Positions 1 through 45,833 of a stretch of 45,833 bases of DNA are shown here, piece after piece. How positions within the stretch are numbered: position 1 is the first letter of the stretch; every line of letters starts with the position of its first letter. The notes beneath the pieces are model-generated. The model was given only the letters and a program-made list of their open reading frames with translations. It did not search any database and had not been told where the DNA came from. The stretch comes from Chromatiales bacterium (GTDB lineage Bacteria; Pseudomonadota; Gammaproteobacteria; Steroidobacterales; BM003): the NCBI GenBank assembly GCA_002868855.1, contig PKUM01000335.1:1-45833 (forward strand), in the 5' to 3' direction. Both the position numbers and the translations under genes were made by a program.

Positions 1-3
1 CCG

Positions 4-588
4 ATGAGCACCAGGTTCAACCGCCACGAAATCGTCACCTATTATCTGCGTTTGCATGACTCGGGCCTCAATGACTCGCACAGCGGTAACATTTCCGGAC
101 GCAAAGAGCAGGCATTCTGGATAACTCCGAGCGGTGCCGGCGCGGAAACCCTGGCGGCAGCGGATCTCATCAAGTGCCCGGTTGACGGCCCGCTGGGCGC
201 CGGCGCTTCGCTGGACGGCGCTCTTCATCAGGCGGTCTACCGCGCTCTTCCCGAGGCCGGTGCCGTGATCCACAGCCACGGCCCATACAGTATTGCGATG
301 ACCCTTGACGGCAGTGATTTCCGGCCGCTCGATTTCGAGGGTGAGTATTACTTCGACACAGTGCCCGTTCTGGATATTGCTTTCGACCGTTACACGGCCG
401 ACTCGCCGGCAGCCATTGCAGCAGCGCTACGCCAGGTGCCCGTCGCAATCGTCCGCGGACACGGCGTCTACGCGCGTGGTCGCGGGCTGAACGAAGCCTA
501 CAAGTGGAGCCGGTCACTCGAATCCTCGGCCCGCATCGCATGGCTGGCAAGAAACGCCGATGTGCGCGCTCCGGGTACGCCACGATGA
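4..588 (+). CDS. Class II aldolase/adducin-family protein
   Basis: This is a 194-residue zinc-dependent class II aldolase, the fold of L-fuculose-1-phosphate aldolase and related sugar-phosphate lyases and dehydratases. An early SGNIS segment matches the phosphate-binding SGN motif. IHSHG around residue 90 and RGHG around residue 150 supply the three metal-binding histidines of the family. The substrate cannot be told from sequence; fuculose-, ribulose- or methylthioribulose-phosphate enzymes are all possible. The ATG lies three bases inside the window and forms ATGA, so it may overlap the stop of an upstream gene; a start further upstream cannot be excluded. The stop overlaps the start of the TraB-like gene (ATGA), which suggests one transcript. 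Family call is firm, specificity unknown. Confidence 0.8.
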   Translation: MSTRFNRHEIVTYYLRLHDSGLNDSHSGNISGRKEQAFWITPSGAGAETLAAADLIKCPVDGPLGAGASLDGALHQAVYRALPEAGAVIHSHGPYSIAMTLDGSDFRPLDFEGEYYFDTVPVLDIAFDRYTADSPAAIAAALRQVPVAIVRGHGVYARGRGLNEAYKWSRSLESSARIAWLARNADVRAPGTPR

Positions 589-1457
589 TGCCGGCACGCC
601 AGCTGTTGCGTGCTTTTCTTCTGTTCTGGTGCGTTACGTTCTGCACCGCAGCGAGCGCACAAAATACACTTTGGCAGGTGCGCAGCGAGACCGCGACAAT
701 ATACCTCCTTGGCTCCGTGCACCTGCTGCGGCACTCCGACTTTCCGCTGGATCCGGCACTCGACGCTGCCTATGAGCGGACCGATCTGCTGGTAACCGAG
801 CTCGATCTGAATGCAGCCGATCCGATTGAGACCCAGGCCCTGATAAACCGCATCGGGCGCATCAGCAATGGCGATCTGGAGGACTGGATGGGAGCAATCG
901 ATTACCGGCGTGCCCACGAATTGGCTGCAGACATGGAGGTCGATCTGGACCGCCTGCGGGGGCTGAAACCGTGGCTTGCGGCGATAACGATATTACAACT
1001 GCAACTGGCTCGGCTCGGGTTCTCACCCGATCTCGGAATTGACTTTTACTTTGCCGGTCGCGCGAAAAGTGACGGCAAACCGGTTCTGGGACTGGAGACG
1101 ATGGAGTTCCAGCTGGAGCAATTCGACAGCCTCAGCCAACAACGACAAAGCGAATTTCTGCTGCAGTCGCTCGAGGAAGCGGAAGATATTCCCGGCGATA
1201 TCGAGGCGATGGTCAAAGCGTGGAAAAGCGGCGATGCCGCCGCCCTCTCCCGTGTGCTCGAGGAGGGCTTTACAGGCTACCCGGAACTCTATGAGCGGCT
1301 CGTCAAAAACCGCAATTCCAACTGGCTGCCGCAGTTGCTGGAATTGCTGAACGGAGACAAGGACGTTCTGGTCGTGGTCGGAGCTCTGCACCTGGTCGGC
1401 ACCGGGAGCGTGATCGAGATGCTGGAACAACGCGGGTTCGCCGCGCAGCAGCTCTAG
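585..1457 (+). CDS. TraB/GumN-family protein, exported
   Basis: This encodes about 290 residues of the TraB/GumN (Tiki-like) family. The hallmark is the N-terminal motif after the signal peptide, LLGSVHLL, matching the family's GT/S-x-H, and a C-terminal VVGALHLVG with the second conserved histidine. The family is proposed to be metal-dependent proteases, but most bacterial members are uncharacterised. I chose the ATG at 585, which overlaps the preceding TGA, because the protein then begins with a classic signal peptide (basic start, hydrophobic LLRAFLLFWCVTF, cleavage near TAASAQ). Starting at the upstream ATG at 504 would put 27 polar residues ahead of it. It is probably secreted to the periplasm. 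The gene ends tail-to-tail with rubredoxin with a 4 bp overlap. Confidence 0.8.
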   Translation: MMPARQLLRAFLLFWCVTFCTAASAQNTLWQVRSETATIYLLGSVHLLRHSDFPLDPALDAAYERTDLLVTELDLNAADPIETQALINRIGRISNGDLEDWMGAIDYRRAHELAADMEVDLDRLRGLKPWLAAITILQLQLARLGFSPDLGIDFYFAGRAKSDGKPVLGLETMEFQLEQFDSLSQQRQSEFLLQSLEEAEDIPGDIEAMVKAWKSGDAAALSRVLEEGFTGYPELYERLVKNRNSNWLPQLLELLNGDKDVLVVVGALHLVGTGSVIEMLEQRGFAAQQL

Positions 1458-1618
1458 ATTTCAACCATTTCGAAGTCTTCCTTACCTGCGCCGCAGTCGG
1501 GACAACGCCAGGAAAGCGGCACATCCTGCCACCGAGTTCCGGGCGCGACACCGTTATCCGGGTCGCCCAGTTTCTCTTCGTAAATAAACCCGCAGATGAC
1601 GCACATGTAGGCCTTCAT
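1454..1618 (-). CDS. Rubredoxin
   Basis: This is a 54-residue rubredoxin, a small cytoplasmic one-electron carrier with a single Fe(SCys)4 site. Both iron-binding motifs are intact: CVICG near the N-terminus and CPDCGAGK near the C-terminus, with the usual spacing and the conserved DPDNGVAPGT and W residues between them. The start is the ATG at 1616-1618, preceded by AGGAAA at a good distance; the longer upstream frame is not needed. Partners could include an alkane hydroxylase or a peroxide/oxygen-reducing system, but none is in the window. It lies head-to-head with hemL and converges on the TraB-like gene. Confidence 0.95.
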   Translation of the reverse strand: MKAYMCVICGFIYEEKLGDPDNGVAPGTRWQDVPLSWRCPDCGAGKEDFEMVEI

Positions 1619-1755
1619 CGAGTGTTTCCTGCTTCGTTGTTTGCACTGATGGCGCGCCATTCTACCGGAGCGCATGACCATTCGGCGAGACTGACGGGAA
1701 GAGTGCGCCATGAGTCGTTACAATGCGGCCTGCGGCAATTACAGGGAGCAACAGC

Positions 1756-3024
1756 GTGAGCCTTTTCAGCGAAGCGCAAAAATACATTCCGGGCGGCGTA
1801 AATTCACCGGTCCGGGCATTCGGCGCGGTCGGCGGGGAACCGGTCTTTTTCGCCCGGGCGGAGGGCGCTTACCTGTTCGATGCCACCGGCAAACGCTACA
1901 TCGATTACATCAACTCCTGGGGACCGATGATTCTCGGTCATGCGGCACCTGAGGTCGTGAGCGCCGTCCAGGAAGCCGCCGCCCAGGGGCTTTCCTTCGG
2001 GGCGCCAACCGAGCGCGAAACCACGCTCGCGAAAATGGTCTGCGATCTCGTACCGTCGATCGAAAAAGTACGGATGGTCAGTTCCGGCACCGAGGCGACG
2101 ATGAGCGCGATCCGTCTCGCCCGCGGATTTACCGGGCGCGACAAGATCGTCAAATTCGAGGGTTGCTACCACGGCCATTCCGATTCGCTTTTGGTCAAAG
2201 CCGGATCGGGTGCGCTGACTCTCGGCGTACCGACCTCGCCGGGCGTTCCGGCGGCACTGGCCGAACATACCATTACGCTCTCATTCAACGACCTCGAGCA
2301 GGTCGAACAGGTGTTCGCTGAAATCGGCGGCCAGATTGCCTGCATTATCGTCGAACCTGTAGCCGGCAATATGAACTTCATACCGCCGATGGAGGGTTTC
2401 CTGCAGGGCCTGCGACGGCTCTGCGACGAGCATGGCAGCGTTCTGATATTCGATGAGGTGATGACCGGTTTTCGGGTAGCGCTCGGTGGCGCCCAGGAGC
2501 ACTATTGCGTCGTTCCCGATATCACGACACTCGGCAAAGTCATCGGCGGCGGCCTGCCGGTTGGCGCTTTCGGCGGCAAAGCCGCAATCATGGACTACAT
2601 TGCACCAACCGGGCCGGTATACCAGGCAGGAACGCTATCCGGTAACCCGGTTGCAATGGCCGCGGGGATTGCAACGCTGACCGGGGTTAGCCAACCCGGT
2701 TTTTTCGCAGCGCTGGGGGCGCGCACCCGGGCCCTGTGCGAGGGCCTGCAACAGGCTGCCGACGCAGCGGGCATCGGATTCGGAACGGAGCGCCTCGGGG
2801 GCATGTTCGGCTTCTACTTCTCCGACGAAACACCGGTGCGTTATTACCGCCAGGTCGTCGAATGCGACCAGCAACGATTCCGGAGTTTCTTCCACGGAAT
2901 GCTCGAGCGCGGCGTTTATCTCGCACCATCCGCCTATGAGGCCGGCTTCGTCTCGGCCCGCCATAGCGAGGAGGATATTGCCGCGACCGTTGCAGCGGCA
3001 GGTGAGGTCATGGCGACTCTTTGA
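1756..3024 (+). CDS. hemL: Glutamate-1-semialdehyde 2,1-aminomutase
   Basis: HemL is the PLP enzyme that converts glutamate-1-semialdehyde to 5-aminolevulinate, the second dedicated step of C5-pathway heme synthesis in the cytoplasm. The N-terminal [13 protein letters not shown] is diagnostic. The PLP lysine lies in [10 protein letters not shown] (about residue 261), and FDEVMTGFR is the cofactor-binding segment. I place the start at GTG 1756 because AGGGAG lies seven bases upstream and the product (422 residues) matches the usual length. The ATG at 1723 would add 11 poorly conserved residues. The 3' end overlaps the convergent macrodomain gene by 17 bp. Confidence 0.96.
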
Positions 3025-3538
3025 GACCGGATAACGCGCGTTGGTATGCCGCGAACACACCGACTCCATGACACACATGAAGTACGCGCTCCATCCGGGG
3101 AAGCTCCTCCAGAGCCGCACTCACCGTGGCGAGCGCGACCTCGGCTGCGCGGTCGACAGGATAGCCATAGACACCGCAACTGATTGCCGGAAAAGCAACG
3201 CTGCGCGCGCGCTGTGCGGCAGCCAATCGTATCGCGCTGAGATAGCATGCGGCGAGAAGCTCGGCCTCGCCGCCGAGTCCTCCCTGCCAAACCGGACCGA
3301 CGGTGTGGACGATCCAGCGGGCATTCAGGTCGAATCCGGGCGTGAGGCGCGACTCTCCGGTCGGGCAGCCACCGAGGGCACGGCATGCCGTGCCCAGCCG
3401 AGGCCCGGCCGCACGATGTATGGCCCCATCCACGCCCCCGCCGCCAGCTAATGCGCTGTTGGCCGCATTGACGACCACGTCGACATCGAGGGTCGTGATA
3501 TCGGCGACGATCAATTCTATTCGGTCAAAACCGGCCAT
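3008..3538 (-). CDS. Macrodomain protein, O-acetyl-ADP-ribose deacetylase-like (YmdB type)
   Basis: This 176-residue protein is essentially one macrodomain. The N-terminal half carries the ADP-ribose-binding [18 protein letters not shown] segment with the Asn and Asp used by MacroD/YmdB-type hydrolases. [10 protein letters not shown] and [12 protein letters not shown] follow as the second conserved block. Family members remove acetate from O-acetyl-ADP-ribose or mono-ADP-ribose from proteins. Enzyme class is well supported; the physiological target is unknown. It lies upstream of, and on the same strand as, nothing obviously related. The gene's end overlaps hemL by 17 bp. Confidence 0.9.
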
Positions 3539-3559
3539 ATCGCGGCAGTGGGGAGCGCC

Positions 3560-4147
3560 CTACCCGGTTTCCTGAAGTTCCTTCAGCACAGGCGACAAGG
3601 CCGCGAGCCGGTGCAGTGGATCGTCGAGTTCGAGACAATATTGTTTCTGCTCGAGCGAAATCGGAAGTATTTCGCTCAAACGGTGACCGACCCAGGCAGC
3701 GTCCCCATAGTTTTTCGGCAATTGCTGGTAGTGAATACCGAGGTCATCGAGCACATCCTGGAGCAAACCGCTAAGTGGCGCATGCTCGGGTGGCAAAGCG
3801 ATTGCCTGCTCCGGCGGCAGGCGCTGGACGCGTCCGATATTCAGACCGTCCTCCTCGCGCCAGCTCTCCAGAAGACCGAATTTGTCCTCGCCCTGGGCAG
3901 TAACGCCGAGCAGGCCATCGCTGCCCTGGTACCAGTCCACGATGCGGGCCAGGGTTCCGACCTCGTAAATGCTGGCCCTGCCGGTCTCGTCGCCCTCGCG
4001 AATCAATGCCACTCCAAACGTCGACTCCTCGCGCAGGCAGCGGCTGATCAAACCGAGATAGCGTTGCTCGAACACGCGCAGCGGCAACGGCCCACCGGGA
4101 AAAAGCACGGTGCGCAACGGGAACAACGGAATCTCGAACTCTTCCAT
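3560..4147 (-). CDS. Lon N-terminal (substrate-binding) domain protein
   Basis: This 195-residue protein resembles the N-terminal PUA-like substrate-binding domain of Lon protease without the ATPase or peptidase parts. The start (MEEFEIPLFPLRTVLFPGG) followed by LRVFEQRY is typical of the LON_substr_bdg family, as is FGVALIREG. No catalytic motifs are visible. Stand-alone members are common in proteobacteria and their role is unknown; an adaptor or substrate-recognition function is only inferred. It is codirectional with the macrodomain gene 21 bases downstream, which suggests co-transcription. Confidence 0.87.
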   Translation of the reverse strand: MEEFEIPLFPLRTVLFPGGPLPLRVFEQRYLGLISRCLREESTFGVALIREGDETGRASIYEVGTLARIVDWYQGSDGLLGVTAQGEDKFGLLESWREEDGLNIGRVQRLPPEQAIALPPEHAPLSGLLQDVLDDLGIHYQQLPKNYGDAAWVGHRLSEILPISLEQKQYCLELDDPLHRLAALSPVLKELQETG

Positions 4148-4261
4148 GATTGGACCTCCGCCAGCACTGTTTAAGCGTAGTGCATGAATGCCTGAGCTTC
4201 ATCCCGAAGTCATAGCTCGATCGCCACGGGATTCGGCGGCGCGTTCCTCGCGCCACCAGAG

Positions 4262-5674
4262 TCACGCTTGTTGCGACAGCGCGGCCAGCAATTTGCGGTG
4301 CAAACCGCCGAAACCGCCGTTGCTCATGATTACCACATGGTCGCCGCGCCGCAGCCATGCGGCCAGCTCAGCGACGATGGCGTCGACATCGCCGAGTACC
4401 CGCGCATCGCCGGCAAGGGCTTCACCCGGCTCCCACTGCAGAGAATCCGCGCGGAACACCCAGACGCCGTCGGCATCGACCAGCGAATCCGCAAGTTCGC
4501 TGGCATGTACGCCCATTTGCATCGTGTTCGAGCGCGGTTCGAGCACCGCCGCAAGGCGCGAATCACCGATCATCGCCCGGACCGCCTGCAAGGTCGCGCG
4601 AATCGCGGTCGGGTGATGGGCAAAGTCGTCATAGACTGTGATCCCGCCCGGTTGGCCGATTACTTCAAGGCGGCGCTTGACGCTGGTAAACCGCGTCAAC
4701 GCCTCGATCCCCTGTTCCAGTGGTACGCCGGCATGGCGCGCCGCGAGAAGTGCCGCCAGCGCATTGGCAGCATTGTGCTGACCGAGCAGCGGCGATAGCG
4801 CGGTGAATGCCGGTGAACCGCCGTGGCGTACCTCGAGCCGCGATGCCGCTTCCGCCGCAACAGCCTCTACCTGCCATTCGGCCCCCTTGTGACGCTCTGG
4901 CAACGGCTGTGGTTCCGTGGCTACGGACCAGCCGGGCTGATCCGATTGGCGAAATGTCTCCACCGGTGTCCAGCACCCGCGCGCGCGCAACCGGGCCAGG
5001 TTGCGGTCCCCGGCATTGACGACAATTCGCCCGTTTGCCGGCACTGTCCGCAATAACTGGTGAAACTGCCACTCGATCGCATCGAGATCCGCAAAAATGT
5101 CTGCATGGTCGAATTCGAGATTGTTGAGAATCAGCGTACGTGGCCGGTAATGGACGAATTTCGAACGCTTGTCGAAAAAAGCCGTGTCATATTCGTCGGC
5201 CTCGATCACAAAAAACGGGGCGCCGCCAAATCTCGCCGTTAGCCCGAAATTCTCGGCAACACCGCCGATCAGAAAACCCGGCTCCAGCCCCGCATAGTCG
5301 AGAATCCATGCCAGCAGGCTCGTGGTCGTAGTCTTGCCGTGAGTGCCGGCGACCGCAAGGACCCACCGCTCGCGCAATACATGATGTGCCAGCCAGGCCG
5401 GACCGGATTCATAGTCCAGGCCTTCATTGAGCACAAACTCGACTGCCTCGTTACCACGCGACATCGCATTGCCGATGATCACGATGTCGGGGCGCGGCGA
5501 AAACTGCGAACTGCTCCAGCCTTCGTACACCTCGATACCGAGGCGCTCGAGTTCGTCGCTCATGGGCGGGTATATCCCGCTGTCGGAACCAGTAACAGTG
5601 TGACCCGCGGCTTTGGCCAGGGCGGCAATACCACCCATGAAGGTCCCGCAGATACCAAGAATATGAACGTGCAT
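4262..5674 (-). CDS. mpl: UDP-N-acetylmuramate:L-Ala-gamma-D-Glu-meso-DAP ligase
   Basis: Mpl is the murein-recycling ligase that joins recovered tripeptide (L-Ala-D-Glu-DAP) directly to UDP-MurNAc in the cytoplasm. The 470-residue protein begins with the Rossmann-like MHVHILGICGTFMGG that separates Mpl from MurC. The ATP loop GTHGKTTTT, the EADEYDTAFFDKRSKF block and the YDDFAHHPTAI segment of Mur ligases follow in order. Length and order match the family. Its ATG overlaps the stop of the upstream membrane-protein gene by one base (TGATG), indicating translational coupling. A 114-bp spacer with no gene separates it from the Lon-like gene downstream. Confidence 0.96.
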   Translation of the reverse strand: MHVHILGICGTFMGGIAALAKAAGHTVTGSDSGIYPPMSDELERLGIEVYEGWSSSQFSPRPDIVIIGNAMSRGNEAVEFVLNEGLDYESGPAWLAHHVLRERWVLAVAGTHGKTTTTSLLAWILDYAGLEPGFLIGGVAENFGLTARFGGAPFFVIEADEYDTAFFDKRSKFVHYRPRTLILNNLEFDHADIFADLDAIEWQFHQLLRTVPANGRIVVNAGDRNLARLRARGCWTPVETFRQSDQPGWSVATEPQPLPERHKGAEWQVEAVAAEAASRLEVRHGGSPAFTALSPLLGQHNAANALAALLAARHAGVPLEQGIEALTRFTSVKRRLEVIGQPGGITVYDDFAHHPTAIRATLQAVRAMIGDSRLAAVLEPRSNTMQMGVHASELADSLVDADGVWVFRADSLQWEPGEALAGDARVLGDVDAIVAELAAWLRRGDHVVIMSNGGFGGLHRKLLAALSQQA

Positions 5675-6225
5675 CAGGATTGCGCCCCCAGAATATTGGC
5701 CGTCACCCCGACACCAACGGCAAACTGCGCCATCGCCACCAGGACACCGGCGGGCAACGGAATCTCCAGCGCGTGACGGAGAATGTGGCCCGCAACCGCG
5801 AACGTCCAGAATAGCAACAAGGAAATTCCCACAAGGGGCAAAACCCCGACCGGACTATCCGGGTCGAGCATGGTGTGCCAGCCGTGAAACGGCAACATGA
5901 ATCCGGACAAAATGGCGTCGCAACCGTACAGCGCTGTCAACGTCTGAACCAGACGGGCCGAGAACCCCCGAATCTTCAATACCAGCGCATAAAACCCCGC
6001 GACCACGGCGATGTTCAATGCGAGCTCGGCGACCAGCTGCGACGGTTGCGCAATATAGAACGACAACAGCACGCTGCCCACTAACGCATACAGCGCGACG
6101 CTGATTGCCAGCAGCATCCGGGAGGCCGGAAGGTCCTGGGGGCCGCGACGTTGCATGATGATGTCAAAGAAGGCTTGGTAGATTGCCAGCACAATTGCAG
6201 ACCGGATGCGCAAACTGGAAAGCAT
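5674..6225 (-). CDS. Small integral membrane protein of unknown function
   Basis: This is a 183-residue polytopic membrane protein with about five hydrophobic segments, for example LLAISVALYALVGSVLLSF, a VAELALNIAVVAGFYALVL stretch and a VGISLLLFWTFAVAGHILR stretch. A short cytoplasmic-looking N-terminus (DIIMQRRGPQDLPASR) precedes them. I do not recognise a specific family; the layout is loosely Yip1-like, but I would not assign it. The start at ATG 6223-6225 is preferred; the upstream in-frame part is polar, serine-rich and overlaps the rnd promoter region. Its stop overlaps the mpl start by one base, so it may serve peptidoglycan recycling; that is inferred from context only. Confidence 0.65.
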   Translation of the reverse strand: MLSSLRIRSAIVLAIYQAFFDIIMQRRGPQDLPASRMLLAISVALYALVGSVLLSFYIAQPSQLVAELALNIAVVAGFYALVLKIRGFSARLVQTLTALYGCDAILSGFMLPFHGWHTMLDPDSPVGVLPLVGISLLLFWTFAVAGHILRHALEIPLPAGVLVAMAQFAVGVGVTANILGAQS

Positions 6226-6280
6226 GATACCGTAGCGTCGCTTTGAAGCACCCACCGAATCCACCCCTGGCACAGCCCGC

Positions 6281-7372
6281 ATGCAACTAGTCATATCCGA
6301 TACAGAGCTCGAAAACATCGTCGAGCAGCTCCGGGGGGAATCTCTCGTCGCTCTCGACACCGAGTTTATGCGCGAGGACACCTATTTTCCGATTCTGTGC
6401 GTTGTCCAGGTCTGCAGTGGGGACACATTGTTTTGCGTGGATGCCCTGGCGCTGCAGCGACCGGCCACGGTGGCGGGTCTGTTCCGTGAATCAGGCCGCA
6501 CCACCGTGCTGCATGCGGCGCATCAGGATCTCGAGATGTTCTTCCAGGAAACCGGCGAATTACCGGCGAACCTGTTCGACACCCAGATTGCGGCCGCAAT
6601 GACCGGGTTCGATGCGCAAATCTCCTACGCACAGCTGGTGCGGGAGCTGCTCGGCGTCGAACTCGACAAGAGCCAGACACGTACCGACTGGAGGCGGCGC
6701 CCGCTGAGCGATGCGCAACTGGAGTACGCGGCGGACGATGTCCGCTACCTGGCGCAAATCCAGCCACTACTGGCACAGCGACTGCAGGCGCTCGGGCGGA
6801 CCAGCTGGCACCAGCAGGAGTGCGCGAGAATGTTACAACCCGCGACATACACTGCCGATCCTGCGAACGCGTGGCGACGACTCAAAGGACTGGCCCGGCT
6901 GGAGCCGAACGCCCGCGCCCGGGCGTGCCGGCTCGCTGCCTGGCGCGAACGCGAGGCCATTGAGCGCAATCGGCCGCGGCAGTGGATCGTGCGCGATCGC
7001 CTTATTCTCGACCTCGCGCGCGAGTGTCCGGGCAGTAACGAGGAACTGGCGGAAATCGAGAGTTTGCCCGGACCCGTAGCACGCCGCTATGGCGCCAGGC
7101 TGATCCGGATGCTGGCTGAGCCGGCAGAGTCAGAGGAACGCGTCGAGATAGAGGCTGCCGTGGCGCCATTGACTCGCGAGCAACGCGAACTCGCAAAAGC
7201 ACTGCGTACCTGTCTCTCGTCCTGTGCCGAAGAGCACGAAATCGGTGCCGGGTTGCTGGCCAATCGTGTGGATCTTGAAAACCTCGCGCGCGGGCGGCGC
7301 GACCTGGATGTACTGCAGGGCTGGCGTCGGGAGGTGGCCGGCGACCGTCTGCTGGCTCTGTTGGAACCGTAA
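6281..7372 (+). CDS. rnd: Ribonuclease D
   Basis: RNase D is a 3'-5' exoribonuclease that trims tRNA precursors and other small RNAs. The DEDD exonuclease domain occupies residues 1-190: ALDTEFMRE (Exo I), LHAAHQDLEMF (Exo II) and YAADDVRYL (Exo III, Y-x3-D type). HRDC-like helical regions follow, including RDRLILDLARECP and a second copy near the C-terminus ending in LQGWRREVAG. At 363 residues it is close to E. coli Rnd. It is divergent from the small membrane-protein gene, with about 55 bases between starts, and converges on the Lys/Ala-rich frame. Confidence 0.95.
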   Translation: MQLVISDTELENIVEQLRGESLVALDTEFMREDTYFPILCVVQVCSGDTLFCVDALALQRPATVAGLFRESGRTTVLHAAHQDLEMFFQETGELPANLFDTQIAAAMTGFDAQISYAQLVRELLGVELDKSQTRTDWRRRPLSDAQLEYAADDVRYLAQIQPLLAQRLQALGRTSWHQQECARMLQPATYTADPANAWRRLKGLARLEPNARARACRLAAWREREAIERNRPRQWIVRDRLILDLARECPGSNEELAEIESLPGPVARRYGARLIRMLAEPAESEERVEIEAAVAPLTREQRELAKALRTCLSSCAEEHEIGAGLLANRVDLENLARGRRDLDVLQGWRREVAGDRLLALLEP

Positions 7373-7404
7373 CTCGGGGCCATCCGCAGCGTCTCGCACC
7401 GGGC

Positions 7405-8331
7405 TCATTTCTTCCCGGTCTTACCCTTGCCCTTTTTCTGTTTTTTGCGCTTGTCTTTTTTCTTGCGGTTCTTTTTGTCCTTGCGCTTATCTTTCTTTTT
7501 ACGGTTCTCCTTGCGCTTGTCTTTCTTGTTCCGAATCTTTTTGTCCTTGCGCTTGTCCTTTTTCCCGCCGCCTTTCTTTTTACCGATGTTGCGGTCTTCT
7601 CGATTGCCTTCCTGCTTTTGTTTTCCTTTGCCCTCGTCCTTGCCAGCCCCCTTGCCTTTGGTGACGGCGGACTTCTCCGCCGGGTCAATCGCGCTGCCGC
7701 GCTGGCTTTCCGCGGCCGAAGCTGCGGTCGCCGCGGCACTCGCTTCGCTTTCCGCCGTCACACCGATGCTGCGTGGGCGTTTCTTCTGAACAGTCGCCTT
7801 CTTTGCCGCGGGGGCCCTCTTCGCCGCCGGGGCCCTCTTTACCGCTGGAGCCTTCTTTACCGCTGGAGCCTTCTTTGCCACTGGAGCCTTCTTTGCCACC
7901 GGAGCCTTCTTCGCCGCCGGGGCCGTCTTCGCCGCTGGAGCCTTCTTTGCCACCGGAGCCTTCTTTGCCACCGGAGCCTTCTTTGCCACCGCAGCCTTCT
8001 TCGCCGCCGGAGCCTTCCTGACGACTGAAGCCTTCCTGGTGGCGGGCGTCCTTTTCGCAGTAGCGGTTTTTTTCACGACGGCCGCTTTGCGCCGAACCGT
8101 CGCGGCGGCTTTCGAGGCCGGCTTTTTCCGCCTAACGGTCTTTTTGCCTGCGGGAGTCCTGGCACTAGCAGCGCCAGTGTCTGCAGGTTTTTCGGCCGCA
8201 GCTTTGGCAGTCGCAGCGGATCTTCGCTCACTGACCGGCCGAGCCGCTCTCCGGGCCGGCGATTTCTTGCCTGTCGCAGAGCGTGTTGCCGCCCTGGCGG
8301 TTCCGCTCCCGGACCTGGTCAGTCTTTTTTT
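7405..8331 (-). CDS. Histone-H1-like Lys/Ala-rich protein or frameshifted C-terminal extension of Adk
   Basis: An open frame runs from 8331 (just after an in-frame TAA at 8334-8332) to a stop at 7407-7405. The first 85 codons, up to 8077, contain only K, A, R, P, T, S, G, E, D, V and one L and look fully coding, like the tail of histone H1-like bacterial proteins (AlgP type). Yet they hold no ATG, GTG or TTG; the first conventional start is GTG 8076. Order along the product: basic Ala/Thr/Pro-rich part; about 15 pentads of AKKAP type; a short acidic/polar linker (GVTAESEAS..., DPAEKSAV); then a polybasic end with repeats of KKDKRK. Binding to DNA or RNA is inferred from charge. Entry could be by -1 frameshift or slippage from adk at the A9 run, by the CTG at 8322 (overlapping the adk TGA as CTGA), or by GTG 8076 giving a 223-residue product. 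That the segment is coding is likely; how it starts is open. Confidence 0.7.
   Translation of the reverse strand, partial: KKRLTRSGSGTARAATRSATGKKSPARRAARPVSERRSAATAKAAAEKPADTGAASARTPAGKKTVRRKKPASKAAATVRRKAAVVKKTATAKRTPATRKASVVRKAPAAKKAAVAKKAPVAKKAPVAKKAPAAKTAPAAKKAPVAKKAPVAKKAPAVKKAPAVKRAPAAKRAPAAKKATVQKKRPRSIGVTAESEASAAATAASAAESQRGSAIDPAEKSAVTKGKGAGKDEGKGKQKQEGNREDRNIGKKKGGGKKDKRKDKKIRNKKDKRKENRKKKDKRKDKKNRKKKDKRKKQKKGKGKTGKK
7408..7587 (-). repeat. KKDKRK-encoding repeats, strand-asymmetric
   Basis: The last 60 codons of the Lys-rich frame encode repeated KKDKRK blocks separated by short variants (KDKKIRN, KENRK, KDKKNRK). The minus strand is strongly A/G rich and the plus strand almost lacks A. 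The protein repeat and DNA repeat are the same thing; there is no sign of a mobile element. Confidence 0.85.
7792..8019 (-). repeat. 15-bp tandem repeats encoding AKKAP-type pentapeptides
   Basis: About fifteen tandem units of 15 bases encode AKKAPV, AKKAPA, VKKAPA and VKRAPA variants. Such alanine/lysine/proline pentads are the hallmark of bacterial H1-like proteins. Near-identical units make copy-number change by slippage likely between strains. Confidence 0.9.
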
Positions 8332-8334
8332 TTA
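8319..8334 (-). other. Candidate slippery site: A9 run at the 3' end of adk
   Basis: On the minus strand the adk end reads GAT, three AAA codons, GAC, TGA. With the preceding A this makes A AAA AAA G, a strong -1 slippery heptamer type, and nine As also allow RNA-polymerase slippage. A -1 slip, or one added A, enters the Lys/Ala-rich frame at AGA-CTG-ACC. The in-frame TAA of that frame sits immediately upstream (8334-8332), so the frame is open only from the A run onward. I see no strong stimulatory pseudoknot; a small CCGC/GCGG hairpin lies about 25 bases downstream. Confidence 0.5.
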
Positions 8335-9053
8335 TCGATCGACTTTTCATGCGCAGTCAAGGCGGCCCGTGCCGCATCGGCCATGCTCGCGTCGCCTGCG
8401 GCCGCCGCCGCACTCAAACTCGCCACGACGCGGTCGAATACATCATCGACGTCACCTACCGCGTCCACGCTGATGAGCAAACCCAGCCCACGGTAGTGGT
8501 CGATCAGCGGGCTGGTCTGCTGATCGTAGACATTGAGCCGGTTAGCGATAGTAGCCTCGTTGTCATCGGCCCGGCGCACAAGCTGGTTACCACCGCATTT
8601 GTCGCACTGGCCTTCGACCGTCGGCGGCGAGAAATGAACGTTGTAGACGGCTCCGCAGTCCTTGCAGCTCAGCCGGCCGGTCAGGCGCTTCATGAGCAGC
8701 TCGTTATCGACATCCATCAGCACTGCGCCGTCGAGCGGCTTGCCGAGACTCTGCAGCACCCCGTCGAGCGCTTCCGCCTGAGCCAGGTTGCGCGGAAATC
8801 CGTCGAGGATGAAGCCCCCGTTTGCATCGGGACGGGCCAGGCGTTCGCGGATAATCGCCAGAACAATTTCGTCGGACACGAGCTGCCCTGCATCCATTGC
8901 CGCCTTGGCCTGTTGGCCCAGATCAGAACCCGAGGCCAGCGCCTCGCGTAACAGGTCTCCGGTCGAAACCTGTGGAATACCGTATTTGCTGACCAGTTTC
9001 TGGGACTGCGTCCCCTTGCCAGAACCGGGTGCGCCGAGCATCACAATACGCAT
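8319..9053 (-). CDS. adk: Adenylate kinase with four-Cys zinc lid
   Basis: Adk catalyses AMP + ATP to 2 ADP in the cytoplasm. The start is ATG 9051-9053, giving the canonical MRIVMLGAPGSGKGTQ P-loop. STGDLLRE, LDGFPRN and the TGR region follow. The LID contains CKDCG and CDKCGG, a Cys4 zinc site as in many Gram-positive Adks; E. coli Adk lacks it. The protein is 244 residues, about 27 longer than usual. The extra tail is Ala-rich then Lys-rich (SAAAAAGDASMADAARAAL..., ending KKKD) and runs into the A9 slippery site and the histone-like frame. It is divergent from pfp, with 181 bases between starts. Confidence 0.96.
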   Translation of the reverse strand: MRIVMLGAPGSGKGTQSQKLVSKYGIPQVSTGDLLREALASGSDLGQQAKAAMDAGQLVSDEIVLAIIRERLARPDANGGFILDGFPRNLAQAEALDGVLQSLGKPLDGAVLMDVDNELLMKRLTGRLSCKDCGAVYNVHFSPPTVEGQCDKCGGNQLVRRADDNEATIANRLNVYDQQTSPLIDHYRGLGLLISVDAVGDVDDVFDRVVASLSAAAAAGDASMADAARAALTAHEKSIDKKKD

Positions 9054-9177
9054 GACCTGAGGATCCTTAACTTGCCAAAAAGGGATAGACAACGAGGACC
9101 TTAAACCTACCGGCCCGCCTCCTTCGCGTCAATGCAAATGCTTGTTTTGCCGAGATCGGCTAAGCTTTCCGCTTACC

Positions 9178-9193
9178 CCCGGCCGCGGCCGGG
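9178..9193. repeat. 16-bp perfect palindrome upstream of pfp
   Basis: CCCGGCCGCGGCCGGG is its own reverse complement and lies about 40 bases before the pfp start, in the adk-pfp divergent region. It may be an operator or chance GC-rich symmetry; I see no recognisable regulator site. Confidence 0.35.
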
Positions 9194-9234
9194 TTGCAGT
9201 CCGAAATCACCGGGTCCGGCGAGGAAATTCAGAC

Positions 9235-10497
9235 ATGTCCAGAAAGAATGCTTTTTACGCCCAGTCGGGTGGCGTAACGGCCGTTATCAATGCTTCGGCC
9301 TGTGCGGTTGTCGAAACCGCGCGCAAGCACCGCAACAAAATCGCGAAGGTCTATGCCGGACGAGACGGCATTATCGGTGCTTTGACCGAGGACATGATCG
9401 ACACCAGCAAGGAGAGCGCCCGCAATATCGCAGCGCTGAAGTACACCCCCGGCGGCGCCTTCGGCTCATGCCGCTACAAATTAAAGGGCTTCGAGGAAAA
9501 TGAAGCGCAATACCGACGCCTGATCGACGTCTTCGCCGCCCACGACATCGGTTACTTCTTCTACAACGGCGGCAATGACTCCATGGACACCGCCCACAAG
9601 GTCTCACAAATCGGACGCAAGCTCGGATACCCGATTACCTGCGTCGGGGTTCCGAAGACCGTGGACAATGATTTGCCCATTACCGACAACTGCCCTGGCT
9701 TCGGTTCGGTGGCCAAATACGTCGCCGTGTCGACTCGCGAGGCCGCCATGGACGTGTACTCAATGTCACGCACCTCAACCAAGGTTTTCGTGCTTGAGGT
9801 AATGGGCCGGCACGCAGGCTGGATCGCCGCGGCGGGCGGCCTGGCGGCGGAGAAGCCCGGAGATGCTCCGCATATCATTCTGCTGCCCGAGGTCCCGTTC
9901 CAGCAGCAAAAATTCCTCGATCGGGTCGAGGAAACCGTGCAGAAACAGAGCTACTGCGTGATCGTGGTCTCCGAGGGCACCGCATACGCCGACGGCCGGT
10001 TCCTGGCCGACGCCGGCAGCCGCGATGCGTTCGGGCATGTCCAGCTTGGCGGAGTCGGACAAACCGTGGCAGCGATGGTCAAGGAGCACCTCGGCTACAA
10101 ATACCACTACGCGGTGGCGGACTATCTGCAGCGATCGGCGCGCCATATCGCCTCCCAGGTCGATCTCGATCAGGCTTATGCGGTCGGCAAGGCGGCGGTG
10201 GAACTCGCCGTATCCGGGCGCAACGCCGTAATGCCGGTCATAAAACGCACCTCGGATAAGCCCTATCGCTGGAAAATCGACGTCGCGGAACTCAAGCGAG
10301 TTGCCAATCGCGAGAAGAAGCTGCCAAAGAGCTATATCAGCAAAGACGGATTTGGTATCACCGCGGCATGTCGGCGTTACCTGTCGCCGCTGATTCGCGG
10401 CGAGGCCTATCCACCGTATCGCAACGGTCTGCCGCATTATGTCGAGCTTAAAAATACCCCTGTCGCGAAAAAGCTGGGCGACGATTTTGTGATATGA
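9235..10497 (+). CDS. pfp: Diphosphate-dependent 6-phosphofructokinase
   Basis: This phosphofructokinase-family enzyme of 420 residues interconverts fructose-6-phosphate and fructose-1,6-bisphosphate. Phosphoryl donor is judged from two sites: GGNDS at residues 112-116, where ATP enzymes have GGDGS, and PKTVDND with Lys at about 141, where ATP enzymes have PGTIDND. Both point to PPi, making the step reversible and usable for gluconeogenesis. MGRHAGW is the conserved sugar-phosphate-binding block. Start ATG 9235 has GAGGAAA upstream; the longer frame from 9142 runs through leader sequence. hppA, a pyrophosphatase, lies 198 bases downstream on the same strand. Confidence 0.92.
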   Translation: MSRKNAFYAQSGGVTAVINASACAVVETARKHRNKIAKVYAGRDGIIGALTEDMIDTSKESARNIAALKYTPGGAFGSCRYKLKGFEENEAQYRRLIDVFAAHDIGYFFYNGGNDSMDTAHKVSQIGRKLGYPITCVGVPKTVDNDLPITDNCPGFGSVAKYVAVSTREAAMDVYSMSRTSTKVFVLEVMGRHAGWIAAAGGLAAEKPGDAPHIILLPEVPFQQQKFLDRVEETVQKQSYCVIVVSEGTAYADGRFLADAGSRDAFGHVQLGGVGQTVAAMVKEHLGYKYHYAVADYLQRSARHIASQVDLDQAYAVGKAAVELAVSGRNAVMPVIKRTSDKPYRWKIDVAELKRVANREKKLPKSYISKDGFGITAACRRYLSPLIRGEAYPPYRNGLPHYVELKNTPVAKKLGDDFVI

Positions 10498-10683
10498 TCC
10501 GCCGCCTTCGACGGCCATGAACAGTCGGCATAAATTCAGAATCGGCTGCTTTGAAACGTCGACGACACCGCGGCAAACGGTAACGCTTTCACTCTATTTG
10601 TCGGGCTGGTCAGGTCTGGGGACCCGGCCGTCCGGCGGTGAGCGGGCATCGTCTTGATGTCGCTCTGACGCCAAAAAAAATTC

Positions 10684-10690
10684 AGGAGGT
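10684..10690 (+). promoter_or_regulatory. Strong ribosome binding site of hppA
   Basis: AGGAGGT lies five bases before the hppA ATG and matches the anti-Shine-Dalgarno almost perfectly, following an A8 run. It is the best Shine-Dalgarno I noticed in the window and fits an abundant membrane protein. Confidence 0.8.
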
Positions 10691-10695
10691 TAGAA

Positions 10696-12720
10696 ATGTC
10701 TGAGGGCACTGCGCTGCTACTGGCGCTTGGATCCGCCATTCTGGCGATCGTTTATGGCGCCGTTTCGGTCGGTTGGGTACTTTCCAAACCGGCGGGCAAT
10801 GATCGCATGCAGGAAATTGCGGCCGCGATCCAGGAAGGCGCCAAGGCATACATGAATCGTCAGTACAGCACTATCGCGGTTGTCGGTGTGCTGTTGACGA
10901 TCATTCTTTGGCTGGCTCTCGATATGGCGACGGCCATCGGTTTCGTAATCGGCGCGGTTTTCTCGGCACTGGCCGGTTATATCGGTATGTTCGTATCGGT
11001 ACGCGCCAACGTACGTACCGCTGAAGCTGCCCGCCACGGTGTCGCGGTCGCGTTGCCGGTAGCATTTCGCGGCGGCGCGATCACCGGACTGCTGGTTGTG
11101 GGCCTCGGCCTGCTGGGTGTCGCCGGATACTACTGGATCCTGAGCGGAATGATGCCGGCCGACAAAGCGCTCAAACCGCTCATTGGCCTCGCTTTCGGCG
11201 GTTCGCTGATCTCGATTTTCGCCCGGCTCGGTGGCGGTATCTTCACCAAGGGCGCTGACGTCGGCGCCGACCTGGTCGGCAAGGTCGAAGCCGGCATCCC
11301 GGAAGACGATCCGCGCAACCCCGGCGTGATTGCCGACAACGTCGGCGACAACGTCGGTGACTGCGCCGGCATGGCCGCGGACCTTTTCGAAACCTACGCG
11401 GTCACCGTGATCGCCTGCATGCTGCTCGGCGGTCTGATGGTAGATCAGCTCGGCAGCGCCGGCGTGCTCTATCCGCTGGTCCTCGGCGGCCTGTCGATCA
11501 TCGCGTCGATCATCGGCACGTTTTTTGTGAAGACCGGACCGTCCGGCAAGATCATGGGTGCCCTCTACAAGGGTGTAATCGTTTCCGGCGTGATCGCCGC
11601 GATTGCTTTCTACCCTGCGACCACGATGATGTTCGACGGGGTTCCGGATGCCAACGCGATGGGTCTTTACCTGTCAGCCCTGATCGGCCTTGCGCTGACC
11701 GCGGCCATGGTCGTTATCACCGAGTACTACACCGGCACCGACTTCAAGCCGGTCAAATTGGTCGCCGAAGCCTCGACCACCGGTGACGCCACCAATATCA
11801 TCGCCGGCCTCGGCGTTTCGATGAAAGCAACGACTTTGCCGGTGCTGGCAGTCTGCGCAAGCATCTGGGGTGCATTCGAGCTGGCGGGCCTGTACGGCGT
11901 GGCGATCGCCGCGGCATCGATGCTGTCGATGACCGGCATGATTGTCGCGCTCGACGCATTCGGTCCAATCACAGACAACGCGGGCGGCATTGCCGAGATG
12001 GCAGAGTTGCCGTCGGATGTCCGCAATATCACCGACCAGCTCGACGCGGTCGGAAACACGACCAAGGCCGTAACCAAGGGTTACGCGATCGGCTCCGCCG
12101 GCCTCGCTGCACTGGTGCTGTTCGCCGACTACACCCATACGCTCGAGAGCCTGGGCGCGCATATGACCTTCGATCTGTCGGATCATATGGTCGTCATCGG
12201 CCTGCTGCTCGGCGGCCTTGTGCCTTACCAGTTCGCCGCAATGGCGATGGAGGCCGTCGGACGTTCGGCCGGCGCGGTCGTAACCGAGGTCCGGCGCCAA
12301 TTCAAGGAAATCCCGGGCATCATGGAAGGCACCGGCAAACCCGACTATTCGCGCGCCGTCGACCTGCTGACGCGGTCTGCGATTCGCGAGATGATCGTGC
12401 CGTCGCTGCTGCCGATCCTGGTGCCGGTGCTGGTCGGCTGGCTGCTCGGGCCGCAGGCGCTGGGTGGCGTGCTGCTCGGCACCATCATTACCGGACTGTT
12501 CGTCGCAATCTCGATGACGACCGGTGGCGGAGCCTGGGACAACGCCAAGAAATACATCGAAGACGGCAACTTCGGGGGCAAGGGATCGGACGCTCACAAG
12601 GCGGCCGTTACCGGCGATACCGTGGGCGACCCCTACAAGGACACCGCGGGCCCGGCCATCAACCCGCTGATCAAGATCATCAACATCGTTGCGTTGCTGA
12701 TCGTTGCGCTGATCGTCTGA
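10696..12720 (+). CDS. hppA: Membrane-bound proton-translocating pyrophosphatase, K+-independent type
   Basis: HppA couples hydrolysis of PPi to proton export across the inner membrane. The 674-residue protein has the expected 15-17 hydrophobic helices and the catalytic acidic loops: [15 protein letters not shown] and [19 protein letters not shown] in the first half, and [16 protein letters not shown] and [16 protein letters not shown] later. In [10 protein letters not shown] the Lys (about 457) and Thr (about 460) occupy the positions that are Ala and Gly in K+-dependent enzymes, so this is the K+-independent class. The pfp neighbour uses or makes PPi, so the pair can link glycolytic flux to membrane energisation, as reported for methanotroph pfp-hpp operons. 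A strong terminator follows. Confidence 0.97.
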
Positions 12721-12741
12721 TAGTCGAAACAACTATGCTCG

Positions 12742-12775
12742 AAAAAACGCCAGCCCAGGGGCTGGCGTTTTTTTT
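12742..12775. terminator. Bidirectional intrinsic terminator between hppA and the GGDEF-EAL gene
   Basis: ACGCCAGCC and GGCTGGCGT form a 9-bp GC-rich stem with a CAGG loop. It is flanked by six As on the left and eight Ts on the right, so it can stop transcripts from both convergent genes. Confidence 0.93.
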
Positions 12776-12802
12776 ACCCCGGGGCTTTGAACCCGCGACG
12801 CT

Positions 12803-15136
12803 CTAGGCGGTGTTGGCGGCCACCTCTGCAACAGCGAGGTGCAATGCTCTGGGACGCCCTACTGCATAGCCCTGGATGAAGTCGACGCCCATCTCGCGCA
12901 CAGTTTCCAGCGAGTCTTCGTCCTCTACCTGTTCGGCAACAACCTGGAAACGTAGCGTTCGCGAAAGCTTGATCAGCGCGGCGACCATCGCCCGGTTGAC
13001 CGTGTCCTCGCCGAGATTTCGGGTATAGGAGCCGTCAATCTTCAGATAGTCGATCGACAGATTCTTGAGGTTCGCAAACGATCCCAGCCCGCTGCCGAAG
13101 TCGTCAAGCGCGAATTCACAGCCCATGCCATGCAGCACCTCGATGAAACGCCTGGCGTGACTGAGATTGTCGACCACTGCCGCCTCGGTCACCTCGAAGC
13201 AGATCCGCCCCGGCGAAACACCAGTGTGATCGAGGCAATCGACCACAAATTCAAGGAATTGCTCATCCCCGAGAGTCTGTCCCGACAGGTTTATCGAACA
13301 GCTGCGCTGGTGCGGCAGCCGGATCACGTCGCGGCCAAGCGCAGCCAGCGTGGTCTGCACCACCCAGCGGTCGATTTGCGGCATCAGATGATAGCGTTCG
13401 GCCGATGCCAGGAACTCGTAAGGTGAAACCTCGGTGCCGTCATCGCCGCGAAGCCGCAGAAGCACTTCGACGCCCGGGCCGCTGCCGCTATTTCCCCCGA
13501 GCGACAATATCGGCTGCGTATACAGTTCGAAGCGGTCGTCCTTCAGTGCGTTCTGCAGTCTTTGCAACCACAGGATCTCGCCGCGGTGACGCGCCTTGGC
13601 CTCATCCCGCGACGAATAAACGTGGACCTGGCCACGCCCGTTTTGCTTCGCGATATAACACGCCGAATCGGCCGCGCCCAGGAGATCCTCGCGACCACCG
13701 CTTTCCAGGCCAATTTCCACCAGTCCGATGCTGACGCCCAGTGCAAAAATCTTGTCGCGCCAGACGAAACGGTATGCATTGATGACCTGAACGACCTCTT
13801 CTGCAATCTGGCGCGCTTTCTTGAGCGGGCAGCCCGCCAGCAGCATGCCGAACTCGTCACCGCCGAGACGCCCGACCGAATCGGAATCGCGGACCTTGTC
13901 CTTGATCAGACCCGCAACTTCGCGCAACAGGTTGTCGCCCGCGGCATGCCCGCAGGTGTCATTCACGACCTTGAATCGATCTAGATCCAGGTAGCAAAGC
14001 ACGTGACTCGCCTCGCCGCTGCGGGCAGTCGTCAGCGATTCGTCAATCCGGCTCTCGAATTCGCGCCGGTTGATCAGCCCGGTCAGCGGATCGTGACTCG
14101 CCTGGTAGGTCATCTGCCGGGCCAGTCCGCGCATTTCGGATACGTCTCGCAGCACGATCACAGCGCCAACAGTTTCGCCCGCGAGGTTGTTTATCGGCGA
14201 TGCCGTCATTTCCACGGCAATTTCGGCATCTCCCACAGCAGGCAGCATCAGCGTGCGGCCGCCCATCACGATTCGTTGCTGACGCGCAAGACAGGCGCGA
14301 ACAGGATCCGCAACCCGGCGCCGGTCATTCTCATCCACAAGCGACACCAGGTCACTGAAACGGCGCCCGAGCGCATCAGCGCTCATGACGCGGGTGAGTT
14401 GTTCGGCCGCGCTGTTGATGTAGTCGATTTTGCCGGCGCTATCGGTGGTCACGACTCCCTCGGCAACGCTCTCGAGGGTTACCCTGGTCTGGATCCGGCC
14501 TTGTTCGAGCGCAGCCTCTAGCGCTTTCTCGTGAGAGATATCCAGGATGACCGACATCACCGCCGGCTGGCCGTGATACTGGATCGGGTGCGATGTGATC
14601 CGGACCCAGACCCCGTTGCCGTGACGATCCAGCATCTGCGCCTCGACCGGCTTGCCGCCGTGGAGCCCGGCCAGTACCGCCTCGAGACGGGACCGGAGCT
14701 TATCTCGGTACGCTTCGTGTACGAGGTCCGTGAACGTCTGCTCCTCAAGATCGGACTGGCGCACGCCGCGAAGCGAGGCAAGGCGAGGGTTGGCGTACTC
14801 GATGGTATCGCGATGTATGACGACGGCCTGATCAACCTGTTCGGCGAGCCCGTGAAACAACGTATCGCGCTCGCGATGCTCTCGCTCCACTCCCTGCGCC
14901 GCTTCGAAAACGGCATTGATACTGTTTTCAATCTCGGAAAAGGGATCGTCTTCCGCAGACCGCGACACACGTTCGTGGAAAAGACCGCCGCTGGCAATCT
15001 CGGCGATTTCGTCGCTCAGACGCGCGATTCGCTCGCGCGTTCGTTGCCGTGTCAGCCACAGGGCTCCACCGAGGATAAGGATCACAGCGGCCAAGACGAC
15101 GAGCAGCAGTATTATTGTCAGCCGGTCAGCGGGCAT
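12803..15136 (-). CDS. PAS-PAS-GGDEF-EAL cyclic-di-GMP protein, membrane anchored
   Basis: This 777-residue protein has a single N-terminal membrane helix (about residues 7-29), a HAMP-like/linker region, two PAS-type domains (about 95-210 and 215-335), a GGDEF domain (about 345-505) and an EAL domain (about 515-770). RLGGDEF is intact, and RDSD five residues before it fits the RxxD inhibitory I-site. The EAL signature reads EVL, but other catalytic features look present (NLSGQ, FEVTE, DDFGSG, KIDG, AEQVE, QGY). Both synthesis and breakdown of c-di-GMP are therefore possible; net activity cannot be read from sequence. The PAS domains suggest an intracellular redox or ligand signal, as little protein lies outside the membrane. 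Confidence 0.92.
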   Translation of the reverse strand: MPADRLTIILLLVVLAAVILILGGALWLTRQRTRERIARLSDEIAEIASGGLFHERVSRSAEDDPFSEIENSINAVFEAAQGVEREHRERDTLFHGLAEQVDQAVVIHRDTIEYANPRLASLRGVRQSDLEEQTFTDLVHEAYRDKLRSRLEAVLAGLHGGKPVEAQMLDRHGNGVWVRITSHPIQYHGQPAVMSVILDISHEKALEAALEQGRIQTRVTLESVAEGVVTTDSAGKIDYINSAAEQLTRVMSADALGRRFSDLVSLVDENDRRRVADPVRACLARQQRIVMGGRTLMLPAVGDAEIAVEMTASPINNLAGETVGAVIVLRDVSEMRGLARQMTYQASHDPLTGLINRREFESRIDESLTTARSGEASHVLCYLDLDRFKVVNDTCGHAAGDNLLREVAGLIKDKVRDSDSVGRLGGDEFGMLLAGCPLKKARQIAEEVVQVINAYRFVWRDKIFALGVSIGLVEIGLESGGREDLLGAADSACYIAKQNGRGQVHVYSSRDEAKARHRGEILWLQRLQNALKDDRFELYTQPILSLGGNSGSGPGVEVLLRLRGDDGTEVSPYEFLASAERYHLMPQIDRWVVQTTLAALGRDVIRLPHQRSCSINLSGQTLGDEQFLEFVVDCLDHTGVSPGRICFEVTEAAVVDNLSHARRFIEVLHGMGCEFALDDFGSGLGSFANLKNLSIDYLKIDGSYTRNLGEDTVNRAMVAALIKLSRTLRFQVVAEQVEDEDSLETVREMGVDFIQGYAVGRPRALHLAVAEVAANTA

Positions 15137-15333
15137 CCAGAGCTCTTGTCGTCCGTGCGTGGGAAGAGACGGTCGCGTCGTCGCATATTTTGTTTTCGCT
15201 CAAGCATATCTCAAGGGCGGCTATGCAGCCGATGAATTAACCATAATGCGCGGCCCCTGCTTGTCACGGAATCGTCCAGTCCGTAACCTTTACCACCTTC
15301 CCCGCCAGCGCGCGGACCAGCAGGAGCCAAGCA

Positions 15334-15984
15334 ATGAATTTCGATTCGGCCCGGGTGCAGATGGTCGAACAGCAGGTGCGTGCCTGGGACGTCCTCGACG
15401 AGAAAGTCCTCGACACGCTGACCCAGGTACCCCGGGAGCATTTCGTTCCCGAAGCTTACCGGGAGCTGGCGTTCGCCGATACTGCCATTGATCTGGGTTA
15501 TGGCGAAACCATGATGACACCACAGCAGGAAGGCCGATTATTGCAGGCGCTGGAGCCGCGCAAAACCGACAATGTGCTGGAGATCGGCACGGGTAGCGGC
15601 TTCCTGACGGCCTGTCTGGCGCGCCTCGCCGGTCGCGTCAGGAGTATGGAGATTCATGAGCATTTCTGTATCCGCGCGCGCGAAAAATTGGCTGCGCTGG
15701 AATTTGACAACGTCAACATCGACTGTGCGGATGCGATGAACCTCGCCCAGCGCAGCCGTTATGACGCCGTTGCGGTCACCGGCTCCTTGCCGCACCTCGA
15801 GCGGCGCTTCCAGGACGCGTTGAAGATCGGCGGCCGACTTTTTGTCATTGTCGGCCAGGCTCCGGTGATGGAAGCACTTTTGATCACCCGGGTGACCGAG
15901 GACGAATGGCTGCGCCAGACTCTGTTCGAAACGGTGGTTCCACCGCTAAAAAATGTGCCGGAAATCACGCACTTCGAATTCTAG
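15334..15984 (+). CDS. Protein-L-isoaspartate O-methyltransferase-like SAM methyltransferase
   Basis: This 216-residue protein belongs to the Pcm family. It has the family opening MVEQQVR, the VPREHFVPE and GYGETMMTPQ blocks, and the SAM-binding loop VLEIGTGSGFLTACLA. True Pcm repairs isoaspartyl residues; here the usual active-site Ser in GxGxSIS/QP is replaced by the TMMTPQ version common in a divergent subgroup next to tolC, so repair activity is uncertain. AGGAG precedes the ATG. It is 215 bases upstream of tolC on the same strand, an arrangement I recall from other gammaproteobacteria. Confidence 0.83.
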   Translation: MNFDSARVQMVEQQVRAWDVLDEKVLDTLTQVPREHFVPEAYRELAFADTAIDLGYGETMMTPQQEGRLLQALEPRKTDNVLEIGTGSGFLTACLARLAGRVRSMEIHEHFCIRAREKLAALEFDNVNIDCADAMNLAQRSRYDAVAVTGSLPHLERRFQDALKIGGRLFVIVGQAPVMEALLITRVTEDEWLRQTLFETVVPPLKNVPEITHFEF

Positions 15985-16139
15985 GTATCATCGCTCATCA
16001 GTCCGGGACCGGCATCGAACCTGAGCGCCCGGCATTCATTGCAACCAAATGACGTCTGTGTGGTCTGCAATGAGGAAGAACACGGGCACCGGGGGCCCCG
16101 ATAAATAAAAACCGGGTTTGTGCTTAACCGATTTAGTGA

Positions 16140-16153
16140 TATAGTCAACTATA
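16140..16153. promoter_or_regulatory. Inverted repeat upstream of tolC, possible operator
   Basis: TATAGT and ACTATA form 6-bp arms around a CA spacer, about 47 bases before the tolC ATG. It sits in an AT-rich patch in a GC-rich genome and could be an operator overlapping a -10-like TATAAC at 16150-16155. No convincing -35 is at the right distance. Confidence 0.35.
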
Positions 16154-16199
16154 ACACCTAGCGCCAGGTGTTCCTGGCTATCGTGCAGAGGAACCTGCA

Positions 16200-17624
16200 A
16201 TGCTTCAGCGACGCCAATGTCTGACCTTAATTGCCGCCTGCTGGGCGGTTTTTTCCACCGCCAGCGCCGAGAGCCTGATTGAAGTCTATGAGCGGGCTCG
16301 TATCAGCGACCCGCAGATTCGCGAAGCCGATGCGCTGCGCCTGGCCAACCGCGAGGCATTGCCGCAGTCGCGAAGTGCACTGCTGCCACAGATAGATTTC
16401 AATTACACCTATCAGGAACAGGATCAGGACGGCAGCTCGTCCTTTCTCCAGGTCAACCAGGAAACCCTCGAAACCACACCGGTCCCGCGCGATTTCAACG
16501 AGGACTCCGACACCGAGACCTGGCGCCTCGAACTCAGACAAAGCGTGTTTCGTTGGGATCGCTGGGTGCAGTACCGGCGTTCTGAGAAAGTTGCCGCGCA
16601 GGCCGAGATCGACTATTCCGCAGCCCAGCAGGACCTGATGCTGCGTGTCTCCGCACGCTATTTCAATGTCCTGGCGGCGAAAGACACCCTGGACTCGGCC
16701 GAGGCGGCGCTCGAATCCACTGCGCGCCAGCTGGAACAGGCCGAAAAACGGTTCGAGGTCGGGCTGATTGCGATCACCGACGTGCAGGAAGCCCAGGCTG
16801 CCTACGACAATACGGTCGCCGCAGTCATTGCCGCCAAGCGCGATCTCGCCACGGCGGCCGAGTTTCTGCGTGAAATAACAGGCGAAAGCTACGCGGAACT
16901 GCAGCAACCGGGCGATGATCTGCCGCTCGCGATACCGTTGCCGGCCGACGAGGACGCCTGGGTGGACCGCTCGCTGGAACAGAACCTGACGCTGCTTTCG
17001 AGCCGGGTCAATCTCGATATCGACAGCGATGACATCAAGATCCAGCGCACCGGCTATTACCCGACTATTGACCTGGTTGCGTCGACCGGCAATTTCGACC
17101 AGACCACGGACGGTGACAGTACGACCGTATTCCCCGGTGCCGGCTCGATAACGTCGCCGACCGACTCCGACGCGGATGTAGATACCGACTCTATCCAGCT
17201 ACAACTGAATGTGCCGCTATTCCAGGGCGGACGGGTGCGCTCGAATGTCCGCGAAGCGGTTTACCGGCAGCGTGCCGCGAAGGAAAGGCTGGAACGGGTC
17301 ATGCGCGAAACGGAACGCGAGTCGCGCGACGCATACTTGAGCCTGATGGCCGAGATTTCGCGGGTCAAAGCGCTGCGCCGCGCCGTCGAGTCGAGCCAGA
17401 CCGCGCTGGAAGCAACCGAGGCCGGTTTCGAGGTCGGCACCCGAACCACGGTCGACGTGCTCGATGCGAGGCGCCGGTTGTTCGAATCAGAAACCAACTA
17501 CGCCCGCAGCAAGTACGACTACATCGTCAATATAATCCGCCTGAAACAGGCGGCCGGGATATTGAGTCCGCGCGATCTGATGGAAGTCGACGGCTGGCTC
17601 AACCAGAGCGTGGCAACGCGCTAG
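16200..17624 (+). CDS. tolC: TolC-family outer membrane efflux channel
   Basis: TolC is the trimeric outer-membrane exit duct for tripartite efflux pumps and type I secretion. The 474-residue precursor has a signal peptide (MLQRRQCLTLIAACWAVFSTASA) and two repeats typical of the family, each with long helical coiled-coil stretches: YERARISDPQIREADA... EKRFEVGLIAITDVQEAQAAYDN in the first half and a matching EAGFEVGTRTTVDVLDARRRLFE in the second. The repeated G-x-x-T-x-x-D-V motif marks both. An Asp/Thr/Ser-rich insert near residue 305 (TTDGDSTTV...) is probably an extracellular loop. No pump genes adjoin it, as in E. coli. The 3' end overlaps waaA by 26 bp. Confidence 0.93.
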   Translation: MLQRRQCLTLIAACWAVFSTASAESLIEVYERARISDPQIREADALRLANREALPQSRSALLPQIDFNYTYQEQDQDGSSSFLQVNQETLETTPVPRDFNEDSDTETWRLELRQSVFRWDRWVQYRRSEKVAAQAEIDYSAAQQDLMLRVSARYFNVLAAKDTLDSAEAALESTARQLEQAEKRFEVGLIAITDVQEAQAAYDNTVAAVIAAKRDLATAAEFLREITGESYAELQQPGDDLPLAIPLPADEDAWVDRSLEQNLTLLSSRVNLDIDSDDIKIQRTGYYPTIDLVASTGNFDQTTDGDSTTVFPGAGSITSPTDSDADVDTDSIQLQLNVPLFQGGRVRSNVREAVYRQRAAKERLERVMRETERESRDAYLSLMAEISRVKALRRAVESSQTALEATEAGFEVGTRTTVDVLDARRRLFESETNYARSKYDYIVNIIRLKQAAGILSPRDLMEVDGWLNQSVATR

Positions 17625-18960
17625 ACCCTGATCCTGGAAACGCCGGCGCCGAAGGTCCTGCATCGCCTTCCGCGAGCAGCGGCTGAAGGAACTCCAGCAG
17701 GCGCCGGACTGCGCCGCGATTCGCGGCCACCGCATCTCGGCCGAGCGCGCCTCGCCGCTGCCTTTCCGCCGGGTCGGTCAACAGCGACTCAACCCGAGCC
17801 TGCAGCTCCCGCTCATCGGCAACGACCGCGGCGGCACCGGCGGCAACAAGCAGCTCCAGTACATCTTCCGAGTTGAAATTGTGGGGACCGGTCAGGATCG
17901 GTAATCCGTGCGCGGCTGGTTCCAGCAGGTTGTGACCGCCTATCGGCACCAGGCTGCCACCGACAAAGGCAATATCGGCGCTGCCGTAAAACGCGTTTAG
18001 CTCACCCAGCGTGTCGATCAGAAATACCTCACAATCTGACACGTCGTTCTGACCCGCGGTACTGTGGCGGCAATAACGCAATCCTGATTCCCGCAACAAC
18101 TGCTCGACAAGCTCGCAACGCTCGGGATGGCGCGGCGCCAGCAGCAACACCGTGCCTGCTCCATGCCGTTGCAGTCGCTGCTGGATACCGATCACAGTCT
18201 GCTCCTCGCCCGGATGCGTGCTAGCGGCAATCCAGACCGGGCGCGAATCCCAGTGCCGGCGGCGAAAATCCTGCCCCCAGCGGGCCTGGTCACGGCGCAG
18301 CGGCTGATCGAATTTCAACGTCCCGATGACATGGGTGCGCTCCGGCGGCGCACCGAGCTGGATGAAGCGGTCGGCATCGCGAGCACTCTGCGCGGCAATG
18401 ACAATGCCGTGCGACAACGTCTCGCGAAAGAGCCCCACCATGACTCTGTATCGGCCCATCGAGCGCGGCGAAATCCGCGCGCTCGCCAGTACCAGCGGGA
18501 TGCCTCGACGGCCACACTCGTGGTAGAGATTCGGCCACAGCTCGGTCTCCATGATGATCGCAATCCGCGGTCGCAACCGGTCGAAGAACCGGGCGACCGC
18601 GCCCGGCAGGTCGTAAGGTGCGTAACTGTGCAACACACGATCGCCAAACAAAGCGGCCGCGCGGGCCGAACCGGTCGGCGACATCGTCGTAATTGCAATC
18701 GGGATGCCCGGAAAGCGCTGGACCAGCGCCTCCACCAGCGGCACGGCCGCCTGCACCTCGCCGACCGACACCGCATGAATCCAGATCGTGTCCTGGCTCG
18801 CCCGGGCCGCGCCCCAGCCGAGCCGCTCGCCAAGCCGCTGCCAGTAACCGTGATTGGAGAAACCGCGCCACAGCAGCAAAAAGAACGCTGCCGGCGCCGC
18901 CAGGTAAGACAGCCCGATATAGAGTGCGCGCAGCGCGGATGTGCCGCCGGGCCTGCTCAC
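17599..18960 (-). CDS. waaA: 3-deoxy-D-manno-octulosonate (Kdo) transferase
   Basis: WaaA (KdtA) transfers Kdo from CMP-Kdo to lipid IVA at the inner face of the cytoplasmic membrane. The 453-residue protein has an N-terminal hydrophobic anchor, IWIHAVSVGEVQAA (the conserved SVGE acid), METELWPNL, ASARIS and the C-terminal GGHNLLEPAAHGLPILTGP nucleotide-sugar motif. The start is GTG at 18958-18960, sharing GTGA with the hldE stop, so translation is probably coupled. It can add one or two Kdo residues; sequence alone does not tell. The C-terminus extends past the usual end with a Gly/Pro/Ser-rich tail that overlaps tolC. Confidence 0.95.
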   Translation of the reverse strand: MSRPGGTSALRALYIGLSYLAAPAAFFLLLWRGFSNHGYWQRLGERLGWGAARASQDTIWIHAVSVGEVQAAVPLVEALVQRFPGIPIAITTMSPTGSARAAALFGDRVLHSYAPYDLPGAVARFFDRLRPRIAIIMETELWPNLYHECGRRGIPLVLASARISPRSMGRYRVMVGLFRETLSHGIVIAAQSARDADRFIQLGAPPERTHVIGTLKFDQPLRRDQARWGQDFRRRHWDSRPVWIAASTHPGEEQTVIGIQQRLQRHGAGTVLLLAPRHPERCELVEQLLRESGLRYCRHSTAGQNDVSDCEVFLIDTLGELNAFYGSADIAFVGGSLVPIGGHNLLEPAAHGLPILTGPHNFNSEDVLELLVAAGAAAVVADERELQARVESLLTDPAERQRRGALGRDAVAANRGAVRRLLEFLQPLLAEGDAGPSAPAFPGSGSSALPRSG

Positions 18961-20381
18961 CGTTCGCGGATGGTATTGATGATTCGGCTGGTCGAACGCC
19001 CATCGAGGAACGACAGGACCCGTACCTCGCCGCCGCTGCGGCGGACATGATCCGCGCCGACGATATCTTCGATACGATAATCGCCGCCTTTGACCAGCAA
19101 GTCGGGCGACATTGCCGCGATAAGCATCTCCGGCGTGTCCTCGCTAAAACTCACGACCCAGTCGACCGCGGCAAGACCGGACAGCAAGGCGACCCGGTCG
19201 GCCAGGCTCATCACCGGACGCCCTTCGCCTTTCAGCCGGCGCACGGAATCGTCGTCGTTGACTGCAACCAGCAGCCGGTCGCCGAGGCTTCGGGCCTCCT
19301 GCAAGAATGCAATGTGGCCGGCGTGGAGGATGTCGAAACAGCCGTTCGTCATGACCACGCGCTCGCCGCGTTGCTGCGCCTCCTGAACGAATGCGAGCAA
19401 CTCGGCAACGTCCAGTCCGGCCAGCCCCGCGGAGCCGCTGCGATGCATCGCGAGCCGCAATTCGCCGCGCGTCACGGCCGCGGCACCAAGCTTGCGCACG
19501 ACCAGGCCGGCAGCGCGGTTGGCGAGTTCGGCGGCAGTACCGAGGGTCAGCCCTGCCCCCAGGGCGGCAGCGAGCGTGGCGATAACGGTGTCTCCCGCGC
19601 CGGTTACGTCGAACACCTCGCGAACCTCGGCCGCCAGGTGCTGTGTCCGGCCCCCGCTCTCGACGATGCAGATACCGCGTTCGCCGCGGGTGATCAGCAG
19701 TGCATCCAGACCGAGGTCGGTACACAGCCGGGCCGCCTTTTCCTCCAGATCTTCATCGTCGTCGAACCCTCCCACGACCCGCGCGAACTCGCCCTCATTG
19801 GGGGTCAGCAATGTGGCCCCGGCGTAACGTGCGAAATCGTCGCCCTTGGGATCGACCAGTACCGGTACTCCGTGGCGGCGACAGGCCGCGATTATCTTCT
19901 CGGTGTGCTGCAGCGCGCCTTTCGCATAGTCCGACAAAACGGCGATACCCGCCCATGACAACGCGGCGGCGGCCTTGTCGGCAATCGCATCCGCTGCCGC
20001 CGGTGACGCCGGATTCTCGAAATCGAGCCTCAACAGCTGTTGATTGCGGCTTACCACACGAAGCTTCGCGGTCGTGGTTGCGGTTTCATCCACATGGATG
20101 TCGCCAACGACGTTCGCCTCGTGCAGTCGCGACACCAGGATCGTTCCCGCCTCGTCGCTTCCTGCGGAGCCGACCAGCCGGACTCCGGCTCCGAGGCATG
20201 CAAGATTGAGCGCAACATTGGCCGCGCCGCCCGGGCGATTATCGGTGTCGTTGATGCGTACCACCGGTACCGGCGCTTCGGGCGAAACCCGGCTGGCCTC
20301 GCCAAACCAGTAGCGGTCGAGCATTACATCGCCGACAACCAGCACATTGACGTCGTCGAAGTCGGGAATTTCGATGCTCAT
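18957..20381 (-). CDS. hldE: Bifunctional heptose-7-phosphate kinase / heptose-1-phosphate adenylyltransferase
   Basis: HldE makes ADP-D-glycero-D-manno-heptose for LPS inner core. Residues 1 to about 330 are a ribokinase-fold kinase: VLVGDVMLDRYW, RPGGAANVALN and the anion-hole VTGAGDTVIA. From about 340 the cytidylyltransferase-like domain has NGCFDILHAGHI (the HxGH signature) and ends in GRSTSRIINTIRER. The two-domain order matches E. coli HldE at 474 residues. It is followed by waaA with a 4-bp overlap, and hldD, the next pathway step, lies a little over 1 kb away. Confidence 0.97.
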   Translation of the reverse strand: MSIEIPDFDDVNVLVVGDVMLDRYWFGEASRVSPEAPVPVVRINDTDNRPGGAANVALNLACLGAGVRLVGSAGSDEAGTILVSRLHEANVVGDIHVDETATTTAKLRVVSRNQQLLRLDFENPASPAAADAIADKAAAALSWAGIAVLSDYAKGALQHTEKIIAACRRHGVPVLVDPKGDDFARYAGATLLTPNEGEFARVVGGFDDDEDLEEKAARLCTDLGLDALLITRGERGICIVESGGRTQHLAAEVREVFDVTGAGDTVIATLAAALGAGLTLGTAAELANRAAGLVVRKLGAAAVTRGELRLAMHRSGSAGLAGLDVAELLAFVQEAQQRGERVVMTNGCFDILHAGHIAFLQEARSLGDRLLVAVNDDDSVRRLKGEGRPVMSLADRVALLSGLAAVDWVVSFSEDTPEMLIAAMSPDLLVKGGDYRIEDIVGADHVRRSGGEVRVLSFLDGRSTSRIINTIRER

Positions 20382-20474
20382 TGGCGGCCATCGTGACGCG
20401 CGGGAAGGCGCGTCATGTTAGCACAGCCCGAGTGCGCTCCCGGGCTAGAATAGCGGCGAGCAAACGGTAATCGA

Positions 20475-21407
20475 ATGGAAAACGAATCTTCGCCAGCGCG
20501 CACACTGTACAGCCCCAGATACTGGCCAGGCTGGGTTGGCGTGATGCTGTGGCGTGCCCTTGCCGCGTTACCTTTCGCGCTCAGCCTCGGGATCGGCCGG
20601 CTGATCGGACGCGTTCTTTACAGACTGATGTCGCGGCGGCGCCGGATCGCCGAGATAAATCTCGAATTGTGCTTTCCTTCATCCACCAGGGCCGACCGCG
20701 AGCACCTTGCAAAAGAGCACTTCGCAAGCCTGGGCGCCGCGCTGGCCGAAGCGGGCCTTGCCTGGTGGGGCAGCCGCAAGAGGGTTTTGCGGTATGCAAA
20801 AATCCACGGTCTCGAAAATCTCGAGGCGGCGGCGCGCGGCGGACGCGGCGTAATACTGCTAACCGGCCATTTCACTCCACTGGAACTGACCGGACGAATA
20901 CTCGGCGAGGCCGTTCCCGGGATTACCGCAATCTATCGCGCCAACGAAAATGCGCTGCTGGATGCAGTAACCAAGCGCGGACGCGAACGAACCGGACACA
21001 CACTGCGCAAGCAGCAAACCCGCGAGATAGTCAGGACGTTACGGGCGGGGAAGATGATCTGGTACGCGCCGGATCAGCATCACCGGGGCGCTCAATGCGC
21101 CCAGGTGCCGTTCTTCGGCCGCCCGGCCGCCACCAGTCTTGCCACGCCGCGACTGGCCGAGCTGGGACGCGCTGCCGTAGTGCCATATCAGCCACGGCGT
21201 CTGCCGAACGGCCAGGGCTACGAAGTCAGACTGCTGCCGGCGCTGGAAGATTTTCCGAGCGCTGACGCGGTTCGCGACCTCGAGCGCATCAACAAGATTC
21301 TGGAGGGGTGGATCCGGGAGCAACCAGAGCAGTATCTGTGGATACACCGGCGCTTCAAACCGGCGCAACCGGACATGCCCGATCCTTACGCCGCGCCCGG
21401 GGCCTGA
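20475..21407 (+). CDS. Lysophospholipid/lipid A acyltransferase, LpxL/HtrB family
   Basis: This 310-residue inner-membrane protein belongs to the LpxL/LpxM late acyltransferase family, which adds secondary acyl chains to Kdo2-lipid A. It has an N-terminal hydrophobic segment (ALAALPFALSLGIGRLIG), RRIAEINLELCFP, the catalytic H-x4-E motif as GHFTPLE, and a C-terminal WIHRRFK. The block usually read as YAPDQDYG is YAPDQHH here. LpxL cannot be separated from LpxM or the paralogue LpxP on sequence alone. It is divergent from hldE with 93 bases between, and its end overlaps hldD by 22 bp. Confidence 0.88.
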   Translation: MENESSPARTLYSPRYWPGWVGVMLWRALAALPFALSLGIGRLIGRVLYRLMSRRRRIAEINLELCFPSSTRADREHLAKEHFASLGAALAEAGLAWWGSRKRVLRYAKIHGLENLEAAARGGRGVILLTGHFTPLELTGRILGEAVPGITAIYRANENALLDAVTKRGRERTGHTLRKQQTREIVRTLRAGKMIWYAPDQHHRGAQCAQVPFFGRPAATSLATPRLAELGRAAVVPYQPRRLPNGQGYEVRLLPALEDFPSADAVRDLERINKILEGWIREQPEQYLWIHRRFKPAQPDMPDPYAAPGA

Positions 21408-22387
21408 TTTTCCCGGCGGGCGCCAACACCGTCTTGTCCAATGCCGGCCTCGCGGTCCAGGAAAGTGCGCACCCCGGAGGCAACCGGCTGAAACTCAAGG
21501 TGACAGCCAACGCCGCGCAGCGCCGTCAGGTCGGCTTCGGTAAGACTCTGATAACTGCCCGCCAGCGTCGACGGAAACGCGACATAACGCAACGTGCCTG
21601 TGCCATGCCAGTCCATCACCGCGCGGGCGACGGAGTTGAAGCTCGCGCTCTGTCCGGTACCGACATTGAATATACCGCTGACCTCGGGATGATCCAGCAT
21701 CCAGAGATTCACCGCCACGACATCATCGACATGGACGAAATCGCGCCGTTGTTCTCCGGCGCCATAACCGTCGCTGCCTTCGAACAACTTCAGTTCGCCA
21801 TGCTCCAGCAATTGACGATTGAGCTGGAACACCATGCTCGCCATGTCGCCTTTGTGAGCCTCGTTGCCGCCGTAAACATTGAAATACCGCAGTCCCACGA
21901 TCTGCCGACCGCGGCAGGTGCTGGCGCGGCGCCGCGCGTAACAGTCGAAAAGATATTTGGAGTAGGCGTAGACGTTAGCGGGACGTTCGTTTGCAGGTTC
22001 TTCCGCAAAAACCTCACCGCGCCCGTAGACCGATGCGGATGATGCGTAGATCAGCGGCCACCCGAGCTTGATACAGAGTTCCAGCAAACGCCGTGAATAC
22101 TCGTAGTTGTCGCGCATCATCAGGCGGCCGTCGAGTTCGGTCGTGCGGGTACATGCGCCCTGATGAAAAACGGCTTTTACCTCTCCGCTCCAGGGCAGGT
22201 TGGTCTCGAGTTGCTCGAGCAAATCGTCCTTGTCGAGATAATCGAGAATTTGCGAGTCGAGCAGATTGCGGAACTTGTCGCCATCGGTCAGATCGTCCGC
22301 GACGATAATGTCGTCGTAGCCGCGGGAATTCAGCGCACGGACGAGGTTGCTGCCGATAAATCCTGCACCGCCGGTGACAATAATCAT
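21386..22387 (-). CDS. hldD: ADP-L-glycero-D-manno-heptose-6-epimerase
   Basis: HldD converts ADP-D,D-heptose to ADP-L,D-heptose, the precursor of LPS core heptoses. The NAD(P)-binding MIIVTGGAGFIGSNLVRAL opening, SSASVYG, the YAYSKYLFD (Y-x3-K) catalytic motif and GLRYFNVYGG are all present. The start at ATG 22385-22387 has GGGGA just upstream and matches E. coli HldD; an upstream ATG would add nine residues. At 333 residues it has about 20 extra C-terminal residues. It follows the zf-CHCC gene by 60 bases and may be cotranscribed with glnE. Confidence 0.96.
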   Translation of the reverse strand: MIIVTGGAGFIGSNLVRALNSRGYDDIIVADDLTDGDKFRNLLDSQILDYLDKDDLLEQLETNLPWSGEVKAVFHQGACTRTTELDGRLMMRDNYEYSRRLLELCIKLGWPLIYASSASVYGRGEVFAEEPANERPANVYAYSKYLFDCYARRRASTCRGRQIVGLRYFNVYGGNEAHKGDMASMVFQLNRQLLEHGELKLFEGSDGYGAGEQRRDFVHVDDVVAVNLWMLDHPEVSGIFNVGTGQSASFNSVARAVMDWHGTGTLRYVAFPSTLAGSYQSLTEADLTALRGVGCHLEFQPVASGVRTFLDREAGIGQDGVGARRENQAPGAA

Positions 22388-22447
22388 GCACATCCCCGGC
22401 GCCGGACCGGGCACGGCGGGGCAGCTACCGCAACACCGGACCCCGAA

Positions 22448-22669
22448 TCAGGTGTCGGCGGAAGAACGCAACACATACAACGCGCCGCAATAAGGACAAA
22501 TTGCCTCGCCGGTCTGCTCGATCGGCAGAAAAACCCTGGGATGGGAATTCCAGGCAGTCATGCCCGGCATAGGGCAGGACAGCGGCAAGTCCGCGGCCGT
22601 AACGGTATACCGAGACTCGCTGTTCGCCTGCGTTGCGGGTTGACCGGGGTTCACGGAACCGCTGTTCAC
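22448..22669 (-). CDS. Zinc-finger domain protein, zf-CHCC family
   Basis: This 73-residue cytoplasmic protein has the zf-CHCC pattern also found in the mitochondrial complex I subunit NDUFS6: Cys32, His43 (NSHPRVFL), then Cys58 and Cys61 (CPYCGALYVL). It probably binds one zinc. The function in bacteria is not established. The start is GTG 22667-22669, with AGGAGG five bases upstream. In other gammaproteobacteria this gene often sits beside LPS-core or ilvE genes; here it lies between glnE and hldD on the same strand. Confidence 0.88.
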   Translation of the reverse strand: MNSGSVNPGQPATQANSESRYTVTAADLPLSCPMPGMTAWNSHPRVFLPIEQTGEAICPYCGALYVLRSSADT

Positions 22670-22732
22670 ACCTGCCTCCTGGAGACTGACCGTATCTTCC
22701 GTGCGGCGCAGAGTATAGCAGCGCCGGCATTC

Positions 22733-25624
22733 TCATCCAGCAGTGCTGCCCGCCCCGAACACGCTGTCCCAGCACGAGGCAACGAACCCGCGCTCTTCGG
22801 ACAGTTCCTCGTCACCGATGACGCCTTCGGCCCCGATCAGCGCCAGTCTGTGCAGGCGTTGCCGGAACGCCAGATAGATTGCGGTCAGCCGCTGCGCCAC
22901 CTCCTGCTCGACCACGGCCTCCGTGGCCAGCGCCTCGAGTTGCCGCACGTTATCGCTGAACGTCAGCAACTGCGGCCGTTCCGCAGCGTTCCGCAAAACC
23001 AGGTACTGCACGATAAACTCCAGATCGGCGACCCCGCCACGATCCTGCTTGAGATCGAATCCACCGGGCTCCGCGCGCGACAGATCGCGGCGCATGCGGG
23101 CACGCATGGTGGCGACTTCCTGCTGCAGCGTGTCGCGGCGAACGGCCTCACGCAGAACGTCGCATCGCAACTGCTCAAACTGCTGCCGCACGGTCGTCGA
23201 CCCGGCCACTGAGCGCGCCCGCAGCAACGCCTGGTGCTCCCAGGTCCAGGCATCCTCGCGTTGGTACTTTTCAAAGGCCCGTACTGCCGCCACCATCGGC
23301 CCCGATTTACCGCTCGGACGCAGCCGCATATCGACCTCGTACAGAACTCCGGAGCGTGTCTGGGTACTCAACAGGTTGATGATGCGCTGGCCGAGCCGGG
23401 CAAAGAAACGCGAGTTATCGAGCTTTTTTTCCCCATCCGTGTACTGCTCTTCGCCGCAGGAATCATGCAGAAACACCAGGTCGAGGTCGGATCCATAGCC
23501 GAGTTCAATGCCGCCGAGCTTGCCGTAAGCGACGATTGCAAACCCGGCGCGCCGACTGTTGCCCTTCTCGACACACATCGGCCAGCCATGACGTTCCACC
23601 AGTTGCCCGAGCGCCATGGCCAGGGTTCGTTCCAGAATCAGCTCCGCGATGTCGGTGAGCCGATCACTGACTTTCATCACGGGCAACCGTCCGCTCAGAT
23701 CGCTGACCGCGACGCGAAAACTCGCAGCGCGCTGGAATTCCCGTAACACCTCCATCTGCCCCTCGACATCGGCGTCGTCGATATATTCGAGACGCTCGCT
23801 CAACCCGCTCTCCAGCTCGGCGCGATCCGGCGGTTCCGAGAAAATTCGCGGATCGAGCAATTCGTCGAGCAACAGCGGGTGTTCGGCGATGCGCCCGGCA
23901 AGAAAATCCGTTTCGCCGCATAATTCGACCAGTCTCGCCAGGGCAACCGGATTTTCGCTAAGCAGCGCAAAATAGGCCGAGCGCCGCCCTACCGCGGACA
24001 GAATCCGGGCCAGCCGCCGCATCACCTGTGTTGGCTCGGCCTGGTTGGCCAGACTTGCGATGAGTCGCGGCATCAGCGCATCCAGTCTGCGGCGGCCGGT
24101 TGCGTCGAGCCGCCGATACAGACCGCTGGATCGAAGGTCGGCAATAATTCGAGCGACAGCCGCACCGTCATCGACACCGGATTCTGCCAGGATTCCCTCG
24201 ATTTCGGCGACATCGAGATCCTCGTCCCATGCTCCGCGCGGGCTCGGCGCGCCGGGCCGCTCCGGACCTATGACCACCTCTTCGAAAATCGCGCTGACCC
24301 GCTCGCGATGCGCCGCCAGGTCCGCGGCAAACTCCGTCCATTCAGGAAAGCCCATTGCGTAGGCTAGCCGCGCTCTCGCGCCGCCTTCCTGCGGCAATTC
24401 ATGGGTCTGCTGTTGCGCAAACGCCTGGAGCCGGTTCTCGACCCGGCGCAGAAAACGATAAGCCTCGCGCAGGTTATCGGCCGCGCGCGGTGGGAGCAGC
24501 CGCTTGTCGGCAAGACACGCCAGCACCCGCATCAGCTCGGTCGTTCGCAGCTGAGGGATACTGCCGCCGCGCACCAGCTGGAACAGCTGGGCGATAAACT
24601 CGATTTCGCGAATTCCTCCGGGCCCGAGCTTGATATTGTCACGCAGGTCGCGACGAGCGACATCGCGGTCGATCAAGGCCTTCATCTCGCGCAGTGAGGC
24701 AAATACGCCGAAATCCAGATACCGGCGATAGACAAACGGCCTCAACACCTGTTCGCGCAATTCCGCGCCGCTGGTATGCGCGCTCATTGGCCGCGCCTTG
24801 ATGTAGGCGTAGCGTTCCCAATCACGGCCATGCTGTTGCAGGTAAGCCTCGAACGCGGCGTAACTCAGCGCCAGCGGCCCACTGTCGCCGAACGGGCGCA
24901 ACCGCATGTCCACTCTGAATACAAAGCCCTCGGGCGTCGTTTCGTCCAGCAAGCGAATGAGCTTCTGCCCGAGGCGAACGAAGTAGGTTTCATTGGCGAC
25001 GCAACTGCGGCCGTTCGTTTCACCGCCACCGGCAAACAGAAAAACGAGGTCGATATCCGATGAGAAATTGAGTTCCCAGCCGCCGAGTTTGCCCATTCCG
25101 AGCACGAGCAGGTCGACGTTCTTGCCGTGCCTGTCCACGGCGTTGCCAAAACGCGGCGCCAGCAACTCACGGCTGCGCTGGAGCGCAGCGGCAATGCAGT
25201 GCTCCGCAACCATACTCTGATCGCGCAAAACCGCTTCGATTTCCGCGAGCCCTGCGAGATCGTGCCACGCGATACGCAGCCACTCGTGGCGACGTAACCG
25301 GCGCAGCTCATCCATAAACGCCTGTTCGCCGTCAGTCTCCTCCAGCGCGGCGAAACGCTGCCGCGTCGCCTCTGCCGTGGCGCTGCCCGAGAGCGCACCG
25401 CTCGCGTACATTTTACCCAGCAGACCCGGCTCCAGGGTCAGCGTCTCGAGCACGAAGCGGCTAGACGCGGCGACTTTTCCAAAAGCACGGCGCAGTTCGG
25501 GATCCGACGCCAGCGCGTCCCGTCCCGCTTCATCCACCGAATCAACGAACGCCGCGAGATCCCTGCGCAGCGAATCCGCTAGCAGCGCGGGAAGATCCGG
25601 AGGCATCAGGTCGTCGGGAGTCAC
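22733..25624 (-). CDS. glnE: Bifunctional glutamine synthetase adenylyltransferase/deadenylylase
   Basis: GlnE switches glutamine synthetase off and on by adding or removing AMP, in response to PII state and glutamine. The 963-residue protein has the two expected nucleotidyltransferase halves. The N-terminal (deadenylylase) half has GMGKLGGWELNFSSDIDL, and the C-terminal (adenylylating) half has AYGKLGGIELGYGSDLDL. The linker helices and a GIREIEFIAQLFQL stretch match the family. The start is GTG 25622-25624; an ATG six codons later is an alternative, and neither has a clear Shine-Dalgarno. It lies directly downstream of groEL behind a terminator. Confidence 0.97.
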   Translation of the reverse strand: MTPDDLMPPDLPALLADSLRRDLAAFVDSVDEAGRDALASDPELRRAFGKVAASSRFVLETLTLEPGLLGKMYASGALSGSATAEATRQRFAALEETDGEQAFMDELRRLRRHEWLRIAWHDLAGLAEIEAVLRDQSMVAEHCIAAALQRSRELLAPRFGNAVDRHGKNVDLLVLGMGKLGGWELNFSSDIDLVFLFAGGGETNGRSCVANETYFVRLGQKLIRLLDETTPEGFVFRVDMRLRPFGDSGPLALSYAAFEAYLQQHGRDWERYAYIKARPMSAHTSGAELREQVLRPFVYRRYLDFGVFASLREMKALIDRDVARRDLRDNIKLGPGGIREIEFIAQLFQLVRGGSIPQLRTTELMRVLACLADKRLLPPRAADNLREAYRFLRRVENRLQAFAQQQTHELPQEGGARARLAYAMGFPEWTEFAADLAAHRERVSAIFEEVVIGPERPGAPSPRGAWDEDLDVAEIEGILAESGVDDGAAVARIIADLRSSGLYRRLDATGRRRLDALMPRLIASLANQAEPTQVMRRLARILSAVGRRSAYFALLSENPVALARLVELCGETDFLAGRIAEHPLLLDELLDPRIFSEPPDRAELESGLSERLEYIDDADVEGQMEVLREFQRAASFRVAVSDLSGRLPVMKVSDRLTDIAELILERTLAMALGQLVERHGWPMCVEKGNSRRAGFAIVAYGKLGGIELGYGSDLDLVFLHDSCGEEQYTDGEKKLDNSRFFARLGQRIINLLSTQTRSGVLYEVDMRLRPSGKSGPMVAAVRAFEKYQREDAWTWEHQALLRARSVAGSTTVRQQFEQLRCDVLREAVRRDTLQQEVATMRARMRRDLSRAEPGGFDLKQDRGGVADLEFIVQYLVLRNAAERPQLLTFSDNVRQLEALATEAVVEQEVAQRLTAIYLAFRQRLHRLALIGAEGVIGDEELSEERGFVASCWDSVFGAGSTAG

Positions 25625-25660
25625 CGCGACAATCTGACATGCGAACTACGTCGCCGCAAT

Positions 25661-25690
25661 ATAAAAAAAGGCCCCGCCTAAGCGGGGCCT
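25661..25690 (-). terminator. Intrinsic terminator of groESL
   Basis: AGGCCCCGC and GCGGGGCCT pair over 9 bp around a four-base loop, and the run of seven As on the plus strand becomes a U tract on the minus-strand transcript. It ends the groES-groEL message before glnE. Confidence 0.93.
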
Positions 25691-25732
25691 CTCAGCACAG
25701 TGGCAAGACGCGCGGGCGCGTCCGGCGGATGA

Positions 25733-27430
<1,698 letters not shown>

Positions 27431-27448
27431 TTACGGCGGCAGCGTTTC

Positions 27449-27739
27449 TTACGACTCAATCACGGCCATGACGTCTTCTTCACGCATGACCAGCAGATCT
27501 TCGCCTTCAACCTTGACCTCGGTGCCGCTGTACTTGCCAAACAGCACTGCATCACCGATCTTGATGTCCAGCGGACGGACTTCGCCGCTTTCCAGGATTT
27601 TGCCGTTGCCAACGGCCACGACCTCGCCCTTGATGGGCTTTTCGGTTGCGGTGTCGGGAATAACGATTCCGCCGGGGGAGGTACGTTCCTCCTCCATGCG
27701 TTTGATGATCACGCGATCATGCAATGGGCGAATCTTCAT
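27449..27739 (-). CDS. groES: Co-chaperonin GroES (10 kDa)
   Basis: GroES is the heptameric lid of GroEL. The 96-residue protein opens with [14 protein letters not shown] and has the mobile loop [12 protein letters not shown], with the GGIVI anchor that contacts GroEL, and ends in [18 protein letters not shown] precedes the ATG by about seven bases. It is the first gene of the groESL operon. Confidence 0.99.
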
Positions 27740-27801
27740 GTTTCAGCTCTCCTTAAGCTCAATTCATGAACGGGTTCAAATTCGAGGTGCCAGAACTGCT
27801 G

Positions 27802-27828
27802 TTAGCACTCGCCTCTGGGGAGTGCTAA
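27802..27828 (-). promoter_or_regulatory. CIRCE operator (HrcA binding site)
   Basis: TTAGCACTC and GAGTGCTAA are separated by nine bases, a perfect match to the consensus. It lies in the groES leader and implies an HrcA repressor elsewhere in the genome. Confidence 0.97.
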
Positions 27829-27856
27829 TAATAGGGGCGCGCCGCCATTTTTCAAG
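27828..27856 (-). promoter_or_regulatory. Sigma-32-type heat-shock promoter of groESL
   Basis: On the minus strand CTTGAAA (27856-27850) and CCCCTATTAT (27837-27828) are 12 bases apart, close to the sigma-32 consensus CTTGAAA-N12-15-CCCCATnT. The -10 end abuts the CIRCE operator, so HrcA would cover the start site. Confidence 0.82.
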
Positions 27857-27937
27857 CGAAAAAAATTTGTATATTATTCAAAGACATCTGACCTGAAGGG
27901 CAATTCAGCCCGAGCAAAACCCCGACGAATCACTACT

Positions 27938-28258
27938 ATGGACGAAGAATTCCTGCTCGTTCTCACTACCTGCCCCGATCCGGAATCCGCGCGGCGCCTC
28001 GCGACGAAAGCGGTAGAGGCGAAGCTTGCCGCCTGCGTTAATCAGCTTCCGGGTGTGAACTCGTTCTACTCGTGGGAAGGAAAATTGCAGCAAACTGTCG
28101 AGATCATGCTGCTGTTCAAGACCCGCAGACCGGCGTATGAGGCGCTCGAAGCACTGTTGCGGGACGAGCACCCTTACGAACTTCCCGAGATCATCGCGGT
28201 CCCTATCAACCACGGCTCCCCCGGATATCTGAAATGGATCGAAGACAACACAACCTAG
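27938..28258 (+). CDS. cutA: Divalent-cation tolerance protein CutA
   Basis: CutA is a small, very stable trimeric protein with a PII-like fold, linked to copper and divalent-metal tolerance; its biochemical role is unsettled. The 106-residue sequence has the family blocks LAACVNQLPG, SFYSWEGKLQ and HPYELPEIIAVPI. It lacks a signal peptide, so it is cytoplasmic here. It is divergent from groES and overlaps the dsbD start by 25 bp, matching the cutA-dsbD order of many gammaproteobacteria. Confidence 0.95.
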   Translation: MDEEFLLVLTTCPDPESARRLATKAVEAKLAACVNQLPGVNSFYSWEGKLQQTVEIMLLFKTRRPAYEALEALLRDEHPYELPEIIAVPINHGSPGYLKWIEDNTT

Positions 28259-30489
28259 CGAACGGCCGATATGGCCTGATCGGGTTCGCGCTATTCGGGA
28301 TACTGCTGCTCGCGGGTCCGGCGCTCGCAGCGCAGGACGAACCGTTGCGACCGGAACAGGCTTTCCCCTATGGGGTCGCGGCCGACGCCGAGACGATCGT
28401 CGTGACATTCGGGCTGGTCGACGGTTACTACCTCTACAAAAAGCGCTTCAGGTTCACCAGCCCCGACGGGCGTGTCAGTCTCGGCGATCCGCGTTTCCCG
28501 CGTGGCGAGATCCACGAGGACGAGTTCTTTGGAAAAATGGAGATCTTCCGCAACACGTTTGCGATCGAGATTCCCTACTCGGCACCGCCGGATCTGGATC
28601 GGCTCGAGCTGCAAATGCGGTTGCAGGGCTGCGCAGATATCGGCCTGTGCTATCCGCCGGACACCTGGACAACGGAGGTCGCGCTGCCCCAGCGAGCAGC
28701 ACCGGCAACACCGCCGCGATCCGACCTCGGCGCTATTCTCGGGGCCACGGGTGGCGCAACCGAAACCGCTTTTCTCCAGGCCGAAGAGGCATTTGTCGTC
28801 GATGCCATTCTGGCGGACCCCAACAACCTTTTGTTGCGCTGGACGATTGCCGACGGTTACTACCTTTACCGCGACAAACTCGCTGTCGCCACTGACAGCA
28901 CCCTTATCCAGCTGGCGGCCCCCGAACTCCCTCCCGGCAAACCCAAGACCGACGAGTACTTCGGCGCCACCGAGGTCTATTACGGATCGGTCGATGTTCG
29001 CGTCCCGTTCGCCCGCAGCGGGCCGGAAAGTGGCGATATCGTCCTGCGACTGGCGCTCCAGGGTTGTGCCGAGGACGGAATCTGCTACCCGCCGATGACC
29101 CGCGAGTTGCAGCTTTTTGTACCGGCGGTCGATGCTGTGCAGACCACCGGCACGACAACGCCGAACGTGCCACTGTCCGAACAGGACCGGCTGGCGAAAC
29201 TGATCGGCGAGGGAAACCTGCTGCTCGTCCTTTCCACGTTCTTCGGCATCGGCATCCTGCTTGCTTTCACGCCCTGCGTGCTGCCGATGATTCCGATCCT
29301 CTCGGGAATCATTGTCGGTCAGGGTGAAAATACCAGCACGGCCAAAGCCACGGCGCTGTCGTTTACCTATGTAATGGGCATGGCGCTGACCTATACCATC
29401 GCCGGGGCGCTGTTCGCGATGGCCGGGCAACAGGCGCAGGCCGTTTTCCAGCAACCGTGGATCATCGTGACCTTCAGCTTGTTGTTCGTGGCACTGGCGC
29501 TCAGCATGTTCGGCCTGTTCGAGCTGCAGATTCCGGCGGCGCTACAGACGCGGTTGAGCAACATGAGCAACCAGCGCCAGACCGGTACGTATCTGGGGAC
29601 ATTTGTCGTTGGTGCGCTGTCTGCACTGATCGTCAGCGCCTGCGTCGCCCCGCCGCTGGTTGCCGCGCTCGCCGTAATCGGCCAGGCTGGCGACGTGGTC
29701 CGGGGCGGACTTGCGCTGTTCGTCATGAGCCTCGGCATGGGTGCGCCGTTAATCGCGTTTGGCGCGTCGGCCGGCAAGATCCTGCCCAGGGCCGGAGGCT
29801 GGATGGAGCAGGTGAAAGCGTTTTTCGGCTTCCTGTTACTCGGCGTGGCGGTGTGGATGCTCGAACGCATTCTGCCGGGTGCCGTAATCATGTTGCTGTG
29901 GGCGCTCATGGCGGTAGCACTGGGAGTGTTTTTTGGTGCGCTCACCGCGTTACCCGGCTCCGCGAGCATCTGGCGCCAGCTGTCACGCGCGCTCGGCGTG
30001 GTCACCCTCGCCTACGGACTGTTGCTGCTGATCGGCCTGGCGGCGGGCGGGCGCGATCCGCTGCAGCCCCTGGCCGGGCTCCGTGGCACGGGCAGCGCAA
30101 CCAGCGAGCACGGTGTCGCTTTCACCCGCATCAAGACCTCGGCCGATCTCGACGCGCAACTGCGCGCAGCCGCGGCACGCAACCAGCCGGCCATGCTCGA
30201 CTTCTACGCGGACTGGTGCGTGTCGTGCAAGGAAATGGAGCGCTATACGTTTACCGATGGCGCGGTCCAGGATTCGCTGCGCGATGTTCTGCTTCTCCAG
30301 GCCGACGTTACTGACAACGATGATCGGGACCGCGAACTCCTGCAGAGATTCAATATCATTGGCCCCCCGACTATTGTTTTTTTCGATGCTAACGGCGCGC
30401 AGGTACGCGGGCGCGAGGTTGTCGGTTTCATGCCGGCAGAGGAATTCGCGGCTCATGTAAGCGCCGCCTACGGAGCTGTCTCTCGCTGA
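28234..30489 (+). CDS. dsbD: Thiol:disulfide interchange protein DsbD with two tandem alpha domains
   Basis: DsbD carries electrons from cytoplasmic thioredoxin across the inner membrane to periplasmic partners. After a signal peptide (GFALFGILLLAGPALAA) it has two consecutive N-terminal alpha-type domains. Each ends in the same redox motif: LQGCADIGLCYPP (Cys133, Cys139) and LQGCAEDGICYPP (Cys278, Cys284). The beta membrane domain follows, with Cys348 (TPCVLPM) and Cys470 (SACVAPP). The C-terminal thioredoxin-like gamma domain has DWCVSCKEME (Cys662, Cys665). At 751 residues it is about 150-180 longer than E. coli DsbD because of the extra alpha domain. It overlaps cutA upstream and shares one base with the tlpA-like gene downstream. 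Confidence 0.95.
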   Translation: MDRRQHNLANGRYGLIGFALFGILLLAGPALAAQDEPLRPEQAFPYGVAADAETIVVTFGLVDGYYLYKKRFRFTSPDGRVSLGDPRFPRGEIHEDEFFGKMEIFRNTFAIEIPYSAPPDLDRLELQMRLQGCADIGLCYPPDTWTTEVALPQRAAPATPPRSDLGAILGATGGATETAFLQAEEAFVVDAILADPNNLLLRWTIADGYYLYRDKLAVATDSTLIQLAAPELPPGKPKTDEYFGATEVYYGSVDVRVPFARSGPESGDIVLRLALQGCAEDGICYPPMTRELQLFVPAVDAVQTTGTTTPNVPLSEQDRLAKLIGEGNLLLVLSTFFGIGILLAFTPCVLPMIPILSGIIVGQGENTSTAKATALSFTYVMGMALTYTIAGALFAMAGQQAQAVFQQPWIIVTFSLLFVALALSMFGLFELQIPAALQTRLSNMSNQRQTGTYLGTFVVGALSALIVSACVAPPLVAALAVIGQAGDVVRGGLALFVMSLGMGAPLIAFGASAGKILPRAGGWMEQVKAFFGFLLLGVAVWMLERILPGAVIMLLWALMAVALGVFFGALTALPGSASIWRQLSRALGVVTLAYGLLLLIGLAAGGRDPLQPLAGLRGTGSATSEHGVAFTRIKTSADLDAQLRAAAARNQPAMLDFYADWCVSCKEMERYTFTDGAVQDSLRDVLLLQADVTDNDDRDRELLQRFNIIGPPTIVFFDANGAQVRGREVVGFMPAEEFAAHVSAAYGAVSR

Positions 30490-31103
30490 TGAACAAGAAA
30501 ATTCTGCTGATACTCGGCGCGGTTGCCGCGGCCGCTGTTTTCGCCTTCGTGTTTGCGAAGCGCGGTGCGGACACGCCGCCAGTGCAGCCCGGCCCGACAT
30601 TGTCCATGAGCGAACTTCGACCAATTTTTGCTCTAAGCGACAGCGACGGCATCGAACGCTCGATCAGCGAATGGGACGGCAGCGCGCTTGTCGTCAACTT
30701 CTGGGCAACCTGGTGCGCGCCGTGCCGGCGCGAGATTCCGTTGCTGAACGCGCTGCAGAGCGAATATGTCGACGCCGGAATCCAGGTCATTGGCGTGGCA
30801 GTGGATTTCCGCGAGGACGTGGTGGCGTTCCTGCAGGAAATTGCGGTGACCTACCCCGTGCTGATCGGCGAACAGGAAGCCATCGATGCGGCCGAGGCCT
30901 TCGGAATGGACTTCATCGGGTTGCCGTTGACCGCGTTTACCGACCACGCTGGGCGGGTCGTACACCTGCATTTAGGGGAAGTCCACCGCGAACAGGCGGA
31001 AATCGTCTTCGCGGCGATTGCCCGGTTGCGGGCCGGCGATATGCAACTGGCCGCGGCACGCCAGCAGATAAGCGAACAGATCCAGGCGACGGCATACCGC
31101 TAA
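30489..31103 (+). CDS. TlpA-like periplasmic thioredoxin, membrane anchored
   Basis: This 204-residue protein has an N-terminal membrane anchor (ILLILGAVAAAAVFAFVFA) and a TlpA/ResA-type thioredoxin fold with the redox motif NFWATWCAPCRREIPLL. The cis-Pro loop is present as LPLTAFTDHAG. Such proteins reduce disulfides in apocytochromes or metal-site proteins outside the cytoplasm, using electrons from DsbD or CcdA. Its ATG overlaps the dsbD stop by one base, so DsbD is the likely electron donor. The exact substrate is unknown. Confidence 0.9.
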   Translation: MNKKILLILGAVAAAAVFAFVFAKRGADTPPVQPGPTLSMSELRPIFALSDSDGIERSISEWDGSALVVNFWATWCAPCRREIPLLNALQSEYVDAGIQVIGVAVDFREDVVAFLQEIAVTYPVLIGEQEAIDAAEAFGMDFIGLPLTAFTDHAGRVVHLHLGEVHREQAEIVFAAIARLRAGDMQLAAARQQISEQIQATAYR

Positions 31104-31231
31104 CCCCCCCCCGCATGGCCCCGCCGGTGCTGCAACGCACAAGCTAAAATCCCCGAAAGTGTAGCGATTTGAGGGGTAATGGCGTTAAACTTGCCGCGAA
31201 TTTCTGCAAACCGGACGAAAACGAGACCTCC

Positions 31232-31681
31232 GTGGCAAACCTGCTTCTGTTAAGCGGTCCCAATTTGAACATGCTGGGCAGCCGCGAGCCCGAAATTTAT
31301 GGCTCGCGCACGCTCGACGATATCGAGCGCGATCTGCAGGCGCGGGCGGAGGCAGCGGGGAGTCGACTGGAATGCTACCGCAGCAACGCGGAACACGAAC
31401 TGGTTGAACGGATTCAGGCCGCGGCGTCCGACGCCAGCGAAGTGCTGATCATCAACCCCGCGGCGCTTGGACACACCAGCATCGCATTGCGGGATGCCCT
31501 TGCCGGATGCGGCAAGCCTTTCATCGAGATTCATATCAGCAACATTTATGCGCGCGAACCGTTCCGCCATCACAGTTATCTGTCCGATATCGCAGCGGGT
31601 TGTATCGTGGGACTGGGCACGTACGGTTACGAACTTGCACTCGCTGCGGCATTAAAACTGGGTTCCGGCGCTGCGGACTGA
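31232..31681 (+). CDS. aroQ: Type II 3-dehydroquinate dehydratase
   Basis: AroQ dehydrates 3-dehydroquinate to 3-dehydroshikimate in the shikimate pathway as a dodecamer. The opening [22 protein letters not shown] includes the catalytic Tyr loop, RSNAEHEL the catalytic region near Arg and His, and [18 protein letters not shown] the substrate lid. GTG 31232 gives 149 residues, the standard length; the TTG at 31169 would add 21 unrelated residues. It starts the aroQ-accB-accC run typical of Pseudomonas relatives. Confidence 0.95.
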
Positions 31682-31729
31682 TCGACGCGGCGCTGCGCTG
31701 ACCGCGCCGATACGTACTGGGGGAAAACG

Positions 31730-32176
31730 ATGGACATCAGAAAGGTCAAAAAACTCATCGAACTCCTTGAGGAGTCCGGAATCGCCGAGCTTGAGATCAC
31801 CGAGGGCGAGGAAGGGGTCAGGATCAGCCGCTATCCGAGCAGCCTTCCTGCAGCGCCGACGGCAGCACCGCAGGCAATCGTCGCCGCGACGCCGGCAGCC
31901 GAAGCGCGCGCGCCCGTGATCGAAAAAAAGGCCTCACCTGACGGCCACTCCGTGATGGCCCCAATGGTCGGGACCTTCTATTCGTCGCCTGCGCCGGGCG
32001 CCAAGCCGTTCGTGGAGATTGGTTCACGGGTAGAGATCGGCGATGTGTTGTGCATCATTGAGGCGATGAAAATGATGAACCAGATTGAAGCCGACCGCGC
32101 CGGAAAAGTCGTGTCCGTGCTGGTCGAAAACGCGGAGCCGGTGGAATACCACCAGCCGCTCTTCATCATCGAGTAA
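31730..32176 (+). CDS. accB: Biotin carboxyl carrier protein of acetyl-CoA carboxylase
   Basis: AccB carries the biotin that AccC carboxylates, the first step of fatty-acid synthesis. The N-terminal [17 protein letters not shown] helix, a Pro/Ala-rich linker (about residues 42-72) and the biotinyl domain are in order. The biotinylated lysine is Lys114 in EAMKMMN, and the thumb-region [15 protein letters not shown] is present. GGGGGAAA precedes the ATG. accC begins 18 bases after the stop. Confidence 0.98.
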
Positions 32177-32194
32177 CAGAGGGTTCCCGCCGCA

Positions 32195-33535
32195 ATGCTT
32201 GAGAAGCTGCTGATAGCCAATCGCGGCGAGATTGCGCTACGCATTCTGCGCGCGTGCCGTGAACTGGACATCAAAACCGTCGCAGTCCACTCGTCGGCCG
32301 ACCGCAATCTGAAACATGTGCTGCTGGCCGACGAGACGGTGTGTATCGGTCCGCCGAAATCGGCGGACAGTTATCTCAGCATGCCCGCAATCATCAGTGC
32401 AGCCGAGGTCACCGACGCGATCGCAATTCATCCAGGCTACGGATTCCTGGCCGAAAATGCTGATTTTGCGGAACGGGTCGAACAGTCCGGCTTTATTTTC
32501 GTAGGGCCACGCGCCGAGACTATCCGGCTAATGGGCGACAAGGTATCGGCCATCCGTGCGATGCGCGAGGCCGGAATCCCGTGCGTGCCCGGCTCGGATG
32601 GACCACTTGGCGAGAACCACGACGAGAACATCAAGATTGCACGCAGTATCGGTTATCCGGTCATCATCAAGGCCTCCGGCGGTGGCGGCGGGCGCGGCAT
32701 GCGAGTCGTGCATACCGAAGCTTCGCTGCTGAACACGGTCAACCTGACTCGCGGTGAAGCGCTCGCTGCATTCGGCGATGCAACCGTCTATATGGAGAAG
32801 TTTCTCGAGCGTCCCCGGCATATTGAAATCCAGGTACTCGCTGACGGAAACGGCAATGCCATCCACCTGTGCGAACGCGACTGTTCAATGCAGCGGCGCC
32901 ACCAGAAAGTGATCGAGGAAGCGCCTGCGCCGGGAATCACCGAAGCGCAAAGGGAGATGATCGGCGACCGCTGTGTGCGAGCCTGCCAGACCATTGGCTA
33001 CCGCGGCGCCGGCACGTTCGAATTTCTCTACCAGGATGACGAGTTTTACTTTATCGAGATGAACACGCGAATTCAGGTTGAGCATCCGGTCACGGAAATG
33101 ATTACCGGTGTCGACCTGGTGCGCGCCCAGCTCGAAATCGCCGCTGGGCGGCCCATGCCCTATGCACAGGAAGACATCGGGATCCGTGGCCATGCGATCG
33201 AATGCCGGATCAATGCAGAGGACCCCAAGACCTTCATGCCCTCGCCCGGCCCGATTACGCTGTGGCATGCGCCGGGAGGACCCGGAATCCGCGTCGACAG
33301 TCATGCGTACTCGGGCTACGACGTGCCGCCCTTTTATGACTCGCTGATCGGGAAGGTGATCGCCCACGGCGAAACCCGGCAGCTCGCCATTGCGAGAATG
33401 CGAAATGCGCTGGCCGAAATCGTGGTCGAAGGGATCAAGACCAACATCCCGCTGCACCGGGAAATTTGCCAGCACACCGCATTCAAGGCCGGCGGCACCG
33501 ATATTCACTACCTGGAGAAACGTCTCGGTCTCTAG
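32195..33535 (+). CDS. accC: Biotin carboxylase subunit of acetyl-CoA carboxylase
   Basis: AccC uses ATP and bicarbonate to carboxylate AccB-bound biotin. The 446-residue ATP-grasp protein has [17 protein letters not shown], the glycine-rich lid [14 protein letters not shown], and the catalytic [16 protein letters not shown] with the Glu/Arg residues. Length and motif order match E. coli AccC. It follows accB in the same transcript and precedes prmA. Confidence 0.98.
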
Positions 33536-33575
33536 ACCGGAACTCGGCGTCTGCGGACCGCGGGGAAAACCGGCG

Positions 33576-34454
33576 ATGCCCATCGCAACGTTTGTCATTT
33601 CCATTCGCAACCTCGACCTCGAAGCGGTCGAGTCCGCCCTGTTCGAATGCGGCGCACAATCGATGACGCTGTTGGCCGAAGACGGCGAGGAGATTCTCGA
33701 GCCGTTGCCGGGCGAGACGCCGTTATGGCAACACACCCGGCTGAGCGCGGTTTTCGCCGATGACGTTGACGTGAATTTCGTACGCGGCCATCTGCGCGCT
33801 GCTCTGGACTGCAACGAGCTTCCGGTCAACGAATTTCGCACCCTGGAGGACCGGGTCTGGGAGCGCGAATGGTTGCAGCACTTCGGTCCTATGCAATTCG
33901 GCCGGCGTTTGTGGGTAAGCCCGGCCGGCCAGCGCGAAAACGGCCCCGGGGAGGTGACCGTGTGGCTGGATCCGGGGCTCGCGTTCGGTACCGGCACCCA
34001 CCCAACGACCGCATTGTGCCTGGAGTGGCTGGAAAGCCAGGACGTCGGCGGCAAGTCCATCGTGGACTACGGCTGTGGCTCGGGCATCCTCGCTATTGCG
34101 GCGCTCAAATTGGGAGCGGCCCGGGCATTTGCCCTCGATATCGATCCGCAGGCGCTGGAGGCGACCAGTGAAAATGCCCGCCGCAACGACGTGGCCGACC
34201 GCCTCGTTGCAACCAACCGGATAGAACCCGAAGACCTGAAGTGCGATATCCTAATGGCAAATATTTTAGCGGGCCCGTTGACGGAACTCGCTGAAACGAT
34301 AGCTAATATGACGTCCATGAACGGAACAGCAGTCTTGTCGGGAATTTTGGAAAATCAGGCTGACGGTGTAGCGGCCGCTTTTGCCGGGCACTTCACCGTT
34401 ACGACTTACGATATCCGCGATGGCTGGGCGGCTCTCGCTTGCCGGCGCTGCTGA
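33576..34454 (+). CDS. prmA: Ribosomal protein L11 methyltransferase
   Basis: PrmA trimethylates lysines and the N-terminus of ribosomal protein L11 with S-adenosylmethionine. The 292-residue protein has the N-terminal L11-recognition domain (to about 110) and then the SAM domain with DPGLAFGTGTHPTT and VDYGCGSGILAIAALKLGA, followed by NILAGPL. ATG 33576 gives the family length; the upstream frame to 33390 runs through the accC end in another frame. DUF3426 begins three bases after the stop. Confidence 0.96.
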   Translation: MPIATFVISIRNLDLEAVESALFECGAQSMTLLAEDGEEILEPLPGETPLWQHTRLSAVFADDVDVNFVRGHLRAALDCNELPVNEFRTLEDRVWEREWLQHFGPMQFGRRLWVSPAGQRENGPGEVTVWLDPGLAFGTGTHPTTALCLEWLESQDVGGKSIVDYGCGSGILAIAALKLGAARAFALDIDPQALEATSENARRNDVADRLVATNRIEPEDLKCDILMANILAGPLTELAETIANMTSMNGTAVLSGILENQADGVAAAFAGHFTVTTYDIRDGWAALACRRC

Positions 34455-34457
34455 CAC

Positions 34458-37307
34458 ATGTTTACCCGTTGCCCGGAATGTCAATCGTTGTACCGGCTAA
34501 CTCCGGAACAACTGCGCATTGCACGAGGCAAGGTGCGCTGCGGCAAATGCTCGAATGTGTTCGATGCGCTGGACGAATTGGTGGAGCAATCGGACGATGA
34601 TCAATCCGCGGCCTCGGATTCGGCGCACCAGCCAACGCCGGACGAGGATACCCCTGCCAGCCCGGCGGCGGACGATGAAGACGGTGCGGTAGCGCAGGAC
34701 GAATTCGGCGATACCCGTCAATTGGACGAAGAGTTGCTCGAAGCAAGCGGCATTCTCGAAGCACCGGAATTTGCCGATGATTCCGCAGCTGACGAAGACG
34801 CCTTTCAGGACGAAACGGAGGAGCACAATCCCGATCAGCAGGTTTTTTCGCCGACCGCAATCGCCAGCGATTCCGCTGAGATAGCCGCAGAAACGAATCG
34901 CGATGAAGCGACAGCCGGACCTTTGTCCGCGCCAATGGAGGCCGGCCCGGATCCCTGGCAGGATCTGTTTTTTGACGACGAACACGGTATTCCCGACAGC
35001 GGTGCCGAACCCGCAACTGCTTCCAGCGTCGGCCGGATCGATCTGTCCAGGGACGTCCACACCTCCACCCACTGGAATATGGAGCCACTTTCGAGCGAGC
35101 ACGACGGCGACGAGGATGTTGCCGTTGAAGCCGAAACCGGCACACCGCCGGACGAACAGGAAAAAGAACCCGGCGCGGCGGACGAGAACGCAACGCCGCG
35201 GGAAGATGAGGAAGCCGTGCCCGGCGGCACACCGGAAATGGCGGAGCACAGCGCTGCTGAAGAGCACACATCGCCGCGGCAATCGAACGACTACCCGGTG
35301 GAACCGCAAATCGAGTCTGACTCCACTACACCTCCACCCCAAGACGAACATGTCGAACCCGCAGCGAAAACCGGCTCCAGCGAGGATCACGGCACACCGC
35401 GCACATTCTTGCAGCGCCTATGGAGCGGGCGAAAAGACAAGGAGGCCGACCCCGTGAGCGCCCGGATCGCCGCGGTTTTCGAACCCGCTGCCGCGGCGAA
35501 AGAGGCCGATACATCGGTGACCGACGATATCTGGGACGCCCCTGAAAACGCGGCCCCGGCAGTGGTCGATGCCGGAATGGCCGGTGTATTTGACGACCCG
35601 GATGAGCGAGAAACCGCGCAACCTGATTTTGCGGCGGATGCAACCGAACCGGAGTCGGGCGAAAAACCGCGCGCTCCCGAGGAGCACGCTGCAGACTCCG
35701 GGCATGACAACGACGACGGTACAGCGGAGGCCGGCGATGACCGGGCGATCTCGTTTGCCGATGCCGGAACGGAAGAAGACGCGCAGCCGCTCGCCCGCGA
35801 CGACGCGAAGGTGGCGGCTGCGGCCGACGATCCGGACGGATTGGTCGCCGATGAAATCGACCTCGAAAAGCAGATCGACGCCGCGATCGAGGCGCTTGAA
35901 GATTCGGACGAGCCCGATTCCGGGGATGAAGCCAGTCACGAGCAAATCGACGGGCCGAAGCAAACGGAGTCAGCAGCCGTCGATGCGAGGGATGACGACG
36001 AATATGAAAATGCGGTCGACGCCGGTCTGGCCGCTTTGTTCAGCGATTCGGAAGCGGAAGAAAACGCGCGGCAGGTCGCAGCTGTGGCGGACGACCGGGA
36101 TGGGTCGGCCGCAGTCAATCTTGGTCTCGACGAGGAACTGGACGCCGCAGTCGATGCGCTCAGCGATGAGCATCACGATGAAGCGGTACCCGTCGCGGAA
36201 GACGAGGACGAGGACGACGACGATTTCGCCGGAGCTTTCGAGGGGCTGGATGCACTCAACTGGAGTGACGACGAGCCCGCAGCGGAGCAGGAGGCGCCGC
36301 CTGACTCCGCCGCCAACGAATCGCGCCCGGACGAGCAGTCTCTGCTCGAGGACATCCTGCGCGAGAACGAACAGAAAACCGCTCCGACCGAAATGGTCGC
36401 AGAAGCCTCCGGTATCCGGGTGCAATTGCTGGATGAGTCCGACCTCGACGACGTGGACGACGAAGCCTGGGAAAACCTGTCGGCGCAGCTCGGCCTGGGT
36501 CCCGACAGCGAGACCGGCGCAGATCGCACCGACACGGAGGGCGTCGATGCCGATAGCAATCGGGGCCACGACGAAGACGTCGCGACCGGGCACGGCGGCA
36601 CCAGTTCCGCAACCGGCGATGAGGAGACCGACCGGCTTTACGAGACTTTCCTCGCAAGCACGGTAACGCCCGCCGATCCGCAACTGGATTCGGCCGTCGC
36701 CGAGGCACTCGGGGACGAGCAATCGGATCAGCCGGAGACGCCCTTCTCGCCGCCAGCAGCCTCATCCGCGACACCGTTTCCGGGTTCGCCACCACCGCGC
36801 CGGAAACGGGTGCTGTTCGCCGCCGCATCGTTGGCGCTGGCGCTCCTGCTGGTAATCCAGCTGATCCACGCACGCCGCGACGAGTTGCTGCAGGACTCCG
36901 CTCTTGCCCCGGCCCTGCGCAGCGTTTACCAGGCATTCGGTTACCAACCGCCGGAGAAATGGGACCTGACCGCCTACGACCTGCGGCAGATGAGTGCGGT
37001 CGTCAACCCGGATTCCCCCGGGGTGATTCGAATCAAGATATCGCTGCGCAATCGGGCCGCACGGGCACAACCCTACCCGGTAATCCGGCTTATTCTGATC
37101 GATATCTGGGGCGAACCAATCGGTCAGCGCGACCTGCTCCCCGCCCAGTATCTCGGTAGCGAGCCGCCGCCACTGCTGGAACCCGGTGAAAATGTTATCG
37201 GCGAAATCGCTGTCGTGGAACCGCCGGATCAGAAGGCGGAGAATTTCGAAATTGACGCCTGTCTGGCGCTGGTAGCCGGCGTGCTGGAGTGCGCTAACCC
37301 GCGTTGA
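34458..37307 (+). CDS. Zinc-ribbon/DUF3426 membrane protein with very long acidic linker
   Basis: The family has an N-terminal zinc ribbon (MJ0042 type), a linker, one membrane helix and a C-terminal DUF3426 domain. Here the ribbon is residues 3-40 (CPEC...CGKC with RLTPEQLRIARGKVRC between). The helix is near residues 780-800 (VLFAAASLALALLLVIQLI). The last 150 residues are DUF3426, including NRAARAQPYPVIRLILIDIWG. Relatives are usually 250-450 residues; this one is 949 because of a disordered linker of about 730 residues that is rich in Asp, Glu and Ala. The linker contains a duplicated module (VAAxADDxDG...DAAxxAL). The function is unknown; it sits in the conserved prmA-dusB interval. Confidence 0.9.
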   Translation: MFTRCPECQSLYRLTPEQLRIARGKVRCGKCSNVFDALDELVEQSDDDQSAASDSAHQPTPDEDTPASPAADDEDGAVAQDEFGDTRQLDEELLEASGILEAPEFADDSAADEDAFQDETEEHNPDQQVFSPTAIASDSAEIAAETNRDEATAGPLSAPMEAGPDPWQDLFFDDEHGIPDSGAEPATASSVGRIDLSRDVHTSTHWNMEPLSSEHDGDEDVAVEAETGTPPDEQEKEPGAADENATPREDEEAVPGGTPEMAEHSAAEEHTSPRQSNDYPVEPQIESDSTTPPPQDEHVEPAAKTGSSEDHGTPRTFLQRLWSGRKDKEADPVSARIAAVFEPAAAAKEADTSVTDDIWDAPENAAPAVVDAGMAGVFDDPDERETAQPDFAADATEPESGEKPRAPEEHAADSGHDNDDGTAEAGDDRAISFADAGTEEDAQPLARDDAKVAAAADDPDGLVADEIDLEKQIDAAIEALEDSDEPDSGDEASHEQIDGPKQTESAAVDARDDDEYENAVDAGLAALFSDSEAEENARQVAAVADDRDGSAAVNLGLDEELDAAVDALSDEHHDEAVPVAEDEDEDDDDFAGAFEGLDALNWSDDEPAAEQEAPPDSAANESRPDEQSLLEDILRENEQKTAPTEMVAEASGIRVQLLDESDLDDVDDEAWENLSAQLGLGPDSETGADRTDTEGVDADSNRGHDEDVATGHGGTSSATGDEETDRLYETFLASTVTPADPQLDSAVAEALGDEQSDQPETPFSPPAASSATPFPGSPPPRRKRVLFAAASLALALLLVIQLIHARRDELLQDSALAPALRSVYQAFGYQPPEKWDLTAYDLRQMSAVVNPDSPGVIRIKISLRNRAARAQPYPVIRLILIDIWGEPIGQRDLLPAQYLGSEPPPLLEPGENVIGEIAVVEPPDQKAENFEIDACLALVAGVLECANPR

Positions 37308-37394
37308 CCGCCGGCTAACGCAATGCCCGCTTTGCGCGTCCCGCGCATGGAGCTATCATTCCCGGCCCGGTCACAGTGGGCAACGCCCGAAAAT

Positions 37395-38381
37395 ATGCGT
37401 ATCGGACCTTATCTGTTCGAAAACAGCCTCGCGCTGGCCCCGATGGCCGGCGTGACCGACCGCCCGTTCCGCCAGTTGTGCCGGAGCCTCGGCGCCGGCC
37501 TTGCAGCGTCGGAAATGATCAGCGCCGACAGCCGCCTCTGGCGCAGTGCCAAAACCCGCAGGCGCCTCGATCATCGCGGCGAGCCCGAACCGCGGATCGT
37601 GCAGATTGCCGGAGGCGATCCGGATCAAATCGCCGAGGCAGCCCGGCTGAGCCAGGCGCATGGTGCACACATCATCGATATCAACATGGGCTGCCCGGCG
37701 AAAAAGGTATGCAACAAGGCGGCCGGGTCCGCTCTGCTCAAGGACGAAACGCTGGTTGCACGAATTATCGAAGCCGCAGTCGCTGCGGTTTCGATACCGG
37801 TCACAGTCAAGATCCGGACCGGATGGTCGCGCGATTCACGCAACGGGGTTCAGGTGGCGCGCATTGCCGAGGATGCGGGCGTCGCGGCAATTGCAGTGCA
37901 CGGCAGGACCCGGCAATGCCGTTATGACCGGGCCGCCGAATACGACACGATTCGAGCGATCAAGGAATGCGTCTCAGTCCCGGTGCTGGCAAACGGGGAT
38001 ATCGATTCTCCACGCAAGGCACACCAGGTTCTGGCAGCGACTGGCGCGGATGGAATCATGATCGGACGCGGCGCCCAGGGGCGGCCGTGGCTGTTCCGGG
38101 AAATCGCGCATTTTCTTCGCACCGGCGAAGAACTCGAGCCGGTCCCGCCAGCCGGGGTCCGTGATATCATGCTCGGGCATCTGGAGAACCTGTACCGCTT
38201 TTACGGCGATGACGTTGGGGTACGCGTCGCCCGTAAACATATAGGCTGGTACTGTCAGGGTCGCCGGAATGCTGACGCCTACCGCCATCGTGCGGTGCGT
38301 GCCGAAACACCAGGTGAACAGACTCACTTGACCTACGAGTACTTTCGTTGCCTTGCGGAAGGGGAACCGCTGGCGGCGTAA
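37395..38381 (+). CDS. dusB: tRNA-dihydrouridine synthase B
   Basis: DusB is an FMN enzyme that reduces uridine to dihydrouridine in tRNA. The 328-residue protein begins MRIGPYLFENSLALAPMAGVTDRPFR, has the catalytic cysteine in NMGCPAKKVCNK, the KIRTGW block and GRGAQGRPWLFREI near the C-terminus. ATG 37395 matches E. coli DusB; the upstream in-frame ATG at 37323 would add 24 residues. dusB is followed directly by fis (stop TAA then ATG), the classic dusB-fis operon. Confidence 0.96.
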   Translation: MRIGPYLFENSLALAPMAGVTDRPFRQLCRSLGAGLAASEMISADSRLWRSAKTRRRLDHRGEPEPRIVQIAGGDPDQIAEAARLSQAHGAHIIDINMGCPAKKVCNKAAGSALLKDETLVARIIEAAVAAVSIPVTVKIRTGWSRDSRNGVQVARIAEDAGVAAIAVHGRTRQCRYDRAAEYDTIRAIKECVSVPVLANGDIDSPRKAHQVLAATGADGIMIGRGAQGRPWLFREIAHFLRTGEELEPVPPAGVRDIMLGHLENLYRFYGDDVGVRVARKHIGWYCQGRRNADAYRHRAVRAETPGEQTHLTYEYFRCLAEGEPLAA

Positions 38382-38690
38382 ATGCATGGGGACACTGCGA
38401 GGGTGACCAGAAAAAACAAGAAATCGAACGGCGCGGCAGCCATCAATGTAAGCGTTGCCAACAAACCGTTGCGCCAGCTTACAGAGGAAGCTCTGGACAG
38501 CTATTTCGAGACTCTGAACGGGCACAACCCGGGCGAATTGTATTCGCTGGTGATCGGGGAGGTGGAGCAACCGCTGCTGAAGGCGGTGCTCGAATACACC
38601 GAGGGAAACCAGAGCCGCGCGGCCGACATTCTCGGCATCAACCGCGGCACGTTGCGCAAGAAACTCAAGACTTACGGCCTGATTACATAG
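38382..38690 (+). CDS. fis: Nucleoid protein Fis
   Basis: Fis is a DNA-bending nucleoid protein and growth-phase regulator that binds as a dimer. The 102-residue protein ends in the helix-turn-helix [25 protein letters not shown], nearly identical to E. coli Fis, after [14 protein letters not shown]. The N-terminus is more Lys- and Asn-rich than in E. coli. ATG 38382 follows the dusB stop directly; GTG 38403 is a possible alternative start. purH begins 60 bases downstream. Confidence 0.96.
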
Positions 38691-38750
38691 ACGACACCGG
38701 GCGCTGCGGGGTTCCTGCCCGGCGCCAGAGTCGCCGCCAGAGAACAACTG

Positions 38751-40310
38751 ATGACCCAGATACGCAGGGCACTTTTAAGTGTTTCGGACAAAGCCGGCAT
38801 TGCCGATCTCGCCACTGTGCTGGCGGCGCGGGGAATCGAAATACTGTCCACGGGGGGCACTGCGCGACTGCTCGCTGACCACGGCATTGCCGTACGCGAG
38901 GTGTCGGATTACACCGGATTTCCGGAAATCATGGCTGGCCGGGTCAAGACGCTGCACCCGAAGATTCACGGCGGGCTTCTCGGCAGGCGCGGCATCGACG
39001 AACAGGTAATGGCCGACAATGACATCGCCCCAATCGATCTTCTCGTTGTAAATCTGTACCCGTTCAGCGAAACGATCGCGCGTGACGACTGCACCCGCGA
39101 GGATGCAATCGAGAATATAGACATCGGCGGACCGGCAATGCTTCGCGCGGCAGCCAAGAATCACGATGCCGTCGGCGTTGTCGTTGATCCGGCTGACTAC
39201 ACGCTGTTGCTCGAAGAACTGGCACGAAACGATGGCGCGCTCACCGCGGCAAGTCGGCGCCGGTTTGCCACTAAGGCTTTCGCGCACACGGCAGCGTATG
39301 ACTCAGCCATCGCATCCTATCTTGGCCGCGCAGGTACCGAGCCCAATGCGCTACCGGATCGTCTCGACATCGCCTGGCCGATCAAGATGCGGCTGAGATA
39401 TGGCGAAAACCCGCATCAGCGCGCGGCGTTCTACACGGATCCCGCCAGCGCAGACGCCTCGCTCGCGATTGCGCGCCAGCATCAGGGTAAGGAGATGTCC
39501 TACAACAACATCGCCGACGCCGATGCCGCGCTGGAGTGCGTCAAGCAGTTCTACGAACCCGCCTGCGTGATCGTCAAGCATGCCAACCCCTGCGGTATTG
39601 CCGTCGACAGCGATATCCTCGCCGGCTATCGCCGCGCTTTCAGCACGGACCCGACCTCGGCGTTCGGCGGAATCATAGCGTTCAACCGGAAGCTCGACGC
39701 GGCGACCGCGCGGGCGATTATCGAAAAACAGTTCGTCGAGGTGTTGATAGCGCCCGAGATCGAACCGGCCGCACTGGAATTGCTGGGCGCGAAGAAAAAC
39801 GTGCGGGTACTGTCCACCGGATGGTGGGATATGGATCCGCAGCCGGCCTGGGATTTCAAACGGGTCACCGGCGGCATGCTGCTGCAGGATCGCGACGACG
39901 GCCTGGTCACGCAGGAGCAACTCGAGGTCGTGACCCGGCGCAAACCGTCGGAACATGAGATTCGTGACCTGCTTTTCGCTTGGAAAGCAGCCAAATTCGT
40001 GAAATCGAACGCGATAGTCTTCGCCAAGGATCAAATGACGATTGGCATTGGCGCCGGACAGATGAGCCGGGTCTACAGTACGCGCATAGCTGCGATCAAG
40101 GCCGTCGACCACGGGCTCTCCGTAAAGGGGTCGGTCATGGCATCGGACGCATTTTTCCCATTCCGCGATGGCATCGACAGCGCGGCGGAACACGGTATAA
40201 CCGCAGTAATTCAGCCAGGCGGGTCAATGCGCGATGAAGAAGTAATTGCCGCCGCGGACGCGCACGAACTGGCGATGGTTTTCACCGGTATGCGGCACTT
40301 CAGGCACTGA
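38751..40310 (+). CDS. purH: Bifunctional AICAR transformylase / IMP cyclohydrolase
   Basis: PurH performs the last two steps of IMP synthesis. The N-terminal MGS-like cyclohydrolase domain opens with [13 protein letters not shown] and includes STGGTARLL and GRVKTLHP. The C-terminal transformylase domain has AICARFT blocks such as [17 protein letters not shown] and SDAFFPFRD, ending GMRHFRH. At 519 residues it is standard. purD follows within 20 bases and shares the purine pathway. Confidence 0.98.
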
Positions 40311-40329
40311 TACGTTCGGAGAGCCACAA

Positions 40330-41622
40330 ATGAAAGTGATGGTAGTTGGTAGCGGCGGGCGCGAACACGCGCTGGCCTGGAAATGCGCCCGATCCACCGC
40401 AGTAAGCCAGGTGTATGTGGCACCCGGCAATGCGGGCACGGCGCGGGAACCCGGACTGGTAAACGTCGATATTGATAGCGCCGACACGAAGCGCCTGCTG
40501 GCATTTGCGCGTGATGAAGGCATCGACCTGACGATTGTCGGCCCGGAAGTGCCACTGGTCGCCGGAATTTGTGATCGCTTCGCGGAAGCAGGTCTGAAGT
40601 GCTTTGGCCCGTCGGCGCTGGCCGCTCAGCTGGAGGGTTCCAAAGCATTTGCCAAGGAATTTCTCGAGCGCCACCGGATTCCGACCGCCCGTTATTGCCA
40701 GTTCACCGAAGTCGAACCCGCACTTGCATACGTTCGTGAGCATGACCTGCCACTGGTGATAAAGGCCGATGGACTCGCGGCGGGCAAAGGCGTGGTCATC
40801 GCTGCAACGCTGGCCGAGGCAGAGGCGTGCGTGACCGACATGCTCGCGGGTAACGTTTACGGCGAGGCCGGCCATCGCATCGTGGTGGAAGAATTTCTGC
40901 AGGGAGAGGAAGCCAGTTTCATCGTGATGGTGGATGGCTCAAATATTCTCCCGCTTGCGACGTCGCAGGACCATAAGGCCCGCGACGACGGTGACCGGGG
41001 CCCCAACACGGGCGGCATGGGTGCGTATTCGCCGGCACCGGTCGTTACGCCGGAAATCGAACGGCGCATCCTTCACGAAGTCATCGAACCTACTGTCGCG
41101 GGTCTTGCCAGTGAAGGAATCAGGTACGTGGGATTCCTGTACGCCGGTCTCATGATCGGCGCCGACGGCACTCCGCGCGTGCTCGAATTCAATTGCCGTT
41201 TCGGCGACCCCGAAACCCAGCCGGTGATGATGCGAATGCGCGGCGATCTGCCGCAACTATGCCTGCTGGCGCTGGATGGCAAACTCGACGAGGCCTCCGT
41301 GGCATGGGACCCGCGGGCCGCTCTCGGTGTCGTCGTCGCCGCGGGTGGCTACCCGGATTCCTACGAGAAAGGCAAACCGATTGCCGGGCTCGGCTCGACG
41401 GACGAATCGGCCGTGAAGGTTTTTCATGCCGGCACGGCCGAGAAAAACGGCCGCATCGTTACCAGCGGAGGGCGGGTGCTTTGTGTCGTCGGAATGGGCG
41501 ACTCGGTGACCGCCGCGCGCGAGATCGCATACAAACATGTGCGCCGGATCGAGTGGGAAGGCGCATTTTTCCGCAGCGATATTGGCTATCGGGCGGTCAG
41601 GCGGGAGTTGGCGCCCAAGTAG
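40330..41622 (+). CDS. purD: Phosphoribosylamine-glycine ligase
   Basis: PurD (GAR synthetase) joins glycine to phosphoribosylamine in purine synthesis. It begins MKVMVVGSGGREHALAW and has the ATP-grasp segment VIKADGLAAGKGV, KARDDGDRGPNTGGMGAYSP and FNCRFGDPETQ. At 430 residues it is the usual length. Start ATG 40330 fits this opening; the longer frame from 40246 reads through the purH end in another frame. Confidence 0.98.
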   Translation: MKVMVVGSGGREHALAWKCARSTAVSQVYVAPGNAGTAREPGLVNVDIDSADTKRLLAFARDEGIDLTIVGPEVPLVAGICDRFAEAGLKCFGPSALAAQLEGSKAFAKEFLERHRIPTARYCQFTEVEPALAYVREHDLPLVIKADGLAAGKGVVIAATLAEAEACVTDMLAGNVYGEAGHRIVVEEFLQGEEASFIVMVDGSNILPLATSQDHKARDDGDRGPNTGGMGAYSPAPVVTPEIERRILHEVIEPTVAGLASEGIRYVGFLYAGLMIGADGTPRVLEFNCRFGDPETQPVMMRMRGDLPQLCLLALDGKLDEASVAWDPRAALGVVVAAGGYPDSYEKGKPIAGLGSTDESAVKVFHAGTAEKNGRIVTSGGRVLCVVGMGDSVTAAREIAYKHVRRIEWEGAFFRSDIGYRAVRRELAPK

Positions 41623-41641
41623 TACGGGACAGAGCGGATAC

Positions 41642-41668
41642 GGCGCGGCCGTATTCGGCCGCGCCTTT
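41642..41668. terminator. GC-rich hairpin between purD and rho
   Basis: GGCGCGGCCG and CGGCCGCGCC form a 10-bp stem around TATT and are followed by only three Ts. It lies between the convergent purD and rho genes and is a plausible weak or Rho-assisted terminator. Confidence 0.65.
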
Positions 41669-41673
41669 CCGGA

Positions 41674-43125
41674 TCAACGCTTCATCGCGCTGAAGAAGTC
41701 GCCGTTGGTTTTCGTGTCCTTCATCTTGCCGAGCAGGAACTCGATCGCCGCAAGCTCATCCATCGGGTGCAACAGCTTGCGTAACACCCACATCTTCTGC
41801 AACTCGTCCGGTTCGGTCAGGAGTTCCTCCTTGCGAGTTCCGGAACGATTGATGTTGATAGACGGGAAAATGCGTTTCTCGGCAATCCTGCGATCGAGGT
41901 GGATCTCCATGTTGCCGGTGCCTTTGAATTCCTCGTAAATCACATCGTCCATACGCGAACCGGTCTCGACCAGAGCGGTGGCGAGAATTGTCAGGCTGCC
42001 GCCCTCTTCGATGTTGCGCGCCGCGCCGAAAAACCGCTTTGGCCTTTGCAGTGCATTGGCGTCCACGCCGCCCGTGAGGACCTTGCCCGACGACGGCACG
42101 ACGGTGTTATAGGCACGCGCCAGGCGAGTGATCGAATCGAGCAGGATCACAACGTCCTTCTTGTGCTCCACCAGCCGCTTGGCCTTCTCGATGACCATTT
42201 CCGCAACCTGCACATGGCGGCTGGCCGGCTCGTCGAATGTGCTCGAGACAACTTCGCCGCGAACCGTTCGCGCCATCTCCGTGACTTCCTCAGGACGCTC
42301 GTCAATCAGCAATACCATCAGATGACAATCGGGATGGTTGGCCGCCAGCGACAGCGCGATGTTCTGCAGCAACATCGTCTTACCGGCTTTCGGCGGAGAC
42401 ACAATCAGGCCGCGCTGGCCTTTGCCGATTGGTGCAACCAGGTCAATGACGCGAGCAGTGAGGTCCTCGGTGCTACCGGTGCCGCGTTCCAGGCGCAGAC
42501 GCTCGGCCGGATGGAGCGGCGTCAGATTCTCGAACAAAACCTTGTGCTTGGCTGCTTCCGGCGCCTCGGTGTTGATCTCGCCGACCTTCAGCAGCGCAAA
42601 GTAGCGCTCGCTTTCCTTGGGCGGGCGGATCAGGCCGGATACGGAATCCCCGGTGCGCAGATTGAAGCGGCGAATCTGGCTTGGCGAAACGTAAATGTCA
42701 TCCGGACCGGCCAGGTAGGAACTGTCGGCCGAGCGCAGAAACCCGAAACCATCCTGCAGGATCTCGAGCACCCCGTCGCCGTAAATGTCCTCGCCTTTCG
42801 CGGCGTGGGCTTTCAGCACCGAGAAGATGATGTCCTGCTTGCGCGATCTGGCCAGATTTTCCAGCCCCATAGATTCGGCGAGATCGACCAGTTCCGCTAC
42901 GGGACGCTGTTTCAGCGCGGTCAAATTCATGATTTCGCGCGTGTGCGCCAGTTCTTCGCTGCTAATTGTCTCTAGTCCTTCGTTGTCGGACATACTGGCC
43001 ATGGGGTCATTGCTGCGACGCCCTTTCTTCTTGCGGCCAGCTGTGTTTCCCGACTTGTTGCCGGACTTGCCGCGCGACTGGGGTTTGGGTCGCCCCTGCG
43101 CGGATTTACCAAGGTAGCCTCTCAC
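41674..43125 (-). CDS. rho: Transcription termination factor Rho with basic N-terminal extension
   Basis: Rho is the hexameric RNA helicase that ends transcription at C-rich unstructured RNA. The 483-residue protein contains the full E. coli-like core from [16 protein letters not shown] (residue 66): the RNA-binding DGFGFLRS fold, the P-loop [21 protein letters not shown] and the R-loop [14 protein letters not shown]. Ahead of it is a 65-residue extension, first Arg/Lys/Gly-rich (GRKKKGRR) and then acidic. The start is GTG 43123-43125, sharing GTGA with the trxA stop, so translation is probably coupled. ATG starts at residues 42, 45 and 66 are alternatives without clear Shine-Dalgarno sequences. 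The trxA-rho order is conserved. Confidence 0.95.
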
Positions 43126-43448
43126 AGATTCGTATCCAGAAATTCAGCCAATTGTTTCTTGTTCACCGCTCCGACTTTCTGCGCCTCTACGGCGCCATTC
43201 TTGAACAGCATGAGGGTCGGAATACCACGAATGCCGAACCTCGGCGGGGTATTCGGATTTTCGTCGATATTGATCTTGACCACCTTCAGGCGGCCGTCGT
43301 ATTCCTCGGCGATCTGATCGAGGATTGGCGCGATCATTTTGCACGGACCACACCATTCGGCCCAGAAATCGAGAAGTACCGGCTGATCCGAATTTATGAT
43401 GTCGGCATCAAATGCATCGTCGCTTGTATGAACGATTTTGGCGCTCAC
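43122..43448 (-). CDS. trxA: Thioredoxin 1
   Basis: Thioredoxin is the main cytoplasmic dithiol reductant and the electron donor of DsbD. The 108-residue protein has the active site [11 protein letters not shown], cis-Pro loop [11 protein letters not shown] and the C-terminal helix. The start is GTG 43446-43448 with GGAGG upstream. It is the first gene of a trxA-rho pair and is divergent from rhlB. Confidence 0.98.
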
Positions 43449-43647
43449 CTGAGAACCTCCGTTTGTTGGGACTGGGATGGCTGCCGCCTTCGAACATGCG
43501 GTCTTTCAGCAACTCGGGTGTGACGTACCGGAGGCAATCAGGCACAATGACCCAATTGTTCTGCTGCTGAGTGGAACCTGAAATTGGTGAAGGCGACTGG
43601 TAGGCGCGGCAATGGCCGCTGCGTTCTGGGCGTTATTCTGTACCGTG

Positions 43648-43681
43648 TCGTGCGGATTTTGCAAGTCTTTTTTCCGCACGA
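43648..43681 (+). promoter_or_regulatory. Inverted repeat in the rhlB leader
   Basis: TCGTGCGGA (43648-43656) and TCCGCACGA (43673-43681) form a perfect 9-bp stem around a T-rich 16-base loop, ending just before the rhlB Shine-Dalgarno region. It could be an RNA hairpin controlling translation or a DNA operator. No known motif is recognised. Confidence 0.45.
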
Positions 43682-43698
43682 ATCCTGATGAGTATCAT

Positions 43699-45030
43699 AT
43701 GACAAATAAATCAAGCGACTCGGACGAGTCGCATCTGGCCGCGCAACTGTTTAGCGACCTGGATCTCCCCCCCGAAGTGATGCGTGGCATCGAAGCGGCA
43801 AAATTCGATCGTTGCACTCCGATCCAGGCCGATACGCTCCCGACCGCACTACTGGGACACGACGTCGCCGGGCAGGCACAAACCGGAACCGGCAAGACCG
43901 CTGCGTTCCTTATCGCCACCTTCAACCGGCTTCTGCGGGAGCCTCCGCTCGAGGGACGCCGCCCGAACGACCCGCGCGCGATAATTCTCGCACCGACCCG
44001 TGAACTGGCCGTGCAAATCGAAAACGATGCCCGCCTGCTGGGCGAGTTTACCGGGCTGCGCTTCGGCCTCGCCTACGGCGGGACCGATTACGAGAAACAA
44101 CGCCGCCGCCTCGAAGAGGGTGTCGACGTGCTGATCGGTACGCCGGGACGCCTGATCGACTATTTCAAGCAGGGCGTATTCGGCCTGAAAGCCATTCAGG
44201 TTTTGGTCCTGGACGAGGCGGACCGGATGTTCGATCTCGGGTTTATCAAGGATATCCGCTACGTATTGCGGAGGCTGCCGCCGATTGACAAGCGTTTGTC
44301 GATGCTGTTCTCGGCGACGCTGCGGCATCGCGTCCTCGAGCTCGCATACGAACACATGAACGACCCCAAACTGGTCCAGATCGAGCCCGAAAAAGTCACC
44401 GCCGACCGCGTGACCCAGGTCCTGTACTTCCCCGCCAACGAGGAGAAACTGCCGTTTCTGATCGGGCTGCTAAAGAGCATGCAGGCCACCCGGACAATGA
44501 TTTTCGTCAATACCCGCCGCGAGGCGGATCGCCTGCAGCGGTACCTCGAGGCCAACGGGATCAATGCCCGGGCGATTTCCGGCGATGTCCCGCAACCCAA
44601 GCGGCTGCGCATGCTCCGCGAGTTCCAGAGCGGCGACCTGCCCGTGCTGATCGGCACCGATGTGGCATCACGCGGACTTCATATCCCCGATGTGACCCAC
44701 GTAATCAACTACGACCTGCCGCAGGACGCGGAAGATTACGTGCACAGGATCGGCCGCACCGCGCGTGCGGGAGCAAGCGGCGATGCGATCAGTTTCGGTT
44801 GCGAGCAGTACGTTTTTTCGTTGCCGGAGATCGAAGACTATATCGGTCACAAGATACCGATCGAGGCAGTTCCGCCGGAACTGGTGGTCGAAATCAAGCG
44901 CCCGCCGCCGCAAAAACGCCGGCCGCAGAGCCACGGCCGCGGCGGTCCCAACAGGTCATCGCGTAGCCCGGGGCGTGGCAACTCGGGCAAACGCCGCGGT
45001 CCGCGCAAACCGTCAACGACCGGGGCCTGA
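43699..45030 (+). CDS. rhlB: DEAD-box RNA helicase RhlB
   Basis: RhlB is the ATP-dependent RNA helicase of the RNA degradosome. All helicase motifs are present: AQTGTGKT (I), PTRELAVQI (Ia), TPGRLID (Ib), DEAD (II), SAT (III), [14 protein letters not shown] (V) and [10 protein letters not shown] (VI). The overall match to E. coli RhlB, including CTPIQ and [13 protein letters not shown], and the position facing trxA-rho support the name over other DEAD helicases. ATG 43699 gives 443 residues; the track-long frame from 43612 has an unlikely N-terminus. The C-terminus is a basic Arg/Gly/Pro tail. Confidence 0.93.
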
Positions 45031-45044
45031 GCACCGGACCCTCG

Positions 45045-45725
45045 CTAGTCCGCGGCGGGGCTGACTTCACCGAGGCCGTCAACGGCCGGAAATTCGTCGA
45101 TTTCGCGCCGTGGCGCTCCCAGGTCCGGGCGCCGGATAGCGATCAGGTGAGCAATGCCGAAGTCGCGCGCTGCGCGCAGCACCGGCAGGCTGTCATCAGC
45201 AAGCAGGCTGCGCGCCGGATCGAAAGGCTCTTTCCTGGCCAGTTGTAACCAGAACCGCTCGTCCTCCTTCGGGAAGCCGAAATCATGCGAACTGTAAACG
45301 GCATCGAAATGGCGATGCAAAGCGGTCTGCTCGATCTTGACCAGCAGGCTGTCGCGGTGGGCGTTGGTGACCAGCACCAACTTTTTGTCGAGCGCCCTTA
45401 CGCTTTCCAAAAATTCGGGCACGCGCGGGATGTAACGGACCCGTTCGCTCACCTCGCGCTTTAGCTGCAGCAGATCAAGGTCGAGCTCGCGGGTCCAGAA
45501 ATCGAGGCAGTACCATTGCAGCGAACCCTCGCGCTCACGATAAAGTCGCTCAAGCAGACGCCGCGCTTCCTCGATTTCGAGACCGCGAGCGAGCCCATAG
45601 CGGCGCGGAACGTATTCGCGCCAGAAGAAATTGTCGAATCCCAGATCGAGCAGAGTCCCATCCATGTCAAGCAGGGTCGTATCTATCCGGGTCCAGTCGA
45701 TGATTGCTTGGGCAACGTCCTCCAT
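45045..45725 (-). CDS. yrfG: HAD-family GMP/IMP nucleotidase (YrfG-like)
   Basis: This 226-residue HAD-superfamily phosphatase has the nucleophile motif LLDMDGTLLDLGFDNFFW, typical of YrfG, which dephosphorylates IMP and GMP. LVLVTNAHRD is motif II, FGFPKEDERFW carries the lysine of motif III and LLADDSLPVL the acidic motif IV. The small cap domain lies between motifs I and II. It converges on rhlB with 14 bases between, and is divergent from the gene entering at the right edge. Confidence 0.9.
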   Translation of the reverse strand: MEDVAQAIIDWTRIDTTLLDMDGTLLDLGFDNFFWREYVPRRYGLARGLEIEEARRLLERLYREREGSLQWYCLDFWTRELDLDLLQLKREVSERVRYIPRVPEFLESVRALDKKLVLVTNAHRDSLLVKIEQTALHRHFDAVYSSHDFGFPKEDERFWLQLARKEPFDPARSLLADDSLPVLRAARDFGIAHLIAIRRPDLGAPRREIDEFPAVDGLGEVSPAAD

Positions 45726-45778
45726 GACCGCGTTATCATATACCTCTTTTGCGCAAGCTAACGTTGGAGCACTTACTA

Positions 45779-45833
45779 ATGTCCCTCGATCTTGAGAAGC
45801 TGTTAGAGCCGGTCACGCAGATTGCGGTTGAAG
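45779..45833 (+). CDS. Start of a truncated gene, possibly CysQ
   Basis: An ATG at 45779 opens a frame that runs off the window; 18 complete codons read MSLDLEKLLEPVTQIAVE. This resembles the N-terminal helix of CysQ (3',5'-bisphosphate nucleotidase), and cysQ lies near yrfG in some gammaproteobacteria. The fragment is too short to decide. Confidence 0.4.
   Translation, partial: MSLDLEKLLEPVTQIAVE

Follow-up and report, generated by a model that had tools for sequence, protein, structure and literature searches.

The window, as we call the whole stretch of 45,833 nucleotides analysed here, encodes a DsbD with two consecutive alpha domains. Such tandem-alpha DsbDs are a common, apparently unstudied variant of a known machine, to which the window protein belongs.

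The dsbD gene and its two alpha domains

By every defining feature tested, the window protein is a DsbD, and it is predicted to reduce periplasmic partners with electrons from cytoplasmic thioredoxin. The curated full-length DsbD model NF001419 matched it in two stretches with 734 bits (cut-off 330). Exactly one alpha, as in E. coli, is not a defining feature of DsbD in our view. The window protein has two, and these were not counted against its membership because 33 of the 81 DsbD-matching genomes in a class-wide sample also have two. The features of the locus are as follows (all on the + strand):

27938 to 28258, +, cutA, overlapping the start of dsbD by 25 nt (Pfam CutA1, E 4e-37)
28234 to 30489, +, dsbD with two alpha domains, 751 aa (NCBIfam NF001419; Pfam DsbD_N twice, DsbD_TM, Thioredoxin_7)
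28234 to 28332, +, probable signal peptide, residues 1-33 (by eye from the sequence; residues 1-34 have pLDDT below 50)
28339 to 28692, +, alpha1, the distal DsbD_N, residues 36-153, with Cys133/Cys139 and cap loop DEFFG (103.0 bits; predicted model matches 6dps_F)
28630 to 28650, +, codons for C133-x5-C139, the cysteine pair of alpha1 (invariant, 58 of 58 aligned tandem proteins)
28693 to 28767, +, flexible linker between alpha1 and alpha2, residues 154-178 (pLDDT below 50 at residues 157-177)
28768 to 29124, +, alpha2, the membrane-proximal DsbD_N, residues 179-297, with Cys278/Cys284 and cap loop DEYFG (110.6 bits; predicted model matches 6dps_F)
29065 to 29085, +, codons of the alpha2 cysteine pair, C278-x5-C284 (invariant, 58 of 58)
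29179 to 30042, +, beta, transmembrane, residues 316-603, with Cys348 and Cys470 (DsbD_TM, E 4e-94; helices in the model; both Cys invariant, 58 of 58)
30112 to 30474, +, gamma, C-terminal thioredoxin domain, residues 627-747, WCVSC with Cys662/Cys665 (predicted model matches E. coli DsbD gamma 2fwe)
30489 to 31103, +, TlpA/ResA-like thioredoxin, WCAPC, likely membrane-anchored (anchor by eye; Pfam AhpC-TSA, Redoxin, Thioredoxin)

At the DNA level, DsbD_N was found twice, with 103.0 bits at 28333-28680 and 110.6 bits at 28765-29115 (cut-off 25). Aligned over 117 positions, the two alphas of the window share 31% identity (75.9 bits, E 1e-23), which is far beyond chance. The preliminary description had placed their cysteine pairs at residues 133/139 and 278/284 with CYPP at the end of each, and this agrees exactly with the translation and the Pfam matches; the motifs are GCADIGLCYPP and GCAEDGICYPP. 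The complete set of cysteines is 133, 139, 278, 284, 348, 470, 662, and 665, so that the protein has four pairs and nothing else.

An AlphaFold2 model of the whole protein was built from 58 aligned tandem proteins, namely the window protein and 57 of the 59 tandem named loci described below (two fragments were excluded). The mean pLDDT was 85.5, with both alphas mostly above 90, and the linkers around alpha2 were unordered, including residues 157-177. The alpha1 model matched Neisseria nDsbD (6dps_F; Z 17.8, rmsd 1.5, 115 aligned) and E. coli 1l6p (Z 16.4, rmsd 2.4, 119 aligned), and the gamma model matched E. coli 2fwe (Z 22.6, rmsd 1.1, 122 aligned). Since the structural-neighbour list of the whole model showed alpha1 and not alpha2, alpha2 was folded and searched alone. 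It reached a pLDDT of 94.6 and matched 6dps_F (Z 17.2, rmsd 1.7, 115 aligned) and 3pfu (Z 16.2, rmsd 2.1, 118 aligned); the first fold beyond DsbD and ScsB appeared only at Z 8.3. Each alpha is predicted with high confidence to have the nDsbD fold, and no copy lacks it in the models.

All eight cysteines were invariant in the 58 tandem proteins, the other 57 of which are 40-51% identical to the window protein. In the class sample, the alpha pair was intact in 31 of 31 first copies, 31 of 31 second copies, and 50 of 50 singles. The Tyr equivalent to E. coli Y42 was present in all 31 first and all 31 second copies, as was the Asp of the cap loop. One locus, L174, is absent from the class-sample counts, trees, and TlpA tallies, its core having scored under the threshold. 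Because both pairs are kept wherever they were counted (58 of 58; 31 of 31), both copies look active. The preliminary description had called both pairs competent in appearance, and the predicted folds and intact, invariant pairs are in line with it; both alphas are probably redox-active.

The spacing of the pair varies among the relatives. C-x6-C was seen in some alphas (L161, L166, L172, L173, and others) and C-x7-C in the second copy of L173, with CYPP kept. In three loci of one genus (L045, L054, L059), the first copy has GFCYVP in place of CYPP, and apart from this the genus keeps an intact tandem layout.

In the closest usable pair of genomes (G001 and G002), dN was 0.034 and dS 0.98 for alpha1, and dN was 0.113 and dS 0.66 for alpha2, i.e., dN/dS was about 0.03 and 0.17. 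Both alphas are under purifying selection in the closest relatives, alpha2 less strictly. The faster evolution of alpha2 in this pair would suit a protein in which one alpha is mainly structural, a spacer or docking arm with idle cysteines. However, with the cysteine pairs invariant in both copies in the two samples, we regard this explanation as very improbable.

According to PMC7347389, the cap loop of E. coli DsbD (D68-E69-F70-Y71-G72) shields the reduced thiols. Both cap loops of the window, DEFFG in alpha1 and DEYFG in alpha2, have an aromatic residue at the place of F70. In the class sample, an aromatic cap residue (F, Y, or W) was found in 23 of 31 first copies, 18 of 31 second copies, and 21 of 50 singles, and it was variable in all of them. 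In the named set, the equivalent of F70 was F or Y in 45 of 58 first copies, and the second copies had F in 11, Y in 10, and W in 3 of 58. Loss of the cap loop was considered as a mark of alpha2, and we did not rely on it since the class-sample singles vary too.

Distribution of the tandem layout and related proteins

The preliminary description had set the two alphas against the single one of E. coli DsbD. A DsbD_N search, counted by hand, gave two adjacent DsbD_N domains on a single contig for 46 of the 59 relatives, with the window's own genome among them. The alpha read-out of the relatives dropped L031, L038, and L049, for which the wrong open frame had been taken, and L062, which is ScsB-like. 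A profile of 26 tandem proteins (25 of the 40 fetched loci were used) was then searched over 96 genomes across the class at a threshold of 1e-60, and 81 genomes matched. The alignment started from the first alpha in 33 genomes and only from the second position in 46, with one genome showing both kinds of alignment; a further genome was cut by a contig end, and two were core-only. The rows of G151, G063, and the second match of G089 were left out of the locus set. These counts (46 of 59 relatives and 33 of 81 class genomes) reject rarity of the layout. About two in five of the DsbD-bearing genomes sampled in the class have two alphas, and the E. coli layout is not the sole usual one. No description of a two-alpha DsbD was found in the literature searched, a search outside which most subscription journals lay.

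Among the named loci, which are the best 80 of 593 and biased to the tandem query, 59 were tandem and 21 single. The tandem ones include Luteimonas, Lysobacter, Halochromatium, Rhabdochromatium, Methylomonas, Guyparkeria, and Hydrogenophilus. Tandem-alpha DsbDs occur in many Gammaproteobacteria and in some Beta/Hydrogenophilia. In another family, centred on G063, the tandem form was found in 0 of the 94 matching genomes (of 99), and this family was an uninformative choice. In a phylum sample of 100 genomes, 22 matched at 1e-60, and 4 of the matches started in the first alpha (the window, G067, G190, and G327). In G067, G190, and G327 the match covers just part of the DsbD core, and of these three the locus of G067 (L174) was read. 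The family and phylum samples speak against a general spread of the layout.

Compared with known systems, the window protein has in common with E. coli DsbD the alpha fold, the membrane and gamma domains, all redox pairs, and the 25-nt cutA overlap. The gene order cutA-dsbD is the same, whereas the domain search found one alpha in the K-12 protein, as the preliminary description had said, and two in the window. The overlap at 28234-28258 has the same length in K-12 although the proteins are distant. Neisseria meningitidis DsbD likewise shares the alpha fold, the membrane and gamma domains, and the redox pairs, and it has a single alpha. The tandem-alpha DsbDs of Luteimonas, Lysobacter, Halochromatium, Methylomonas, and Guyparkeria have the same layout and all pairs as in the window, and nothing essential differs. 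CcdA consists of the membrane domain alone, as described in PMC4460558, and has no alpha or gamma.

The N-terminal part of ScsB also resembles the window alphas. ScsB has a DsbD-like core, and residues 11-132 of the N-terminal domain of the Proteus mirabilis protein (6c29) align to the alpha2 model with Z 10.7. Across its two modules, ScsB is not known to have more than one redox site. These are reportedly two tandem immunoglobulin-type modules, in an account attributed to Furlong et al. (2018). In contrast, the modules of the window protein are both DsbD_N, each with its own cysteine pair. We ruled out that the window protein is an ScsB, since its core is DsbD-type, and a distinct ScsB-like gene is located elsewhere in the genome. 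The product of this gene (L062, contig C3:18300-21300) is another DsbD-like protein; it has a single DsbD_N, its core is distant from DsbD, and the ScsB domain 6c29 was the sole solved relative found for it. In addition, the protein encoded at L174:1941-4268 of G067 has two DsbD_N domains, each with its pair, followed by a membrane core that is divergent and matches DsbD_TM weakly (66 bits). Its LNLMPCVLPILSLK stretch looks ScsB-like, so L174, and perhaps G190 and G327 too, is a candidate for tandem alphas on another core.

History and divergence of the two copies

A tree of the core that both forms share (membrane and thioredoxin domains) requires at least 18 changes between tandem and single, of which 6 are forced by well-supported branches. 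Many lineages can thus do without the second alpha. The tree of the alpha domains was built from 128 columns after nine long-branch singles had been removed, and only 2 of its branches were starred. In this tree, 25 of 31 first copies had the first copy of another protein as nearest neighbour, and 19 of 31 second copies had another second copy. Just 1 of the 62 copies was nearest to the partner copy of its own protein, and 29 of 41 singles were closer to a second copy. For most proteins, the sequences suggest that the two copies split early and have stayed apart as lineages. This grouping is a tendency because the tree is short of columns; the tree cannot date the duplication or settle gain versus loss. 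The results suggest that the alpha was duplicated once or a few times long ago and that one copy was lost repeatedly afterwards, perhaps with a more recent event in L168. In this locus (G149), the two alphas read alike, and the close sister L202 (G126) has a single alpha, which points to a recent duplication, conversion, or loss.

The first and second copies differ systematically in sequence. In the class sample, 10 of 124 aligned positions separated the first from the second copies beyond all 500 within-protein swaps, and 8 of these 10 recurred in the named set (0 of 1000 swaps), although such tests are inflated by relatedness and the two sets may overlap in kinds of organism. Position 106 (window numbering) is mostly Arg in first copies and His or Tyr in second copies. 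Position 130, which precedes Q-G-C, is Ser or Tyr in first copies versus Tyr or Phe in second copies, and the window has Leu in both. Position 136, within the C-x5-C loop, also separates the copies. In the sequence, these three positions, which are not the whole set, lie close to the cap loop or to the cysteines.

Several of these results would also be expected if the alphas were interchangeable and only raised the rate or the robustness of reduction toward the same partners. On the core tree, changes between tandem and single are frequent, the same catalytic residues are kept in both copies, the copies of L168 look near-duplicate, and one copy in the domain tree is nearest to its own partner. 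However, separate lineages in most proteins and systematic differences are unexpected under simple redundancy, and we consider this explanation possible and rather unlikely.

A stronger proposal is that there are two anciently separated and functionally distinct alpha types. The membrane-proximal type would be the alpha of most singles, and the distal type would have its own conserved residues (106, 130, and 136) beside the active site. One reductase would then serve two dedicated partner sets, and outlets would be gained and lost with the domains. We put this forward tentatively and give it somewhat less than an even chance.

Electron flow and candidate partners

In DsbD, electrons pass from cytoplasmic thioredoxin to beta, then to gamma, then to alpha, and from there to several periplasmic proteins, as given in PMC4460558. 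In a DsbD with one alpha site, that site has to serve several unrelated periplasmic partners, and how it does so is a standing question in the field. The tandem DsbDs are a natural split of this site in two, with many single-alpha sisters as controls, so that deleting the pairs singly could probe partner choice.

For the window protein, an inner-membrane DsbD with two parallel outlets from one gamma, whose partner preferences have drifted apart, is the reading we favour, at about an even chance. Cytoplasmic thioredoxin would reduce Cys348/Cys470 of the membrane domain, which would pass electrons to Cys662/Cys665 of the gamma thioredoxin domain. Gamma would then reduce either alpha1 (Cys133/139) or alpha2 (Cys278/284), and we infer direct transfer to both. 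The alphas would act in parallel on flexible tethers, each of them reducing periplasmic thioredoxin-fold partners such as the co-encoded TlpA, CcmG, and DsbC, and their partner preferences would differ. Parallel outlets with preferences of their own are favoured because the copies appear to be old and separate and differ at the same positions in two samples. The scheme draws support from sequence and model, namely the domain order, both predicted folds, the four conserved pairs, the apparent ancient separateness, and the presence of partner genes. That the protein may serve two sets of partners had already been suggested in the preliminary description, and it fits the separate divergence of the copies.

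The conservation of the cysteines is compatible with parallel and serial flow alike. In a serial relay, gamma would reduce alpha2, alpha2 would reduce alpha1, and alpha1 would deliver to partners further out. The chain order and the flexible linker permit it, and the singles resemble alpha2 more often (29 of 41), as if alpha1 were an extension. However, the solved complexes 1vrs, 1jzd, and 1z5y have alpha meeting thioredoxin-fold partners, and two capped active sites would both need opening. To our knowledge, no electron exchange between alphas is known. An alpha-to-alpha relay, also raised in the preliminary description, found no support here, and we consider it improbable because the known structures pair the alpha active site with thioredoxin folds.

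Beside the parallel outlets, we examined the TlpA-like gene as a reason for the second alpha. Its start lies inside the dsbD stop codon (TGATG at 30487-30491). Its nearest solved relatives by sequence are ResA 4nmu and TlpA 1jfu, and it scored below every curated NCBIfam cut-off. Among cutA-linked loci, a TlpA gene was downstream in 20 of 25 tandem and 13 of 21 single cases (Fisher p 0.20). Over all loci with enough sequence, the counts were 20 of 30 versus 17 of 48 (Fisher p 0.010), a difference that may just mirror which loci are the classical dsbD locus. Among the named loci (the best 80 of 593) with enough sequence, TlpA followed the tandem gene in 38 of 54 cases and the single gene in 16 of 19. 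Thus, TlpA does not explain the second alpha because it also follows single-alpha DsbDs, and the named and cutA-linked loci show no link specific to the tandem form. The preliminary description had called TlpA a natural partner; the coupled operon neighbour is real, but it is not specific to the tandem form, and TlpA is likely a partner of DsbD in general.

The window's genome also encodes DsbC and CcmG (169.5 bits, above the cut-off). In addition, the - strand of the window has a DsbE/TlpA-type match at 43260-43436 that is weak (33.4 bits, under the cut-off) and falls in a 127-aa frame, which may encode a further periplasmic thioredoxin.
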